64,000 nucleotides of DNA from Bacillaceae bacterium IKA-2 (GTDB taxonomy: Bacteria; Bacillota; Bacilli; Bacillales; Anaerobacillaceae): NCBI GenBank assembly GCA_031761875.1, contig CP134492.1, positions 4,092,001 to 4,156,000 on the forward strand, in the 5' to 3' direction. Positions 1-64,000 of this stretch are shown here, one piece after another. The number at the start of each line of letters is the position of its first letter. Positions within the stretch are counted from its first letter, which is position 1. The notes under the pieces are model-generated. The model did not search any database. It saw nothing but the letters and a program-made list of their open reading frames with translations, and was not told the origin of the DNA. The position numbers and the translations under genes are program-made.

Positions 1-329
1 TCTTCATTTTCCTTTAATATTCTATTTTCTTCTTCTAAGCTTTCCCTATGAACCATCTCTTCGTTTTCCTTAACTAGTCTTGCATCTTCCTCTAATTTAT
101 TAATTGTTTTCGTTAACGTTCGAATTTTCATATCTGATTTAAATTGTTTTAACATACTTAAAAGTAGAACAATAATAGCACCAAAAATAGCTGATATTAA
201 AATGACTAATGCTTGTGAAATAGTGTGCTCAACAAATAAAAAGTTAATAGTTACACTCGCCGAATTTTGCAATGCAAAGATAACAACTAATACTGAAAAT
301 AATAATGAAAATATAAATGCTATTGGCAT
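1..329 (-). CDS. LapA-domain (DUF1049-like) membrane protein, C-terminus outside window
   Basis: The reverse strand is open from an ATG at 329 to the window edge. Two hydrophobic helices (about residues 1-20 and 37-60) are joined by a short loop containing ALQNSASVTINF, the A-x-x-N/Q-x-x-x-V-x-x-xF pattern typical of LapA/DUF1049 proteins. A charged, Glu/Lys-rich coiled-coil-like segment follows and runs off the window. An AAGGAG ribosome site lies upstream of the ATG. Family members are small inner-membrane proteins linked to envelope or lipopolysaccharide assembly in Gram-negatives; their role in Bacillota is unclear. The family call rests on motif and topology only. Confidence 0.7.
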   Translation of the reverse strand, partial: MPIAFIFSLLFSVLVVIFALQNSASVTINFLFVEHTISQALVILISAIFGAIIVLLLSMLKQFKSDMKIRTLTKTINKLEEDARLVKENEEMVHRESLEEENRILKENE

Positions 330-446
330 TAACTCACACTCCTTACTCTTATTTTTGAATATAGATTAATTAATCCTTTTATTTAATACCCCTTTAAGAA
401 TTCATCTAAACATTTCGGGTATTACTAAAGCGCTCTTTACTTATTT

Positions 447-755
447 TCATGTGAACCACTCCACCTTAGCGACCGGGACTTCAACTATCCCATTAATGAA
501 AAAGGTAGGGTCGAAAGCAACTTGCTCTTCCCGCTTTGTTCCTTCTAAGACTTTTTTAACAGTAGTTTTCATATTGTCATAGATGATGGTTTTCAGGACG
601 CCTCCAAAGTAGGAAAATAAATCTTCGTGTCCTTGAAACAATGCTTCTTGACGCTGTTGTGGAAAGACTATAACAAAAATCTTTCGACTATAGGATAACT
701 TCATGCAAAATAGCATGACATTCATTCTTTTCCCATTTAGATCAATAAAAGCCAC
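447..755 (-). pseudogene. IS21-family IstA transposase remnant (integrase core fragment)
   Basis: About 100 codons resemble the middle of an IstA transposase. They include the strand before the second catalytic aspartate, TIIYDNMKT, which matches LTDNMKTV and IVYDNMRNV in the two complete IstA genes of this window. The N-terminal helix-turn-helix, the C-terminal half and any istB partner are missing, so this is a dead fragment. It lies next to the frameshifted protease gene and shows that IS21-type insertion here is old as well as recent. Confidence 0.75.
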
Positions 756-804
756 GATAATTCAAGAGATTAATAAAAATGCTTCGGCGGAATCCCATCG
801 GTAC

Positions 805-1193
805 TTAATCGGTTGCTCTACTAGTCAGGCGTAACTCTAAATTCTCTAAATCAATAATGAAATGATATTTTTTTAGGATGTCTAATCCTAATAATCCACT
901 ATGTTCTTTAGGAAGAACGCCAACATCGATTTCAAAGTCTTTTAATTGAATGTGTCTATTTGAATTTTATCGAGGACTTTTGTATAGAAGGGAACACTGC
1001 CACCGATTCCGTAAGCTTCATAAATCGCATCTCCATTTTCATACGTAACTCCGATTTCTTCTAAAATATCGGGACTGATAATCGTATGGGAAGAACCGGT
1101 ATCAATGATAATGTTGTTAATACTGATTGATTTTCCACGAAAGGTAACCACAAGAGAGGTCGTAATAAGTTGTCCATCATAGTCAATTTTCAC
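805..1193 (-). pseudogene. Retropepsin-like aspartic protease, interrupted by a frameshift
   Basis: The first frame (1193 down to 942) holds IIDTGSSHTIIS, the DTG active-site motif of clan AA single-domain aspartic proteases. It stops at IDTFN. A +1/-1 shift near 955 restores a reading continuing QLKDFEIDVGVLPKEHSG, then LLGLDILKKYHF, which is the conserved second motif, and ending in TAA at 805-807. The two frames make one protein of about 128 residues. The start overlaps the upstream gene by four bases, so the pair is co-transcribed. The shift could be true decay, a sequencing error or slippage; no obvious slippery heptamer is seen at the junction. Confidence 0.75.
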
Positions 1194-1438
1194 TGGATAC
1201 GCCTCACTCTCATTAATGGATCTCGACGTATATGGATAACAAATTCTTCATTCGACGTATGGTAAACCATATGACCTGGTTCTGCTCTGAAAAACTCTTT
1301 ATTTGCTTCTTCTTTAGAAATAGATCGGATCGGCGCAACTTCCTCGACAATCTTTTTATTGTTTTCTTCACGAAAATCTAGGATGGATACCAATACAAAT
1401 TGATCTGGAAATAACTCTCTTACTTCTTGCCATTTCAT
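1190..1438 (-). CDS. Small conserved-type hypothetical protein, operon partner of the aspartic protease
   Basis: An 82-residue soluble protein of mixed charge with no recognisable domain, signal peptide or membrane segment. Its ATG is preceded by a good ribosome site (AAGGGAGTG), and its stop overlaps the protease start by four bases (ATGA), indicating translational coupling. The pairing suggests a joint role, for example as a substrate, chaperone or antagonist of the protease, but nothing in the sequence proves this. I do not recognise the family. Confidence 0.6.
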   Translation of the reverse strand: MKWQEVRELFPDQFVLVSILDFREENNKKIVEEVAPIRSISKEEANKEFFRAEPGHMVYHTSNEEFVIHIRRDPLMRVRRIQ

Positions 1439-1641
1439 TGTCCATCACTCCCTTGTATCTACAATTATATAGGATTTAAAGACTATTTCACATCATCAAT
1501 TCTTACGACCGTTACATTGAACAAGTCTGTTTGAACACTTCAACACCTTGGTTTTACTACATTCTAAGATGTTCACCCAGCCTGTACTCTGTATAAACAA
1601 CTTGTATTTTAGAAGTGTTTTTCTTATTATTGTATGGCCCT

Positions 1642-2637
1642 TTACTCTTTAAAATTCTTCTCAAATCGCCAAGCATCTTTGCACATCGCGATAATATCAC
1701 GTTTGGCAGTCCAATCTAGTTCTCTACTAGCTTTTGAAGCATCGGCATAGCAAGAGGCGATATCGCCAGGCCGTCTGTCTGTGATTTGATAACGTACTTC
1801 AATGCCATTAGCTTCTTCAAAGGCTTTTGTTAACTCTAGTACACTGGTACCTTTGCCAGTTCCCAAGTTATATATATGTACACCTTCACTAAGGTTGTTA
1901 AGTGCTGCTACATGACCCTCAGCGAGATCGACTACATGAATGTAATCGCGAACGCCTGTCCCATCTACTGTTGGATAGTCATTCCCAAAAACTCGCAGCT
2001 TATCTAGTTTTCCTTTTGCTACCTGAGTGACGTATGGCATTAAATTGTTAGGTATTCCGTTAGGTGCTTCACCAATTAATCCGCTTTCATGGGCTCCAAC
2101 CGGATTGAAATAGCGAAGCAGTGAAATTGAAAGGTCGGAATTAGCTTTAGCGACATCAGTTAAAATCCGTTCGCTTATCGCTTTTGTTTCACCATAAGGA
2201 TTGGTAGTTGGTAAAAGTTCCATCGTCTCCACAAATGGAACTTCATTCTCGCCATAGACTGTTGCCGATGAACTGAAAACAAATCGCTTCACACAATATT
2301 TCTGGCATGCTTTGATAAGAACCATCGTGCTGACGATGTTGTTATAATAATATTCCAGGGGCTTTTCGACAGACTCACCGACCGCCTTAAGTCCAGCAAA
2401 ATGGATGACTCCGTCGATTTGATGATTAGAAAAGACGTTATCTACAGTCGTTTCATTGGTCACGTCTATTTTATAAAAAGTGATTTTTTGATTCGTTAGT
2501 TGCTTTACTATTTCTAAGGTTTCAGCTTTACTATTACAAAGATTATCAGCAACAATCACTGTATGACCTGCTTCCAATAGAGCAACACAGGTATGTGATC
2601 CGATATATCCGGCCCCGCCGGTAACTAGTATGTTCAT
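1642..2637 (-). CDS. galE: UDP-glucose 4-epimerase
   Basis: 331 residues, the usual length for GalE. An extended short-chain dehydrogenase fold is evident: the NAD-binding GGAGYIGSH near residue 7, HFAGLKAVGES, the catalytic SSSATVYG serine, and YGETKAISE giving the YxxxK pair. RYFNPVGAHESGLIGE and the C-terminal RRPGDIASCYAD are typical of UDP-hexose epimerases. It interconverts UDP-glucose and UDP-galactose for galactose use and cell-surface glycans. AAGGAG precedes the ATG. It stands alone, with no galKT neighbours, so a surface polysaccharide role is at least as likely as galactose catabolism. Confidence 0.93.
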   Translation of the reverse strand: MNILVTGGAGYIGSHTCVALLEAGHTVIVADNLCNSKAETLEIVKQLTNQKITFYKIDVTNETTVDNVFSNHQIDGVIHFAGLKAVGESVEKPLEYYYNNIVSTMVLIKACQKYCVKRFVFSSSATVYGENEVPFVETMELLPTTNPYGETKAISERILTDVAKANSDLSISLLRYFNPVGAHESGLIGEAPNGIPNNLMPYVTQVAKGKLDKLRVFGNDYPTVDGTGVRDYIHVVDLAEGHVAALNNLSEGVHIYNLGTGKGTSVLELTKAFEEANGIEVRYQITDRRPGDIASCYADASKASRELDWTAKRDIIAMCKDAWRFEKNFKE

Positions 2638-2721
2638 GCAGTTTCGCTCCTTTTTCTGTTTAAAATCGTTTTAATTGTACCACTATACCGACTGTATTCC
2701 AACAAAATTTGGAAAAAATAG

Positions 2722-2805
2722 GGGGACAGGCACCTTGTCCCAGTTTCTTCTTTTTGCAAGGCTCGGATCAAGTACAATCCATCTGTGGGAAAAGGTACCT
2801 GTCCC
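2722..2805. repeat. REP inverted pair (REPIN-like), CapA-gene 3' side
   Basis: A forward copy (GGGGACAGGCACCTTGTCCCA) faces an inverted copy (TGGGAAAAGGTACCTGTCCC) 43 bases further on. The inner end of the inverted copy supplies the last base of the TAG stop codon of the CapA-like gene. It belongs to the family found throughout the first 45 kb. Confidence 0.85.
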
Positions 2806-3890
2806 TAATTTCCAACTAAATAGCTTTGTGTGTGGATCATAATTTCTTCCAACGTTGCGCCAGAAATTGATAGTACTTCTGCCTCTTCCATTGGCCAAAC
2901 AAAATAGCCGTTATCTTTTTGAACGACGATGGTTGGTTCAATGTTTGGTGCATCTACCTTGACGCTAACATCTTCACCTTCCACGGTCTTTGTCACCGCT
3001 ACTGTTCCAACACCACCTATATCGGTGTAGTCAAAATTTTGACCGGAAAGGAAATTACCTAACGAATAAAAAACAATTGTTTCGTGGCCTTCTTCAAGTT
3101 TTATCCGTTCAATCGGTTGAAGCACGTGTGGGTGATGTCCAAATACTATGTCTACACCTGATTCAGCCAACAACATTGCTAAATCTCGCTGCCCTTGATT
3201 TGGTTCTAATTCATACTCAGCACCCCAATGCATGTGGACGACTAAGACATCGACCTTTTTACGTATTTTTTCAATATCGGCAACCATTTGATCAGGATTG
3301 ATTAATCCCACTACATACTCATGACCTTTTGGAACAGCGATCCCATTCAAACCGTATGTATAAGCAAGCACTCCAATTGAAATGTCTTCAACCGTGACTA
3401 TTCTTGCTGTGTCTCGATCATCAAAATTTCTATAATTTCCGACATAAGGCATCCCTATTTCATCGTAAAAATTAAGCGCACTTTCAACGGCTCGTAAACC
3501 ACGATCTAAAGTATGATTATTCGCTCCAATAACCATATCCACGCCTAGGCTTTGTAGATCAGTGACAATTTCTTTTGGGCTATTAAACGAAGGATACGTC
3601 GATAAACCAATTTCAACTCCACCAGGAATTGACTCGATGTTGGCCATTAAAAAACTAGGTGCACTAAGGAGCGTTTTGACTCGCTCTAACATTGGCATGA
3701 AATCATAAGTTCCCACTGTAACTTGCGCTGGAACATACGCACGCTCATGCAATAGAACATCACCGATTGCAGCAACTGTTATTGTCGTTTGATGCTTTTC
3801 AATAGTTTCGACAACATCAATTCCCGCTGATTGACAACCTACTGCAAAAATCAAGAACATAAACACTACTATTTTGACGATCTTCATCAT
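2805..3890 (-). CDS. CapA / poly-gamma-glutamate-synthesis-type metallophosphatase lipoprotein
   Basis: Start set at 3890 because AGGGG lies five bases upstream of the tandem ATGATG. The N-terminus is a lipoprotein signal with FAVGC as lipobox, so the mature protein would be membrane-anchored outside the cell. PGA_cap-family motifs follow in order: GDVLLH, MANIES, GANNHTLDRG, HMHWGAEYE and GHHPHVLQP, the His/Asp/Asn set of a calcineurin-like metallophosphoesterase fold. CapA proteins take part in capsule or poly-glutamate assembly, but isolated members like this one have no proven substrate. No capBC genes adjoin. The last codons abut a REP, whose edge forms the stop. Confidence 0.85.
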   Translation of the reverse strand: MMKIVKIVVFMFLIFAVGCQSAGIDVVETIEKHQTTITVAAIGDVLLHERAYVPAQVTVGTYDFMPMLERVKTLLSAPSFLMANIESIPGGVEIGLSTYPSFNSPKEIVTDLQSLGVDMVIGANNHTLDRGLRAVESALNFYDEIGMPYVGNYRNFDDRDTARIVTVEDISIGVLAYTYGLNGIAVPKGHEYVVGLINPDQMVADIEKIRKKVDVLVVHMHWGAEYELEPNQGQRDLAMLLAESGVDIVFGHHPHVLQPIERIKLEEGHETIVFYSLGNFLSGQNFDYTDIGGVGTVAVTKTVEGEDVSVKVDAPNIEPTIVVQKDNGYFVWPMEEAEVLSISGATLEEIMIHTQSYLVGN

Positions 3891-3979
3891 TTCAACCCCT
3901 AACAAGAAGTGCTCATTGACCTAGTCCAAAACTAAGTTGTATTTCTTTACTTTGTCTCAATCACCGTGTAATTATGTCC

Positions 3980-4100
3980 GGGAAAAGGGGACAGGCGCCT
4001 TTTCCCAGTTTCTTCTTTCTCTCCTTTAAAAGATCTTTCAACATTTATTATTTCATGCACTAGGCACTTTTTCTCCCTAGTGGGAAAAGGTGCCTGTCCC
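3980..4100. repeat. REP inverted pair downstream of the amidase gene
   Basis: A forward repeat GGGGACAGGCGCCTTTTCCCAG at 3987-4008 is preceded by an extra GGGAAAA. An inverted partner TGGGAAAAGGTGCCTGTCCC lies at 4081-4100. The TAG stop of the amidase gene is formed at the repeat edge, as in the CapA gene. Confidence 0.87.
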
Positions 4101-5263
4101 TAATTTTCATCCAGGCGTTTTAACAACTTTCGTCTTGTATTAGGTCCGTATATGCCATCAACTTCGCGAGCTAAATAAACTGACTGAAAGCGTCTTACGC
4201 CATCTTCTGTACTAGATCCGAAAATTCCATCTTCAGCACCGACTTTAAAATGAACGGCATTTAATGCTTTTTGTAATTGCTCTACTCCTGCTCCTCGATC
4301 GCCCCGACGTAAAACTCCAGCCGGTAGTTGAATAGTGGAAGCAGCTTTAGGAGCGCTGGTCGAAACTGGCGCGAATTTCACATAGTTACTTCCTGCTGAT
4401 ATCCAGCCTAGTGAACCTAGATCATACAATCCATTCTTTTTTCCATAGACATTTAATCTTTGTCCCTTACGCACCGTTCCTGTCACTATCGCACTAAAAG
4501 AAGCTGCTGCTCTTCGGTTTAAATAAGGAACCAATATTGTGACATAACCAATAACCTTTTGCGGCTTGGTTTGTGGTGGTGTCTTTTGAACAGGTTCACT
4601 GGCTCTATTCTTTAAGTTAATAACTTGACCTGGTATGAGTTTATGTGGCTCTATTCCGGCGTTCAATGAAAGGATTTTAGCAACTGTACTATTATTGTTT
4701 ACAGCAATTCTCCAAAGCGTATCCCCGCGTTTAATTGTATATGTTTCATCAGCCTTCGGTTTTTCTAGTTTTTTAGTTTCAAGAATTTCCCTCCAGTCCA
4801 AAACAGGGCATTGCTTCCATTCATATCCCGGATAATCGCTATGACCAAGGATTCGCTTATAATTTGGTAAGTCCCTTTTCAATGCATTTACTAAATCAAT
4901 TAAGGAGCTCTTTTGCGCTTCAGTTGGCTGGTCGGTTCGAAAGTCCCCAGATAAACAAATTCCGACTGACTGATTATTGTAGTTACCGACGTGATACGTT
5001 CGTAAACTTACATCATTGCACCATTTAATTGTTCCATCTTTTTCGATGACAAAATGATAACCAATTCCAGGCCAATCAAGAGAATTAACATGGTAATTTG
5101 CGTAGCCTTCTGCATTGCTCCCGCTAAGTTCAGCTCTTGTCAAAGAGTGGTGAATTGCAATGTCTTCCTTCCGCTTCACCTCGACTACTGGGAAACGTTT
5201 AGTTTGATGACGAGGTAATGAGTTTCTCACATCTATTAATTGCTGCAAATTATTAAATTCCAT
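4100..5263 (-). CDS. N-acetylmuramoyl-L-alanine amidase with LysM, SH3-like and peptidoglycan-binding domains
   Basis: Start placed at 5263 because GAGGAGGGG lies just upstream; a longer frame from 5293 has no such site. Domains in order (387 residues): Amidase_2/PGRP with zinc ligands in IAIHHSLT, LGHSDYPG and the KQCP cysteine; a LysM at about 180-225 (YTIKRGDTLWRIA); an SH3-like segment at about 240-300; and a C-terminal PG_binding_1 (GDRGAGVEQLQKAL, DGIYGPNTRRKL). It would cleave the amide between MurNAc and L-Ala in peptidoglycan. No classical signal peptide is visible, so it may be a spore or mother-cell lysin or be exported by another route. Monocistronic, with REPs at its 3' end. Confidence 0.9.
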   Translation of the reverse strand: MEFNNLQQLIDVRNSLPRHQTKRFPVVEVKRKEDIAIHHSLTRAELSGSNAEGYANYHVNSLDWPGIGYHFVIEKDGTIKWCNDVSLRTYHVGNYNNQSVGICLSGDFRTDQPTEAQKSSLIDLVNALKRDLPNYKRILGHSDYPGYEWKQCPVLDWREILETKKLEKPKADETYTIKRGDTLWRIAVNNNSTVAKILSLNAGIEPHKLIPGQVINLKNRASEPVQKTPPQTKPQKVIGYVTILVPYLNRRAAASFSAIVTGTVRKGQRLNVYGKKNGLYDLGSLGWISAGSNYVKFAPVSTSAPKAASTIQLPAGVLRRGDRGAGVEQLQKALNAVHFKVGAEDGIFGSSTEDGVRRFQSVYLAREVDGIYGPNTRRKLLKRLDEN

Positions 5264-5597
5264 TTTTTCCCCTCCTCTAGAAATTTCACTCATTTTTTAT
5301 TTCAATACTTTACGAATCTCTTGTTTATATTTATACTATGTTGCGTATTTCTTTTTGACCTTGCTAATAACCTATGAAACTAGCGGAAAGTAATGAAAAA
5401 AAGTGCTGGAACTAGAAATAAATTAATGATCATTTTGAGCTAGCCTTTCAATCTATAAGTACAACTTAAATTGAAAAAAGGGGACAAACATTGGTGTATT
5501 CATTATATTTTTTGCATCACAGCCACCGTATCAGACTATAAAATAAAGGGGTTTCATGATAAAATTTGAGGGGGTCAAAAATGAAGGAGTGTTTTTC

Positions 5598-6014
5598 ATG
5601 AGCAATAATTTTATCGAGCAAATGACATACGATAACGAGGCGGAAATGGCTTATATCTACTTAACTGAACCTAATAAATTCGCCGTCTTTACTGAAGAGC
5701 TACCAGAAAATCCAGAAATCATTTTAGACTTAGGAAAAGAAGTACCGATTGTTGGGGTAGAACTTGGTGGGGAATCTGCTAAGAAAATCCAATCTTTAAA
5801 TAGTAAGGATAAAAAATTCACTAAAAAAACAGCCGAAAATGGTGACGAGTATTTCTCCTTTAGATTTGAAAATAAACCGGTCTGTAAGTCAATTCCGTAT
5901 GAAAGAATTGTCGATATACATTTTTTGTTTGCAGATGCTGATTGTTTAGATTTGATCGGAATTGATATTTTTAATAAAAACCCTGAATACCTGGAGTATT
6001 TGAGTGATAAGTAG
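5598..6014 (+). CDS. DUF2283-like protein
   Basis: Start set at 5598, where AAGGAG is nine bases upstream; an earlier in-frame ATG at 5556 has no ribosome site. The N-terminal half (MTYDNEAEMAYIYL, then VPIVGVELGG) follows the DUF2283 pattern of a small beta-rich domain. The 138-residue product is acidic and has no signal or membrane segment. No function is known. A clear intrinsic terminator follows about 95 bases downstream. Confidence 0.6.
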   Translation: MSNNFIEQMTYDNEAEMAYIYLTEPNKFAVFTEELPENPEIILDLGKEVPIVGVELGGESAKKIQSLNSKDKKFTKKTAENGDEYFSFRFENKPVCKSIPYERIVDIHFLFADADCLDLIGIDIFNKNPEYLEYLSDK

Positions 6015-6107
6015 TTTATTGTGATTAGCGGTCATTTCTGACTGATTTAGAAATGGGGACAAAGCTTTAAACGGAGAATTCGATAAGCAATAACGAAGTT
6101 ATTTATG

Positions 6108-6136
6108 GCTGTTGAATATTCAACAGCCTCTTTTTG
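6108..6136 (+). terminator. Intrinsic terminator after the DUF2283-like gene
   Basis: Perfect 11-bp stem GGCTGTTGAAT/ATTCAACAGCC followed by CTCTTTTT. Confidence 0.8.
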
Positions 6137-6154
6137 GTGTCACCACATTTCTTG

Positions 6155-6303
6155 GTGTCAGACACCATGTGAATTTTCCGCGACAATGCGATGATGGCGC
6201 TCTTTTCATTTCACAAACTTCACGATTCGGCACGCTTTGGTGTCAGGCACCCGAGCGTGGGAGCGTGGACACCCCAGCACGGGCACCCGAGCGCTGACAC
6301 ACC
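6155..6303. repeat. Cluster of GGTGTCAGGCACCCGAGCG-type repeats
   Basis: GGTGTCAGACACC at 6155 is a near-palindrome. It is followed by GGTGTCAGGCACCCGAGCG at 6239 and several GCACCCGAGCG or GAGCGTGG variants to 6303. Another scrap, GCACCCGAGCGTGGG, is near 6945. This family is distinct from GGGACAGGCACC, although both share AGGCACC. The stretch is unusually GC-rich for the window and has no gene. Confidence 0.6.
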
Positions 6304-6331
6304 CGCTCTTGATAGTGACAAGTTTTATATT

Positions 6332-6805
6332 TTATTTATTATAAAGGGATTTGTAGTTTTTAATTGAATTAAGATGCATACCTTCATGGTAGAGGTTGAA
6401 ACTCAAAAATCCACCGACAGTTTCTAGTGTTATTCTACCAGTAGGATGAATAAACGGTTTATCCACTTTATCAAGTAAGCGATAGTTTAATTCCGAACGA
6501 ATACGAACTGGTTGCTCTCGCAATAATGAAATAATTTCTTCTAGAGATGGCGTAGTTGAGTTCCAATTTAAAGGTGATGTTCCATTTGCGAAAAAAATTT
6601 TAAAATCGTTAGGGAGGATCATAGGTAAATTGATAGGATCAAAGGCAAAACATTCCAAAGTATAATAAATATGTCCTAGATGCCAACGGATATTATTTCT
6701 AAAGCCTTCTGGTATATTATTAGCCATTTCATCCGTACTATTTTCAACTGCACTCAACGTGTTATTTCTAATAAACTCGAGTTGATTAAATAAATAATTG
6801 TCAAT
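6332..6805 (-). CDS. DinB-superfamily protein with a probable ATT start codon
   Basis: The best start is ATT at 6805, five bases after CAGGAGGG. It gives an N-terminus IDNYLFNQLEFIRNN, which fits the usual DinB opening. The first conventional start in frame is a TTG at 6757 without a ribosome site, which would cut off helix 1. The body has IRWHLGHIYYTLE and LYHEGMHLNSI, the His-containing helices of the metal-binding four-helix DinB fold. Some relatives are thiol-dependent transferases, but most are uncharacterised. ATT starts are very rare outside infC and a few others, so a mutated ATG is the alternative. Confidence 0.75.
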   Translation of the reverse strand: MDNYLFNQLEFIRNNTLSAVENSTDEMANNIPEGFRNNIRWHLGHIYYTLECFAFDPINLPMILPNDFKIFFANGTSPLNWNSTTPSLEEIISLLREQPVRIRSELNYRLLDKVDKPFIHPTGRITLETVGGFLSFNLYHEGMHLNSIKNYKSLYNK

Positions 6806-7022
6806 AAAAACCCTCCTGTATGATAATCATTTTAAAGCTTTTGCAAAAATTATTGTCGCTAATGTAATTTTGTTTGATTTCTTACTATTAATAACTCTAC
6901 CAATGATACCACCCATAGACGTGATAAACCAAAACATATCAACTGCACCCGAGCGTGGGTGGTAACCGCCACTGGATCCAATGATAAAATTTAATTATTA
7001 CTATTTTTAGAAGGAGCCAAAA

Positions 7023-8087
7023 ATGAAGAAGATGATCTTTAGGTTTTTAATGTTACTTTCCATCCCCGTTATATTTCTGATAGGTTTTTTGGTAGTTATG
7101 ACGATGCTAGATGTTAATCCAGACCAAGCGATTCCGTTGACGACTGAAAATAATCAAGGAATGATTGCTCAAACGAACACGCTTTTTTCAGTCACTATTT
7201 TTAATATTGGTTACGCTGGTTTAGATGAAGGTCAGGATTTTTTTATGGATGGAGGGGTTATGTCTCGTTCAAGTAGTGAAGAACAAACGAGGATAAACCT
7301 AGAGGAAATGGGGAAGTTTTTACAAGAGCAAGATAGCGATATCATTTTGTTACAGGAAGTTGACATTCGTTCAAGCAGAAGTTTTCACATTAATCAAGTC
7401 GATTATTTTTCTAATCTATTTACGAATTATAGCTCAACTTTCGGTATGAATTACCTAGTGAAGTGGGTGCCTGTTCCTGTTACAAAACCGATGGGTTCAG
7501 TCTATTCGGGGCTTGTTACGCTGTCTAAGTTTCAAACCAAATCTAGCATGAGATATGAATTGCCAGGAAAAGAAAAATGGCCAGTTCAAATTTTTGAATT
7601 AAACCGTAGTATCGTCGAAAATCGAATCCCAGTAGAAAATGACAAAGAGTTAGTTTTAATTAATGCACATCTTTCTGCCTATGATAAAGGTGGACTAATT
7701 AGAAAACAGCAGCTAGAATTTTTACACCACTATATCATCGAAGAATACGAAAAAGGGAACTACGTTATTGTCGGCGGCGATTGGAATCATGTCATTCCTG
7801 GAACTGATCAAAGTTTTTTCGAGGTCGAACAAGAGACCCCATCTTGGGTACAACTGCTGCCTGACGATTTCACACCAAATGGTTTTACTTGGGGAAGTGA
7901 TCCAACCGTCGCAACGGTAAGAGATAACGCCAATCCGTACCAACAAGGTGTTAATTTTGTATCTGTAATCGATGGTTTCTTAGTGTCACCGAATGTCGAG
8001 ATATCTGAAGTGGTCGGAAGTGATTTAGGTTTCGAACATAGCGATCATAATCCAGTCAAAGCTATGTTCATGTTAAAGGATGAGTAA
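7023..8087 (+). CDS. Endonuclease/exonuclease/phosphatase-family protein, membrane-anchored
   Basis: 354 residues with an N-terminal hydrophobic helix (about 7-29) that looks like an uncleaved anchor. The EEP-fold metal and catalytic motifs are intact: NIGYAGL, LLQEVD, NAHLSAYD, VIVGGDWNH and, at the C-terminus, FEHSDHNPVKA. This family includes DNases, sphingomyelinases and lipid phosphatases; nothing visible picks the substrate, though an extracytoplasmic phosphodiesterase is likely. AGAAGGAG precedes the ATG. A REP begins nine bases after the stop codon. Confidence 0.85.
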   Translation: MKKMIFRFLMLLSIPVIFLIGFLVVMTMLDVNPDQAIPLTTENNQGMIAQTNTLFSVTIFNIGYAGLDEGQDFFMDGGVMSRSSSEEQTRINLEEMGKFLQEQDSDIILLQEVDIRSSRSFHINQVDYFSNLFTNYSSTFGMNYLVKWVPVPVTKPMGSVYSGLVTLSKFQTKSSMRYELPGKEKWPVQIFELNRSIVENRIPVENDKELVLINAHLSAYDKGGLIRKQQLEFLHHYIIEEYEKGNYVIVGGDWNHVIPGTDQSFFEVEQETPSWVQLLPDDFTPNGFTWGSDPTVATVRDNANPYQQGVNFVSVIDGFLVSPNVEISEVVGSDLGFEHSDHNPVKAMFMLKDE

Positions 8088-8095
8088 GTACAAAC

Positions 8096-8116
8096 GGGGA
8101 CAGGCACCGATTCCCA
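8096..8116 (+). repeat. Single REP after the EEP-family gene
   Basis: GGGGACAGGCACCGATTCCCA, with the TTTT of the usual repeat replaced by GAT. Confidence 0.8.
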
Positions 8117-8222
8117 CTGTCATGGTAAGAATAAATGAAGATCGCCCATGATGCAAATAAAGAGAATTAGTGGGTAACCTATTATAGGAAGTTAAATCCC
8201 GATAATAGGAGGAGTGAAAAAT

Positions 8223-8321
8223 ATGAGTGATAATAAGCAAAATCAAAATAATAAAAAGCAAAAAAGTGGAAATAAACAAAAAACAAGTAGTAGCGATAAT
8301 AAAAAGAATAATTTTCACTAA
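8223..8321 (+). CDS. Small Asn/Lys/Gln-rich protein (32 residues)
   Basis: A short reading frame starts with ATG after AGGAGTG and encodes a low-complexity, very hydrophilic peptide rich in Asn, Lys, Gln and Ser, ending NNFH. Composition resembles small Bacillus spore-associated or disordered peptides, but I cannot place it in a family. A good ribosome site supports translation; low complexity counsels caution. Confidence 0.5.
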   Translation: MSDNKQNQNNKKQKSGNKQKTSSSDNKKNNFH

Positions 8322-8333
8322 AGGCAGGGACAA

Positions 8334-8354
8334 GGGGACAGGCACCGATTCCTA
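8334..8354 (+). repeat. Single REP
   Basis: GGGGACAGGCACCGATTCCTA, 12 bases after the small Asn/Lys-rich gene and the same GAT variant as at 8096. Confidence 0.8.
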
Positions 8355-8394
8355 CCATATTTTACCTCTACTTTTATAGTAGTTTCCTGCTAAA

Positions 8395-8429
8395 GGCACC
8401 CGTTAACTAATCGATGGGTGCCCTTTTTT
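8395..8429 (+). terminator. Intrinsic terminator
   Basis: GGCACCC, a 14-base loop, then GGGTGCC and a run of six T. Oriented with the plus strand; it may also buffer the convergent L,D-transpeptidase gene. Confidence 0.65.
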
Positions 8430-8438
8430 CAATCATTT

Positions 8439-8936
8439 TCACTTCTGAATCCACACCCTTGTTCCAATGGGAACCATCCTAGCCAACTCTTCGACGTCAT
8501 GATTATACATTCGTATACACCCTCTCGAAACCGCTTTTCCTATTGATGACGGATCATTCGTTCCATGGATTCCATAATGTTTCTTTGATAGTGACATCCA
8601 CATCGTTCCAAATGGTCCTCCAGGATTAGGAGCCTTATTTATGATGACATAATCTCCGATTGGTGTCTCATGTAAAATTCGGCCCACGGCAATCGGATAG
8701 GTTTTCACTATCTTATAATTTTCAAATAATGTTAACGTTCGGTTTCCAATAGAAACATTGATTGAATAGGGAATCGTATCCGGATTAGGTAAACCTGGAA
8801 TAATGATTGGTTGTCCGACAAAAATTAAATTAGGATTAGCTATTTGATTAACATTAACAATCGTTTGAAAAGGAACACGATAGTCCTCTGAAATCGCCCA
8901 TAAGGTTTCGCCTGGCTTTACGACATGTACATACAT
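8439..8936 (-). CDS. L,D-transpeptidase (YkuD fold) with N-terminal LysM
   Basis: Start chosen at 8936 because GGGGAGG lies 11 bases upstream. The longer frame to 8990 runs into an inserted palindromic repeat. A LysM (about residues 2-48, [14 protein letters not shown]) is followed by the YkuD catalytic domain with [20 protein letters not shown], containing the active-site His and the SRGC cysteine. Such enzymes form 3-3 cross-links in peptidoglycan or modify spore cortex. At 165 residues it matches B. subtilis YkuD in size and layout. No signal peptide is visible, as in YkuD. The palindromic repeat sits immediately upstream, close to where the promoter must be. Confidence 0.9.
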
Positions 8937-8957
8937 ATAATAGTTCGCCTCCCCATC

Positions 8958-9037
8958 TGAATGAATTTCACAATGCAGATTCTGCGCCACTAGGTAAGAT
9001 TAATGTGGCTAGTTTTTGTAATTATGAAATTCATTCA
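8958..9037. repeat. Palindromic mini-element, TGAATGAATTTCA family, copy A
   Basis: Inverted ends TGAATGAATTTCAcAAT and ATTATGAAATTCATTCA enclose about 47 bases including GCAGATTCTGCGCCACTAGG. The same ends and core recur at 27856, 31192 and 42260. Confidence 0.8.
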
Positions 9038-9133
9038 TCAATTTAACTATTTTATTATATGGGGCGCAACCTAATAAAATGCAATTAGAGGAGAGACACT
9101 TTGTCCCTCTGCCCTGTTAAAAATGTTAACAAT

Positions 9134-9153
9134 TGGGAAACGGTGCCTGTCCC
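9134..9153 (-). repeat. Single REP between the terminator and the L,D-transpeptidase gene
   Basis: TGGGAAACGGTGCCTGTCCC. A degenerate forward half (GAGACACTTTGTCCCTC) lies about 45 bases earlier, suggesting an eroded pair. Confidence 0.75.
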
Positions 9154-9176
9154 TCATTCCCACTCACAAGAAAAAG

Positions 9177-9212
9177 GAGCGCTGCAGAGAAAATTCTCTG
9201 CAGCGCTCTTTT
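9177..9212 (-). terminator. Terminator of the amylopullulanase gene
   Basis: Long perfect stem GAGCGCTGCAGAGAA/TTCTCTGCAGCGCTC immediately after the stop codon, with A/T runs on both sides, so it can work in either direction. Confidence 0.85.
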
Positions 9213-9214
9213 GA

Positions 9215-12200
9215 TCATTTATTAGGTGGGAAATTTTCTCGACAAATGCCGGACTGGCACCCGAAGTTCTTGAATTTATCAATAGCCGCAGCTTGTGGTG
9301 GTAACAATACTTGTTTTTTACCTTTTGCCACTGGAACTGCAATCTTGCCTTTACCTGCTTGTGGATTGTTCACAACATTGTCTTCAGGCGGCGTTGGATC
9401 TGTCGGATCTGTTGGATCTGGATCTACCGGATCTGGTACAACCGGATCTTCTGGTGATCCGTCTTCAACTAAACGAACATCAACAATTCTTTCATCAAGA
9501 GCTTTAAATACAAATACGTACTTTCCTGCCACAGCTGCAGTAAAGCGAAGGTTATCACCTTCCATCCAAGCTCCATCTAAAATATATTTAAATTCAATTT
9601 CTCCTTCTACTAACTCAATTGGATTTGATTTCCATACTTTTTCTTCTGGATCATATGTTAATGGATCGTTTTCACCTTCCCAACTTAATGGTGCTTGACC
9701 ACGTAAGACAACTTGGTTGTACTTACGGTCTGCGTCAATAAGCTCATCTTCACGCTCTATGTTCCCGTTCGTAAACGCATAGATCGCAAAGCCATTTGCA
9801 GGGACTGTAATCGCAATTGTTCCATTTTCAGCTACAAAAACTTCATCTTCATTTAGAAGATTAGTTAACTCAATATCAGTTAAAGAAGCTTGATTATAGA
9901 CTTCTCCAACATCAATCGTTGTTTCAGCACCTTTGTTTACTACAACAAGTACTTGCTGATCATTGTTTTTACGATCAAACGCAAGAACATTTTGATTTGC
10001 TAGAAGTTCTGTATAAGAACCGTTAACTAAAACTTTATTTTCATTACGTAAAGCAATGATTTTTTTGTAATGAGCAAGAATTTCTAAGTTTTGCTCTTCT
10101 TCATTCCATGGCATCATTTCACGATACCAACGGTCTTTCCAGTCTGTATAATCATCGTGGTTTTCACTTTGAGACATTCCAACTTCTGTACCATAATAAA
10201 TAACTGGAGAACCTGGTAATGTGAACTGTGCAAATGAAGCTAGCTTCAATAACGCTTCATTCTCACCAACTTCATAGAAAAACCTTGGAACGTCATGGTT
10301 ATCTAAAAAAGAAGTCATAATGTATTCAGGATGATAGACTGCTTTATTCTGCTCGATCATTTTACTAATATTTTTCATACTTCCACCTTTGAACGTTCCT
10401 TTAAACGTATCGTGGAATCCGAAATCTAGGGCACCATCAAGCTTACCAGCGTAAGAATTGATTTTTGTACGATTATCCCATATTTCACCAAAAATATATT
10501 TGTCGTCACCCAACTGTTTCACTGTGTGACGGAAATCAACCCAGAAACTATTGCTCGGGCCTTTCGCATAGTCAAGACGGAAGCCATCGAAACCAACTTC
10601 CTCTAACCAGAAAGGAACAACTTCGTTCAACATATAATCGCGCGCTGCTGGGTAATCATTGTTAAATTGCGGTAAACTTTCAATTCCGTAGAAAGTTTCG
10701 TAACTCCCATCCTCATAGAATGTGTAATAATTATAGTACTCACTATCTACACCATTTTCTAAGGCATCTTGAAAAAATGGATGCTCGTTAGAAGTGTGGT
10801 TTGGAACGAAGTCATAAATGACTTTCATACCTTTAGCATGTGCTTTTGCAATTAACTCTTTTAATTCCTCAAGTTCTCCGAAGTTTTTATCAACTTCTAA
10901 GAAGTCTGCTGGATGGTATCCATGAGAATAAGGTCCTTCGAAAACTGGAGATAGCCATAATGTATTTACTCCTAAATTCTCTAGGTAATCTAGCTCTTGA
11001 ATAATCCCTGCAATGTCGCCACCCATCCAATCTTTTAACGCTTCTTCTAACGGAAGATCTGGTTTCACGTCATAGTTATTATCTTTGTTGCCGTCTTTAA
11101 AGCGATCTACAAAAATTTGATAAATCACTGCTTCCTTCGCCCAATTTGGTGATGTAAATGCATCAACATAATAAGCAAATTCTGTCGCTTCATCTGAAAC
11201 TACACTATTCGTATCTGCAAACTGAGATCCTTCACCAGCTTCATCCCAAACGTCTAGTTTGTATTTAACCGGAGTTTGATTTGCTTGTGCTGGAATATCT
11301 CCTTTTAAAACGGTAGTAGTAAGAGTGTTAACTTCTTCAGAAGAAACAACTTTTAGAGCTGCTACTTCACCATTATCGGCAATACCCCGAGCTCCAACTG
11401 GAGTTGTACCATCAGTTGTATAATAAACGCTACCATCCGTAATTGGTCCATAATGCTCGACTGTTACAGTAATAGTTACATCATCAGCCTTACTTGGAAT
11501 TAGTGGTTCATGTTTGAAGTTATGGTTAACATTTTTTGCAACTGGAATACCAGACCACTCTGTAACTGTGTCTTCATAAACCTTGCCACCTTCGACAAAC
11601 TCAGCAACACGAGCTTCAGTACGGACTTCACGGAACTTCTCGTCGCCTAGTCCATAAAAATAGCTTAGTTTCGCACCAGCAGTGCCGGAAAGGTTAAGTT
11701 GGTAAGTTCCCGCACCTACTTTTATCATCGAAGTTACCGAAAAATTATATGAATTTAAGTTAGAAGCAACTGTCGGGATTACCCAATCCGGAGTTCCTTC
11801 TGGCACTTCTAATTGTAATGTTAAAGAACCAGTAAATTCATCTGCTAAAAGAACAGACACTTTTCTCTCATTATCTGGGTCAAATACAAACTGATATTTG
11901 GCTGATTGGGCCGGAGTATATCTTAGATTTTCTCCATCCATCCACTCATTATCCATCACAAACTTAAATTCTACTTCTTTACCACCTGGTAACTGAATTG
12001 GATTGCTTTTCCAAACTCCCTCTTCACTAACGAAAGTTAATGGATTACTATCGCCATCCCAAGCTAAACCTGGTGCATTTCCTCGTAAAACAACTTTTTC
12101 ATAAACATTGACAGGCTCTGGTGCTCCTGGTTCTTCTGCTCCCGGACCTTCTACTTCATCAGCAGGATCAATTTTTACGACTACTGTTGTTAATGGCTCT

Positions 12201-15200
12201 AAAGTGACGTTTACATTTGTTAGTTCGAAACCTGACTGCTCAGAAACTTCATCAGTTCCAGCTTCGTCACTATCAACGAGAACGATCCCTTTAGTTAAGT
12301 CTTTTTGCAGTGTAAGTGTTCTTTCTTTTGTATCAGCATTAATAAAAACAAAGTAAACATCACCATTTGTTGCTACGTTACGGTAGGCAACGACTAAGTC
12401 ATTGGTTTTTATCTCAGCTGCTTTTACTAATGTTATATTAGCATCAACTAAATCTTTATCTCCTAATCTAAAAGCATCTGTTGATTTTCTTAATTCAATT
12501 AGACCTTCCGTATACTCTCTTGTAACATTGTTAATTGGAAACTTTTCTGCATTTGTTGCTTTTGTCCAATCAAATCTATTAATAATGTCTGAAGAATCAT
12601 ACGAGTCATGAATAAAATATGGGTGCGTAAACGGATTACCGTTTGTATCTTCCATGAAAGTTGACTTATATGGTGCAGTCGTTGCATCTGCTCTCCACTG
12701 TTTTGTACGTCCGAACTCTTGACCAGCATGGATAAATGCTGTACCTTGAGCTGTTAAAACCATTGCATTTCCTATTCTAATCCGTTTGTGAATTTCTAAA
12801 TCATTTTCAGGTAATTCAGGATCTTTTTTAATCGATTGCGCAATGACATCATATAATGTTAAGTTATCATGAGCTTCGATATATGGTACAACGTCACCTG
12901 GTTGATCTGCCACGAAATTACGTGGTTGAGCCTTAATGTTTTCAAAAATTTGTTGAACACTTCTTGCTCCGCCAGTAATAAATCTTGGTTGACCTTCACT
13001 ACCAAAACCAGATTTTAACTCATTTCTAAATTCATCAGAGAAACTACCAACAGCTTCTGTGTACTGCATCCAGTCTTGGTCAGCTGCTTGAACAGGCTCA
13101 CCTTCGTCACCGGCAAACGTTCTCCACCCTTCACCAATCATGAGGATATTCGGGTTTAATTCTTTCGCCTTGTCAAAAGCGATTTGAATACTTTCGGCAT
13201 CATGGTCTCCCATCATATCAAAACGGAAGCCATCAACTTTATACTCATCTACCCAATGAAGGATTGAATCGACAAGAATTCTTCTTGCCATTTCGTGAGT
13301 TGTGCCTAGACGCCCACCACCAAAGCTTGTTCTTGGTGTGCCGTCTGCATCCATGAAATGGTAATAGTTGGGAACAAGGTCTTCGAAGATCCCGACTCTT
13401 GCTGTATGGTTATAAACTACATCAAGTAAGACTCCCATATCACGGTTATGAATTTCAGCAATTAGTTTTTTAAATTCTGCCACTCTTAATTCAGGATCAC
13501 TTGGATTTTCTGAGTACATACCTGAAAGTGAGAAATAACTGTGTGGATCATAACCCCAGTTATAATTTGTTTGTGTGGAAGCGTATTCTAGCATTCTTTC
13601 AGCATTTTTTAACTCATCCCCGAAAAAATAACTCATCACGGGTAAAAGTTGGACATGAGTTACACCTAAGTCTTGAATGTAATCTAATTTTTCTACGAAA
13701 GCTGCGAATGTTCCAAATTGCGCTGTTAATTCTTCTCCAATAGTTTCATCTGAAGTAAAATCACGAACGTGAACTTCGTAAATAATCGCATCTTCTCGTT
13801 TTTCAAAGCCCGGAATCGTAGCAAAATCTAATTCAGGACCAATTGTAGATAGGTCAACAATTGCTGCTTTTCCGTATGGATAGTCTTTTCCAGCAAATTC
13901 ATGACTCCAAGCGGCCATTGATTTTGCATAAGGGTCAAGCGCTAATTTCGTCTCTTCACCATGCGTAATTGCATAATGATAGAAGTAGCCTCTTAAACTA
14001 TCAAGCTCTGTATTAGCAACGTCTAAAGTTACTGACCAAACACCACGATCGCCTAATTCCATCGGAATTTCAGAAACCACTTTATTTTGATCTACTTTGT
14101 CATATAAAACGACAGCTACATCGTCAGCTTTTGGAGACCATACTTTCAATGTCGCCGTGCCATCTTCATGTAACGTCGCACCTAGTTTGCCATCATAAGC
14201 ATAAAGCTCATCAATCATTTTCCATCCAGCACTTGCTGTGACAACTTTTTCTTGATACGTTACGCTGTAAGGACCCATCTCTAGATCGAAATTGCCAGTA
14301 AGTTCGACAGTCGTACCATTTTTTATTGTTGCTGCTGCTACTTGTACTTCGTCACCTGCTACATCTTTCACTGTAATAACTTTTAGAAGCTCTTCCTCTG
14401 ATAAGCCTTCTGTTTTTGAAAATTTAAGTTCAATTTTCGTATCAGAAAGCAGTTCCGCAGAAATAAGCGCTACAGGAATTGAGCCGTATGGATTTGTATA
14501 GCCGGTTGTATCACCATCTTTCACAAAAATATGTTGATAGTCAGCTAACATCTCAAACTTTATATCACTAGTTTGGCCATCGCCTTTTTTATTTACAAAA
14601 AGGAAACCCATTGACTTTGCATCTTCTTTTAATTCAATATCATAATAAGCACCGTGCTTACCAACACCTGAAAGGTCTGTAGCGCCATCGGGCCAACTAG
14701 CAACAGCCCCTGATTCAGTTGCGACATCGCCCCAAACCCACGCTGCCCAGTTTTCATAGTCCCCAGCGTCTCTTTCATAATGGATTCGCACTGTGTTTTC
14801 AGGAAGGTCTACCGGCTCCCATAAAAATACTTGATCTGAACCTTGTTTAATCCAAATCTCATTGATTTCTGGAGAAAAAAGCTCAACTCTTTTATCATCT
14901 CCGTCTTTATCTCCATTTGTTACATTTAAGACTAAGAAACCAACTTTAGCAGCATCACTCTTTAATTCAAGATCAAGATATGCTCCATAATCAGTTAGTT
15001 CCTCGCTAAAAGGAATTCCTCCAGTCGGCCAGTTCTCTGTAGGAGATGCTACATCGTCCCACGTCCAAACACCGAGGTTTGCATAGTCATTATCAGTTCT
15101 TTGATAGTGAATTCTTAGTGTATTCTCAGCGATTTCACTAACATTTTCTTCGACATCACTTACAGTTCCTTCTGCCGCTACTACTGGTATGTAGCTAGTA

Positions 15201-15268
15201 AACACTGAGAAAACCATAATAAGGGCTAACCAAAATGATAGTGCTTTTTGATACTTTTTCCTCATCAT
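9215..15268 (-). CDS. Secreted amylopullulanase with two GH13 catalytic domains
   Basis: 2017 residues. A signal peptide (about 1-32) is followed by two pullulanase-associated starch-binding repeats (about 50-155 and 160-260), a CBM48-like domain (about 355-450), and a type I pullulanase GH13 domain with YNWGYDP, GFRFDMMGDHD (nucleophile Asp), MIGEGW (acid/base Glu) and EAHDN. Then come an X25-type module (about 1060-1150, VVLRGNAPGLAWDGD), a linker, and a second GH13 domain of the alpha-amylase/neopullulanase type (about 1385-1830; DFVPNHTS, GFRLDYAKG, FGEIWDN, FLDNHD). A second X25-type module, a Pro/Asp/Thr linker and a short basic tail follow. Both active sites look complete, so one chain should cut alpha-1,6 and alpha-1,4 bonds of starch or pullulan. 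No sortase or SLH anchor is seen. Operators upstream suggest sugar control. Confidence 0.95.
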   Translation of the reverse strand: MMRKKYQKALSFWLALIMVFSVFTSYIPVVAAEGTVSDVEENVSEIAENTLRIHYQRTDNDYANLGVWTWDDVASPTENWPTGGIPFSEELTDYGAYLDLELKSDAAKVGFLVLNVTNGDKDGDDKRVELFSPEINEIWIKQGSDQVFLWEPVDLPENTVRIHYERDAGDYENWAAWVWGDVATESGAVASWPDGATDLSGVGKHGAYYDIELKEDAKSMGFLFVNKKGDGQTSDIKFEMLADYQHIFVKDGDTTGYTNPYGSIPVALISAELLSDTKIELKFSKTEGLSEEELLKVITVKDVAGDEVQVAAATIKNGTTVELTGNFDLEMGPYSVTYQEKVVTASAGWKMIDELYAYDGKLGATLHEDGTATLKVWSPKADDVAVVLYDKVDQNKVVSEIPMELGDRGVWSVTLDVANTELDSLRGYFYHYAITHGEETKLALDPYAKSMAAWSHEFAGKDYPYGKAAIVDLSTIGPELDFATIPGFEKREDAIIYEVHVRDFTSDETIGEELTAQFGTFAAFVEKLDYIQDLGVTHVQLLPVMSYFFGDELKNAERMLEYASTQTNYNWGYDPHSYFSLSGMYSENPSDPELRVAEFKKLIAEIHNRDMGVLLDVVYNHTARVGIFEDLVPNYYHFMDADGTPRTSFGGGRLGTTHEMARRILVDSILHWVDEYKVDGFRFDMMGDHDAESIQIAFDKAKELNPNILMIGEGWRTFAGDEGEPVQAADQDWMQYTEAVGSFSDEFRNELKSGFGSEGQPRFITGGARSVQQIFENIKAQPRNFVADQPGDVVPYIEAHDNLTLYDVIAQSIKKDPELPENDLEIHKRIRIGNAMVLTAQGTAFIHAGQEFGRTKQWRADATTAPYKSTFMEDTNGNPFTHPYFIHDSYDSSDIINRFDWTKATNAEKFPINNVTREYTEGLIELRKSTDAFRLGDKDLVDANITLVKAAEIKTNDLVVAYRNVATNGDVYFVFINADTKERTLTLQKDLTKGIVLVDSDEAGTDEVSEQSGFELTNVNVTLEPLTTVVVKIDPADEVEGPGAEEPGAPEPVNVYEKVVLRGNAPGLAWDGDSNPLTFVSEEGVWKSNPIQLPGGKEVEFKFVMDNEWMDGENLRYTPAQSAKYQFVFDPDNERKVSVLLADEFTGSLTLQLEVPEGTPDWVIPTVASNLNSYNFSVTSMIKVGAGTYQLNLSGTAGAKLSYFYGLGDEKFREVRTEARVAEFVEGGKVYEDTVTEWSGIPVAKNVNHNFKHEPLIPSKADDVTITVTVEHYGPITDGSVYYTTDGTTPVGARGIADNGEVAALKVVSSEEVNTLTTTVLKGDIPAQANQTPVKYKLDVWDEAGEGSQFADTNSVVSDEATEFAYYVDAFTSPNWAKEAVIYQIFVDRFKDGNKDNNYDVKPDLPLEEALKDWMGGDIAGIIQELDYLENLGVNTLWLSPVFEGPYSHGYHPADFLEVDKNFGELEELKELIAKAHAKGMKVIYDFVPNHTSNEHPFFQDALENGVDSEYYNYYTFYEDGSYETFYGIESLPQFNNDYPAARDYMLNEVVPFWLEEVGFDGFRLDYAKGPSNSFWVDFRHTVKQLGDDKYIFGEIWDNRTKINSYAGKLDGALDFGFHDTFKGTFKGGSMKNISKMIEQNKAVYHPEYIMTSFLDNHDVPRFFYEVGENEALLKLASFAQFTLPGSPVIYYGTEVGMSQSENHDDYTDWKDRWYREMMPWNEEEQNLEILAHYKKIIALRNENKVLVNGSYTELLANQNVLAFDRKNNDQQVLVVVNKGAETTIDVGEVYNQASLTDIELTNLLNEDEVFVAENGTIAITVPANGFAIYAFTNGNIEREDELIDADRKYNQVVLRGQAPLSWEGENDPLTYDPEEKVWKSNPIELVEGEIEFKYILDGAWMEGDNLRFTAAVAGKYVFVFKALDERIVDVRLVEDGSPEDPVVPDPVDPDPTDPTDPTPPEDNVVNNPQAGKGKIAVPVAKGKKQVLLPPQAAAIDKFKNFGCQSGICRENFPPNK

Positions 15269-15321
15269 ACGTTTTTACCCCTTTCACACTTTTAATAGGT
15301 TGACCTTGTTTCGACGATTTG

Positions 15322-15335
15322 TGCAACCGTTTGCA
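15322..15335. promoter_or_regulatory. LacI-family/cre-like operator upstream of the amylopullulanase
   Basis: TGCAACCGTTTGCA, a 14-bp imperfect palindrome about 55 bases before the start codon. It fits both the CcpA cre pattern and MalR-type operators; which protein binds cannot be told from sequence. Confidence 0.6.
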
Positions 15336-15388
15336 TAAATTGTTGTAAAAATACAGATAGCTAATAATCGTAGTTATTAATCAATCTG

Positions 15389-15402
15389 TGCAAACGCTGT
15401 CA
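15389..15402. promoter_or_regulatory. Second cre-like site upstream of the amylopullulanase
   Basis: TGCAAACGCTGTCA, 67 bases from the first site, with matching CG centre and flanking TG/CA. Two spaced sites suggest repression with glucose or maltose-type control. Confidence 0.55.
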
Positions 15403-15456
15403 TTAGTCGTTGATTCTAAGATACTATGTTTTCTATGCTAAAGCAAGAAGAAAATT

Positions 15457-15525
15457 GGGGACAGGCACCTTTTCCCACTGTTACACCCACTATCACATTT
15501 AGAATAGGGAAAAGGTGCCTGTCCC
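15457..15525. repeat. REP inverted pair 3' of the RAYT gene
   Basis: Near-consensus GGGGACAGGCACCTTTTCCCAC and GGGAAAAGGTGCCTGTCCC, 28 bases apart, ending 15 bases from the transposase stop codon. This is one of the tightest pairs here, and it is next to the enzyme expected to act on it. Confidence 0.9.
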
Positions 15526-15540
15526 TCTTTCTCATTTGTC

Positions 15541-16302
15541 TTAACGAAGACGATAAATAGTACTCTTTGATATTCCGGTTATTCTTGACAGTTGTTTTAC
15601 CGTCACACCATTTAACTTTTTAAGCATGATTAAAGTAGCGTCCCTATTTTTTTTATCCATTTGCTGCAATTGACTTTTATTTGTGATTCCTAATTTATAC
15701 AAATGCTGTAATACTTCGCTATCAGACCTTGTTACTTTTACCATATCATCTAAACATTGATCATCATTAGTTTGTGGCATGTATTCAATAAACAATTTAA
15801 TCGCCTGGCTTCTATCCGCGGAAAGTAAATTAAGTCCGAAATCAATATCCACTATCTTCATTTTCCCGATATACTCATCTATACTTGTCCATTTACTTTC
15901 AAATATAGTTTTTTCCAAGCCAGCCTTTATTGGATTTTGGTGGATATATCTAAGAACAGTTAGAAAATAAGCTGAATTTTCTACATTTTCGCTCTTAAAT
16001 CGATCTTGAAATAAATGTCCACACCGTTCATATTTCAAATTGTACCAATAAACATAGCTTGAACTAATTCTTTTTATTATTTCTGATACGCCCTCCTCAG
16101 ACTCTTTCAATAATAAATGGATATGATTATCCATCAAACAGTAACTGTAAAGCTGGTATTTACTTATCTCTTTGTATTTTTTTAGCGTTTCTAAAAATCT
16201 TGACTTGTCTTCATCATCCTCAAAAATCAGTTGCCGATTAATTCCTCTCAACATAATATGATAGATACCACTACTACTCTTTTTCCTTGCTTTCCTTGGC
16301 AT
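15541..16302 (-). CDS. REP-associated tyrosine transposase (RAYT, Y1/HUH family)
   Basis: 253 residues. The Y1_Tnp signature is present: GIYHIMLRGINRQLIF near the start, the HUH motif in MDNHIHLLL (His60, His62), RCGHLFQDRFKSE, and LRYIHQNPIKAG with the expected catalytic Tyr119. The C-terminal segment (about 215-253), VKQLSRITGISKSTIYRL, looks like a helix-turn-helix. RAYTs nick single-stranded REP hairpins and are linked to spread of REP/REPIN repeats. GAGGTGA precedes the ATG. REPs lie on both sides (15457-15525 and 16586-16627) and about 30 more are nearby, so it is the natural partner of that family. It appears intact. Single copy in the window. Confidence 0.92.
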   Translation of the reverse strand: MPRKARKKSSSGIYHIMLRGINRQLIFEDDEDKSRFLETLKKYKEISKYQLYSYCLMDNHIHLLLKESEEGVSEIIKRISSSYVYWYNLKYERCGHLFQDRFKSENVENSAYFLTVLRYIHQNPIKAGLEKTIFESKWTSIDEYIGKMKIVDIDFGLNLLSADRSQAIKLFIEYMPQTNDDQCLDDMVKVTRSDSEVLQHLYKLGITNKSQLQQMDKKNRDATLIMLKKLNGVTVKQLSRITGISKSTIYRLR

Positions 16303-16585
16303 AGACGAATCACCTCAAGGTTGTTATTTGGGTCGATATTTATCCATTTCTACCTGTACCTAGTCACACTCAAACCAAAATTAAATTTTTAACAGTCAAA
16401 TGCATAGCCTCCTTATACTCGACGTACTCTTAACGCATGAGAAAATAAAATGGGAATTTTAAAACATCCTGTTATGGAGAAAAAAATGAAAAAAGAGGGG
16501 CAATACTTACATAAATTACGTGGGTTATTGACTATATTTCGACTAATATTTTAATAAACCTGCAAATCAGAAAATTTTTTTAACG

Positions 16586-16627
16586 TGGGAAAAGGTGGTG
16601 GGAAAAGGGGACAGGCACCTTTTCCCA
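16586..16627. repeat. Compound REP upstream of the RAYT and VanZ genes
   Basis: TGGGAAAAGGTGG is fused to GGGAAAAGGGGACAGGCACC and then TTTTCCCA, as if two copies recombined. The 280 bases between this repeat and the RAYT start (16303-16585) hold no gene or clear signal. Confidence 0.8.
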
Positions 16628-16706
16628 TTACTTGCAGACTTGGTATCTATACCGTATAAAAAATACCTTCGTTGTCCAAGCTAGAATCCTAGGAAAGGAG
16701 GTTCTC

Positions 16707-17213
16707 ATGCGACAAGTAATACTACTAACTGCTGTTATCGCCCTCTTAATTATCGGTATGAATACGGTCGTGGAAATGGCCGATACAAGAATGGACGAAC
16801 CTTCATTTCGAGCTATTTATAAGCAAGATGCTTCTATTTTATTTTTTCTCGATCGAAATAGTTCCTTCTATGACTTTTATTCGTTTAAGGAAGAACTTCC
16901 TTCCTTAACAACACGAAAAATTAGTCATTTTTTAGCCTATGGCTTTCTTGCTAGTATCATATTCCTGATTATACCAATTGATCGATTGTTTCTAAAAGGA
17001 TTACTAGCTTTCGGTTCAGCTTCATTGATCGGGCTCATCGATGAAGTTCATCAACATTTCATCATTAATCGAAGTGGTAGAATTCTTGACGTTTATATTA
17101 ATACTGCAGGAAGTTTGGTTTCGGTCCTTCTACTGATGCTACTATCTGTTCTAGTAAAAGTTAGCGCGTTCTTTTTCATTAAAAATATTAATCGAAAAAA
17201 AAAGACTGCATAA
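16707..17213 (+). CDS. VanZ-family membrane protein
   Basis: Start set at 16707, where AAAGGAGG is six bases upstream; the longer frame from 16632 overlaps the REP border region and lacks such a site. 168 residues with an N-terminal helix, then KISHFLAYGFLA, IGLIDEVHQHF and GRILDVYINTAGS, the conserved VanZ core with its polar residues in and between membrane helices. VanZ-like proteins affect teicoplanin resistance in enterococci and are otherwise of unknown function. Monocistronic. A REP pair begins three bases after the stop codon. Confidence 0.88.
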   Translation: MRQVILLTAVIALLIIGMNTVVEMADTRMDEPSFRAIYKQDASILFFLDRNSSFYDFYSFKEELPSLTTRKISHFLAYGFLASIIFLIIPIDRLFLKGLLAFGSASLIGLIDEVHQHFIINRSGRILDVYINTAGSLVSVLLLMLLSVLVKVSAFFFIKNINRKKKTA

Positions 17214-17215
17214 TC

Positions 17216-17341
17216 GGGGACAGGCACCTTTTCCCACTGTTGGGTGGTAACAGAGGTTCGACCCCTTGCACGACTTTGTCGATAAGTCATGCTTCGCACC
17301 GATATCCAATTCAACCACTTTTGGGAAACGGTGCCTGTCCC
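17216..17341. repeat. REP pair between convergent VanZ and EamA genes
   Basis: Forward GGGGACAGGCACCTTTTCCCA and inverted TGGGAAACGGTGCCTGTCCC enclose about 85 bases. The inner right part (GCACCGATATCCAATTCAACCACTT) matches the right end of the longer MITE-like elements at 23.7, 24.6 and 26.3 kb. The inverted copy is translated as the tail of the EamA protein. Confidence 0.87.
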
Positions 17342-18204
17342 TGGTTTCCACTTTTCTTTGAGAATGTCCAGTTTACAAGGAAAATTCCGATAAAAATCAG
17401 TAGTCCTCCTAAATAAACATGCCATCCAACGACTTCATTCAGAAATAGCCATCCCGTTAGTATCCCGAAAAAAGGCGCTAAAAAGAGGAAGGCACTTGTT
17501 TTACCTGGATCGCTTTTATTCAACAAATAAAACCATATCGCAAATTGGACAATTGAAGCCATAATTGCAAGCCATAAAATAATAGCAATAGATGTCGTAT
17601 TAATGATAAGTTTAGGTGTCTCTACTGTTACACCCATTACTAAAAGGAGAATGCCACCAAAAAGCATCTGGTAAGCGGTTAACACCCAGATATTGAATCG
17701 ACTTCCCCATTTTTTAATTAAGATTGTCGCAATTGACCATGAAAGTGCCGCACCAAGTCCCAGTAACGTCCCAACATTTAATTGTAGATGAAATCCAAGC
17801 GTAATAAACACACCAATAAACCCAGTAATAACTCCGATCCATTGGATCAGTCGGAATCTAATTCCGAGAAAGATCGTTCCTAAAATGACAACCATCAAAG
17901 GATTACTAAATGTTAAAATAGAAGATTCTCCTGCTGTAATTGTTCTTAAACTCAAAAATATACAACCCATTACACCGGCCGTCTGAAAGAAACCTACCAG
18001 AAAAATCCTTAGCCAATCAAGTCGGAAGCGCGGCAGAGGCTTTTTCCTGACTAATAACGCCATCAAAATACCGGCAATGGTAAAGCGAATGCCAACCAGT
18101 AACAGCGGTGAAACATAGGTTAAACCAATCTTACCAATAGTAAAAGAAGATCCCATTAAAAAAGTCGTAAGGAAAACTAGTAATCCGTAATAGATTGGCT
18201 TCAT
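17311..18204 (-). CDS. EamA/DMT-superfamily transporter with a REP-encoded C-terminus
   Basis: 297 residues, ten predicted membrane helices in two EamA repeats, with PLLLVGIRFTIAGILMALL in the first and FLFLAPFFGILTGWLF in the second, as in RhaT/YdcZ-like metabolite exporters. Substrate unknown. After the last helix (GIFLVNWTFSKKSG) the frame continues NQGQAPFPKSG and stops; these residues are a direct reading of the inverted REP. The native stop was therefore probably lost or replaced when the repeat arrived. The tail is cytoplasmic and short, so function is probably kept. Confidence 0.88.
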   Translation of the reverse strand: MKPIYYGLLVFLTTFLMGSSFTIGKIGLTYVSPLLLVGIRFTIAGILMALLVRKKPLPRFRLDWLRIFLVGFFQTAGVMGCIFLSLRTITAGESSILTFSNPLMVVILGTIFLGIRFRLIQWIGVITGFIGVFITLGFHLQLNVGTLLGLGAALSWSIATILIKKWGSRFNIWVLTAYQMLFGGILLLVMGVTVETPKLIINTTSIAIILWLAIMASIVQFAIWFYLLNKSDPGKTSAFLFLAPFFGILTGWLFLNEVVGWHVYLGGLLIFIGIFLVNWTFSKKSGNQGQAPFPKSG

Positions 18205-18452
18205 ATTTCAAACTCCTACCTTTTTTCCGTTGCCATACTTGGTGGTTCATAGATAGTGTACGATAATAGCATCGTTTTTTCATTTAAATCCAATTACTGA
18301 AATCATTGATTGCAACCAAATACCAGGTTTCAGCATAAAGCCTATTTTCCGCCTACTCTAGTTTCATTTGTTGATAAATTGATGTTAATTTTTCAACGTC
18401 TGTTACTACGCTAAGCTGAGATCGTAAATTCCTTCATCATTTGTCGGAAATG

Positions 18453-19334
18453 TTAGTTCGTATTATTTAGTGACATAGCCTCTGTCTGCGATCCATATAA
18501 AATCCATGGCGAAGGCAGTTCAAATTTGTGGGCAACGGGTAGACATTGAACTGCTTCTTTCGTTAAATCGATCCAAATGTACGTGTCACCTTCTGTTTGT
18601 TTCGTTAACTTGCGGTAATCGTTTGAAATTGTTTCCCACAATCCCTTTTGTGCCGTGATATCACTCCAAGGATAGATAGCGTGTAAATAATGGTGATCTT
18701 TTTGATCGTACTTTGTAATAAGAACGCGCGTCTCTGATTCGTTTTCATAAAAACCCCATTTATCTAAATCGTGTTCCTGAAATAAAGCATTTGAAGCAGG
18801 AAAGGAGTAATAACATTCATATGGAAAGACGGACGAGGATTTCAGATAAACTTCTCTGAGCCAAGACTTCTTTCGTTCTATAGAATAAATTGGATTCCAG
18901 GGCTTTGCAGCTGACTCAAGTGCAGACGTGTCTTTTGTAATCGCACCATGTAATACCGAATAGGGGGTTAACTCAAGCTTTTCGATGACACGACGTGCAG
19001 GTATGTTATCCTCCTGTGTATTCGCACCTACCCACTGAATGCCGCTCACTTGAGATGCTTCATTCTTAATGTAAGCTAACAGTTCTGTTGCAAACTCATT
19101 CCCTCGAAAGCGACGGTCGCTCCGTAATCGTCCTAACATCGCATAACGCCCAGAAAAAATGCTATATCCACCCATACTGACCATTTGTTTATCTAGAAAT
19201 AGTCCATACATACGATGGTTTCCCGTTGTCAGTCTATGAAAAATACGTCCTACATAATCATCTTCTATTGCTGTATCCATCGCTTCCAAATAGGGATAGT
19301 CTTCACTGTGTAGCATCCTGATCTTTTTATTCAT
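18453..19334 (-). CDS. GNAT-family N-acetyltransferase
   Basis: 293 residues. The N-terminal 140 carry a GNAT fold with the acetyl-CoA loop LRSDRRFRGNEFATELL and WVGANTQEDNIPARRVIEKL. The C-terminal half is a second domain without a recognisable motif, possibly a degenerate GNAT repeat, as in two-domain acetyltransferases. Substrate unknown. The upstream 250 bases (18205-18452) between it and the EamA gene contain nothing I can name. Confidence 0.75.
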   Translation of the reverse strand: MNKKIRMLHSEDYPYLEAMDTAIEDDYVGRIFHRLTTGNHRMYGLFLDKQMVSMGGYSIFSGRYAMLGRLRSDRRFRGNEFATELLAYIKNEASQVSGIQWVGANTQEDNIPARRVIEKLELTPYSVLHGAITKDTSALESAAKPWNPIYSIERKKSWLREVYLKSSSVFPYECYYSFPASNALFQEHDLDKWGFYENESETRVLITKYDQKDHHYLHAIYPWSDITAQKGLWETISNDYRKLTKQTEGDTYIWIDLTKEAVQCLPVAHKFELPSPWILYGSQTEAMSLNNTN

Positions 19335-19408
19335 TTAATTACTCCCCAATTCTACCGTTTTTCTTCGTTATCTATGAATGATACCCTTGTCCTTCTTGAC
19401 AAGAATGT

Positions 19409-20023
19409 TCAACTGGAGAAGTTTTCTGTTGAAACAGCGGTTAACCAAGTTTCTGCCATCAATTCATTTCCCTCTTTCGTCATATGTACACCATCTGTTG
19501 TTAATTTTAAGTGATTTCCTTTTTCTAATCTATCCATGAAAACAGTAAAGGTTGGAACAAGATTAGCACTTAATTCTTTGGCGATTTTTCGTACAATAGC
19601 TGCATATACCTTCAATTGTTTATTTCCTTCAGATGAAATGCTTTCTGTAATAATTGTTGGCTCCATTAAAATAACTTTCACTTTAGGGTCAATGCTTTGC
19701 AATAGTCTTCGATAAATCAATTCAAATTGAATTGGATCAACTAGTGACGAATCAGGGTGATCCAATTGATGCCAAACATCATTAACGCCAATTGACACAG
19801 AAAGAATATCTGGATTAAGTGATAAGACATCTTCATCCCAGCGCTCCTCAAGATCGGTAATTTTATCTCCTCCAACCCCTCGATTGAAGATTTGCAAAGA
19901 AGGATCTTCTGCAATCAGCTTATTGTAAATTACATTCACATATCCATTACCAATTCCTCTTTCATCCTCATACCTTCCACTTTCCGTTATACTATCACCA
20001 ATGAATAACAGCCTTTTCGTCAT
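19409..20023 (-). CDS. SGNH/GDSL-family esterase or lipase
   Basis: 204 residues, cytoplasmic, with all four SGNH blocks: LFIGDSITESG (Ser nucleophile), GVGGDKITDL (Gly), SIGVNDVWH (Asn) and TTDGVHMTKEG (Asp/His). It resembles the YxiM/TesA-type acyl or acetyl esterases of Bacillus, often acting on acetylated sugars. Start is ATG with AAGGAG upstream. No operon partner is obvious; the next gene is 144 bases away across a REP pair. Confidence 0.85.
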   Translation of the reverse strand: MTKRLLFIGDSITESGRYEDERGIGNGYVNVIYNKLIAEDPSLQIFNRGVGGDKITDLEERWDEDVLSLNPDILSVSIGVNDVWHQLDHPDSSLVDPIQFELIYRRLLQSIDPKVKVILMEPTIITESISSEGNKQLKVYAAIVRKIAKELSANLVPTFTVFMDRLEKGNHLKLTTDGVHMTKEGNELMAETWLTAVSTENFSS

Positions 20024-20108
20024 AGTTCACACTCCTTTTCTCATAGCCTGATTTATTCTTTTCTGAACCTAAAATTGCAAGTCAATTTGATCGAAGTGGA
20101 GATCGAAT

Positions 20109-20157
20109 GGGACACCAGGCACCTTGCCCCTCGCGATTGGGACAAGGTGCCTGTCCC
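20109..20157. repeat. Compact REP pair
   Basis: GGGACACCAGGCACCTTGCCCC and GGGACAAGGTGCCTGTCCC with only a few bases between them. The T/A core is changed to TTG/CAA in both halves, a compensated change that keeps the hairpin. Confidence 0.82.
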
Positions 20158-20167
20158 TCTTTCCCAC

Positions 20168-20950
20168 TTATAAAGCTTCTCCCTTACCACCATCAATATT
20201 TACGGAAGTCCCTGTAACATATAAGGCCGCATCAGATACTAAGAATCCGATCACATTGGCTGCTTCGTGCGTATCACCAATTCTTCCTAACGGTATTTTG
20301 TGAGACGGTAATTTTGAAAATTCATCCCAAGATAAATCAGGATGATCTTTTTTCCACATTCTTTCAATTTGCTCACTTCTAATCAGTCCGATACAAACGG
20401 TGTTGACTCGTATATTATATTTACCTAGGTCTTTACTCATCGCATTTGTTAACGTCATTCCTGCTGCTCTACTGACTGAAGTTGGTAGTGATGAAGCAGG
20501 AGCCGTTTTTGCGATTGTGGCTGTTACATTGATAATGACTCCGCCACCTTTTTCTTTCATATATGGGATAGCTGCATTAGAACAATGGATAGCGGCAAAT
20601 AATTTTAAATCTAGATCACTTCTCCACATTTCCTCATTAATTAGATCAAAGGGCTGTGCTGCGGATTGACCTGCATTGTTTATTAAAATATCAACCCCAC
20701 CAAAGTGTTCAGCAGTCTCTCTGACAAAATCATCACAATCTTTTTTAGAGGTAACATCTTTAGATGCGAAATATACATCCCTTCCAGTTTCCTCTTTAAT
20801 CAGAGCAGCTGCTTCTTGAAGTTTGTTCTTATCTCTTCCACAAATAGCGACATCGGCACCTTCTTTTGCTAATAATAAAGCACTTCCGAGTCCAATCCCC
20901 TTACTTCCACCAGTTATAATAGCAACCTTGTTTTTTAAGTTTAAATCCAT
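20168..20950 (-). CDS. Short-chain dehydrogenase/reductase with an atypical active site
   Basis: 260 residues. The Rossmann motif GGSKGIGLG and NNAG are intact, and the C-terminal TGTSVNIDGGKGEAL is usual for classical SDRs. At the position of the catalytic YxxxK the sequence reads PTSVSRAAGMTL, with Thr and Arg where Tyr and Lys are expected. This could mark a subfamily that uses other residues or a non-catalytic binding protein. Product is close to 3-oxoacyl-ACP reductase-like proteins. AGGAGG precedes the ATG. Substrate unknown. Confidence 0.85.
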   Translation of the reverse strand: MDLNLKNKVAIITGGSKGIGLGSALLLAKEGADVAICGRDKNKLQEAAALIKEETGRDVYFASKDVTSKKDCDDFVRETAEHFGGVDILINNAGQSAAQPFDLINEEMWRSDLDLKLFAAIHCSNAAIPYMKEKGGGVIINVTATIAKTAPASSLPTSVSRAAGMTLTNAMSKDLGKYNIRVNTVCIGLIRSEQIERMWKKDHPDLSWDEFSKLPSHKIPLGRIGDTHEAANVIGFLVSDAALYVTGTSVNIDGGKGEAL

Positions 20951-21067
20951 TTATTTTTCCTCCTTTCATAATCCATGTCTGTACTTTATATCAGTATACG
21001 ATACTGTCAATTCCTTCACCCTCTTGACGCCTTACTTTCGAAACTCAATCACTTCAAACGTCTCGCA

Positions 21068-21087
21068 TGGGAAAAGGTGCCTGTCCC
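21068..21087 (-). repeat. Single REP after the protease gene
   Basis: TGGGAAAAGGTGCCTGTCCC, 10 bases past the stop codon of the HtrA-like gene. Confidence 0.85.
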
Positions 21088-21097
21088 TCTTTCCCAA

Positions 21098-22210
21098 TCA
21101 GGGTTCTAAAATTTTCATCTGATCATTTTCAATTCCGACCTGGTATTCAACTTGGTGCGTGCTTTCAATAAGTTCTCCGTTTTCAGCTAATTCAAGCACT
21201 TCAATTTCAGCTCTGAAATTAGCCATGTCATCATCAATTGTTGTTTCGAAGTCGATCACATCAACTGCATATGTTGTTTGATAGCTAGTTCGAAATTCCT
21301 CATAACTTACGCTCGACTGCCAGTCATTGCCTAAGAGAGAATAGGCGGTCACATAATCATGGTTTGAGATACTTTCATAAAAGTAGTGAATGAGATAACT
21401 AGCTTCCTCTTGATTTAAGTACATACGGTGGTAACTGATCGGCTCTTCTGGGTATTCCCCCTCCGACCATGCAGTAACAAGGGACCAAATATTTTTAATT
21501 GGAATCGAAAAGCCGATGATTTCACCTTGGTAAGCGGCAGAATTAATGCCAACAACTTCTCCCGTTGTTGCCAAGAGTAACGGTCCACCACTGCTTCCTG
21601 CTGCAATTGGCGCTGATATTTGATAGGCTTCGTTAAATTGGTAGGGCGGCAAAGTGAAATTTCGATTTAAGGCACTAATAATCCCGGTTGTAACCGTATT
21701 TTGATATCCACGGGGACTGCCCATGGCGATCACTCCATCTCCAACCTCACCTTCATAATCAAAAGCAATGCTCATTGGCTCTAGATTTTCAAGCTCTTTG
21801 ACACGAACTACCGCAACATCAATCGCCTCACCGATACCAATAACTGTTCCCTGGTACGTTTGGGTATCGGTCATGCGAACGAGGACAGTCGAAGCTCCCT
21901 CAACGATATGAGCATTAGTAATAATGTCACCTTTATCATTATATAAAAATCCTGAGCCTAACTCTTCATCGCCCTCGATTTGAACAACCTTTGACTGATT
22001 TTTACTAATCACTTTTTTCAAATCGATGCTATTTTCGTTAAAGACAGTTCCAGCGATTTCTACCTTTTCGCTTTCTTTAATAGATGCTAATGCAGATGAG
22101 CCACTGCCATTATAATCTACAAACATTTGATCTATGTATCGAAACATAAAGAAGGCGCCACATAAAATAAACAGCGTAAGTAAAATTGTAATGCCCCAGC
22201 GTTTCGTCAT
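21098..22210 (-). CDS. HtrA/DegP-like membrane-anchored serine protease
   Basis: 370 residues. One N-terminal membrane helix (about 7-25) leaves the rest outside. A trypsin-like fold carries the triad: His in IITNAHIVEG, Asp in AIDVAVVRV and Ser in AAGSSGGPLL. In place of a PDZ domain, the C-terminal 110 residues form a small domain (YLIHYFYESISNHDYVTAYSLL) resembling the NTF2-like or YvaD-type stress modules. It lies 12 bases downstream of a zinc-ribbon membrane protein gene, so the two are co-transcribed. Likely an envelope quality-control protease. Confidence 0.87.
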   Translation of the reverse strand: MTKRWGITILLTLFILCGAFFMFRYIDQMFVDYNGSGSSALASIKESEKVEIAGTVFNENSIDLKKVISKNQSKVVQIEGDEELGSGFLYNDKGDIITNAHIVEGASTVLVRMTDTQTYQGTVIGIGEAIDVAVVRVKELENLEPMSIAFDYEGEVGDGVIAMGSPRGYQNTVTTGIISALNRNFTLPPYQFNEAYQISAPIAAGSSGGPLLLATTGEVVGINSAAYQGEIIGFSIPIKNIWSLVTAWSEGEYPEEPISYHRMYLNQEEASYLIHYFYESISNHDYVTAYSLLGNDWQSSVSYEEFRTSYQTTYAVDVIDFETTIDDDMANFRAEIEVLELAENGELIESTHQVEYQVGIENDQMKILEP

Positions 22211-22222
22211 CGTTTCATCTCC

Positions 22223-23386
22223 TTATTCGACTACCCAGTCATAATCATCCATCTCCACGTTCCCGACAGTTTCAGAAATTAATAGAGTTCCCTCAAAATA
22301 GCCTATCTCATTTGGCATTAGTTTATATGGAGACACGGACGTTCGGTAATTTTCAAGTTCATTGCCGTCTTTGTCAAAAATCGTATAGTGAATATCTATT
22401 TCATTAATGGGACGAGTACCAACATTTTTGACTTCTCCCCAAACACTCAACTCACCCTCGTCTTCATCATAATTAAACTCAAACACGGTCGGCATGACTG
22501 CTTTTGTTGAATTGAAATGATCTTCCTCGGCAGCTTTGTCAGTCGCGTTTTCGAGACGTTTTTGCTCTGCTTGCTTAAAAGTGATTCGTTCTTTTTTTAC
22601 AGTTTCTTTATATGTTAATAGCTTTTCATTTGTGGGGTCATAAGATAGGCCACGATCAAATTCAATCTCGGCTTCGGTAAATTGATTTTTTTTCAAGTAG
22701 GTCTCGCCTTGATTGATGGCTAGATCAATCAGTTTTCTTTTTAAAAGCTCGTCCATTTCCTTAGCTTCTTCACTCGTGAAATCTTTAATTTTTTCTAAAA
22801 GGTCTACTATTTCTTCTATCGTATTTTTCTCCAACTGAGCTTTATTAACACTTGCTACTGTTAAAGAAGCGATTTGTTGTTTAGATTGTTCTTTTAATCG
22901 ATCAAAAAAAGGCCCCTCTTGCTCCGCTAATTCTAGCTCTAATTCGTCTAAAATAAGTAAGCCCTCGTCAAGTTGTTTTTTTTCAGAAAAGCTAGCTGCT
23001 TGATCTAATAACACTTCATAGCGTTGTCCCCGTTCAACCACTTCGATATTAAATGCGGCTGCAGTATGCTTCGGACGTTTTTGTAAAACTTGTTCAAAGG
23101 TTGCTTTTGCACTTAGGAGGTTTCCTTCAAGGGCCTTCGCTTCACCTTCTTGCACCAAGGCTTCTACCTCGCTGTTAGTCCTCGTTTCATAGAGAAAAAA
23201 ACTACCGATAACCACAAACGCAATAAAAAAAGTGACAGCCGGAAGCAACCAGATCAACTTTCTACGGCGATTGTCAACGCTTGTACCCGTCACTTTTACA
23301 GTTTCTACTTTTGCTGCACAGTTCGAGCAAAAATGGCTTTCCTTATGTATATTTGCTCCACATTTATGACAATACAATTGACACAC
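22223..23386 (-). CDS. Zinc-ribbon membrane protein with TPR-like and FxLYD-type domains
   Basis: 387 residues. An N-terminal zinc ribbon (CHKCGANIHKESHFCSNC) is cytoplasmic. A single membrane helix (about 44-66) and an extracytoplasmic part follow. The latter contains helical, TPR-like repeats (about 75-275) rich in Glu and Lys and an FxLYD-like beta domain (about 305-385; WGEVKNVGTRPINEIDIHY). This architecture recurs in Bacillus envelope-stress proteins. It precedes the HtrA-like gene by 12 bases, suggesting it presents substrates or signals to that protease. Function not established. Confidence 0.75.
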   Translation of the reverse strand: MCQLYCHKCGANIHKESHFCSNCAAKVETVKVTGTSVDNRRRKLIWLLPAVTFFIAFVVIGSFFLYETRTNSEVEALVQEGEAKALEGNLLSAKATFEQVLQKRPKHTAAAFNIEVVERGQRYEVLLDQAASFSEKKQLDEGLLILDELELELAEQEGPFFDRLKEQSKQQIASLTVASVNKAQLEKNTIEEIVDLLEKIKDFTSEEAKEMDELLKRKLIDLAINQGETYLKKNQFTEAEIEFDRGLSYDPTNEKLLTYKETVKKERITFKQAEQKRLENATDKAAEEDHFNSTKAVMPTVFEFNYDEDEGELSVWGEVKNVGTRPINEIDIHYTIFDKDGNELENYRTSVSPYKLMPNEIGYFEGTLLISETVGNVEMDDYDWVVE

Positions 23387-23514
23387 ACCTACTTTCGGAA
23401 CCTAAAACATTTAAATGTCTACATCTTATCCATACGTTCCTAAACTTAATTTTAAGGGGGGCTACTGCCGAAATTTCTCGGACGGTTTTTGATTTTCGGG
23501 GACAGGTGGTTTTT

Positions 23515-23765
23515 GGGGACAGGCACCTTTTCCCAGTATTTAAAAGTATTCGCAAGTAAACAGGGTAAAATTGGTGATAAGCCAAGTTATCCAAAGAAGT
23601 TAACGCTGTTTGAAAAAATGGACAACATGAATTTAGCGATACATAACATAGCAAGCAGCTTCACGAGAATCACATCCCCGTTATACAGATGACGAGCTTG
23701 CTTCGCCACTCTCTACCTAGCACCGATTCCGATCCACTCAACTTTGGGAAAAGGGACCTGTCCCC
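23515..23765. repeat. MITE-like REP-ended element, 251 bp, upstream of ncRNA copy 1
   Basis: The left end is GGGGACAGGCACCTTTTCCCAG followed by TATTTAAAAGTATTCGCAAG. The right end is GCACCGATTCCGATCCACTC, then TGGGAAAAGGGACCTGTCCCC. The interior contains ATGAATTTAGCGATACATAA, aligning with the coding start in the 418-bp elements at 36.3 and 44.9 kb. An extra REP scrap (GGGGACAGGTGG) precedes it at 23498. Confidence 0.85.
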
Positions 23766-23805
23766 TTCTATCTTTTAATTAATTGAAAATATTTACAATT
23801 AATTC

Positions 23806-23834
23806 TAGACTTACCAATATGTATCTGTTATAAT
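23806..23834 (+). promoter_or_regulatory. Sigma-A promoter of ncRNA copy 1
   Basis: TAGACT, 17-base spacer, TATAAT. The start point should fall near 23841. The same two hexamers and spacing occur before copy 2. Confidence 0.85.
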
Positions 23835-23840
23835 AAATAC

Positions 23841-24417
23841 AAGGAAAGAAAATCACTTATCACTCTAGGTGACTCAGTCAATCCTTCGTCAGTTTCCTTG
23901 AAAGCGCTTATCTGTAAGTAGCGAAACAGGAATTACAAATGCTTTATCTTGTAGCCTGTTAGTAAACTCTATAGTAAGCACGTTTACTAGGTAACTTAGA
24001 CGCATTTCACTTACACTAACATAATTTTGAAGTGAAGTGAATGCAAAAAATGCACAACCAACCAATAGCGATGTAATTTTTCTAACAGTAAGGAAAAGCT
24101 TTAGTGTAGTTGTATTAAAGGAATTTGGGGCGAAGTCTTTAAGACAATCGCAAAACAATCGTAACTTTATACGCTATTCTATAATTCTAAGGCTAACTGA
24201 AAGGAAAGTTCACTCGTAATAAGGTATCAAGCTTAATTAAAAATATCTAGTAACACATTTAGGAAACAACAAACATCATATCATTCGTTTAATTAATTTA
24301 GCGTTGAAATGACCAAGTTGGTTTAGTTTTCTAAAAAGATGTGATGGAAGGTATGGTTGGGTCACCTAGAGTGATAAGCCCCTCTTGCAATTTTAGCATG
24401 AGGGGCTTATTTTTTTT
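23841..24417 (+). ncRNA. Large structured RNA, about 577 nt, copy 1
   Basis: The stretch has no credible protein reading. It starts just after a sigma-A promoter and ends in a strong terminator (GCCCCTC/GAGGGGC then eight T). The 5' segment TTATCACTCTAGGTGAC (23858-23874) is perfectly complementary to GTCACCTAGAGTGATAA (24361-24377), closing the whole RNA in a 17-bp stem. Copy 2 at 29.3 kb keeps these parts and long internal blocks (for example GACTCAGTCAATCCTTCG, TTTCTAACAGTAAGG, AGGAAACAACAAACATCATA) while other segments differ in sequence and length, the pattern of a conserved fold. Size is like ROOL (about 580 nt) or OLE (about 610 nt); I cannot assign it to either by eye. Confidence 0.8.
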
Positions 24418-24672
24418 GGGAAAAGGGGACAGGCACCTTTTCCCAGTATTTAAAAGTATTCGTAAGCAAACTGGGGTAAAATTGCGATAAACCAAGTGAT
24501 TCAAAGAGGTTAACGCTGTTTGAAAAAATGGGCAACATGAATTGAGTATAAATGCTAACATAGTAAGCAGCTAGACGAGAACCACACCCCTTTTATATAT
24601 CGAGCTTGCTTCACCGCTATCCCTAGCACTGCTATCCGATCCACTCAACTTTGGGAAAAGGAACCTGTCCCC
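24418..24672. repeat. MITE-like REP-ended element, 255 bp, downstream of ncRNA copy 1
   Basis: Begins directly at the end of the ncRNA terminator T-run with GGGAAAAGGGGACAGGCACC and ends TTGGGAAAAGGAACCTGTCCCC. The interior is clearly homologous to the 23.5-kb element (GTATTTAAAAGTATTCGTAAG, GTTAACGCTGTTTGAAAAAA, ATCCGATCCACTCAACTT). Confidence 0.87.
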
Positions 24673-24815
24673 TTGTTGTCTTATCCAAATTATTTAATCG
24701 TTTAATTAAAAATAAAAAGAGCGCCTAAAGATAGAACAAGTTCTTAGATGCTACTGAGATGAATATTGTTTTATGAATAAAATCTATTTTAAATGGTTTA
24801 GAAAGGTGTGTGTTA

Positions 24816-25448
24816 ATGAAAATCAATGCCGATTTGAAACTAGAAGGAAAGAGAAGTTTAGTAGGTAATTGGGGGCTAGCGATTGGAGCTTGTGTCATTG
24901 TTTGGGTACTAACAGCTGCCTTTATAGACAGTAGAACGGATCAAGCAATGACCTCCTTTGAAAGCATAATATCGATACTAGGCTTAGTCCTAACTGGACC
25001 GCTTACGTATGGGCTAAGCAACCTGTTTCTGAGATTTACCCGTTCACAGAATGCGATATTTAAGAATTTGTTTGATGGATTCACGTATTTTTTCCAGAAC
25101 TTTGTTTTGCACATTCTACAATTGATTTTTATTTTTCTATGGCTGCTCCTATTAATTATTCCTGGCATTATTGCTATCTTACGTTATTCGATGTCTTATT
25201 ACATCATGGTAGATAATCCAGGTATTAGTGGGTTAGAAGCAATCAGGCGCAGCAAGGTCATGATGAAGGGACACAAGGGAAGATTATTTTATTTATGGTT
25301 GAGCTTTCTCGGTTGGTTTATTTTTGGAGTTTTTACATTTGGATTAGGTTTTTTGTATGTTGCACCTTATTATGAAGCTACAAAGGCTAGTTTCTACGAG
25401 GATCTCAAGAAATATAGAAGGGTATCCGTTTCGACGATGGATCAATAA
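24816..25448 (+). CDS. DUF975-family integral membrane protein
   Basis: About 210 residues with five or six membrane helices. It opens MKINADLKLEGKRSLVGNW and contains TGPLTYGLSNLFLRF, IIPGIIAILRYSMSYYIMVDNP and APYYEATKASFYEDL, all DUF975 hallmarks. ATG at 24816 follows AAAGGTG; a GTG six bases earlier is also possible. Function unknown; DUF975 proteins are common in Bacillota and resemble the GPDPase membrane domain. The last 28 codons and about 60 downstream bases are duplicated at 36.7 kb. Confidence 0.88.
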   Translation: MKINADLKLEGKRSLVGNWGLAIGACVIVWVLTAAFIDSRTDQAMTSFESIISILGLVLTGPLTYGLSNLFLRFTRSQNAIFKNLFDGFTYFFQNFVLHILQLIFIFLWLLLLIIPGIIAILRYSMSYYIMVDNPGISGLEAIRRSKVMMKGHKGRLFYLWLSFLGWFIFGVFTFGLGFLYVAPYYEATKASFYEDLKKYRRVSVSTMDQ

Positions 25449-25557
25449 TTAAAACCTAATGTAATTAACGTAACAACCCAATAACCAAAGATTTATTCTT
25501 AAGACAAACCCACCCCACTACAATAGATATAGTCGCTAAAGGATTATATCTTATAAA

Positions 25558-25589
25558 AAAGTTTAGAGAACCTCTCTAAGCTTTTTTTT
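25558..25589 (+). terminator. Intrinsic terminator after DUF975 gene
   Basis: AGTTTAGAG, short loop, CTCTAAGCT and eight T. Confidence 0.8.
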
Positions 25590-25639
25590 AACGTTGTAAA
25601 CTATACTGGCCTTATCGATATTTGTCGAGAACATCCGTT

Positions 25640-25766
25640 GGACAAGTATCGAGTGGTACCACTACTTTTTCCCCTTGGAAGTAGATACCTAAAATTCACC
25701 TTAGCTCGGTCGTCTGACAGATACCGATATCCTACTGACTCGACTTTGGACAAGGGACCTGTCCCC
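25640..25766. repeat. Degenerate REP-ended element
   Basis: The right end is well kept (ACCGATATCCTACTGACTCG, then TTGGACAAGGGACCTGTCCCC). The left end is eroded (GGTACCACTACTTTTTCCCC). Lies between the DUF975 terminator and the small membrane protein gene; the rest of this 400-base gap has no gene. Confidence 0.6.
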
Positions 25767-25850
25767 CTCTGTCTTTCACCTTGCTTTGTCGCAGTCATGT
25801 ATAATTCTAGGAAACTATGACAATAATGGTTATAAAAGGAGTGATTAATT

Positions 25851-26081
25851 ATGAATTTAAAATTTATTGGTGGAGTCCTTTTATTAATAGGTATTGGTTC
25901 CTTTATTTTTGGCTTTATTGAATATAATTCAACGGCTGCTGAACTTTCACGAACTCAGTTAGGGCAACTTTCTTCTCAGTTTGTTGATTTAGGTCACGAC
26001 TCTACCCTAGCATATGGTGGAATGGGCCTGGGTTCATTATTAAGTTTAATAGGCCTTGGTTTTCTAACAAAGAAAAAGTAG
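25851..26081 (+). CDS. Small two-helix membrane protein
   Basis: 76 residues: a Gly/Ile-rich helix (about 5-24), a polar middle with FVDLGHDSTLAYGG, and a second helix (about 54-72) ending TKKK. AAAGGAG precedes the ATG. The layout recalls DUF3185-type small membrane proteins, but I am not sure of the family. Its transcription probably ends at the ncRNA-derived hairpin 40 bases downstream. Confidence 0.65.
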   Translation: MNLKFIGGVLLLIGIGSFIFGFIEYNSTAAELSRTQLGQLSSQFVDLGHDSTLAYGGMGLGSLLSLIGLGFLTKKK

Positions 26082-26121
26082 AAAAATAAAGAATTTATTA
26101 CTCGTATGATTTATTGATTGG

Positions 26122-26174
26122 GTCACCTAGAATGATAACCCCCCTCTTGCGATTTTTAGCTTGAGGGGGGTTTC
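26122..26174 (+). ncRNA. 3' remnant of the large ncRNA, acting as a terminator
   Basis: GTCACCTAGAATGATAA is 16 of 17 identical to the 3' closing strand of the full ncRNAs. It is followed by the same CCCCTCTTGCGA-loop-TTGAGGGG hairpin. Nothing upstream matches the rest of the RNA, so only the tail survives. It lies 40 bases after the small membrane protein gene and would terminate that transcript. Confidence 0.8.
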
Positions 26175-26258
26175 TGTTTTCTATTGTTACAAGGTGACAG
26201 ATTCTGAAGAAGAAACACAATTTCTTATAGCATTGAACAAAATAAAACCTATATTATT

Positions 26259-26306
26259 GGCACCGATATCCGCTTCACTCACTTCTGGGAAAAGGTGCCT
26301 GTCCCC
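26259..26306 (-). repeat. Right end of a REP element
   Basis: GCACCGATATCCGCTTCACT followed by CTGGGAAAAGGTGCCTGTCCC. No left partner is nearby, so this is a half-element. Confidence 0.8.
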
Positions 26307-26328
26307 CCTTTGCATCCCACTTTTTTTA

Positions 26329-26342
26329 TCGAAACGTTTCGA
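26329..26342. promoter_or_regulatory. Upstream operator O1 of the secreted hydrolase gene
   Basis: TCGAAACGTTTCGA, a perfect 14-bp palindrome with the central CG typical of LacI/GalR-family operators. It is repeated exactly 108 bases further on. Confidence 0.7.
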
Positions 26343-26402
26343 AAATCACCCTCGTCGAGAAACTTTTTTACCGTAGAAATACAAATTTAATATTAAAAAA
26401 AC

Positions 26403-26450
26403 TTAACTTTCACACTATCTTCATGGTATACTGTTGTCGAAACGTTTCGA
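26403..26450 (+). promoter_or_regulatory. Promoter with operator O2 at the start point
   Basis: TTAACT, 18 bases, TATACT, then TCGAAACGTTTCGA at 26437-26450 covering the expected start of transcription. With O1 108 bp upstream, the arrangement suits repression by a LacI-family tetramer with DNA looping. The regulator is not adjacent. Confidence 0.7.
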
Positions 26451-26485
26451 TCACTACCATTATTAAAATTTGAAAGGGGAAAATT

Positions 26486-27856
26486 ATGAATAAAAGGAAA
26501 ATGGTTTGCTTTCTAATTATGTTCAGCTTTTTCACTAACCTTATTTTTATCCCAAGTGCTTTTGCAGTAACACCTGCTTCAGCAAGTAAAGTTGGAAAAG
26601 ATGTTGCTTTGCAAGCAGAATTGAAAGCGATTGCAAAGAAAACGTACAAATTTTTTCAGGACTATACAGATCCTAAAACAGGATTGACTTATGATGAGGT
26701 ACGTTTTACTGATGAAGGGGAAAAAGAAGCGGCTCATACATCTCCAACAAATATTGCGATGTATATGATGAGTACCGTGTCGGCACAACAGATGGGATTC
26801 ATTACGGAAAAAGAGGCTGTCAAACGCATTCAAGTAACGTTAAATACGTTAGAAGACCTAGAGAAATGGAACGGGCTTTATTATAACTGGTATTACACAG
26901 AAGATGGATCACTTAAGGTAGACTGGGGACAATTTATTTCCCAGGTTGATAATGGTTGGCTTTCAGCAGGATTAATTGTTGTTGGGCAAGCGTATAAAGA
27001 ATTAAACGGACAAACAAGTAAACTCGTTGAAAATATGAATTATACAACACTATACGACGCAGAAGTTGGTCAGTTCCGTGGCGGTTATGATGTGGTTGCA
27101 GGAAAACTAACTGACCATCATTACGGAATGTTTTACACAGAGCCACGTGTAGGAAGTTATATTGCAATTGGTAAAGGGGACGTGCCAGAAGAACATTGGT
27201 GGAAGTTGTACCGAACACTACCGCCCGAGTGGGATTGGCAAGCACAAATTCCAACTGGATATACAACGGAATATGGCGGCGTTTCAGTATTTCAAGGACA
27301 CTATCAATACAATGATATAAAGTATGTCCCGAGTTGGGGCGGTAGTATGTTTGAAGGTCTTATGCCAGGTATCGTATTAAAGGAAAAAGATTTAGGAACA
27401 AAGGCTTTAGGATTAAACAATCAACGTCATGTAGAGGTTCAAATTGCTTATGCTAAGGACAAAGGATATAAAGCATGGGGTTTCTCACCAGCGGCTACTC
27501 CAGAAGGATATAGTGAATTCGGCGCTACTCCACTTGGAACAGCGGGCTATCAAGATGAAGCAACAGTAACTCCACATGCTACCTTTCTTGCTTTAGATTA
27601 TGCACCAAGAGAAGTTCAGAAAAACATTAAAGTACTGAAAGATTTAAACATGTATAGCAAATATGGTTTTTATGACTCCGTTAATGTCGAGACTGGAGAG
27701 ATTGCAAAAGTTTATCTCGCACTTGACCAAGGGATGATCATGGTCTCAATTGCTAACTATTTAAATAATGGTGTGATTCGTGAATACTTCCATCAAGATC
27801 CAATTGGCAAAAAACCAGAAGAATTATTAAGAATAGAAGAATTTTCAATACAATAG
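26486..27856 (+). CDS. Secreted glucoamylase-like/DUF3131-type glycoside hydrolase
   Basis: 456 residues with a cleavable signal peptide (SAFAV near residue 28). The body is alpha-helical, (alpha/alpha)6-barrel-like, with YKFFQDYTDPKTGLTYDEVR, VDNGWLSAGLIVVGQAY, VPSWGGSMFEGLMPGI, WGFSPAATPEGYSEFGATPL and HATFLALDYAP. These are features of the Glycoamylase/DUF3131 group, which includes GH144 beta-1,2-glucanases. The exact substrate cannot be read off. AAAGGGG precedes the ATG. Twin LacI-type operators show that it is sugar-inducible. It is monocistronic; a palindromic repeat starts at its stop codon, then a terminator. Confidence 0.8.
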   Translation: MNKRKMVCFLIMFSFFTNLIFIPSAFAVTPASASKVGKDVALQAELKAIAKKTYKFFQDYTDPKTGLTYDEVRFTDEGEKEAAHTSPTNIAMYMMSTVSAQQMGFITEKEAVKRIQVTLNTLEDLEKWNGLYYNWYYTEDGSLKVDWGQFISQVDNGWLSAGLIVVGQAYKELNGQTSKLVENMNYTTLYDAEVGQFRGGYDVVAGKLTDHHYGMFYTEPRVGSYIAIGKGDVPEEHWWKLYRTLPPEWDWQAQIPTGYTTEYGGVSVFQGHYQYNDIKYVPSWGGSMFEGLMPGIVLKEKDLGTKALGLNNQRHVEVQIAYAKDKGYKAWGFSPAATPEGYSEFGATPLGTAGYQDEATVTPHATFLALDYAPREVQKNIKVLKDLNMYSKYGFYDSVNVETGEIAKVYLALDQGMIMVSIANYLNNGVIREYFHQDPIGKKPEELLRIEEFSIQ

Positions 27857-27960
27857 AATGAATTTCATAATACCAATAAACTAGCCATATAAACTTACCT
27901 AGTAACTTGAATTACCAACAAGTTGCCTAGTGGCGCAGAATCTGCATTATGAATTCATTC
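27856..27960. repeat. Palindromic mini-element, copy B
   Basis: GAATGAATTTCATAAT at the left and ATTATGAATTCATTC at the right. The inside holds TTGCCTAGTGGCGCAGAATC, as in copies A and D. It begins exactly at the stop codon of the hydrolase gene. Confidence 0.82.
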
Positions 27961-27983
27961 AATAACAAAAAATTAAAACTTCT

Positions 27984-28018
27984 AAACACCAGAATCTTAG
28001 GATTTTGGTGTTTTTTTT
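27984..28018 (+). terminator. Intrinsic terminator of the secreted hydrolase transcript
   Basis: AACACCAGAATC, TTAG loop, GATTTTGGTGTT and eight T. Confidence 0.85.
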
Positions 28019-28165
28019 AAGTTATCCAACGCATTCGGTCTGGACCTATATTGGATCGCAACAGACAAGCATCAAAGGTTCTCCGTAAGCTAAAACGGTG
28101 TTTTTTTCACTGGGAATTTGAGTTAAACTTAAGAAGCAAATAATAAGTGAAATGGAGATAGTCAA

Positions 28166-28624
28166 ATGGAAAATCAAAATACTAGTTTTACATATAAACA
28201 ATTGGCGGTAAATTGTTTTAATAGAGTATGGGATTTACTTGATAAAAAAGAGCGAACAGAAGCTGACGCAGAAGAAATGGTTCATCTATGTCATGCTTCT
28301 TTTTGGAACTGGACACAAGTCGAGGAGCATACTCCTCAAAATATATCGGTCGGCTATTGGCAGCTAGCACGAGTATATGCGGAAATAGAAAACGGGACAG
28401 AAGCGCTGTACTATGCTAAGCGATGTCTAACAGTTAGTCTTGATTCAGAACTCGCACCATTTTTCGTTGCATACGGATACGAGGCATTAGCTAGAGCTTA
28501 CATGTTATTAAATCAAGTAGCGAACTCAGAACAGAGTTTAGCGTTAGCACTGGAAAATACCGAATTAATCGTTGATAAAGCAAGTAAAAAATTAGTAGTA
28601 GTCGATCTAGAAAATATTAGTTAA
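28166..28624 (+). CDS. TPR-like cytoplasmic protein
   Basis: 152 residues, all helical, with NISVGYWQLARVYAEIENG, EALYYAKRCLTV and AYGYEALARAYMLLNQ reading as TPR-type helix pairs. The end (KKLVVVDLENI) is not repetitive. GGAGAT lies upstream of the ATG. It resembles small TPR-like proteins in other Bacilli with no defined role. Monocistronic, with a terminator about 130 bases on. Confidence 0.6.
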   Translation: MENQNTSFTYKQLAVNCFNRVWDLLDKKERTEADAEEMVHLCHASFWNWTQVEEHTPQNISVGYWQLARVYAEIENGTEALYYAKRCLTVSLDSELAPFFVAYGYEALARAYMLLNQVANSEQSLALALENTELIVDKASKKLVVVDLENIS

Positions 28625-28753
28625 GCGATCCCCTAATGTCTTCTTGTTGGCTTAGTTAAATGTTATCAAGCCTTTTGAGCACATTTCCAATTTGCTCGCC
28701 CTCTTTGTTGATGCCTACTGTTAGGAAAGCTAAAAAGGTGTATAGGAAACCGA

Positions 28754-28780
28754 CCGAGGGCAAAGATGCTCTCGGTTTTT
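28754..28780 (+). terminator. Intrinsic terminator
   Basis: CCGAGGGCA/TGCTCTCGG stem and five T. The rest of 28625-29002 has no gene I can support. Confidence 0.7.
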
Positions 28781-29002
28781 ATAAGGCCACTGAAAAAGTC
28801 GATTTTTCAAAGATGAAAAATATTTTTAAAAAAAGGAGCCTCTAGGATCGCTCTTGAGGCCCGTTTGGAGGTTAGGGAAACATTTTTGACTGCCTATAAT
28901 AACTAATTCTTAAAAACAAATACTTTTTCAGTGGCTACGCTTTTATTCTGTAAATTGTTTCTCCCTTTTCTCATCTAAAAAATAAGAAAGGAGCTGAAAC
29001 TA

Positions 29003-29172
29003 ATGGAGATGTGGATCCCACTGTTAAGTGAATATGGTTTCCCAGTAATGATCACATTGTATTTACTGCACCGTATTGAAAAAAACTCAATCTCCTCAAC
29101 GATTCGATGATCCAGTTAGTAGTGAATGCTAAAGGTTCACCTTTTTCTGAATCAAAAGTAAAAATTAAGTGA
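29003..29172 (+). pseudogene. YvrJ-family small membrane protein with a frameshift in an A7 run
   Basis: AAAGGAG then ATG opens MEMWIPLLSEYGFPVMITLY, a clear YvrJ start with its single membrane helix. Reading straight on gives only 35 residues. Shifting by one base in GAAAAAAAC restores KLNLLNDSMIQLVVNAKG, the YvrJ tail, ending at 29172. The run of seven A is either one base short through mutation or a programmed slippage site. YvrJ is a short protein of unknown role found in Bacillus. Confidence 0.75.
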
Positions 29173-29219
29173 TGATAACAAATGCCATCTCCCTTCAAGA
29201 GGCGGCATTATTGTCCTTC

Positions 29220-29239
29220 TGGGAAAAGGTGCCTGTCCC
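29220..29239 (-). repeat. Single REP before ncRNA copy 2
   Basis: TGGGAAAAGGTGCCTGTCCC, 44 bases before the -35 of copy 2, matching the spacing and orientation of the REP before copy 1 (41 bases). Confidence 0.85.
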
Positions 29240-29283
29240 TCCTCTCCATTTTTTATTTTATTCAAAATATTTAGATTTTTATC

Positions 29284-29312
29284 TAGACTTCTATAAATGT
29301 ATCTGCTATAAT
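29284..29312 (+). promoter_or_regulatory. Sigma-A promoter of ncRNA copy 2
   Basis: TAGACT, 17 bases, TATAAT; the spacer also shares ATGTATCTG with copy 1. Confidence 0.85.
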
Positions 29313-29318
29313 AAAAAC

Positions 29319-29896
29319 AAGGAAAGAAAATCACTTATCACTCTAGGTGACTCAGTCAATCCTTCGGCGGTTTCCTTGAAAGCGCTTACCATTAAGTGAG
29401 CTAAACAGGAATTGCAAATGCTCTTGATCTTGCAGCCTGTAATAAACTCTAAAGTAAGCACTATTACTAGGTGCCTTGGAAGCATTTCGCTTACACTATA
29501 GTAATCTTAAAGTGGAGTGAATGCAAAAACACACAGTTAAGAAGCGTTGTAGTTTTTCTAACAGTAAGGTAAAGGTTTAGTGTAGATGTGCTAAAGGGAT
29601 TTGTGGCGAAGTCTTAAGCCAAAAGACAAACGCAAAACAATCGTAACTTTTAACACTATTCTAAATTCTAAAGCTCATTGAAAGGAAAGTTTACTCGTAA
29701 AAAGGTGTCAAGCTTAAAAATATCTAGTAACGAACTTAGGAAACAACAAACATCATATCATTCGTTGGATTATTTTATTAATAAAGCGTTGAAATGACTA
29801 AGTTGGTTTAGTTTTCTAAAAGATGTGATGGAAGGTATGGTTGGGTCACCTAGAGTGATAAACCCCTCTTGCGATTATCGCTTGAGGGGTTTTTTC
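29319..29896 (+). ncRNA. Large structured RNA, about 578 nt, copy 2
   Basis: Same architecture as copy 1: the closing helix is TTATCACTCTAGGTGAC (29335-29351) with GTCACCTAGAGTGATAA (29845-29861), followed by the terminator ACCCCTC/GAGGGGT and T-run. Length is within a base or two of copy 1, although several internal segments have insertions and deletions that balance out. A hairpin region near 29390 changes sequence (TATCTGTAAGTAGC in copy 1, ACCATTAAGTGAGC here). Several putative stems carry paired changes. No protein reading is conserved between the copies. Function unknown. Confidence 0.8.
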
Positions 29897-29914
29897 TGGT
29901 TTCGTGCGACAAGA

Positions 29915-29985
29915 GGGACAGGCACCTTTTCCCAGTATTTAATAGTGTTCGCAAGCAAATTGAAGTAGAATTCGCGCTGATACTC
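29915..29985 (+). repeat. Left end of a MITE-like REP element after ncRNA copy 2
   Basis: GGGACAGGCACCTTTTCCCAG then TATTTAATAGTGTTCGCAAG and AAATTGAAGTAGAATT, as in the 418-bp elements, after which homology stops. The remaining 270 bases to the CatE-like gene hold no feature. Confidence 0.8.
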
Positions 29986-30258
29986 CCACCCTAAAGGAGA
30001 TGGTATTCTCGTTCGGATAATTCTGTAACAGCACTAGACAAATAAAAGAACATTATCGCAACTTCTCCTTAAGGGAAAAGCTCCTGAGATGCTAAAGCTT
30101 GAACAATGTTATTAGACAAAATTAAGTTATACAAATAAACTTACTTATATAAAGTAACCAACTAAGACAAGGCTCGTTTTCACAAATAAAATCTGCTTCC
30201 TCTTTAGATAATAATTTTTTTGATTCTCAGTAAGCAGAAAATATTAGGAGGAATATAA

Positions 30259-31110
30259 ATGGGATTTCATAGTAAACCAAGTACTTTTATAGGTCATGTA
30301 AAAATTAAGGTAGAAAATTTAGAACGCTCTCTTAAGTATTATCAAGAAGTAATCGGTTTTAAAATTCTCGAACAAACTAAAACAACCGTTAAATTAACTA
30401 CAGATGGTAAAAGCAGCGTGTTGTCAATTGAACAACCGGAAAATGTTGAACCGAGGCAAGCAAAGACTACGGGGTTATATCACTTTGCCCTGCTTTTGCC
30501 TCATCGGTCAGATTTAGCGAATATTGTCAATCATTTTATTGAAAATCGTATCCAAATTGGGTCATCAGACCATCTTGTCAGTGAAGCTTTATATTTATCA
30601 GACCCAGACGGGAATAGCATTGAAATTTATGTTGACCGTGAACCTTCTGCATGGGTTTGGAATAACGGTGAAGTCGCAATGACAGTAGATCCGTTGAATT
30701 TTGCGAACCTGCTTTCAAGTAGAAAACAGGAGCAGTCATGGAAGGGTCTACCTGCTGGTACGGTGATGGGACATATCCATTTACACGTATCTGATTTACA
30801 AAAAACTGAAGAATTTTATACTAATGGACTCGGCTTTGAAGTGGTGAACCGCTATGGAGCTCAGGTGCTTTTCATCTCTACCGGAAAATACCATCATCAT
30901 ATTGCCTTAAATACTTGGGCTGGTGTTGGCGCTCCTACACCTCCAAAAAATAGTGTTGGACTCGAATCATTTACATTAATTCTTCCAGATACTTCAGCAA
31001 GAGATAATCTCGTAGCTAATCTAAAGCAGCTTGGTCTAGCCGTCACTGAAGTAAATGGTGCTTTTGTTACCTCTGATCCGTCTGGGAATTGCATTCACTT
31101 AGCAATTTAA
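30259..31110 (+). CDS. catE: CatE-like VOC-family catechol-2,3-dioxygenase
   Basis: 283 residues, two VOC modules. The first opens HVKIKVENLERSLKYYQEVI with YHFALLLPHR and LYLSDPDGNSIEIYVDR. The second opens GHIHLHVSDLQKTEEFY with ISTGKYHHHIALNTWAG. Length and motifs match Bacillus CatE. The family opens catechol rings at a ferrous centre; related proteins guard against catechols and quinones. AGGAGG precedes the ATG. Monocistronic; the usual partner gene catD is not adjacent. Confidence 0.82.
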   Translation: MGFHSKPSTFIGHVKIKVENLERSLKYYQEVIGFKILEQTKTTVKLTTDGKSSVLSIEQPENVEPRQAKTTGLYHFALLLPHRSDLANIVNHFIENRIQIGSSDHLVSEALYLSDPDGNSIEIYVDREPSAWVWNNGEVAMTVDPLNFANLLSSRKQEQSWKGLPAGTVMGHIHLHVSDLQKTEEFYTNGLGFEVVNRYGAQVLFISTGKYHHHIALNTWAGVGAPTPPKNSVGLESFTLILPDTSARDNLVANLKQLGLAVTEVNGAFVTSDPSGNCIHLAI

Positions 31111-31191
31111 TCTAAAAAAAACTAAGTTTATCGATAAAAAAGCCATAACAGTGGCTTTTGTCTTTTTGCTTCATTTCATTTAAATAGTTAA

Positions 31192-31311
31192 TTGAATGAA
31201 TTTCATAATGTAGGTTTCGCTCCACATGAATCTACATCTAGTTGAATTAAAACATTTTAAACTAGATGTAGATTATTATGGCTAGTTTTTGGTATTATGA
31301 AATTCATTCAA
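31192..31311. repeat. Palindromic mini-element, copy C
   Basis: Ends TTGAATGAATTTCATAAT and ATTATGAAATTCATTCAA, 120 bp. The interior is different from the other copies: a second palindrome, CTACATCTAGTT/AACTAGATGTAG. Confidence 0.82.
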
Positions 31312-31411
31312 TTAAATATGCTTTTAACCGTTTCCGATTTTTTGCCACTTTTCGACCGATTTCCGGATCGATGTGTCGCTTTTGAAAAATAAACATAATA
31401 TTTTTTTATAT

Positions 31412-31450
31412 AAAAAAAGCACGAATCGAGAAAATCAATCCGTACTTTTG
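31412..31450 (-). terminator. Terminator of the transaldolase/PTS operon
   Basis: On the minus strand, AGTACGGATTGA, loop, TCGATTCGTGCT (with G-U pairs) and seven T. It lies about 90 bases past the operon's last stop, beyond a REP. Confidence 0.6.
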
Positions 31451-31497
31451 CAATATAAAATTTAATTTGGTTGGTAAACTAAAAACTACTATTTTTC

Positions 31498-31517
31498 TGG
31501 GAAAAGGTGCCTGTCCC
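31498..31517 (-). repeat. Single REP after the transaldolase gene
   Basis: TGGGAAAAGGTGCCTGTCCC, 19 bases after the stop codon. Confidence 0.85.
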
Positions 31518-31536
31518 TCTTGTCCCACTCAATTTA

Positions 31537-32205
31537 TTATTTTTTATTCGTTTTTTCCCAATCAGAAGCAAATTTTTCTAGACCTTGATCCGTTAGTGGA
31601 TGCTTAGTAAGTTGCTCAATTACACTATAAGGAACAGTCGAAATATGGGCACCTGCCATAGCCACACGGGTTACATGATCTGGGTGTCGAACAGAAGCTG
31701 CAATAATTTGTGACTCTAAGTTTTGAACACGGAATAATTCAGCAATCTTGCTTACTAATTGTACTCCATCTTCAGAAATATCATCCAAACGCCCTACGAA
31801 TGGAGAAACATATGTGGCACCTGCTCGGGCAGCCAAGAGTGCTTGGTTTACAGTGAAAATAAGCGTAACATTGGTTTTAACACCTTTGTCTGCAAGATAA
31901 CGACAAGCCTCTAAACCAGCTAATGTCATTGGGACTTTAATCGTAACTTTCTCATCCCCACCGTTAATTTTAATAAGCTCATCAGCTTGAGCGATCATTG
32001 CATCAGCTGTAAGCGCATCTGGAGTTACTTCAGCCGATACCGATTCTACATGTGGAACTGCTTGGCAGATTTCGGCAATACGTTCTTCGAATTTCACACC
32101 TTCTTTAGCTACTAAAGACGGATTGGTTGTAACACCCGCTAAAATACCAATTCTATATGCTTTTTTGATCTCATCAAGATTTGCAGTATCAATAAAAAAC
32201 TTCAT
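31537..32205 (-). CDS. fsa: Transaldolase-like / fructose-6-phosphate aldolase
   Basis: 222 residues, the short TalC/FSA type. GGAGGAG sets the start at 32205. [22 protein letters not shown] and KVTIKVPMT (Schiff-base Lys90) are diagnostic. It would transfer or cleave three-carbon units of sugar phosphates. It is the last gene of an operon with a PTS IIC, PTS IIB and a regulator, so it probably processes the phosphorylated product of that transporter. Whether it is a transaldolase or a true aldolase depends on a Phe/Gln position I did not resolve. Confidence 0.88.
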
Positions 32206-32287
32206 AGTCTCCTCCATATTTTTTTATTTTTTTAATTATCTCTTTTCCTAGTGGTGCACCGTGTAAATCAGATGTACCTGAAAAGTT

Positions 32288-32324
32288 TGGTGCCAGGGAA
32301 CCAGTGTTAATTGCCCAGGCACCA
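32288..32324. repeat. GGTGCC...GGCACC hairpin between fsa and the IIC gene
   Basis: TTTGGTGCCAGGG and CCCAGGCACCAGG, a stem without a T-run. Could attenuate or stabilise the operon mRNA, or be a relative of the 6.2-kb repeats. Confidence 0.5.
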
Positions 32325-32339
32325 GGTTTACTCTATACC

Positions 32340-33707
32340 CTAAGCTGCTTCTTCTTCTTTTGGATTATTTTTTTTATTTATCAAAATTCCAATTCCAAAG
32401 ATGGCAACTAGGATAGCTAGAATAACTGAAATAAATATTGCTGGTGAAGAGAATAGTTCAACTATACCGCCAAGTAAAAGACCAACTACTCCGAAGTCAG
32501 AATCTCCGAAAGTTGTTCCTTCGAATCCAAGGATACCGAGGACTGGTAGTAGTAAGGCTGGTAAGAAACTAATAAGGAAACCATTAGCCATAGAACCAAA
32601 TATCGCACCTCTTCTTCCACCTGTTGCATTACCGAATACTCCCGCCGCCGCACCCGTGAAGAAGTGAGGTACAAGTCCAGGTACAATGACACTTAAACCA
32701 ACCAGTGGCAGTAAAAACATACTAATTAAGCCTGCAATGAAACTAAATATGAAACCAATAATAACTGCATTGTTTGCAAAAGGGAATATTGCTGGACAAT
32801 CCAATGCTGGAATCGCATTTGGTACGATTTTATCGGCAATTCCTTTAAACGCTGGGACAATTTCAGCTAATAACATACGTACACCAGCTAAAATGATATA
32901 AACACCTGCAGCAAAAGTCAAACCTTGCAAGAAAGCAAATACTAGGAAATTTGTTCCTTCGCTGAGTTGAGATTCAATAAATGTAGGGCCTGAAAAAAGC
33001 GCTACGATGAAAAAGAGAATAAACATTGTTAATGCTACCGCAACGGAAGTATCCCGTAAAAATCCTAGTGATTTAGGAACTTTAAGTTCTTCCGTAGATT
33101 TAGAATTTTTACCTACCTTTTCACCAACAAATGCTGAAACGAAGTAACCAATCGAACCAAAGTGACCAATAGTGAAATCATCCGAACCCGTAATTTTACG
33201 AGTATATGGTGTAATTAAAGCTGGCATAAGCACCATAAGCGATCCCAGAATGATTGATCCGATAAATACAAGTGGGAAACCTGACATTCCGCCTGTCATT
33301 AAAATAACTGCGATCAAGCAAGCCATAAACATCGTGTGGTGTCCAGTTAGAAAGATATATTTAAACGGAGTTACTCTTGCTAACAGTATATTTACTAGCA
33401 TACCGAACAGCATTATCATCGCCGTTTCCGTACCGAAAGCATCTTGAGCCAACGCTACGATTGCTTCGTTATTTGGAATAACACCTTGAATGTTAAATGC
33501 ATGATCAAACATACTTGAAAATTTGTCGAGGGAACCTACAATTACTCCAGCACCAGCACCTAATATTACAAAGCCCATTACGGTTTTTAATGTACCAGAA
33601 ATAACATTCGTAATCGCAGCTCGTTGTAGTAGTAAACCAAAAAGCGCGAATAAACCAACTAAAATTGCAGGGGTCCCGAGAATATCCTTCATAATTAAAT
33701 CTACCAT
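32340..33707 (-). CDS. PTS ascorbate-type (UlaA) permease subunit IIC
   Basis: 455 residues, about eleven membrane helices. FALFGLLLQ, GFVILGAGAGVIVGSL, FLTGHHTMFMA, NAIPALDCPAIFPFANNAVIIGF and GNATGGRRGAIFGSMANGF are typical of the UlaA/SgaT family. It carries and phosphorylates a sugar acid or pentitol-like substrate with its IIB partner. It lies four bases after the IIB gene. No ulaDEF genes are present, so L-ascorbate itself is not certain. Confidence 0.88.
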   Translation of the reverse strand: MVDLIMKDILGTPAILVGLFALFGLLLQRAAITNVISGTLKTVMGFVILGAGAGVIVGSLDKFSSMFDHAFNIQGVIPNNEAIVALAQDAFGTETAMIMLFGMLVNILLARVTPFKYIFLTGHHTMFMACLIAVILMTGGMSGFPLVFIGSIILGSLMVLMPALITPYTRKITGSDDFTIGHFGSIGYFVSAFVGEKVGKNSKSTEELKVPKSLGFLRDTSVAVALTMFILFFIVALFSGPTFIESQLSEGTNFLVFAFLQGLTFAAGVYIILAGVRMLLAEIVPAFKGIADKIVPNAIPALDCPAIFPFANNAVIIGFIFSFIAGLISMFLLPLVGLSVIVPGLVPHFFTGAAAGVFGNATGGRRGAIFGSMANGFLISFLPALLLPVLGILGFEGTTFGDSDFGVVGLLLGGIVELFSSPAIFISVILAILVAIFGIGILINKKNNPKEEEAA

Positions 33708-33710
33708 TTT

Positions 33711-33986
33711 TTAAACCTCCTTTAGATTTGTCTCTATTGCCTTTCGAAGTTCTTTTTTATCCATAATGTTAGTTAATTTAATGACGTTTCTTTTTCCGTC
33801 TTCTAAATTTTCAAGTAGATCCGCTGCGCCTAAATAAAAATCAGCATATTCTGACTTACTTGTCGTTAAGTCAGTGTGTGAAACCTCCGCCTCTAAACCT
33901 AACTCTTTTAAAATTGCTTTCACATTCATCTCAACGATAAAGCTAGTTCCTAATCCATTACCACAAACAACTAATATTTTTTTCAT
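33711..33986 (-). CDS. PTS IIB subunit, ascorbate/galactitol class
   Basis: 91 residues. KKILVVCGNGLGTSF places the phosphorylated cysteine at position 8. It receives phosphate from a IIA domain and passes it to the substrate on IIC. Stop and start of IIB and IIC are four bases apart. No free-standing IIA gene is present; the upstream regulator carries one. Confidence 0.9.
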   Translation of the reverse strand: MKKILVVCGNGLGTSFIVEMNVKAILKELGLEAEVSHTDLTTSKSEYADFYLGAADLLENLEDGKRNVIKLTNIMDKKELRKAIETNLKEV

Positions 33987-34000
33987 CCTAAATCTCTCCT

Positions 34001-36124
34001 TTATAATGTAGAATATTGGTCAATATATTTCATAATCTCTTCAATACTTTCAGCATCCATCAATTTTTGTAGCATTTCTTCGTCTGATAGCATTGTCGAC
34101 AATTGGGCTAGTGCTTTTAAATGCTTTTCATTATCAACCGCTGCTAAAACAACGATTAAGCTCGCACGATGCCTTTCTTCTTTTGAAAAATAAACACTCT
34201 CGCCTAATCTTAAAAGGCTCATACCGATTTTTTTCACACCATACTCTGGTCGAGCATGTGGTAGTGCGATTTCCGGAGCTATGACAACATAAGGACCCAT
34301 CTCATCGACATTTGCGATCATTGCTTCAACATATTCCTCGGTAATGCTTCCAATAGTCTTCAACGGTTCTGCAGCCAGCCGGATAGCTTCCTGCCAGTTT
34401 GTTACTTTTCCTACATATTGAATCGTTTCCTTTGTTAGTAGTTCGTTTAACACAGGTTTTTCCTCCCTAAGCTTGTTAATACTTTGTTCTAAGCTAAATA
34501 ATAATGATAAATCTTGAAGCAGTTCTTTCTCATCAAGAACTGTTGTGTGTTTTCTGACGATATTCATGATTGCAGGAAGGGTGGGAGTTCCCACTTTCTG
34601 AGCTGCAGAATAATTATTGTGGTTATTTACAAATGATAAAACTGCCTCTTTATCCCGATCTGTCAGAATAGGATTGACAATTAGCACAGGATGTTTTTTA
34701 TTTTTAATTGTGGCTGTAGCAAAAACAAAGTCAACGTCATAACTTTTATTTTCATACTGCCTTTGTGAAATACATCCAATAATGTCGACGGCTGCAATGA
34801 TTTTTTCCAACTGCCCCCACAATATATTGGAAGTACCCAATCCATTTTCGCAAACAATAATTGCTTTTTTCCTTTGAACAGGTTTCTTTCCTTCCCGTTG
34901 CAGCCAACCACCGAAATGCATGGCAATATATGCGGCTTCCGAATCTTTTACCTTTGTACCAAGTAATTCTTCAAGTTGACCGATCGATTTTTTTGTTAGT
35001 TCAAAAATCTCAGGGAATTCTCGCTGCACATTTTCTGTATTTTCATCTTTTAAACTGACATTATACTTAATACGATAATACGCTGGCTTTAAATGTTTGA
35101 ACAAAGACTCTTCAATCTGGTAACTGTCTTGGAAGAGAATACAAGCATAATTTTGAAAATCTTGAACAATACTTTTAACCGTTCCTCTAAGTTTTTTCAT
35201 TTCTTGACTTTGGCTATCTTCTAATTCCGAATAATTCACTTTAGAACCAAGTAAGTTCATCGTGATGAAGCATATTTCACTATCTGGAACATGAATGCTA
35301 TATAACGCCTCAAGCTTCCTACCAATATTTATAGCTGCACGATATTCAGTAGTGGAAATTAACGCTTCCTGTTCATCGATATCGATCGTGATTCGATTTC
35401 CTTGCTTTAGTCTCTGAATAATTACGATCAATTTTAACGCTAAAAGATGAACCATTTCGTCTGTTAGCTCAATCGCTAGCTCTGCTTCACATTCTGCGAT
35501 GAGTGGTTTCATACTGTTTAACTGAACAGAGAATCCTTTAGGCCCGAAATCATTCTCATAAAAAGGTAGCTTGATCTGACCTATCAAATTGTTCCAGTCT
35601 TTTTTTGTTGTCATTAATTCTGCCAAATAGTTCACTAACAATTGTCGCTTATGCTCTTCTTTACCTTTAGTTTTATAGCCGTTATTTCTGTGAAAATTGA
35701 CTTCTAATTGGTGCTGCGAAAAAATCTTTTTAATTTCCTTCAGGTCATTCGAAGTCGTTGCTCTACTCACTTGTGTTAACTCAATCAAATCTTCTAGAAA
35801 CACTGGCATTTGGCTTGTTAACAATTCAACAGCAATTAAAGTCACTCGTTCTTCCATGCTATAAATATATTGGAACTTGTTGATTTTACCAATTAGCTTA
35901 GGTACGATCTCCCTTGCTTCCTGCTCTAAATAATAACCTTTACCATGCTTTTTCTTGACTGGCGGTAATTTATTTTCTTCCAACCAAAAGTTTATTTTTT
36001 GGACGTCATAATACACCGTCCGCTTCGATATCCGCAATTGGCTAGTAAGCATATCAACGGATACACATTCTTTAGAATTAAAAAGTACGGTGATGATTTG
36101 TGTACACCTTTCATCCAATATCAT
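34001..36124 (-). CDS. PRD-containing transcriptional activator with fused PTS IIB and IIA domains
   Basis: About 707 residues from the ATG at 36124 (AAAGGT upstream; an earlier frame to 36175 lacks a site). Domains: two helix-turn-helices in the first 170 residues (SQLRISKRTVYYDVQKI; TQVSRATTSNDLKEI), two PRDs (about 180-400), a IIB-like domain with VCENGLGTSN (about 425-510), and a C-terminal IIA (about 560-705) with EIALPHARPEYG, the phospho-His site. It would switch on the operon when its PRDs are phosphorylated or dephosphorylated by the PTS. Its IIA may also serve as the missing transporter subunit. It is 14 bases upstream of the IIB gene. Confidence 0.88.
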   Translation of the reverse strand: MILDERCTQIITVLFNSKECVSVDMLTSQLRISKRTVYYDVQKINFWLEENKLPPVKKKHGKGYYLEQEAREIVPKLIGKINKFQYIYSMEERVTLIAVELLTSQMPVFLEDLIELTQVSRATTSNDLKEIKKIFSQHQLEVNFHRNNGYKTKGKEEHKRQLLVNYLAELMTTKKDWNNLIGQIKLPFYENDFGPKGFSVQLNSMKPLIAECEAELAIELTDEMVHLLALKLIVIIQRLKQGNRITIDIDEQEALISTTEYRAAINIGRKLEALYSIHVPDSEICFITMNLLGSKVNYSELEDSQSQEMKKLRGTVKSIVQDFQNYACILFQDSYQIEESLFKHLKPAYYRIKYNVSLKDENTENVQREFPEIFELTKKSIGQLEELLGTKVKDSEAAYIAMHFGGWLQREGKKPVQRKKAIIVCENGLGTSNILWGQLEKIIAAVDIIGCISQRQYENKSYDVDFVFATATIKNKKHPVLIVNPILTDRDKEAVLSFVNNHNNYSAAQKVGTPTLPAIMNIVRKHTTVLDEKELLQDLSLLFSLEQSINKLREEKPVLNELLTKETIQYVGKVTNWQEAIRLAAEPLKTIGSITEEYVEAMIANVDEMGPYVVIAPEIALPHARPEYGVKKIGMSLLRLGESVYFSKEERHRASLIVVLAAVDNEKHLKALAQLSTMLSDEEMLQKLMDAESIEEIMKYIDQYSTL

Positions 36125-36281
36125 AACAACACAACCTTTACACATGTGCAATTTTAGATTTTCAAAAAAAGTCAATCAACTAGTTAACCTCATTATAGAT
36201 GCCACTAGAAGCTAATGTAAATGCTTTCAAAATCTCAATTTCGTCGTACCGACTTGTGCAATATTGTACTTCTTAGCTAAT

Positions 36282-36699
36282 GGGTGAAAAAAGGGGACAG
36301 GCACCTTTTCTCACCCTTGTCCTAGTATTTAATAGTTTACGCAAGCAAATTGAAGTAGGATTTGTGGTAAATCAAGTTATTCAAAGAGGTTAACGATGAT
36401 TAAAAGAGGCGAAACATGAATATAGCGCTGCATAATTTACAAAAGGAAAATTTTGCACCGTACGGAGAAATAATTGAGGTGAAACAATATTCATCAGAAA
36501 TATTTTAAGTGATACTATCTGAAGATAAGGTGCCTGATGGTTGGAGAAAAGCAACACTCGGCTCTCACTAATAGGAGATCAGGCCTTCGCTTATCTCTTA
36601 TCTGATTTGATTTCCTATCTTTCTTTTCTCCTCACATTAGAGGAATGTGAGATTATTTTAACAGGGACTTCTGAGAAAAGGTGCCTGTCCCCTGTTGTC
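36282..36699. mobile_element. 418-bp REP-ended element, copy 1
   Basis: Ends GGGTGAAAAAAGGGGACAGG...TTTTCTCACC and GAGAAAAGGTGCCTGTCCCC. It is almost identical to 44901-45318, with the same length. The inside has a short coding start at 36416 (MNIALHNLQKENFAPYGEII) that stops after 30 codons and resembles ureidoglycolate lyase (AllA). The upstream part could be the end of another gene. A second half contains a strong inverted repeat (CCTCACATTAGAGGAATGTGAG). No transposase, so it is non-autonomous. Confidence 0.85.
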
Positions 36700-36786
36700 C
36701 ACCTTATTATGAAGCTGCAAAGGCTAGTTTCTACGAGGATCTTAAGAAATATAGAAGGGTATCCGTTTCAACGATGGATCAATAAT
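36700..36786 (+). pseudogene. Duplicated 3' end of the DUF975 gene
   Basis: Starts exactly at the right edge of the 418-bp element with PYYEAAKASFYEDLKKYRR and ends at the same TMDQ stop as the gene at 24.8 kb. About 60 further bases of 3' flank match as well, with a few substitutions. It is a displaced fragment without a start. Confidence 0.85.
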
Positions 36787-36860
36787 TAAAACCTATTGTA
36801 ATTAACGTGACAACCGAAAAAGCAAAGATTAGTTCTTAAGACAAAACCCTAATCCAGTAA

Positions 36861-37058
36861 GAATCCTCATTTTTAAAAAAATTTATTAAATTACAGCATC
36901 ATCGGGAACTCATTCCACTTGGAAAAAGATATTACCGGGGTGTCACAGTAACTGAATCATATTACTACGGCACCCTTACCGGAATGCTCACAGTCGAAAG
37001 GCGAAAGATCTTTGCCAAACCAAGTCGTTTGTCACAGTGGCTGAGAAACGCTCACTAA
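36861..37058 (+). pseudogene. Orphan gene tail of unknown family
   Basis: 66 codons are open between stops without a start codon or ribosome site: IPLGKRYYRGVTVTESYYYG then TLTGMLTVERRKIFAKPSRL and WLRNAH. Composition looks like real coding sequence, followed by a strong hairpin. I do not recognise the family. It is most likely the surviving 3' end of a gene deleted when the repeats next to it moved. Confidence 0.45.
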
Positions 37059-37066
37059 AACAAAAA

Positions 37067-37106
37067 GAGCTCCTAAATCTAGTTGAAAAACTAGATCTCG
37101 GAGCTC
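37067..37106. terminator. Strong hairpin after the orphan gene tail
   Basis: GAGCTCCTAAATCTAGTT and AACTAGATCTCGGAGCTC pair almost throughout. There is no long T-run, so termination is uncertain. Confidence 0.55.
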
Positions 37107-37185
37107 ACTTTAGCTGAAATTCTATAAAATATGATAAGAGAAATGCATCCTACCTTATCTCAAGACTCTAATTGTAAAAATATGG

Positions 37186-37306
37186 TGGGACAAGGTGCCT
37201 GTCCCCGAATCTCATGATCATCAATCTCTTACTAATAACTAAGTTAAATGCCTCCATGTACTTAATAAAATGACTATTTTTAGGGGACAAGGGGACAGAC
37301 ACCCGA
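37186..37306. repeat. Two divergent REP scraps
   Basis: TGGGACAAGGTGCCTGTCCCC at 37186 and GGGGACAGACACCCGAAG at 37291. The second abuts the stop codon of the split ABC ATPase gene. Confidence 0.65.
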
Positions 37307-37309
37307 AGT

Positions 37310-37484
37310 TCAGTCTACACCTGGTATAACATGCATTTCACTAGGGAATGTGATGCCTACGGTTTGCCCTGGTTTTAAAATTTCTTTTTTGAATGGATTG
37401 TTATCGTCAATCATGATATTTTGGTCACCAACTTGAACAAAGTAACGGACGTAACTGCCGTGATTATAAATGTCAACGTAAACA
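37310..37484 (-). pseudogene. 3' fragment of the ABC ATPase gene (TOBE domain), cut off by IS21
   Basis: Encodes VDIYNHGSYVRYFVQVGDQN...ILKPGQTVGITFPSE, the typical C-terminal TOBE-like domain of Fbp/Pot-type ATPases, ending TGA at 37310-37312. It is in the same orientation as the ATPase gene at 39.6-40.6 kb and fits directly onto its broken end. The 2.15-kb IS21 element lies between them. Confidence 0.85.
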
Positions 37485-37520
37485 TGTACACTTTTGATCG
37501 TTTAAGAATGTACACTTTTG

Positions 37521-38288
37521 TTAATCTTCCTTCTTCATATGATCTTTGAGACGATAGGAATTCCCTATGATATTCACTACTGTCGCATGATGGAGGACCC
37601 GATCTAATATCGCATTCGCAATTTTCGTATCCTGAAATACCTCGTCCCATGACTTGAAATTTGAATTCGTTGTTAAAATCGTACTCTTCTTTTCGTAACG
37701 TAAATCAATCAGTTGGAAAAAGAGTTTTGCATCCTCGGCGTCAATCGGTAAATAGCCGATTTCATCAATAATAAGAAGTCTATATTTTGCATAATGTTTT
37801 ATCCTGGTTTCCAAACGATTTTCTAATTTTGCTCTCTTTAGATTAAGAATTAATTCGTTACATTTAATGAAATAGGTGCTCGTCCTTTTTTTTGCTGCGG
37901 CAATCCCTATTGAAGTTGCCAGGTGAGTTTTCCCCACCCCACTAGGTCCTAAAAAAACAATATTTTCTCTTCGTTCTAAGAAACGAAGAGTGGTGAAATC
38001 AAGAATTTGCTGTTTATTTATTGATGGTTGAAAGTCGAAATCAAAGTCCTTAACTTCTTTTAAGTGCGGGAAAGCCGCCACTTTTACCATGGCTGTGATC
38101 ATATTCTTCTCTTTCATCTCAATCTCATAACCTGTTAATTTAAGTAAGGTATCGACAAAGGATAATTGATTATGTGTCATAAAATCTATCGTTTCATCCA
38201 GATGAACCATCATTTGCTTCATGTTTAAGTAGTCTAGATTTTGAACTAGTTTGACGTAACTGCTATTCATTTCGATACACCTCATCAA
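37521..38288 (-). CDS. istB: IS21 helper ATPase IstB
   Basis: 255 residues of the DnaC-like AAA+ type. Walker A is GPSGVGKTHLA, Walker B LLIIDEIGYLP, and sensor 1 ILTTNSNF. It directs IstA to target DNA. The start overlaps the end of istA. Appears intact. It differs clearly from the IstB at 47.1 kb. Confidence 0.92.
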   Translation of the reverse strand: MMRCIEMNSSYVKLVQNLDYLNMKQMMVHLDETIDFMTHNQLSFVDTLLKLTGYEIEMKEKNMITAMVKVAAFPHLKEVKDFDFDFQPSINKQQILDFTTLRFLERRENIVFLGPSGVGKTHLATSIGIAAAKKRTSTYFIKCNELILNLKRAKLENRLETRIKHYAKYRLLIIDEIGYLPIDAEDAKLFFQLIDLRYEKKSTILTTNSNFKSWDEVFQDTKIANAILDRVLHHATVVNIIGNSYRLKDHMKKED

Positions 38289-39588
38289 TTGCCTCTAAAT
38301 TCTTCTTGGCCAACTCATCAATATTCACAGTACGAGGTAACCCTTTAGATAAGGCGTCTAGGTAATGTTCTTGCTTATAATTAATTTTTGTTTGACTGAT
38401 ACGATGCTCGACAATTAATACCGTGTTATAATACATGTATATATGGTCATCGTATACTTGTAAACCTACGGTTTTTCCTTTGTATCCAGCTGGAACTGAA
38501 TACTGGTTGGACTTGTAGGATATCATATTGGAAGTATTGACTTTCACAAGTGTATGGTTGATTTTGTAGAGATCTCTTAGTTGTTTCCGTGGTAATGGGA
38601 CTAAGTGATCTTTTTCTTTTTCTAAAGCTAAAATAGGTATTTTCCCCGTTCCTTGGTGATAACTATTATTGATTCGATTACATAGTTTTTGAACAAATTG
38701 ATGTAGTTCTTCATAATTGAATTTTCCTTGGTAGGCATGAATTTCGTCGATCAATTTCATCGGTGCCTCAACTTTAGCCTTTGTTCTTGGTCTCCCCGCA
38801 ATGCATGGTTTCACTTCAAAACCACAGTCTTTTGAAAATTGATCAAATCGCTCATTCACAACCCCCTTTTTATACTCTGTTCGAGCGACATCCATAACGG
38901 TTTTCATATTGTCTGTCAAAATCGTTTTCGGAATTCCCCCAATTGCTTCAAAACTTTCCATTAAAAACGAAAATAACACGCTTTGTGATTTTGAAATCGA
39001 AAGATGATAGGTACGGAACCTTGAAAATGATAGTAAGAGTACACAAACGTTTACACTGACTATTTCTCCGTCTTTCGTCATGTAACGAATGTCTTCTTTC
39101 CAATCCAACTGTGCTTGTTCAGCGGGTGGTGTTTCGAAACGGATAATAGGTTTGATTGGCTTGCTTCCTTTATCTGAGTTAAAGTAGCTTTGAAACTCAG
39201 GCCTTTTTGAGATGTAAGAACGGAAGCTGGATTGAGCACAATCTAAACAATGATTATCCGTTAAATATTGCCAGAGAATTCTTTTGTAAAAAAATCGCTG
39301 TTTCGCTTCTGTTGAAAGAAGTAAAGAAATAGTCGTGTAATAGTCATCAATTTTAGATAAGCGTGTACGAGTTTCTTTAGGAATATTACCTTTCAGATAT
39401 CTATCAATGGTTCTTCGATCTACACCCATTTCACGTGCTAACATGCTTTTATTAATTTTCATGTTTAGATTCTCCATTAGAATTTTTAATTTTGGTAAGT
39501 CTCTAAGACTATTTATTTCAAGATTGGTAGTTACGTCGACATGATAATGCATAATATTCACCTCAAGAATATTATGCAGGAATATCAC
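38263..39588 (-). CDS. istA: IS21 transposase IstA
   Basis: 441 residues. An N-terminal helix-turn-helix (SMLAREMGVDRRTIDRYLKG), a DDE integrase core with LDWKED, ILTDNMKTV and KAKVEAPM supplying the acidic triad, and a C-terminal beta domain (NQYSVPAGYKGKTVGLQVYD). The first residues up to MHYHVD are uncertain; the ATG at 39588 has no strong ribosome site, and a later ATG near 39552 is possible. Intact. Confidence 0.92.
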   Translation of the reverse strand: MIFLHNILEVNIMHYHVDVTTNLEINSLRDLPKLKILMENLNMKINKSMLAREMGVDRRTIDRYLKGNIPKETRTRLSKIDDYYTTISLLLSTEAKQRFFYKRILWQYLTDNHCLDCAQSSFRSYISKRPEFQSYFNSDKGSKPIKPIIRFETPPAEQAQLDWKEDIRYMTKDGEIVSVNVCVLLLSFSRFRTYHLSISKSQSVLFSFLMESFEAIGGIPKTILTDNMKTVMDVARTEYKKGVVNERFDQFSKDCGFEVKPCIAGRPRTKAKVEAPMKLIDEIHAYQGKFNYEELHQFVQKLCNRINNSYHQGTGKIPILALEKEKDHLVPLPRKQLRDLYKINHTLVKVNTSNMISYKSNQYSVPAGYKGKTVGLQVYDDHIYMYYNTVLIVEHRISQTKINYKQEHYLDALSKGLPRTVNIDELAKKNLEAIDEVYRNE

Positions 39589-39639
39589 CGAAACTGTACA
39601 TCCTTAGACCATCATTTATGTACATTCTTATGTTAGCAT

Positions 39640-40602
39640 TTATACGTGATAAACTGTTTTAATAAGTTTCCCTTTTACGGTGCTGTTATCATCGATTCTT
39701 ACCATCTCTGGTCGGAGAATCCCTAAGCCGTTTTTCAAATTGTCCCCGGTTTGTGTGACTTGGAATTGAATTAATTTTTCTTCTGATGATTGAAAGATAG
39801 TCTGCTTGTCCTTTTGTTCAAATACCCCTTTAATAATGTTGGCGTGGCCAACGAAATTCGCGACAAATTCATTGGCTGGATACTGATAGACGTCGGCTGG
39901 ACTGTCTAATTGTTGAACCACGCCATCTTTTAAGACTAGAACTCTATCTGAAATACTTAGGGCTTCCTCTTGATCATGTGTGACAAAAACAATTGTTAAG
40001 TTAAGCTCTTCTTTTAAACGGCGAATCTCATCTCTCATCGTCATTCGTAAGTTTGCGTCAAGATTAGAGAGGGGTTCATCTAATAGAAGCACCTTTGGCT
40101 TGAGGACAAGACAGCGAGCAATTGCTACCCTTTGTTGCTGTCCTCCACTTAATGCACTTGGTTTTCGATTCTCATAACCTTCTAATTGAACTTGTAAAAG
40201 AGCATCTTTTATTAATTCCGCTTTTTCTTGTTTCGATATCTTTAGTAGATTTAGTCCATATTCAATATTTTTATACACGGTCATATGTGGAAACAATGCA
40301 TAGTTTTGAAATACCATCCCAGTCATTCTTTTTTCTGGGGGTAAATGATCTACAGATTCCCCATTAATAATGACCTCTCCTGATGTTTGCGGGTGGAACC
40401 CTCCGAGGACTCGTAATAAAGTTGTTTTCCCACTTCCGCTTGGACCGATAAAAGTGACGAGTTCTCCTTCTTCAATATCGATGGAAATGTTTTTTAATAC
40501 GTCAACATCTCCAAATGATTTAACAATATTCTTAACTTGTAAGATTGCTTGATTACCCAAAACTAATTCCTCCTTAAACCGATAGCTTACTTCGTTTTTC
40601 AA
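39640..40602 (-). pseudogene. Fbp/Pot-type ABC transporter ATPase, truncated by IS21
   Basis: 320 residues remain, with Walker A GPSGSGKTTLLR, signature LSGGQQQRVAIARC, Walker B VLLLDEPLSNLD and the H-loop VTHDQEEA, then the beginning of the regulatory domain (RPEMVRIDDNS). The frame ends at KTVYHV-stop inside the junction with the IS. The missing tail is at 37310-37484. Overlaps the permease gene by 29 bases. The nucleotide-binding domain is complete, so residual activity is possible. Confidence 0.87.
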
Positions 40603-42232
40603 TGAATTTTAATAGTCCCATACAAGCGAGAACGATGAGAATTAAGATAAATGACATCGCGGATGCACGCCCTATTGCTGCTTGGTCTGCTAAATTTAGA
40701 ATATAAGCAGCTGCTAAGTTATTACCAGGTGAAATCAAGAAAATCACCGAGCTAACTGATACCATCGCTGTCATAAATGTATAGACGAAACCAGCCATAA
40801 ATGCTGGGGTGAGAAGCGGCACAACGACCCTCCAAATTGTACGGTATGGTCCTGCTCCAAGGTCTGATGAGGCTTCCTCCATAGATTTGTCAATTTGTTG
40901 AAGGTTACTTATTCCTGACTCTAAACCAACACCAATCTTGCGGAATGCCATATTTAAGACTAGTAATAATACCGTTCCTGTTAAAAATAGTGGTGGTCCA
41001 TTAAAGATCAGAACGTAACCGATACCCATAACTGTTCCAGGGACGGCAAGCCCGAATAACGCTATAAATTCAAGGAATTTCTTTGCAGGAATATTTTTTC
41101 TCACTGAAAGGTATCCTTGTAAAATCCCTAATCCTGAAGCAATTAAAGCAGCAAAAAACGAAACAACGACACTATTCCATAAGAAGTTCCATCCTGATTG
41201 ATCAGAAAAATGAGACAAAGTGAATGTATTATTGATTCCGATAATTTGCACAAATGCGCCTAGGATAACCATGATAAACATAAGCGAGATAAAAAGGACC
41301 ATGAGTGTGCTGATTGAAAATACAAAACTTTTCACTTTACTATTCAATGGATTATTTTGTGCACTAGAGTTATTGGTTGATGCTGTTTCGTGATCTTTTA
41401 ACAAGTATGTTTGAAATAAGAACACAAGTAAGCTTGGCATGATTAGAAACACGCCTAAAACGGCCGCCATTTCAAGGTTTTGTCGACCTGTTACAAGCAG
41501 GAAGGCATCTGATGCCAAGAATGATTCGCCACCACCGATTATAAGTGGGTTAGAGAAATCTGCTAAAGCCATAACAAAAACAATTAAACCTGCTTTCAAA
41601 ATTGCTGTTCCTGCTAATGGGAGAGTTACAGATCGAATTGTTTTCATTTGACTTGCTCCAAGGTCTTGCGAGGCATTCTCCACGGTTGGATTTATCGACC
41701 TCAATGAACTCTCGATCATCATGTAAGCAACTGGAAAATAACCAAGGACTTGGGCAATAACAACACCCCAAAATCCGTAAATACTAATCTCTAAACCTGT
41801 AATACTATTAATCCAGTCTGTCACAACGCCCCTTCTACCGAACAAGATAATCAGAGCAAGCGAAAAAATAAATGGAGGCGCAACTAAAGGTAAAAGTCCA
41901 ATTCCTCGATACACTTTTGAAAGCATGCTCTTTGACCTCGTTACATAGAGAGCGAACGGAATACTAATCATAATAATAATAGATGTTGAAATAAGACCTG
42001 CTGAAATACTGTTTATGAAAGCCCTAAAATAAGACGCGCTTTGGAAAAATTGTGCGTAATATTGAAAAGTTAATTCACCGGTTCCAACACCAAAGCTGCG
42101 CAAAAGTACAGCCAAGACAGGTGCTAATATAAATAATATAAGAAGGGCAGCTATGATGATAGCTGCCACTGCAAAACCGGGTTCAATTCTTGGTCGTGCT
42201 TTAGCTTTTATAGCTCCCCTTAGTGTGGACAT
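40574..42232 (-). CDS. Fused two-domain ABC permease (FbpB/AfuB type)
   Basis: 552 residues, about twelve membrane helices in two permease repeats, each with an EAA loop (ASQDLGASQMKTIRSVTLPL and ASSDLGAGPYRTIWRVVVPL). This fused form is typical of importers for ferric iron, hexose phosphates and 2-aminoethylphosphonate. Upstream lie the binding protein and a HAD phosphatase gene in the same direction. A palindromic mini-element sits between permease and binding protein. Confidence 0.9.
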   Translation of the reverse strand: MSTLRGAIKAKARPRIEPGFAVAAIIIAALLILFILAPVLAVLLRSFGVGTGELTFQYYAQFFQSASYFRAFINSISAGLISTSIIIMISIPFALYVTRSKSMLSKVYRGIGLLPLVAPPFIFSLALIILFGRRGVVTDWINSITGLEISIYGFWGVVIAQVLGYFPVAYMMIESSLRSINPTVENASQDLGASQMKTIRSVTLPLAGTAILKAGLIVFVMALADFSNPLIIGGGESFLASDAFLLVTGRQNLEMAAVLGVFLIMPSLLVFLFQTYLLKDHETASTNNSSAQNNPLNSKVKSFVFSISTLMVLFISLMFIMVILGAFVQIIGINNTFTLSHFSDQSGWNFLWNSVVVSFFAALIASGLGILQGYLSVRKNIPAKKFLEFIALFGLAVPGTVMGIGYVLIFNGPPLFLTGTVLLLVLNMAFRKIGVGLESGISNLQQIDKSMEEASSDLGAGPYRTIWRVVVPLLTPAFMAGFVYTFMTAMVSVSSVIFLISPGNNLAAAYILNLADQAAIGRASAMSFILILIVLACMGLLKFIEKRSKLSV

Positions 42233-42259
42233 TATAAAAATCCCTTCTATTGTTTAGTG

Positions 42260-42337
42260 GAATCAATTTCATAATACAAATTAACTAGCTACATAAAGCT
42301 CACGTAGTGGCGTAGAATCTGCATTATGAAATTCATT
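42260..42337. repeat. Palindromic mini-element, copy D, inside the ABC operon
   Basis: GAATCAATTTCATAAT and ATTATGAAATTCATT; core GTAGTGGCGTAGAATCTGCA as in copies A and B. It is transcribed between two operon genes and provides the surroundings of the binding-protein stop codon, so it may stabilise or split the mRNA. Confidence 0.8.
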
Positions 42338-43317
42338 TAGTTAAATTTATTTTGAAATTCTTCCATAATACGTTCACGGTTTTCGGCTGCCCAAACGGCG
42401 TCATAATCAATAAAATTAGGATCAAAGTCCAGTTCTGCACTCATACCGGGTTTTGTAACCATAGATCGAAATTCTGAAGCAAGTCCCATTCCTTCATCGG
42501 AACCGATAAAGTCGATTACTTTTTTAGCTGCTTCTTTATTGTCAGCATCTTTGAAAATCCAAGCAACGTCTAAGTCAAAACCAACGCCTTCTTCAGGAAT
42601 AACTGCGCTAATAGGATATCCTTCATCCATTCGATCAAAGACAGCTTGGTCCCACGTAATACCGATAGCGTACTCGCCTTGAGCAACCATTTGAGCTGGC
42701 GCAGATCCAGATTGAGAATATTGACCGACATTTTCATCTAGTTTTTTAAGGTATTCCCAACCTTCTTCTTCACCCATTATTTGCATGATTGCGGAAACAA
42801 ATAAGAAGGCAGTTCCAGATGTACCAGGATCAGGTAATACAATTTCTCCTTTATATTGTGGATCTAAAAGGTCTTCCCAAGATTCTGGCTTATCAAGGCC
42901 AAGTTCATCTAGTAGATCATCGTTTATTGCAAGGACATTGAACCAATAAGACCAACCGTACCACTTACCATCTGGATCTTTAAATTCAGCAGGCACGTCA
43001 TCCCATGTCGGAGAATGATAAGATTCTAGCATGTCTTCTTCTGTAGCAATTAACGCAAAACTGTGTAACATTCCCCATTGCATATCTGCTCCAACATTTG
43101 GATATTCTGCATCTATACGGCTCCATGATGCTTCACTAGACATTCTTAAGATATCAATATTTACTCCAGTTTCCTCTTCTAGTGCAGAAGCGAAAGCTTG
43201 CATTTCTCCCTCATCATTGTGTGTGTATAATGCGACCGTATTTTCGTCATTTCCACCGCAAGCACTTAATATAAAGATAAGTAAAAGTCCTATAACCGAT
43301 TTAAAAATAAATTTCAT
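42337..43317 (-). CDS. Lipoprotein substrate-binding protein of the ABC importer
   Basis: 326 residues; lipobox LSACG after a short signal. A type II periplasmic-binding fold of the iron/putrescine/phosphonate class is indicated by VALYTHNDEGEMQAFASALE, WYGWSYWFNVLAIN, PDPGTSGTAFLFVSAI and YAIGITWDQAVF. The tyrosine pair usual for ferric-binding FbpA is not evident, and with a phosphatase next door a phosphorylated or phosphonate ligand looks likelier. AGGAGG precedes the ATG. Confidence 0.85.
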   Translation of the reverse strand: MKFIFKSVIGLLLIFILSACGGNDENTVALYTHNDEGEMQAFASALEEETGVNIDILRMSSEASWSRIDAEYPNVGADMQWGMLHSFALIATEEDMLESYHSPTWDDVPAEFKDPDGKWYGWSYWFNVLAINDDLLDELGLDKPESWEDLLDPQYKGEIVLPDPGTSGTAFLFVSAIMQIMGEEEGWEYLKKLDENVGQYSQSGSAPAQMVAQGEYAIGITWDQAVFDRMDEGYPISAVIPEEGVGFDLDVAWIFKDADNKEAAKKVIDFIGSDEGMGLASEFRSMVTKPGMSAELDFDPNFIDYDAVWAAENRERIMEEFQNKFN

Positions 43318-43367
43318 TTTTATTTCCTCCTATAAATTCCATACATTGTGGAATTTTCATTTTCTTA

Positions 43368-44111
43368 TTATTTAATTACTTCGATTTTACTGTAACAATC
43401 AATTTTGTAGTCAGCATCTTCTAGATGACTGTCGTCTTTTGCATACGTGGTAAGGCCAATAGAGGCAAGTGTTCCTGCATTTTTACCTAGTTTCATATCC
43501 CCATTTGTATCGCCAATCATCGCGGCACGCTTTAGTGAAAATCCATGGCGCTTAGCTGCTAGATAGGCCATATCAGGGTATGGCTTTCCTTTTTCTACTT
43601 GGTCATTACCGATAATAAAATCAAAATAGTGAGCAAGATTTAATGTTTCCAAGTGTTGCACAGCTTGATCGGTTTCATCAGCAGTAAGGACACCTAAAGT
43701 CATTCCGCTTTCTTTCATTTTACTTAATAAATTATTGACCCCTTCAATAGGTATAATCGTCTCCGATTCACTTTGGCGTTTATTCGCATACAGAATGCTC
43801 TGGGTTACAAGCTCTATTGCTTGGTCCCAAGGTATCCCTAGCTGATACAGCCTATAAGCAATGATGATTTTGCTATCATTTAAACTGCCTATCGCTATGG
43901 GGCTCTTTGGATCTACGTTATTTTCTGTGACACCAAGAGACTGCCAAATATCTTGTTTAAAGTTTGGGTCATTTATGGATAGTGAAGAATTTAAAAATGA
44001 GTGAATATCATTAATCCAGGTGAACCAAAGGGATTTAAAATCTACTAGAGTACCATCTTTATCAAATAAAACAGTATCAATGGGTAACAATTTACCTGCT
44101 ACACGGATCAT
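43368..44111 (-). CDS. HAD-superfamily phosphatase (phosphoglycolate-phosphatase-like)
   Basis: 247 residues. Motif I is LFDKDGTLVDF, motif II LGVLTAD, motif III near GKPYPDM and motif IV MIGDTNGDMKLGKNAG, with a helical cap (about 20-125). It hydrolyses small phosphate esters; the usual phosphonatase signature is absent. First gene of the operon with an ABC importer, so it likely removes phosphate from the imported compound. AAGGAGGG precedes the ATG. The 450-base gap upstream (44112-44566) has no gene. Confidence 0.85.
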   Translation of the reverse strand: MIRVAGKLLPIDTVLFDKDGTLVDFKSLWFTWINDIHSFLNSSLSINDPNFKQDIWQSLGVTENNVDPKSPIAIGSLNDSKIIIAYRLYQLGIPWDQAIELVTQSILYANKRQSESETIIPIEGVNNLLSKMKESGMTLGVLTADETDQAVQHLETLNLAHYFDFIIGNDQVEKGKPYPDMAYLAAKRHGFSLKRAAMIGDTNGDMKLGKNAGTLASIGLTTYAKDDSHLEDADYKIDCYSKIEVIK

Positions 44112-44566
44112 TACTTCCCTCCTTTTCTTTTTGATTTATTTAGATTGTTAAAAACGTTAAATATTTTTTTAACGACCTTTTAGTACATTGTACACAATAT
44201 ATGTCTTGATCATTTTAAGCAAATGGCAGATTAATCGCTGAGAGATACTAGTCGACTTTTAGCGACGTCTATTGCAACTTAACTCGTTATAACTCCTTAT
44301 ATAGACATAATATGCTGAAAATTTTGTCATTTGATACGATTTTGAAGAGTTTCCTGTACGACGAAAGAAAAGAAAATGCCACTATCATAGACTAGTTCTA
44401 TTGAGTTATTGATAAAGAAGATGTTGGTAATATTATTATCGGATTTACTTGTGAGGTACAAAACGTTAAAATAAACACTATTTTCAAAGAATGTTTTTTT
44501 AGAAAAGTGTAATTATCTTAAATTCGCAGCGTCGTATTAATGATTAACGTAATAGGGGGAGAGCAC

Positions 44567-44903
44567 TTGAATAATCAGGATCAAATTACATCATGGTTCA
44601 GACAATATGGGGATGACGTCCTTAACTTCTTAATCTATTACACTGGAAAAATGGATTTAGAAGCTCTTTTACAGGAAGTATTTATTAAAGCGATGAGGAA
44701 GGAAACTTCTTTTCGATATGAATATTATCCTAAAATATGGATGTTTAGTATCGCACGAAACGTTGCCATCGATGCCTCGGGAAAGAGAACGCGAGAAAAG
44801 AAAAAGGAAACAAAGCTGTTTTTAGAGCTGAACCAGGAGCATCACCCGCCTCCTGAAAAGATCTATCAACAAAGAAATTATAAGGACGTCATTATATTGC
44901 GGG
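44567..44903 (+). pseudogene. ECF-type RNA polymerase sigma factor, truncated by a 418-bp REP element
   Basis: TTG at 44567 follows GGGGGAGAG. Sigma region 2 is readable (YGDDVLNFLIYYTGKM, LLQEVFIKAMRK, KIWMFSIARNVAIDASGKR). The linker runs to YQQRNYKDVIILR, the start of region 4. There the repeat begins, and the frame reads VKKGDRHLFSPLS from repeat DNA and stops. Region 4, which reads the -35 box, is gone, so the factor is presumably dead. Confidence 0.87.
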
Positions 44904-45318
44904 TGAAAAAAGGGGACAGGCACCTTTTCTCACCCTTGTCCTAGTATTTAATAGTTTAAGCAAGCAAATTGAAGTAGGATTTGTGGTAAACCAAGTTATT
45001 CAAAGAGGTTAACGATGATTAAAAGAGGCGAAACATGAATATAGCGCTGCATAATATAACAAAGGAAAATTTTGCACAGTACGGAGAAATAATTGAGGTG
45101 AATCAATATTCATCAGAAATATTTCAAGTGATACTTCCTGAAGATAAGGTAGCTGAAGGTTGGAGAAAAGCAACACTCGGCTCTCACTAATAGGAGATCA
45201 GGCCTTCGCTTATCTCTTATCTGATTTGATTTCCTATCTTTCTTTTCTCCTCACATTAGAGGAATGTGAGATTATTTTAACAGGGACTTCTGAGAAAAGG
45301 TGCCTGTCCCCTGTTGTC
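44901..45318. mobile_element. 418-bp REP-ended element, copy 2
   Basis: Same length and ends as 36282-36699, with few differences. The left edge lies within a sigma factor gene and the right edge before CAGAGTTTC. Because the flanks are unrelated in the two copies, the shared edges define the element precisely. No target duplication could be read with confidence. Confidence 0.87.
45035..45190 (+). pseudogene. Ureidoglycolate-lyase (AllA)-like N-terminal fragment in the REP element
   Basis: 51 codons: MNIALHNITKENFAQYGEII, then EVNQYSS and PEDKVAEGWRKA. The opening matches the AllA/cupin pattern xxxENFAPYGxxI. GAGGCG precedes the ATG. The frame upstream, VFNSLSKQIEVGFVVNQVIQ then RG-stop, may be the tail of a preceding gene. 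The element therefore seems to have captured a gene junction, perhaps from an allantoin operon. Copy 1 has an early stop. Confidence 0.5.
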
Positions 45319-45419
45319 AGAGTTTCAAATTGTAATTTAATAGTTTCAGCAGGTTTATGAATACTTATTTCCGTACATACTAATGAAAATGAATTAATTA
45401 GTTAAGGGGAGTAAAGAAA

Positions 45420-45506
45420 ATGACGAAAATGAAAGCAGGTATGATTAGCGGATTAGTAGTAAGTTTATACGCTTTTATTATGTTAATTCCACTAATCATT
45501 AAGTGA
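45420..45506 (+). CDS. 28-residue single-helix membrane peptide
   Basis: AAGGGGAG then ATG: MTKMKAGMISGLVVSLYAFI followed by MLIPLIIK. Short basic N-terminus and one hydrophobic helix. The good ribosome site argues for translation. It sits between the 418-bp element and the second IS, beside the broken sigma factor, so it may be the last intact piece of that locus. Function unknown. Confidence 0.45.
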   Translation: MTKMKAGMISGLVVSLYAFIMLIPLIIK

Positions 45507-45633
45507 TTGTTTATGATACTCTAAAAGTGGCCCATTAATAGAATAATATCAATTGAAAAACGGTCCAGTACTTTAACACTAATCTCTTACTGTTATGATG
45601 GCAGTAAAGGGGTGGGATGGAGTGATTGAGATA

Positions 45634-47100
45634 ATGGACAAACATGCAATAATAAAACTAAAGCAGCAAGGTGTATCCAATAGAAAAGCTGCCAAGCTTT
45701 TAAACATCAATCGGAAAACAGTCGCAATCTATTGGAATGAGTACCAGAAGAACAATACTCTGTTGAATGCCTTAGACGTTAATAAAAAAGAAGTACAAGA
45801 AGTACAAGAAAAAATATGCGAGGCACCAAAGTATAATGCTCAAAATAGAAAGCCAAGAAAGTACACAGCAGAAATCGATACCAGATTAGACGAAATCCTA
45901 GAGAGTGAATCTGAAAAGTGTAAAGAGTTAGGTCGACATAAACAACAGCTGACTAATTTGCAAATTCACCAAATGCTAGTCAATGAAAAGTTTGATATTG
46001 GATATACAACTATTACAAATAAAATCAGAGAAAAAAGAAACAAACCTAAGGAATGCTTTATTAAACAATCATATGATTTAGGGCAAAGACTTGAATATGA
46101 TTTTGGCGAAGTGAAGTTAGAAATAAACGGGGAGATCAATACCTATCATCTAGCTGTACTATCTTCACCAGCTGCTGATTTCAGATGGGCGTATTTATAT
46201 AAGAATCAAAAGCAAGACGTCTTTATGGATTCTCATGTGCGTTTCTTCGATATGTTAGGTGGCGTTTATTCAGAGATTGTGTACGACAATATGAGAAATG
46301 TAGTATCAAAATTCATAGGTAAAACTGAAAAAGTCCTCAATGAGAATTTGCTAAAATTGTCACTCTACTACGGATTCGATATCAACGTCACTAATTGTTT
46401 CAGTGGAAACGAGAAGGGTCATGTGGAGGGCAGCGTGAAGATAATTAGGAACAAAGCATTTGCGTTAACTTATAAGTTTAAGACATTCGATGATGCACGT
46501 GAATACTTGAATACTATATTGATAGAACTCAATAAAGACAGCACTATTTCTGAAGAAATAAAACATCTTCAACCTACAAAACCAAAGCTTGATCTTGCAA
46601 CAGTTACAGTGCAAAAACCAAATAAATATAGTTTTGTACGAGTTGATAACAACCACTATTCAGTACCGGAGTATCTTGTAGGACGCTTAATAACAATCAA
46701 GAAATATTACGACACAATAGGCTTTTATTCAAACAACATACTCGTTTGTGAACACAAAAAAATAGATGGTACTAACGAGATAAGTATTAAAATTAAACAT
46801 TACTTAAACTCATTAAACAAAAAACCAGGTGCAATCAAGAACTCCCACGCTCTAAAAAGCATACCAAGGTTAAAAGCCATCTATGATACTAATTTTAGCA
46901 GAAACAAGAAAAAATTCATAGAGATCATTCAAGAAAATGATGATAAACCAATCGAAGAAATACTATTGATTCTAGAAACATACAATAAATCTCATATCGA
47001 TATTATTCCATCTATGCACATAGATAAAACTGCACTTAGCAACATCGCTACAAGGCAAGTATCTAGATATAACGAATTATGTTTCTCGGAGGTGGAATAA
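45634..47100 (+). CDS. istA: IS21-type transposase IstA (second element)
   Basis: About 488 residues from the ATG at 45634, chosen because the helix-turn-helix (IIKLKQQGVSNRKAAKLL) then begins at the usual place; the frame is open 39 bases further. DDE core: LEYDFGEVKL, IVYDNMRNV and GHVEGSVKII. C-terminal beta domain NHYSVPEYLVGRLITIKKYY. Intact and longer than the other IstA. Confidence 0.9.
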   Translation: MDKHAIIKLKQQGVSNRKAAKLLNINRKTVAIYWNEYQKNNTLLNALDVNKKEVQEVQEKICEAPKYNAQNRKPRKYTAEIDTRLDEILESESEKCKELGRHKQQLTNLQIHQMLVNEKFDIGYTTITNKIREKRNKPKECFIKQSYDLGQRLEYDFGEVKLEINGEINTYHLAVLSSPAADFRWAYLYKNQKQDVFMDSHVRFFDMLGGVYSEIVYDNMRNVVSKFIGKTEKVLNENLLKLSLYYGFDINVTNCFSGNEKGHVEGSVKIIRNKAFALTYKFKTFDDAREYLNTILIELNKDSTISEEIKHLQPTKPKLDLATVTVQKPNKYSFVRVDNNHYSVPEYLVGRLITIKKYYDTIGFYSNNILVCEHKKIDGTNEISIKIKHYLNSLNKKPGAIKNSHALKSIPRLKAIYDTNFSRNKKKFIEIIQENDDKPIEEILLILETYNKSHIDIIPSMHIDKTALSNIATRQVSRYNELCFSEVE

Positions 47101-47847
47101 ATGCAAATACAAGAAATGGCCCATATACTAAAATTACCCTATATAAAAACCAATTATCAAATGCTTCTTGATGAAGCAAACCATACAAACATGACCCACC
47201 GAGAGCTGATAAGTCGTCTACTCGAAAGAGAATTAGAACTAAGGCTTGAGAATGGTTTAAAACATAGACTCAGAAGGGCTAAATTCCCTCTTAACAAGTA
47301 CTTAGAAGACTTCGACAAGAGTAAGTACCATAAGAAATTTATACCGAAATTCGAAGAACTAGAAACGTTGCAGTTCATTGAAAATAAAGAAAATATAATC
47401 TTAATAGGATCTCCTGGCTGCGGGAAATCACATTATAGTATTGGGCTTGGTATTAAGGCGTGTTTGGAAGGCAAAAGTGTATTGTTTATCTCTGTACCTA
47501 ACTTAATAATAGAGTTAAAAGAAGCAATGAGTGAAAGCAAACTATCGCAATATAAAACCAAATTTGAAAAGTACAGTCTTGTCGTTTTAGATGAACTGGG
47601 ATACGTATCATTTGACAAAATTGGTTGTGAAATACTATTTAATTTATTATCAAATAGAAACGATAAAGGATCAATAATCATAACAACAAACTTGGCTTTT
47701 GATCGCTGGGAAGAGATTTTTAAAGACCCGATGCTTACTGGTGCAATTGTAGATAGACTTGCTCACAAATCACATATCTTAGATATTTCACGAGAAGTAA
47801 GTCACCGATTTGAAGAGACAATGTCATGGCTAAAACCAACTAAATAA
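47101..47847 (+). CDS. istB: IS21-type helper ATPase IstB (second element)
   Basis: 248 residues. Walker A GSPGCGKSHYS, Walker B LVVLDELGYVSF, sensor IITTNLAF. Starts directly after the istA stop, preceded by GGAGGTGG within istA. Completes the transposition gene pair. Confidence 0.9.
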   Translation: MQIQEMAHILKLPYIKTNYQMLLDEANHTNMTHRELISRLLERELELRLENGLKHRLRRAKFPLNKYLEDFDKSKYHKKFIPKFEELETLQFIENKENIILIGSPGCGKSHYSIGLGIKACLEGKSVLFISVPNLIIELKEAMSESKLSQYKTKFEKYSLVVLDELGYVSFDKIGCEILFNLLSNRNDKGSIIITTNLAFDRWEEIFKDPMLTGAIVDRLAHKSHILDISREVSHRFEETMSWLKPTK

Positions 47848-48183
47848 GTGGACCTTTTTTCAACTGATTCGTGGACCGCTTTTGAGTTGACAAATACAAC
47901 CATTTAAGATTACTATGTTTCTATCATTTAGTAAACGTGAATTTTTTCGATAATATTATTCTGTGAAAATTTTTAAGCCGATTAACTATTAACGAACTAC
48001 CCGAACGGGAAAGCCCATCTCCTATAGGTGTGGGAGTATCAGGACGAACAGTACTTATGAGTGTCTTCGCCGCTAAAGTCTTTTAAAACCACTTCCTCTT
48101 CTCTGTAAATTATCCTAATTCTGTAAATAGTGATAATAGAAAGAAAATATGGTATAGTTTAAATGACAATAGGAGGTTTTTTT

Positions 48184-49572
48184 GTGCACAAAAACGAATT
48201 TTTACTTTATGATAAAAAGCAACCAATTCGCTTACACGTGACTAGTATGACCGTATATGCCCAGTCTAAAATCATTGAAACTTATACTGAAAATAATGAG
48301 GTATATTACCTGTTCTTTTTCAAAGATAACTTCCTGACCGCGAGAAAGGCTACACGTCTAAAACTTAATTCACATATTGCCAATGCATTTAAAAAAGGCA
48401 TTATTTTTCATCATCCACATCCACTCATCAACACTTTATATTCTTCTTGTAGCCCACTAAAATCCCTAAGCTTTGACCAATTAATGAAAAAACTTGAAAC
48501 CCAATATACACAACAGGAAAAAGCTCTTATTTTAACATACTTTGAGTCATTTACTCCTCAAAAGGAGTTATTCAAACATATTCAAAATATTTTTTACCAA
48601 TTTCAGCGTAACGGACAATTATTCGAAGGCTATAAAATAATTCAAATTCTCTTACATTTTACTCCTGACCATAGTTGGGTAAAACCATTAGCCGGTAGTC
48701 TCGCATTTAAAAAATATGCAGATCTTTATAAAGAACTTTCTGAGGATTTGTTTAAAAAGGATTTAATTTTTGTAGAACAATCACTTTTTTTACAGAAAGA
48801 AAATCAGCAATCTTTTCAACGACTCGTGTCCATCTTATCTAATGAATCCCGGTGGTCTGATTTAATATCACTATTTATTTATAAATTTTCATTAACTCCT
48901 TCAAACGATACTTATCACAATCTTTTACAACTTCTAGGAGAACATTTACATGATGAAGAAATTACAGATATTTTAGCAGATTTATCTTTGTCAGTTCCTA
49001 ACTCCCCTGAACTGCACCTTGATTTAATAGAAAAGTTTTTTAAACTCAATAAGGTCGAAGAAGCGATTAGCTTAATTTCAGAACAGAGCCTTGATTTGAA
49101 CGCCTCTCAAGTACGAACATTAGAAGGCATTTTAGAAAATCTTAATTTAGAAGATAGTAACGTTCAGATTGAAAAAATAAACTATATTTTACTTCCTTTA
49201 TTTAAATCAGAGCCTGAAAAATTAGAAAAAATACTACGAAAATGTGTAACTCAGCTATTTAAAAACAAAGATATTAATTTTATAAAAGAATGGCTGACAC
49301 CTGTGAGGGACTCTCAACTTTCACTTCCAATTATTGAAATCATAAATAAAATGCAGATCCTTAGTGAAGATCCGAATCAACAACAGTTATTAGGCGAATT
49401 TTACTATCAATTTAATCAATTCGACAAAGCGATTGAATGCTTTAGTTGGGAGATGGAATTGCATAATAATGATCCCAAACCCGTTCAATGGCTCTCAAAG
49501 ATTTACCAAGTTATCGGTATGAAAGACGAATATAAAGCTTATCAACAGCTTTATATTGAAATGCAAAAATAG
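48184..49572 (+). CDS. TPR-like helical protein of unknown function
   Basis: GTG at 48184 is the likely start, with AGGAGG eight bases upstream; the ATG at 48163 precedes the ribosome site. 462 residues: a small beta-rich N-terminus (KNEFLLYDKKQPIRLHVTSM) followed by long alpha-helical repeats and at the end clear TPR (LGEFYYQFNQFDKAIECFSW). No signal or membrane segment. Similar large TPR proteins in Bacilli are uncharacterised. The 290 bases upstream contain no gene; a hairpin (CCCATCTCCTATAGGTGTGGG) there is noted under rejected items. Confidence 0.65.
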   Translation: MHKNEFLLYDKKQPIRLHVTSMTVYAQSKIIETYTENNEVYYLFFFKDNFLTARKATRLKLNSHIANAFKKGIIFHHPHPLINTLYSSCSPLKSLSFDQLMKKLETQYTQQEKALILTYFESFTPQKELFKHIQNIFYQFQRNGQLFEGYKIIQILLHFTPDHSWVKPLAGSLAFKKYADLYKELSEDLFKKDLIFVEQSLFLQKENQQSFQRLVSILSNESRWSDLISLFIYKFSLTPSNDTYHNLLQLLGEHLHDEEITDILADLSLSVPNSPELHLDLIEKFFKLNKVEEAISLISEQSLDLNASQVRTLEGILENLNLEDSNVQIEKINYILLPLFKSEPEKLEKILRKCVTQLFKNKDINFIKEWLTPVRDSQLSLPIIEIINKMQILSEDPNQQQLLGEFYYQFNQFDKAIECFSWEMELHNNDPKPVQWLSKIYQVIGMKDEYKAYQQLYIEMQK

Positions 49573-49683
49573 TTCTCAATAGTTGGTAAACAAATTTGTT
49601 GATACAAAAAAACAATCACGACGAAGAATCGACTCCACCTGATGTTAAAATGAAACAAGTTCAAATCAACATTTAAATAGCAT

Positions 49684-49722
49684 AAAGCCGATACTCTGAA
49701 CGATTAGAGTATCGGCTTTTTA
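49684..49722. terminator. Bidirectional terminator between convergent genes
   Basis: AAAGCCGATACTCT, eight-base loop, AGAGTATCGGCTTT, with A-rich and T-rich sides. Confidence 0.85.
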
Positions 49723-49763
49723 TATTTTTTTATCGTTTCATTTTGAGATCTTACTCCTGGCGT

Positions 49764-51404
49764 TTAAAGCGTTGACATTAAGTCAAGTCCCCATACGAGT
49801 GGTAAGTAAAAATAAACCGCCATAACGATTAAAGCAATAGAAATAATGTTCACCCAAAAACCTGACCTTGCCATATCAGTAATTTTTATATATCCGGATG
49901 CAAAGACGACCGCATTTGGTGGTGTTGCTACTGGTAGCATAAATGCACATGATGCAGATAATGTCGCTGCAAACATCAGTGCATAAGGGTGAATACCTAC
50001 CGCTGCTGCAAGTGCTGCCATAATTGGAATAATCATCGTTGCAGTAGCGGTATTTGACGTGATTTCCGTTAAAAACTTAACGAATATTGTTACTATTAAA
50101 ATAACAACAATAACACTTACCCCATCTAACACTGTCAATTGCTCTCCCATCCAAACTGCTAGACCTGAATCACGAAACCCAGCGGCAATTGCTAAACCCC
50201 CACCAAAAAGCAACAAAATACCCCAAGGTAATTGCTTCGTCGAACTCCAGTCAAGAAGGAATGATCCGCGTTTGCTAAGCGAAGGAATAAGGAATAAAGA
50301 TCCTGCAGCTACTAACGCAATCATTGTATCATTTAATCCTGGAATGAAATTTTGCCAAATTAACGAACTTGTAATCCACATAAATGCTGCAAATAAGAAT
50401 ACCCCTAACACCATCTTTTCTTCATAGGTTATTTTCCCTAATTCGCTCTTCTGCTTACTAATTAACTCTTTTCCACCTGGAAGTTCTTTCATCTTCACTG
50501 GAAAAGCAACTTTTATAAGGTACAACCATGTAGATGCCATTAGAACTATTACTATTGGAATAGCAAATACCATCCAAGCACCAAAAGAAATTTGAACACC
50601 GTAAAGTTGATTAACAACCCCAGCTAAAATCATATTTGGTGGGGTTCCGATAAGAGTACCAGCACCACCAATTGATGCAGAAAATCCAATCCCAAGCATG
50701 ATACTTTTACTGAAGTTTTCTTCATAATCAATCTTACCTATTCTTGGATCCTTTGCTTCTGAAGCTTGTTTAATAATTGCGCTACCGATTGGTACCATCA
50801 TCATTGCAGCAGCCGTATTTGAAATCCACATCGACAAAAATCCTGTCGCTACCATAAAACCTAAAATTAGTCTGTTCGTACTCGTGCCAACTAGAATAAT
50901 AATCGTTACCGCTATTCGTTTATGTAAATTCCACTTTTCCATTGCTAAGGCAATCAAAAATCCACCAAGAAATAAAAAGATGATAGAATCCCCATAGGCG
51001 GACGTTACAGTATTAGTGTCCAATGCACCTGTAAGCGGAAACAATAATATCGGCAGTAGTGATGCAACTGGGATCGGAATTGCCTCGGTAATCCACCATG
51101 TTGCAACCCACAAAGTTGTTGCTAAAACAGCTGTTCCTTCGAAAGACAATCCTACAGGTGAGAAAAATAATAGCGTTAGGACAAATAAGCTCGGTCCTAA
51201 AAGAAGCCCAATAAACTGAGTTCTTTTATATAAAGGTTCTTTATAAGGCCCTTTATCTAATGATTTTTTTGGAAATTTTATTGTTACTGACTCTTCCTTG
51301 CGAACTGTATTTTCCTTACGTAATGGCATTGAAAATGTCAGTATTTGTTTAACATTTGAATGTGATTGCCATAACTGGCCCCAAATTCCTGAAAAGTAAC
51401 TCAC
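49764..51404 (-). CDS. DASS/SLC13-family sodium:dicarboxylate symporter
   Basis: 546 residues, about twelve membrane helices after a cytoplasmic N-tail of 60. Hallmark signatures are present: WWITEAIPIPVASLLP, WISNTAAAMMMVPIG and the second half ITSNTATATMIIPIMAAL (two SNT motifs for sodium and carboxylate). It starts with GTG after AGGGGGAA. Likely imports succinate, fumarate, malate or related acids such as 4-hydroxybutyrate. Sits beside a DctB/DctS/DctR system, taking the place of DctP in B. subtilis. Confidence 0.9.
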   Translation of the reverse strand: MSYFSGIWGQLWQSHSNVKQILTFSMPLRKENTVRKEESVTIKFPKKSLDKGPYKEPLYKRTQFIGLLLGPSLFVLTLLFFSPVGLSFEGTAVLATTLWVATWWITEAIPIPVASLLPILLFPLTGALDTNTVTSAYGDSIIFLFLGGFLIALAMEKWNLHKRIAVTIIILVGTSTNRLILGFMVATGFLSMWISNTAAAMMMVPIGSAIIKQASEAKDPRIGKIDYEENFSKSIMLGIGFSASIGGAGTLIGTPPNMILAGVVNQLYGVQISFGAWMVFAIPIVIVLMASTWLYLIKVAFPVKMKELPGGKELISKQKSELGKITYEEKMVLGVFLFAAFMWITSSLIWQNFIPGLNDTMIALVAAGSLFLIPSLSKRGSFLLDWSSTKQLPWGILLLFGGGLAIAAGFRDSGLAVWMGEQLTVLDGVSVIVVILIVTIFVKFLTEITSNTATATMIIPIMAALAAAVGIHPYALMFAATLSASCAFMLPVATPPNAVVFASGYIKITDMARSGFWVNIISIALIVMAVYFYLPLVWGLDLMSTL

Positions 51405-51565
51405 ACTAATTCCCCCTGAATTTTTTATTTAATTAAACTAGCAAGTATAGCTTCGTATGTTAGAGAAAAGACGGCCCCACTGTTCTTTTCTTTGCAAAGA
51501 TTATTCTTGATAACGCTTTCAATTTTCTGTTTCTTTTATATTAACTGAAAATTCAAGGTGATTTT

Positions 51566-51602
51566 GTTTTTGGTAATAATGTTTGTTTTTGGTCGTTTTG
51601 GT
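51566..51602. promoter_or_regulatory. Direct repeats, likely DctR sites upstream of the DASS gene
   Basis: GTTTTTGGT at 51566 and 51585 (19 bases apart) and GTTTTGGT at 51595, about 160-200 bases before the transporter start. On the transcribed strand they read ACCAAAAAC and precede an AT-rich region without a good -35, as expected for an activator site. Confidence 0.45.
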
Positions 51603-51643
51603 CGTAGAAAAAAAGATGAGCAGCCCGCCCACCTTTTTCTTTC

Positions 51644-52684
51644 TTAATTTAGTTTTTCAACTAGTTCAACTAGTCCAGGATTCGCTTCCGCAATGAACAA
51701 TTGGTAAACCGGTTCTAGAGTCTCCTTCCAGATCCGCTTCTCTTCCTCTGTTAAATAATGGATTTTTATGTCAAATTCTTTTTCGATTTTAGATAGCAGT
51801 TCGTTGTTCATCCGTTTAGATTCTTGCAAAATCCATTTTGTCGTTTCGGTCATCGCTTCGGTCATTTGCATTTGGATATCAGCTGGAAGCTCATTCCAAA
51901 AATCACCATTCATCATCACCGTATATCCTAGATAGCCGTGATTACTAATTGTCATGAAACGCTGAAGCTCATACCATCGTCTCGAATAGATATTTGAAAT
52001 TGTATTTTCCTGTCCGTCAATTTCAAACGTTTCAAGCGAATTATAAACGTCATTAAACGGAATGGCAATTGGATTTGCATTTAAAATTCGAAACTGTTTT
52101 TCAATAATGCGGCTTGGCATAATTCGAAAATTTTGATTTTTAAAATCTTCTGGTAGCACTAGCGGTTTTTGAGAGCTTGTCATTTGCTTGAAGCCATTGC
52201 TCCATAAAGATAACCCTTTAACACCTTTTTTATTTAGCTTTGATAATAAATGTTCACCTATTTCCCCTGTAAACACCTCTTCGACATCTTCTAAACGTTC
52301 AAATAAAAAAGGAAGATCAAATAATTCCCATTCAGGTGCGATCTCTGTCATTTTCGAAAAACTAGGAGCAATCATCTCAATGTCATTTTGTACTAATGCC
52401 GAAAATTCATCACTATCAGAAAATAAAGCCCCATTTGGAAATACTTCTACTCTAACTCGCCCTGCAGATTTTTCATTGATTATTTCAGCAAATCTTTGTG
52501 CAGCCAACCCTTTTGGCGTGTTTTCAGCAACAACATGGCTGAAGCGAATGACAATTTGTTCGTTCAGCCCTTCCTGATCACCATCATAAAACAGCTCTTC
52601 TGTTGCAAACATATTTATCGTCAAAAAGAAGCCGATTGTCACAATCAACATTAGTAAAATTTTAATCCAAAGAAAAGATTTCAT
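51644..52684 (-). CDS. dctB: TRAP-type C4-dicarboxylate-binding protein acting as co-sensor (DctB-like)
   Basis: 346 residues, with an N-terminal helix (about 4-24) as signal or anchor, and the DctP-family body (RFSHVVAENTPKGLAAQRFAE, FPNGALF, FNDVYNSLETFEIDGQENT). No TRAP permease genes are present. In B. subtilis, an equivalent protein (DctB) binds dicarboxylates and informs the DctS kinase rather than feeding a TRAP carrier. Here too it lies back to back with dctS (118 bases between). Inference from context is good. Confidence 0.85.
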   Translation of the reverse strand: MKSFLWIKILLMLIVTIGFFLTINMFATEELFYDGDQEGLNEQIVIRFSHVVAENTPKGLAAQRFAEIINEKSAGRVRVEVFPNGALFSDSDEFSALVQNDIEMIAPSFSKMTEIAPEWELFDLPFLFERLEDVEEVFTGEIGEHLLSKLNKKGVKGLSLWSNGFKQMTSSQKPLVLPEDFKNQNFRIMPSRIIEKQFRILNANPIAIPFNDVYNSLETFEIDGQENTISNIYSRRWYELQRFMTISNHGYLGYTVMMNGDFWNELPADIQMQMTEAMTETTKWILQESKRMNNELLSKIEKEFDIKIHYLTEEEKRIWKETLEPVYQLFIAEANPGLVELVEKLN

Positions 52685-52802
52685 GTTGACCTCACGTTTC
52701 TATTAATTTTCACTATTTATTTATCGTACATGATAATATTACATTAGTAAAATCTATTTTTAATAGTACTATTATTTCAATCCATAGAGAGGAATAACAT
52801 TT

Positions 52803-54380
52803 ATGATTCGGGTGACGATGCAAACTAAGATTACCATTTTAATTCTCTTCATCGTTAGTTTATCTCTCTTAATATCAGGGTTTGTTGTTATATCAAATTT
52901 CATCCAAGCAAAAGAACTAGAAATGAAACAACAATCTTTTGTTGCTGCGAGGACGGTCGCTGGACTAACAGAAATATCTGATAAACTCACAAATCACACA
53001 ATTAAAAAGGATTCTATCAACCAAATTGTTGAGCCGATTCGGGGCACCCATAATGCCGACTACATCGTCGTACTCGATATGGAACGAATTCGCCATTCCC
53101 ACCCTGTTTCTACAATGATTGGTAAAGTATCGTTGGGTAGTGATCAAAACCCGGCCTTTGCTGAACATATCTATACGACAAAAGCTCGCGGTGAAGCTGG
53201 AACAGCGATTCGGGCATTTGCACCGATTCTTAACGAAAAGCATCAACAAATCGGTGTCGTTGTTGCTGGTTTTATACTTCCGACATTTTTTGAAGTACTT
53301 GCAAGCTTGAAATCAGAAATAATCTTAACTTCAAGTCTTTCACTATTGTTTGCTGGCTTGGGTGCATTGATACTTGCTTATCATATTAAAAAACAAATGT
53401 TTCATTTAGAACCTTATGAAATCGCTAAAATGTTAGTCGAACGTACCGAAACGTTTAATGCTATGCAAGAAGGGTTTATTGCCATTGATTCAAAAGAAAA
53501 AATAACAATTTTTAATAATAAAGCTAAAGCAATGTTTTCAATTAGCGAAGATGTCGTTGGTAAAAATATTCGTGAGATTATCTCTGATACAATGCTCCCA
53601 AAAATATTACATATGGAAACACCTTTTTTTAACAAAGAGATTCAAGTTCAAAAGCTCAACTTGCTAAGTAGCCACATTCCAATCAAAGTAAATAACGAAG
53701 CGGTCGGTGCTGTCGCTATCTTTCAGGACTTAACAGAAATGAAAAACCTTGCAGAAGAATTAACGGGGGTCAAGGCATTCGTTAGTGCACTGCGAGTCCA
53801 AAACCATGAGCATATCAATAAACTGCACACGATTGCTGGATTAATCCAATTAGGTAATAAAGACAATGCTTTAAACTATGTCTTACAAGAAACGGATGAA
53901 CAAAGTGAATTAACCCGGTTTTTAAGTAAAAATATTAAGGATGACAGCATTTCAGGGTTACTCCTAAGCAAAGTAAGTCGCGGAAAAGAACTTGGGATTA
54001 TGGTTAACATTAACAGACGTAGCATGCTTACTTCTTTTCCAAAAGGTTTAGACCATCATGACTTTGTGATCATTTTAGGGAATTTAATTGAAAATGCATT
54101 TGATTCTTTTAAAAACATTTCTGACACTGAGAAAGAAATTTTTGTCAGCATTGAACAATCTGAACATACACTTATGCTTTTAATTGAAGATAATGGCTCT
54201 GGAATTTCAGACGAAGATGTATCAAATATTTTTAAAGATGGGTTCTCAACAAAGCATGGAAAAAATCAAGGTATCGGTCTCCATTTAGTTAAGCAAATCG
54301 TAAATAATGGCCATGGAGTAATAGATGTAGAAAGTAAACTGGGCGAAGGAGCCACATTCTACGTAACATTTGATCGTTAA
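52803..54380 (+). CDS. dctS: Sensor histidine kinase, DctS/CitA family
   Basis: 525 residues. Helix 1 (about 8-28), an extracytoplasmic sCache domain (about 35-170), helix 2 (about 175-198), a PAS domain (GFIAIDSKEKITIFNNKA), the phospho-acceptor LRVQNHEHINKLHTIAGL, and an HATPase with NLIENAFDSF, EDNGSGIS and GIGLHLVKQIV. Complete. Would sense C4-acids together with DctB and phosphorylate DctR. Confidence 0.92.
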   Translation: MIRVTMQTKITILILFIVSLSLLISGFVVISNFIQAKELEMKQQSFVAARTVAGLTEISDKLTNHTIKKDSINQIVEPIRGTHNADYIVVLDMERIRHSHPVSTMIGKVSLGSDQNPAFAEHIYTTKARGEAGTAIRAFAPILNEKHQQIGVVVAGFILPTFFEVLASLKSEIILTSSLSLLFAGLGALILAYHIKKQMFHLEPYEIAKMLVERTETFNAMQEGFIAIDSKEKITIFNNKAKAMFSISEDVVGKNIREIISDTMLPKILHMETPFFNKEIQVQKLNLLSSHIPIKVNNEAVGAVAIFQDLTEMKNLAEELTGVKAFVSALRVQNHEHINKLHTIAGLIQLGNKDNALNYVLQETDEQSELTRFLSKNIKDDSISGLLLSKVSRGKELGIMVNINRRSMLTSFPKGLDHHDFVIILGNLIENAFDSFKNISDTEKEIFVSIEQSEHTLMLLIEDNGSGISDEDVSNIFKDGFSTKHGKNQGIGLHLVKQIVNNGHGVIDVESKLGEGATFYVTFDR

Positions 54381-54488
54381 TTATTATTATTTAAGCCAAG
54401 TTGGTAAAGCACTTTACATTTTGATTAGTTTTTTGGGATCGTTATAAGATCAAATTTATGGAGTTTACATAACAAGGATGTGAAGCGC

Positions 54489-55178
54489 ATGTCAAAGGAA
54501 ATCGTAAATGTTATTCTGATAGAAGATGATCCAATGGTACAAGCAGTTAATCGAAAATATATTGAACTGCTAAATGGGTTTAAAATAATTGGAACTGCTT
54601 CAAATGGCATTGAGGGAATTGAATTAATTAGAAAATTAAATCCTGACTTAGCAATTATCGATGTTTATATGCCTAATCAAAACGGTCTTGAAACATTAAA
54701 ACAGCTTCGTACAGAAGGGTATAAGACTGACATTATTATGATTACCGCCGCTAGTGATCTTGAAACAGTAAAATGTTCCTTACAACATGGAGCAATTGAC
54801 TATATCGTTAAGCCCTTTACATTTCAACGAATTCAGCAAGCTTTTGAAAATTATCTTACGATTCAACGGCAGTTTAAAAATAATAAAGAAGTCACACAAG
54901 CTGAACTAGATTCGATGTTGTTTCAAATAGAAACAAAAAAGGGCAACACTCTGCCAAAAGGATTAAACTCAGTAACGTTGGCAAGAGTTTCCGAATTTTT
55001 AAAGGAAGAAGAAAAATCTTTTGCTGCTGATGAGACCGCCGAAGTACTCGGTATTGCTCGAGTCACTGCAAGACGCTATCTAGAATACCTTGTCATTTGT
55101 GGAATAGTTGAAGTGAATATGGAATACCGTAAAATTGGTAGACCAAAAAACCGATATCATTTTATTATCAGATCATAA
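54489..55178 (+). CDS. dctR: Response regulator, DctR/CitB family
   Basis: 229 residues from the ATG at 54489; AAGGA is 11 bases upstream. Receiver with phospho-Asp58 (LAIIDVYMP) and KPF lysine; C-terminal helix-turn-helix (TAEVLGIARVTARRYLEYL). Should activate the DASS transporter gene. A 108-base gap after dctS may hold its own start signals. The iron alcohol dehydrogenase gene follows 28 bases later, so it may be in the same transcript. Confidence 0.9.
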   Translation: MSKEIVNVILIEDDPMVQAVNRKYIELLNGFKIIGTASNGIEGIELIRKLNPDLAIIDVYMPNQNGLETLKQLRTEGYKTDIIMITAASDLETVKCSLQHGAIDYIVKPFTFQRIQQAFENYLTIQRQFKNNKEVTQAELDSMLFQIETKKGNTLPKGLNSVTLARVSEFLKEEEKSFAADETAEVLGIARVTARRYLEYLVICGIVEVNMEYRKIGRPKNRYHFIIRS

Positions 55179-55206
55179 GCTTTACTTAGAAACGAGGGGG
55201 AATATT

Positions 55207-56406
55207 ATGTATAAATTATATTGTCGGATTTATCAAAATGTCTTTAAAATGGTTTCTTACATATTGCCTTGGCGTAAACCAGAGTTATTAGAAGGTGAAA
55301 ATAGCTTAATGAAACTACCAAAGCTAATAAAAAGTAAAGATATTGATAGTGTTCTAATAGTGACAGACAAAGGTATTACAGCACTCGGACTAATAGATGA
55401 ATTATACAAAGGCTTAAGTGATGTGGGCGTAGACTTTGTCGTGTTTGACAGAACTATTCCCAATCCAACGATTGAGAATATTGAAGAGGCCTTGCAGATG
55501 TTTAAAGCTAATAATTGCAAAGGGATTGTAGCTTTTGGCGGCGGCTCACCAATGGATTGTGCAAAAGGCGTTGGTGCCCGTGTAGCAAGACCTAATAAAA
55601 GTATTCCAGAGATGAAAGGTGAATTAAAGGTAAGGAAGAAAATCCCGCTCCTGTTTGCCATTCCAACAACAGCCGGAACCGGAAGCGAAGCTACAATCGC
55701 TGCAGTAATAACTAACAGTGCAACTCATGAAAAATATGCAATTAATGATATGTCACTGATCCCTCATTATGCAGTACTTGACCCATTACTTACTATTAAA
55801 CTGCCACAACATATTACTGCAACCACAGGAATCGATGCCTTAACACATGCGATTGAGGCCTATATTGGCAGAAGCAACACAAAGGAGACAAAACAGTGCA
55901 GTAGAGATGCTGTAAAATTAATTTTTGAAAACATATATGAGGCTTATACAAACGGGACAAACATAAACGCACGTACGAAAATGCAAAAAGCTGCTTATAT
56001 GGCAGGCATTTCATTTACTCGGGCATACGTTGGCTATGTACACGCAATTGCACATACTCTTGGTGGATTTTACTCCGTCCCTCATGGACTAGCCAATGCA
56101 ATTATCTTACCTTATGTTCTGGAATATTACGGTAAGTCAGTACATAAACCTTTAGCAGAGCTTGCCGATTTGGTTGGAGTTAGTAAGCCAACTGACACCT
56201 CTGAACAAAAGGCAACGAAGTTTATTGATGAAATAAAAAAGCTTAATGAAAGTATGAAAATCCCCAATAAAGTAACCGGCATTGTTGATAACGATATTCC
56301 ATTGCTCGTAGAGCGTGCGATAAAAGAAGCTAATCCTCTTTATCCAGTGCCAAATATTCTGTCTAAAAAAGATTTATTCACTCTTTATCAAATGATTAAG
56401 GAATAG
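55207..56406 (+). CDS. Iron-containing alcohol dehydrogenase, probable 4-hydroxybutyrate dehydrogenase
   Basis: GAGGGGGA sets the start at 55207 (399 residues). Group III alcohol dehydrogenase: AFGGGSPMDCAKG (NAD binding), TTAGTGSEATIAAVITN, DALTHAIEAYI and HTLGGFYSVPHGLANAI with metal-binding His residues. Substrate is not fixed by motif, but GabD and a C4-acid carrier nearby favour 4-hydroxybutyrate to succinate semialdehyde. A G-rich tandem repeat follows the stop. Confidence 0.85.
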   Translation: MYKLYCRIYQNVFKMVSYILPWRKPELLEGENSLMKLPKLIKSKDIDSVLIVTDKGITALGLIDELYKGLSDVGVDFVVFDRTIPNPTIENIEEALQMFKANNCKGIVAFGGGSPMDCAKGVGARVARPNKSIPEMKGELKVRKKIPLLFAIPTTAGTGSEATIAAVITNSATHEKYAINDMSLIPHYAVLDPLLTIKLPQHITATTGIDALTHAIEAYIGRSNTKETKQCSRDAVKLIFENIYEAYTNGTNINARTKMQKAAYMAGISFTRAYVGYVHAIAHTLGGFYSVPHGLANAIILPYVLEYYGKSVHKPLAELADLVGVSKPTDTSEQKATKFIDEIKKLNESMKIPNKVTGIVDNDIPLLVERAIKEANPLYPVPNILSKKDLFTLYQMIKE

Positions 56407-56414
56407 AGAGAGTA

Positions 56415-56444
56415 GGGTGAGGGTAGGGATGAGGGTAGGGATGA
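56415..56444 (+). repeat. G-rich tandem repeat with quadruplex potential
   Basis: GGGTGAGGGTAGGGATGA then GGGTAGGGATGA: five GGG tracts with 1-5 base loops, nine bases after the dehydrogenase stop. The 12-base unit GGGTAGGGATGA occurs twice in tandem. Confidence 0.6.
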
Positions 56445-56671
56445 GGAAATGACCTCTAACTCTTAAAGGAATTGAGCTTGACATTTCAATTCATTTCCAT
56501 GAATTTTTTCATTAATCCTTAGCCATAAGGCATTATCACAAGGGTGATTGGTTCTTACTTAAAAGGCCATCATGCCAGCCTCATGTTGTAAAACCTTCGA
56601 GACTATCTCTCTTCTCTCTATTTATCTAAATTAAGTCTTTATATATTTTACAACACTCATTGTGTAAAAAT

Positions 56672-56696
56672 AGGCTAGATTCCAAAAATCTAGCCT
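56672..56696 (-). terminator. Terminator downstream of the aor/moaD remnants
   Basis: AGGCTAGAT/ATCTAGCCT stem; on the minus strand it is followed by ATTTTTA. The rest of 56445-56721 shows no gene. Confidence 0.65.
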
Positions 56697-56721
56697 CCTT
56701 AACTTGATTTAACCAAATGTT

Positions 56722-56788
56722 TTACCCTCCCGACAGTGGGATTAGTAATTCAAGTTGATCGCCATCATTTAACGTCTCATTGGCCATA
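56722..56788 (-). pseudogene. MoaD/ThiS-family sulfur-carrier gene tail
   Basis: Reads MANETLNDGDQLELLIPLSGG then stop, including the diagnostic C-terminal Gly-Gly. Only the last 20 or so codons remain, fused to the aor fragment. Such carriers accompany tungsten or molybdenum cofactor enzymes, which agrees with the neighbour. Confidence 0.75.
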
Positions 56789-57140
56789 TTTACGATACAT
56801 CACCAGTAAAGTTCTCACCTGTGTAAGCAGAAACTAACACACCGACAATCTCCCACCGATTTTGAACAGCTCCCGCGCTAAACATACACATACCAAGAAT
56901 ATCCCAAATCGTATTAACTGTTTGGGCATTTTTAGAGAGTTCTACCTGACCTTCTGGCGAACGATGATCAATTTGAGCTCTGATCGTTTGACCAGCTGTA
57001 TGGTCAGCACCCATTGGAGAAGTCGCAAAAGTAACACCTAAACCTTTAACCGCTCTTGGATCATAGCCTGGCATCGTTTGCCCTTAATGGGTGTCAATTG
57101 AATTTGGTAAGCAACTTCAATTCCCAAAAAGTAGATTGCT
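56788..57140 (-). pseudogene. aor: Tungsten aldehyde:ferredoxin oxidoreductase fragment
   Basis: MPGYDPRAVKGLGVTFATSP then MGADHTAGQTIRAQIDH is the AOR C-terminal domain signature. A frameshift near 57070 separates it from upstream residues QIQLTPIKGQ. About 110 of the usual 600 codons survive; the iron-sulfur and tungstopterin parts are missing. The remaining 150 bases before gabD hold only a weak hairpin (AACACC...GGTGTT). Confidence 0.82.
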
Positions 57141-57294
57141 AAAGTTAAGGTCGGTTTTTATCCACGCAATAACACCCTCCGGTTTAAGTACCTATTTCAA
57201 GCGTACCTTTTCCGAAGGTGTTTTATATTGTCTCACTATTTTATGGTAATCGATTTTTCGTATGAAAAAGCAGAACTTTTTATTATTCTAGTAA

Positions 57295-58722
57295 TTATAG
57301 ACCAATAGATACATATTTAGTTTCTAGGAAAGCTTCAAGCCCTTCTATACCACCTTCTCGACCCGTGCCACTTTCTTTCATTCCGCCAAATGGAGCTTGG
57401 GCTGCAGACGGAGCACCATCATTCCAGCCGACAATTCCATAATCTAATCCCTCAACTACTTTCATTCCTTTAGTAATACTTTCTGAAAAAACATAGGCAC
57501 TAAGACCAAACTGTGAAGCATTTGCGCTATTTATTGCTTCTTCAACATCCTCAAACGTTTGTATAGGAGCAACTGGACCAAATGTTTCTTCATTCATGAT
57601 TACCATGTCATTCGTAACACCTGTAAGGATAGTAGGTTCATAAAAATAGGCTTCTTCTTTATTCCAACCAGTTCCACCACTAACTACAAAAGCACCTTTT
57701 TCTTTAGCATCTTCAACATGTTTGAAAACTTTCTCATATCCTTGTCGATTAATAAGTGGTCCAATTGTAATGCCATTTTCTAACCCGTTACCGACTTTAA
57801 GTTTTTCTACTTCTTGTTTAAATTTATCTAGGAATGCTTGCTCGATAGGTTTATGAACATAAATTCGGTTTCCACAAATGCACGTTTGTCCTGCATTACG
57901 GAACTTAGATGCCATAACACCTGCAACCGCTTTGTCTAAGTCTGCATCATCTAAAATGATAATTGGAGCATGACCACCTAATTCAAGAGATAAATTTAAC
58001 ATATTTTCTGCACTCTGGCGCATTAATAGCTTTCCAACTTCTGTGGACCCAGTGAATGTTAACTTCTTTATAATCGGGTTACTTGTCATCTCTTGACCAA
58101 TGGCTTTTGGATCACCAGTAATAATATTTATAACACCTTTTGGAATTCCAGCTTGCTCCGCTAACTGAGCAAGTCGGATCGTAGTTAGTGGCGTAAGTTC
58201 CGCAGGCTTACCTACAAAAGTACAACCTGCGGCTAAAGCTGGTGCAATCTTCCTTATCATCATAGCTGCCGGAAAATTCCATGGGGTAATCCCTGCTACT
58301 ACTCCTACTGGTTGCTTCCAAACATGGATTCTTTTATTGGTAGCGCTAGCCGGTACAGTCCGACCATAAACCCTTTTCCCTTCTTCAGCATACCAGGATA
58401 TATACGAAACCGAGGACATAATTTCATTTTTTGCCTCCTCCAAAGGTTTACCCATTTCTACTGTTATTAATCTTGCTATCTCTTGTTTATTTTCTAATAT
58501 TAAATCATGCCATTTCATCATGTAATTCGCACGCACATTGGCAGTCAGCTTTGACCATTGACCAAATGCTACTTCAGCTCCCTCAATTGCTTCGCGCGTT
58601 TCTTCTTTGCCTCCCAAAGGCACTGTACCGACTATTTCTCCAGTTGCTGGATTTAAAACTTCAATTATTTCATAATTATCCCCTACCCATTCACCGTTTA
58701 TATACATTAAGCCTTTAAACAT
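57295..58722 (-). CDS. gabD: Succinate-semialdehyde dehydrogenase
   Basis: 475 residues, typical aldehyde dehydrogenase. GITPWNFPAAMM, FTGSTEVGK, LELGGHAP (Glu base) and NAGQTCICGNRIYVH (Cys nucleophile). The closest resemblance is to NAD(P)-dependent GabD (MKWHDLILENKQEIARLITVE, GMKESGTGREGG). Converts succinate semialdehyde to succinate. AAGGAGTGG precedes the ATG. A perfect LacI-type operator lies 35 bases upstream, and its likely regulator is the next gene. Confidence 0.9.
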   Translation of the reverse strand: MFKGLMYINGEWVGDNYEIIEVLNPATGEIVGTVPLGGKEETREAIEGAEVAFGQWSKLTANVRANYMMKWHDLILENKQEIARLITVEMGKPLEEAKNEIMSSVSYISWYAEEGKRVYGRTVPASATNKRIHVWKQPVGVVAGITPWNFPAAMMIRKIAPALAAGCTFVGKPAELTPLTTIRLAQLAEQAGIPKGVINIITGDPKAIGQEMTSNPIIKKLTFTGSTEVGKLLMRQSAENMLNLSLELGGHAPIIILDDADLDKAVAGVMASKFRNAGQTCICGNRIYVHKPIEQAFLDKFKQEVEKLKVGNGLENGITIGPLINRQGYEKVFKHVEDAKEKGAFVVSGGTGWNKEEAYFYEPTILTGVTNDMVIMNEETFGPVAPIQTFEDVEEAINSANASQFGLSAYVFSESITKGMKVVEGLDYGIVGWNDGAPSAAQAPFGGMKESGTGREGGIEGLEAFLETKYVSIGL

Positions 58723-58756
58723 GTTGATCCACTCCTTAGTTTAGTAGTTAAGCTTC

Positions 58757-58774
58757 TTTGAATACGTATTCAAA
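58757..58774. promoter_or_regulatory. LacI-family operator before gabD
   Basis: TTTGAATACGTATTCAAA, a perfect 18-bp palindrome. Its core GAATACGTATTC is repeated upstream of the LacI-family gene. Confidence 0.75.
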
Positions 58775-58785
58775 CTCTTTTTAAT

Positions 58786-58814
58786 GAAAAACTACACTTG
58801 AGATGTAGTTTTTC
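58786..58814 (-). terminator. Terminator overlapping the end of the LacI-family gene
   Basis: GAAAAACTACA/TGTAGTTTTTC stem with the stop codon inside. It separates the regulator from gabD. Confidence 0.7.
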
Positions 58815-59793
58815 TAATTACTATTTCGGTTGGTAGTGTAATTTGATTCTTATCCTTTGATTCATCATTTAACATTAAGTCCATTAAAACTTTAACTGCG
58901 GTTAACCCTAATGATTGCCTATCCTTTACCCTTACTGTCGTTAATTGGATGCGACTATGTCCACTCCACTCAACATCATCTAAACCAATTAAACTTATAT
59001 CTTCAGGTATTGAGTACCCCTTAGAGTCTAAATAATCGATAATATAAAAAGCTATTGAATCATTTGCGGCAAAAATAGCTGATGGACGGTTTCTATAAGC
59101 AAGCATTGTTTCTAATGCTTTTGTAACTTCTTTTTTGCTTGTATCATTTTCGAAAAAAAACTCGTCATATACTGGAATTTTTTTTTCTAATAGAAAGTCT
59201 CTAAAACCTTGATATCGTCCAAAAAAAGTAGAAGCTTGTAAAGAACCACCAATCCAACCTATCGTTCTGTGACCTAGATTAACTAAATGTTCAGCAGCTT
59301 GCTGACCGGCCTGGTAATTATCCATTTCAACGTAATGTTCTCCTTGTTTATGAATCCGATTTAACATAACAAATCGAACTCCGAGCTGTGATAGTTTATC
59401 GAAAATAGGATCGTCATACAAAATAGAAGATAAGATTATTCCATCAACTTGTTCATTCATCACATCCTCATAAAATGTAGTATGATCCTTTGCACTATCA
59501 AAATCAAAATTAACATTAACATTATATCCTTGTTCTCTTGCATAACAAACAATTGCAGCCGTTGTTTCTACATAAAATTGATTATGTAACGACCCAGAAA
59601 TTAAAGCAATTGTGTTTGTTGTTTGCTTTACTAACGATCTCGCAATCGAGTTAGGTCTGTAATTTAGTTCTTTTATAGCCCACTTTACTTTTTCTACTAC
59701 TTCTGGCCTTACTTTAGATGAATCATTTAATACTCTAGATACTGTTGATTGAGATACACCAGCTTTTATAGCCACTTCTTTTGACGACGTCAT
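58792..59793 (-). CDS. LacI-family repressor, likely controlling gabD and itself
   Basis: 333 residues from the ATG at 59793 (GGGAGAG upstream; a longer frame to 59811 overlaps the operator). DNA-binding SSKEVAIKAGVSQSTVSRVL and hinge NYRPNSIARSL, then a periplasmic-binding-like sensor domain (TIALISGSLHNQFY; IFAANDSIAFYIID; LIGLDDVEWSG). Ligand unknown; context suggests an intermediate of hydroxybutyrate or GABA breakdown. Identical operator cores lie before its own gene and before gabD. Confidence 0.88.
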   Translation of the reverse strand: MTSSKEVAIKAGVSQSTVSRVLNDSSKVRPEVVEKVKWAIKELNYRPNSIARSLVKQTTNTIALISGSLHNQFYVETTAAIVCYAREQGYNVNVNFDFDSAKDHTTFYEDVMNEQVDGIILSSILYDDPIFDKLSQLGVRFVMLNRIHKQGEHYVEMDNYQAGQQAAEHLVNLGHRTIGWIGGSLQASTFFGRYQGFRDFLLEKKIPVYDEFFFENDTSKKEVTKALETMLAYRNRPSAIFAANDSIAFYIIDYLDSKGYSIPEDISLIGLDDVEWSGHSRIQLTTVRVKDRQSLGLTAVKVLMDLMLNDESKDKNQITLPTEIVIRKTTSQV

Positions 59794-59810
59794 ACAAAAT
59801 CTCTCTCCCA

Positions 59811-59824
59811 CGAATACGTATTCA
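59811..59824. promoter_or_regulatory. Operator before the LacI-family gene
   Basis: CGAATACGTATTCA; the 12-bp core GAATACGTATTC is the same as before gabD. Consistent with autorepression. Confidence 0.7.
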
Positions 59825-60248
59825 TGTGTTTAGTTTAAATTATTCTGAATTTATTGTCAATAAATTTGCTATCTCAAATTACCTATCGTCCGCATTGATA
59901 ATTTATCACAGTTTATTCGTACATCTCCAAAAGAGGTGTAAAATTTCAATATTGAGCATGAAAGAAGCAAAAAGACCGTAAATTAATTTTAGTTTCAATT
60001 AACAGTTCAGTTGATTGACCTCTGGTCTTTCCTTGTCCATACATTGCCATGATAATCGTTCCTGATTGCTCAACGAATGCCTAACTGACACAATGATTCG
60101 CATCGGTCATCCAACGGTTTTCTCGTTGTCCTATTATAGGTGATGTCATGAAATCCTTCAAATTAGATCTCTGTGTCATCAGATTTAATTCAAGAAGGAA
60201 GTAAGATCGGATTCAAAACCTGACTTCTGGCTTCTTTAACGGGAAAAA

Positions 60249-60377
60249 TTAAAAAAGGAACAAAAAGAAAAGCAGTGCCGTAAACGCAATACGCGTTATT
60301 ACGAGGTTGTCGTAAACTATGAGGGAATCGGTCCAGTTTGTCTCTATTTTAGCCCTTTTACTTATCAAAAAATATGA
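60249..60377 (+). pseudogene. Transposase scrap in a gene-poor stretch
   Basis: Open frame without a start: KEQKEKQCRKRNTRYYEVVV then NYEGIGPVCLYFSPFTYQ. The RYYEV-x-V-x-YEGIGP style recalls DDE transposases of the IS4/IS701 kind. Bases 59825-60526 otherwise carry no gene; they look like eroded insertion-sequence DNA. Family uncertain. Confidence 0.35.
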
Positions 60378-60526
60378 TGCTTATTCCTTTCTACCGACAC
60401 GTCAATGACGTTCTTGAAGATGCTAGAGATTTACTCGATACGATTGATTGCTGAGGTCTTTTTCAAGGTACGGATCTTAAACGCTACTAAGCAAGACCAC
60501 TAAGAACGTTAAGCCATATAAAAATT

Positions 60527-60568
60527 TTAAGAAGATAATTCCTGTTGATACAGAAATCATCTTCTTAA
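60527..60568 (-). terminator. Hairpin after the cytochrome gene
   Basis: TTAAGAAGAT and ATCTTCTTAA, with CTGT/ACAG in the loop. Probable 3' end of the FMN-protein/cytochrome transcript; weak T-run. Confidence 0.5.
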
Positions 60569-60618
60569 TGTATTACTTTAAAATGTTCATCACAATCTGT
60601 GCACTTAGTTTTTATAGC

Positions 60619-61116
60619 TTAATCTTCTAAGTCATCTTTTAAGTAACCTGATGAATAATCTCCAAGTTCCCCATGCATAAATTCTACATTGTGACAGCCT
60701 CCTGATGTACAACTATTTCCATCAGAAATAGAATCCTTATGGTTTAACAAAACGCTTCGTTCACGTTCAATGTTATCTATATTGTGACAAGTAAGGCACT
60801 TATCGTTTGGTACTTCAGTTTTAATGTCAAGATAATTATTTGGATCGTGTCTACCAGTAATAGTACTGAAAAGATGCCCCACCCCGTTAATTTTATCTTG
60901 GGTAAATCCTTCTCCATGACAGCTTAAGCAATCAATTTTAGCGTGTGGTCTGGCCTCACGCAACTCCGAGAATTCAGGTGCATCATGACAAGTTAAGCAA
61001 AAACTAGTTTGCGTTGTTGCACTAACTCCCTGATTGGTAATAACCGCTAACACGATGCCAGCAAATACACTTGCCAAAATAATTAAAAATAACTTCTTAT
61101 TCATCTTTTTGAACAT
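60619..61116 (-). CDS. Membrane-anchored tetraheme c-type cytochrome (NapC/NrfH-like)
   Basis: 165 residues: an N-terminal membrane anchor (about 8-27), then heme sites CLTCH (40-44), CLSCH (63-67), CLTCH (107-111) and a CTSGGCH (136-142), which is CX4CH, not CX2CH. Short NapC/NrfH-like proteins pass electrons from menaquinol to outer partners. It lies 50 bases downstream of a triple FMN-binding lipoprotein gene, so the two likely form one chain. GGAGGCG precedes the ATG. Ends in an acidic tail. Confidence 0.88.
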   Translation of the reverse strand: MFKKMNKKLFLIILASVFAGIVLAVITNQGVSATTQTSFCLTCHDAPEFSELREARPHAKIDCLSCHGEGFTQDKINGVGHLFSTITGRHDPNNYLDIKTEVPNDKCLTCHNIDNIERERSVLLNHKDSISDGNSCTSGGCHNVEFMHGELGDYSSGYLKDDLED

Positions 61117-61166
61117 CTCTAATCGCCTCCAATGTTTGAATTTTTGGTTATTAATATTGTTTAATA

Positions 61167-62420
61167 TTAATAAATCCCTCTATTCAAACCATCCTTGATG
61201 GCTGAAAATACCTTGTTCGATCTAATCGTTGCACCACTGTTGCCATCAACGTCATCTACGAAGTCTCCTGGTGAGTGCAAATCATAAATTGCTTCTAATG
61301 GCTTTCCTACTAGGTAGGCAATTGCCTGTTCGTACTGCTGCAAAAACTCATATCCTTCGTCTCCTTCTTCCATTAGACGATAGTCATTTTCGTCATGTGC
61401 TAGTTGTCTGAAACTTACGTCGGTAAATACGTTTTCCTCAATCTCAAACTGAATACTTACCTGCAAAAGATCACGGTCTCCGTATATCCCTCTGTATCTT
61501 CCATCTTCATATGCACTCATATCTCTGCTAAAATCCTCGTTTGATGGTTTATATAACCCTCTATTCAAACCATCTTTAATAGCTGAAAATATCTTGTTCG
61601 ATCTAATCGTTGCACCACTATTGCCATCAACATCATCTACGAAGTCTCCTGGTGAATGCAGATCATAAATCGCTTCTAATGGCTTTCCGACTAGGTAGGC
61701 AATTGCCTGTTCGTACTGCTGTAAAAACTCATATCCTTCGTCTCCTTCTTCCATTAGACGATAGTCATTTTCCCCATGAGCCAACTGTCTGAAACTTACG
61801 TCAGTAAATACGTTACCCTCAAGTTCAAACTGAAAACCGACCTGTAATTGATCACGGTCCCCGTATATCCCTCTGTATGCTCCATCGTCATAAGTACCTA
61901 TTGCTCTGCTGAAATCATCATTTGCAGGATTATATAACCCTCTATTCAAACCATCTTTAATAGCTGAAACTATCTTGCTCGACCTAATAGTAGCACCACT
62001 ATTACCATCAATATCATCTACAAAGTCTTCTGGTGAATATAAATCATTAAACGCTTCTAATGGCTTTCCAACTAGGTAGGCAATTGCCTGTTCGTACTGC
62101 TGCAAAAACACAAACCCTTCGTCCCCTTCTTCCATTAGACGATAATCATTTTCTCCATGTGCCAACTGTCTGAAACCTACGTCAGTAAACACGTTATCCT
62201 CAAGCTCAAACTGAAAACTGACCTGTAATTGATCACGGTCTCCATATATCCCTCTGTATGTTCCATCGTCATATGCAGTTTTACCATCAGGAGTTTCCTC
62301 TCCAGCAGGTTCCTCTGTATCAGGCTGTTCTTCTTCAACTGCTGTATCTTCGTTACATCCCATCAAGATTAGTGTAATTGCTAGAAACATCATCATAAAT
62401 AATAATGAAATCTTTTTCAT
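61167..62420 (-). CDS. Lipoprotein with three FMN-binding domains
   Basis: 417 residues. Lipobox LILMGC (Cys22), an acidic Pro-rich linker, then three near-identical FMN_bind repeats (about 50-163, 177-290, 304-417; period 127). Each contains GTYRGIYGDRDQLQV-like and DGNSGATIRS motifs, in which the Thr of SGAT (144, 271, 398) is the expected site for covalent FMN attached by ApbE. Similar two-domain proteins (PplA of Listeria) carry electrons outside the cell. GGAGGGG precedes the ATG. No apbE gene is in the window. High DNA identity among repeats points to recent tandem duplication. Confidence 0.9.
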   Translation of the reverse strand: MKKISLLFMMMFLAITLILMGCNEDTAVEEEQPDTEEPAGEETPDGKTAYDDGTYRGIYGDRDQLQVSFQFELEDNVFTDVGFRQLAHGENDYRLMEEGDEGFVFLQQYEQAIAYLVGKPLEAFNDLYSPEDFVDDIDGNSGATIRSSKIVSAIKDGLNRGLYNPANDDFSRAIGTYDDGAYRGIYGDRDQLQVGFQFELEGNVFTDVSFRQLAHGENDYRLMEEGDEGYEFLQQYEQAIAYLVGKPLEAIYDLHSPGDFVDDVDGNSGATIRSNKIFSAIKDGLNRGLYKPSNEDFSRDMSAYEDGRYRGIYGDRDLLQVSIQFEIEENVFTDVSFRQLAHDENDYRLMEEGDEGYEFLQQYEQAIAYLVGKPLEAIYDLHSPGDFVDDVDGNSGATIRSNKVFSAIKDGLNRGIY

Positions 62421-62583
62421 AACTATTCCCCTCCATTTATATGTTTTTCACTTGCATAAAAAATATAACATGATTGTGAAAAACTATGGTGGTGACATAT
62501 GTCCTTCAATATGTCTTACCTGTGTCTTAACTTGAAGATTAGATAATAATGACATTATACCTTGCTCAAGAGTAGATTTTTCC

Positions 62584-63201
62584 TTATAAACCCCGTTGTC
62601 TAATCCAGAAACTAGCAGCTTCTGTTCTATTGGCCACATTTATTTTTTTAAAAATTCTACTAATATTATTCCGCACCGTTTTTTCGGCCATGTTTAGACT
62701 ATCGGCAATTTCTTTGTTAACTTTCCCCAATGAAATCATGTCCAGAATAAGGATTTCCTTATTGCTTAAATTAAGTTGTTTTCCTCGTTGGTTTTCAGTG
62801 ACCGTAACCACTGATCCCAAAGTATTCTTCCCTCTAGATACTGAAAAAATGGTTGAAATCAATTGTTCGCTCTCTATGTCCTTTAACAAATATGCATCTG
62901 CACCAGCTTTGGTCGCTTCTAGGATAATATCATCATTGGCAAAAGCCGTGAGAATGATTATTTTGATATCTGGGTACATCCTTTTTATTTTTTGGCACCC
63001 AATAATCCCATCTCCGTCAGGCAATTTAAAGTCAAGTAAAACTAGATCTGGTTTTTTTTGACTTATTAACTCCACTGCTTCGTTCAGATTACCAGCCTCA
63101 CCGCAAATCACAATCTCTTTATCTAACTCCAAAAACATTTTCAAACCCCTGCGAACAACACTGTGATCATCAACGATGAATACATTTATCCTGTTACTCA
63201 T
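62584..63201 (-). CDS. NarL/LuxR-type response regulator
   Basis: 205 residues. Receiver with Asp57 (LVLLDFKLPDGDG), DD at 11-12 and KD at the switch lysine; LuxR helix-turn-helix (LSNKEILILDMISLGKVNKE, ADSLNMAEKTVRNNISRI). Four bases after the kinase stop. The next gene is the FMN-binding lipoprotein, likely its target. ATG start with GAGG upstream. Confidence 0.9.
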   Translation of the reverse strand: MSNRINVFIVDDHSVVRRGLKMFLELDKEIVICGEAGNLNEAVELISQKKPDLVLLDFKLPDGDGIIGCQKIKRMYPDIKIIILTAFANDDIILEATKAGADAYLLKDIESEQLISTIFSVSRGKNTLGSVVTVTENQRGKQLNLSNKEILILDMISLGKVNKEIADSLNMAEKTVRNNISRIFKKINVANRTEAASFWIRQRGL

Positions 63202-63205
63202 CCTC

Positions 63206-64000
63206 TCACCTCCAAGGTATTAAAAGCTCAACTTCAGTACCTGATTTCCGATTGCGAATATTTAATGTGCCACCAATTTGCTCTGCTCGCTCACTCATAG
63301 CTTTAAATCCAAAATGAATTAGTGGATTCACATTATCCAAAGAAAATCCTGCTCCGTTATCAATTATCTTAATATGAAGAGCATTTGACTTTGACTCCAT
63401 TTCTATCTTTATAAACGTACCTCTAGAATGTTTAACTGAATTGCTAACAGCTTCTTGAACTATATAAAAGATGTTGGTTGATTCTTTCGTCGACAACTCA
63501 TTATCTAAAAGCGAGTCATGATCGTCTAAAGAAACTACAATGCTTTCTCCATAGTTACTATCAAAGCTTTCAACCAGTAACATGATCCTATTTTTCAACT
63601 CTTTTAACTGTATTTGCTCAATAGTAGAATCGGAAATAAATTCTCTAGTTTTTTTAATTGCATCTCCTAAATCGACTATTACTTCTTGGTATGTCTCAGC
63701 TATTTGAGCTGAGTAAGCATCACCGGTTGTTTTTTTATGCAAATATTTAATTTTTAAAGTGGCTGCGTACATATTTTGGATGATACTGTCATGAACCTCC
63801 ATTCCAAGATTCTTTCTCTCTTCAGAAGCTATTTTTTGCTGTTCTAACTTCTTCATTCTTGCTTTTCTTTCCAATCCAAAAGTATTGATTACCTGAACTA
63901 GCACATAGACAATCCCAACTCCAATTACTATCTTTAATACCTGAACTGGAAAACCTACCCATTCAAAAAACATTCTATTATTAATTACGCTTGCTGGAAA
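63206..64000 (-). CDS. NarX/LiaS-type sensor histidine kinase, N-terminus outside window
   Basis: The frame stays open to the window edge, so the ATG at 63973 is probably internal. Visible: one membrane helix (VLKIVIGVGIVYVLVQVINT), a HisKA_3 dimer helix with MEVHDSIIQNMYAATLKI (phospho-His), and an HATPase with VQEAVSNSVKHS and IIDNGAGFSLDN. Partner of the adjacent response regulator. Signal sensed unknown. Confidence 0.87.
   Translation of the reverse strand, partial: FPASVINNRMFFEWVGFPVQVLKIVIGVGIVYVLVQVINTFGLERKARMKKLEQQKIASEERKNLGMEVHDSIIQNMYAATLKIKYLHKKTTGDAYSAQIAETYQEVIVDLGDAIKKTREFISDSTIEQIQLKELKNRIMLLVESFDSNYGESIVVSLDDHDSLLDNELSTKESTNIFYIVQEAVSNSVKHSRGTFIKIEMESKSNALHIKIIDNGAGFSLDNVNPLIHFGFKAMSERAEQIGGTLNIRNRKSGTEVELLIPWR

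Follow-up and report, generated by a model that had tools for sequence, protein, structure and literature searches.

A putative new family of large, free-standing structured RNA with two copies in one Bacillaceae genome

Few large structured RNAs without a known function have been described in bacteria (OLE, ROOL, GOLLD, raiA), and each of them poses the question of which tasks RNA retains that protein has not taken over. The window, i.e. the whole 64,000-nucleotide stretch of DNA analysed here, contains two similar stretches (W1 and W2) that were read in an earlier note as a structured RNA, belonging either to the ROOL/OLE size class or to a new family. The question is which of the two it is, how the RNA is built and what it might do. 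As far as sequence analysis can tell, W1 and W2 belong to a new family of free-standing large structured RNA that is absent from the Rfam catalogue searched.

Layout of the two copies

W1 and W2 display 84% identity across about 610 bp (E 2.9e-190), in line with the likeness first noticed between them. According to genome searches, they are the only full copies in the window genome, which carries one fragment in addition. The elements of the two copies are:

23806-23834, + strand: W1 promoter, TAGACT (23806-23811), a 17-nt spacer and TATAAT (23829-23834), with an extended -10 TGn
about 23841-24416, + strand: W1 RNA, the first copy, with homologues in many genera
23857-23880, + strand: W1 P1 5' strand, TTATCACTCTAGGTGACTCAGTCA, covariation in the family
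23892-23898, + strand: W1 P2 5' strand, GTTTCCT, which can alternatively form a local hairpin (P2a) with GAAA at 23900-23903
24261-24267, + strand: W1 P2 3' strand, AGGAAAC, supported in the family against a tree null
24274-24281, + strand: W1 P3 5' strand, CATCATAT, supported in the family by partner swaps
24339-24346, + strand: W1 P3 3' strand, ATGTGATG, likewise supported by partner swaps
24354-24377, + strand: W1 P1 3' strand, TGGTTGGGTCACCTAGAGTGATAA, covariation in the family
about 24378-24418, + strand: W1 intrinsic terminator, GCCCCTC...GAGGGGC and a T tract
29284-29312, + strand: W2 promoter, TAGACT (29284-29289), 17 nt and TATAAT (29307-29312)
about 29319-29896, + strand: W2 RNA, the second copy
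29335-29358, + strand: W2 P1 5' strand
29370-29376, + strand: W2 P2 5' strand, GTTTCCT
29738-29744, + strand: W2 P2 3' strand, AGGAAAC
29751-29758, + strand: W2 P3 5' strand, CATCATAT
29823-29830, + strand: W2 P3 3' strand, ATGTGATG
29838-29861, + strand: W2 P1 3' strand
29862-29896, + strand: W2 intrinsic terminator

The 5' start of W1 is inferred to lie ~7 nt past the -10 box. The promoter said to be common to the two stretches is present at both sites, and each copy ends, as proposed, in an intrinsic terminator (24378-24416 and 29862-29896). The perfect 17-bp pairing of the two ends (TTATCACTCTAGGTGAC with GTCACCTAGAGTGATAA) is also seen in both copies, and G-U pairs extend it to a 24-bp helix (P1), of which the perfect 17 bp are the outer part. 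P2 is short in the window copies (only about 7 bp). The lengths of the copies had been described as equal within a base or two, which is true of the whole promoter-to-terminator unit only (612 nt in W1 and 613 nt in W2), since the distance from P1 to its 3' partner, P1', is 521 nt in W1 and 527 nt in W2. Compared to dinucleotide shuffles, the P1-to-P1' region folds more stably, with z = -8.8 (W1) and -5.5 (W2), and the interior without P1 with z = -3.9 and -2.0, respectively. The longest sense open reading frames, 60 residues in W1 and 39 residues in W2, are unrelated, and the copies have no common protein frame, as had been claimed.

Homologues and distribution

One copy, identifiable from both of its ends, occurs in each of three other species of the window genus. 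Further genera of the order were reached with R1, a covariance model built on the 3' domain, and every real match of R1 had a matching 5' element upstream. Several matches of this model under about 27 bits are due to chance, yet some at such a score are real. When named genomes were scanned with an exact pattern, 76 contig stretches were recovered, which represent at least 16 named genera. With one exception, their titles are those of Bacillaceae or relatives and include Neobacillus, Mesobacillus, Salipaludibacillus, Evansella, Texcoconibacillus, Aquibacillus, Oceanobacillus, Pontibacillus, Schinkia, Heyndrickxia, Caldibacillus, Robertmurraya, Cytobacillus, Halalkalibacter, Litchfieldia and Alkalihalobacterium. 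In 11 of the 76 stretches, no P1 partner is found by the criterion used, which reflects contig or locus edges or divergence. The contig JAGGRA010000028.1 (L127) is titled Pseudomonas sp. ISL-84 and is probably mislabelled, because its copy nearly matches that of Cytobacillus oceanisediminis (L104).

A model of the 5' domain (R3) finds the RNA in 66 of 397 sampled Bacillales genomes (about 17%) and in 28 of 135 genera of the order. Five of 399 genomes in the sample of the class are matched, two of them in a family outside the order, and the window genome is the sole match in the sample of the phylum. At the sensitivities used, no homologue was found in viral contigs (searched with two patterns) or in phages and plasmids (searched by distant BLAST). 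The patchy distribution implies that the RNA is not essential.

Some genomes hold two or three copies. Two genomes of one genus (G267 and G329; possibly Halobacillus-like, a guess from gene content) have three tandem copies of a shorter form (362-401 nt) inside about 2.4 kb (L171 and L172). Short homologues (322-376 nt; L175-L178) occur in two genomes of the family outside the order, and in several of these the inner part of P1 is fully Watson-Crick (GAGGCUCAACCA with UGGUUGAGCCUC).

Transcription unit of the family

Removal of near-duplicates leaves a family set of 71 RNAs. TGnTATAAT, with no more than a single hexamer mismatch allowed, is found upstream of 57 of them (3.7 expected from shuffles), and a terminator hairpin with a T tract follows 64 (vs 0 of 40 shuffled sequences). 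T6 runs, a possible cause of early termination, are depleted within the RNAs (8 vs 53). No cluster of similar sense open reading frames spans more than 8 of the 71 RNAs, which extends the absence of a shared frame to the family. With its own promoter and terminator, a conserved structure that covaries and no open reading frame, the family meets the general criterion for a large free-standing structured non-coding RNA.

Conserved helices and covariation

In the P1 helix of the family, TTAACATCTTAGGAGRCTCAACCA pairs with TGGTTGGGTCnCCTAAGATGTTAA. The outer ten pairs show compensated variation, and the inner half, which contains conserved G-U pairs and commonly an A.C mismatch at position 14, is nearly invariant in the 71 RNAs. 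P2 is a long-range helix of GUUnGUUCCGU with ACGGAACnAAC, in which the 3' partner is usually located about 120 nt from the 3' end. The partner is about 175 nt from the 3' end in a Schinkia-like group, where it reads GCGGAGCUAAU. P2 of the window genus is GUUUCC with GGAAAC, where a base added to one strand has its counterpart in the other. A 3' hairpin domain is closed by P3, which occurs as CAUCRGC/GCUGAUG, CAUCAUAU/AUAUGAUG, CUUUUC/GAAAAG and other variants. A local hairpin (UCGUUC/GAACGA, UUGGUU/AACCAA or GGUUUC/GAAACC) is built with the 5' strand of P2 and therefore cannot coexist with that helix.

The earlier note called the RNA ornate. This description holds for P1, P2, P3 and the competing local hairpin, which are found family-wide, but not for the central several hundred nucleotides, which vary strongly between genera and can be aligned only inside genera. 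The length of the core is highly variable as well, with P1-to-P1' distances of 293-829 nt in the non-redundant set and 217 nt in one candidate.

A lack of covariation among homologues and a conserved protein frame had been named as outcomes that would refute a structured RNA. No conserved frame exists, and covariation is present. In a tree null, where the substitutions of each column were redistributed across the tree of RNAs (300 replicates), no replicate reached the observed values for base pairs 1-10 of P1: their paired fraction of cells is 0.948 (null mean 0.717, maximum 0.865), and they have 80 double-changed cells (null maximum 50) and 26 extra pair types (null maximum 19; 0/300 on each measure). 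P1 has 21 compensatory double substitutions on the same branch. Its partners were admitted only with at least 20 of 24 pairs, but this selection for pairing is mild, as the null mean itself is about 20.4 of 24. The paired fraction of P2 (0.752) exceeds all 300 nulls (maximum 0.749), but P2 is less clear on the other two measures (27 and 2 of 300); it has 6 double substitutions. Swapping partner strands between RNAs lowers the helix scores of P2 (z 5.7), the local hairpin (z 8.7) and P3 (z 6.9).

The check proposed for the RNA was a covariance model followed by R-scape. Homologues and covariation at the level of helices were obtained, but in an R-scape-like column-pair G-test with APC no single pair had E<0.05. 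The best P1 pairs in this test have E of 0.3-0.7, and the P2 register is off by one. Since no individual pair is significant, support for covariation is confined to the helix level, where comparison of the aligned RNAs supports covariation of P1 and also backs P2, P3 and the hairpin predicted to compete with P2.

Genomic context

The names given here to the recurring neighbours are a reading of their sequences and do not come from family searches. Neighbours recur inside genera and differ between genera. They include a YitT-like membrane protein and an erythromycin-esterase-like gene in Neobacillus, a PepF-like peptidase in Robertmurraya and Cytobacillus and, in one genome, an rRNA operon. In the window genus, the neighbour is an ABC-F ATPase, and three congeners use this site. 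The same site is empty of the RNA in the window genome, where both copies are located elsewhere, in surroundings of DUF975, glucoamylase-like and glyoxalase genes. The variation of neighbours by genus, the empty ABC-F site and the relocation of the two copies argue for action in trans. The intergenic position of the RNA could also be that of a cis-regulatory leader, a riboswitch or the 3' UTR of a neighbouring gene, but such a role is largely refuted and retains only a very slight probability: the RNA has its own terminator (64/71), the gene that follows it is not the same from genus to genus and may be convergent, the RNA gene has been relocated, and a conserved downstream gene in one transcript, the criterion for such elements, is not found.

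The window contains a remnant of a third copy, which the earlier note overlooked:

26115-26171, + strand: truncated third copy, consisting of the 3' P1 strand (26115-26138) and the terminator only

It is positioned just downstream of a small open reading frame of 76 residues (25851-26082), which is hydrophobic by eye and has no match in Pfam. W1, W2 and the truncated copy are flanked by REP-like GGGACAGGnnCCTTTTCCC repeats, often in inverted pairs, of which there are 28 in the 64-kb window (0.03 expected) at sites from 2723 to 45310. A roughly 250-bp unit is repeated at about 23515-23765 and 24425-24672. The window also contains a single open reading frame of 2017 residues (9215-15268, - strand) and no tRNA genes or tmRNA.

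The company of these 28 repeats, the inverted ends of the RNA and the change of gene location within the genus raise the possibility of a selfish or mobile non-coding element, which would be MITE-like, spread by REP or IS machinery, and would use the ends as recognition sites. This is improbable. The genome has just two full copies, and the conserved promoter and terminator lie outside the ends. The ends covary as RNA helices and contain G-U pairs, with strand-specific inner sequence. Moreover, no transposase was noticed among the recurrent neighbours, and the element is absent from the phage, plasmid and viral sets searched.

Possible function

The explanation that accounts best for the locus, and which is considered probable though far from assured, is that W1 and W2 are paralogous genes of a new Bacillaceae family of trans-acting large structured non-coding RNA, which would become a stable scaffold after refolding at its 3' end; both expression and function are inferred. 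The function favoured, though unproven and without expression, probing or binding data, is that of a stable RNP or RNA scaffold which acts in trans and refolds upon 3'-end synthesis.

The proposed sequence of events begins with a discrete transcript of about 577 nt, which is inferred without RNA-seq. The local hairpin would form first, during transcription. When the 3' end emerges, P2 would replace this hairpin, and P2 and P1 together would capture the 5' end. Their closure would give one compact domain, in which P1 may protect or present the ends. The invariant inner part of P1 might be read by a protein or a tertiary contact, an inference for which there are no binding data. Once closed, the RNA would serve as a stable scaffold in trans, either within an RNP or in an assembly of RNA alone, like OLE, ROOL and GOLLD. 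That the RNA forms an undescribed Bacillaceae machine or assembly, with a switch between the local hairpin and P2 that closes the molecule at 3'-end synthesis, and that it does so alongside OLE in many genomes, is plausible and is put forward with slightly less than even confidence.

Being free-standing, patchy and at times present in two or three copies, the RNA might instead be a trans-acting regulator that titrates a protein, e.g. a CsrA sponge, or pairs with mRNAs, its fold being a delivery or stability device. ANGGA motifs are indeed in excess (338 vs 236 expected in the 71 RNAs), but the conserved P2 strand ACGGAAC, for which pairing accounts, is probably the source of much of this excess, and the fuller CsrA loop motif CANGGANG is not enriched (7 vs 7.3). 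The sequences CCTCC and TCCC, which resemble an anti-SD, are depleted. It is the paired elements, and not the loops, that are most strongly conserved. The sponge and C-rich seed ideas are thus weak on motif counts, and a regulatory RNA of this sort is regarded as unlikely.

The near invariance of the inner P1 strand in the 71 RNAs is open to one more interpretation. In W1, this strand (within 24354-24377), GGUUGGGUCnCCU, appears to resemble the 3' end of 16S rRNA (GGUUGGAUCACCU), although the resemblance may be a coincidence. A ribosome-linked RNA could compete through it for a factor that binds the 16S 3' end, e.g. Era or KsgA. However, the second A of GAUCAC is a variable position, and the first A is G in 71 of 71 RNAs. 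Moreover, the strand is buried in P1. A link to the ribosome is, on this evidence, quite improbable.

Carriers of the RNA include the cultured Neobacillus niacini and Caldibacillus thermoamylovorans, and its 71 non-redundant homologues suffice for structure probing, cryo-EM and a covariance model.

Comparison with known RNAs

At gathering thresholds, no family of Rfam 15 matches the RNA in the window. In 20 homologous loci, only 5S and 23S rRNA and a separate BsrG are matched, and in 20 more diverse loci the RNA is again unmatched. Permissive scans gave chance matches only, e.g. PyrR with 25.6 bits via the terminator. GOLLD, raiA, 6S, SRP RNA, RNase P RNA, tmRNA and the other Rfam families all remain below gathering, although GOLLD was not scored individually. 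The search of both copies with the ROOL and OLE models that had been suggested for them yielded no match at gathering. The best ROOL (RF03087) score in the genome is 17 bits, a chance match at an unrelated site (gathering 99.1 bits). For OLE (RF01071), there is no match in the window at its gathering threshold of 50 bits, and the model of the new family finds nothing in OLE loci. The size and the paired ends of the RNA would suit a divergent ROOL, OLE or other catalogued RNA, but nothing at gathering in the window and in the 40 locus scans, no credible permissive match, a ROOL score that falls elsewhere and a separate OLE locus make such an origin highly improbable. Of the two branches offered initially, the new family is supported, and the Rfam thresholds rule out membership in either ROOL or OLE. 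By these searches, homology of the RNA to a known RNA family is not detectable, although its general kind, the large free-standing structured RNA, is already known.

Searches by term in the main texts of the bacterial genome surveys of the Breaker laboratory (PMC6429828, PMC8632094, PMC11109978) found no such RNA. The other open papers that were searched gave no description of it either, with most subscription journals and bioRxiv outside the search.

ROOL is of similar size (574-position model) and is likewise intergenic. Unlike ROOL, to which it has no match above threshold, the new RNA has no viral or phage copies found, and there are no tRNA genes in the window. ROOL is a homo-oligomeric complex in solution (PMC12286853). 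GOLLD, too, is a large bacterial RNA of unknown function, but the new RNA has no Rfam match to it. The raiA motif or ModT RNA is a conserved structured RNA in Bacillota (PMC11706538), a description that the new RNA shares, again without an Rfam match.

Similarities to OLE include the large size (about 600 nt), the absence of a protein frame and a wide distribution in Bacillales. OLE is found in 225 of 397 sampled Bacillales genomes and is present in the window genome as well (C1:1027721-1028330, L194, 493 bits), about 3.1 Mb away in contig coordinates. Mutual exclusion of the two RNAs can be rejected: OLE is present in 48 of the 66 carriers (vs 225 of 397 genomes overall), as counted from the tables. 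OLE differs in its near-constant length, as the matches listed span the full 616-position model, whereas the new RNA varies by several hundred nucleotides. It occupies a separate locus and shows neither a sequence nor a covariance match to the new RNA. The binding partners of OLE are known, and it forms a membrane RNP with OLE-associated proteins. Genomes that carry both OLE and the new RNA permit a comparison of two large RNAs within one cell.
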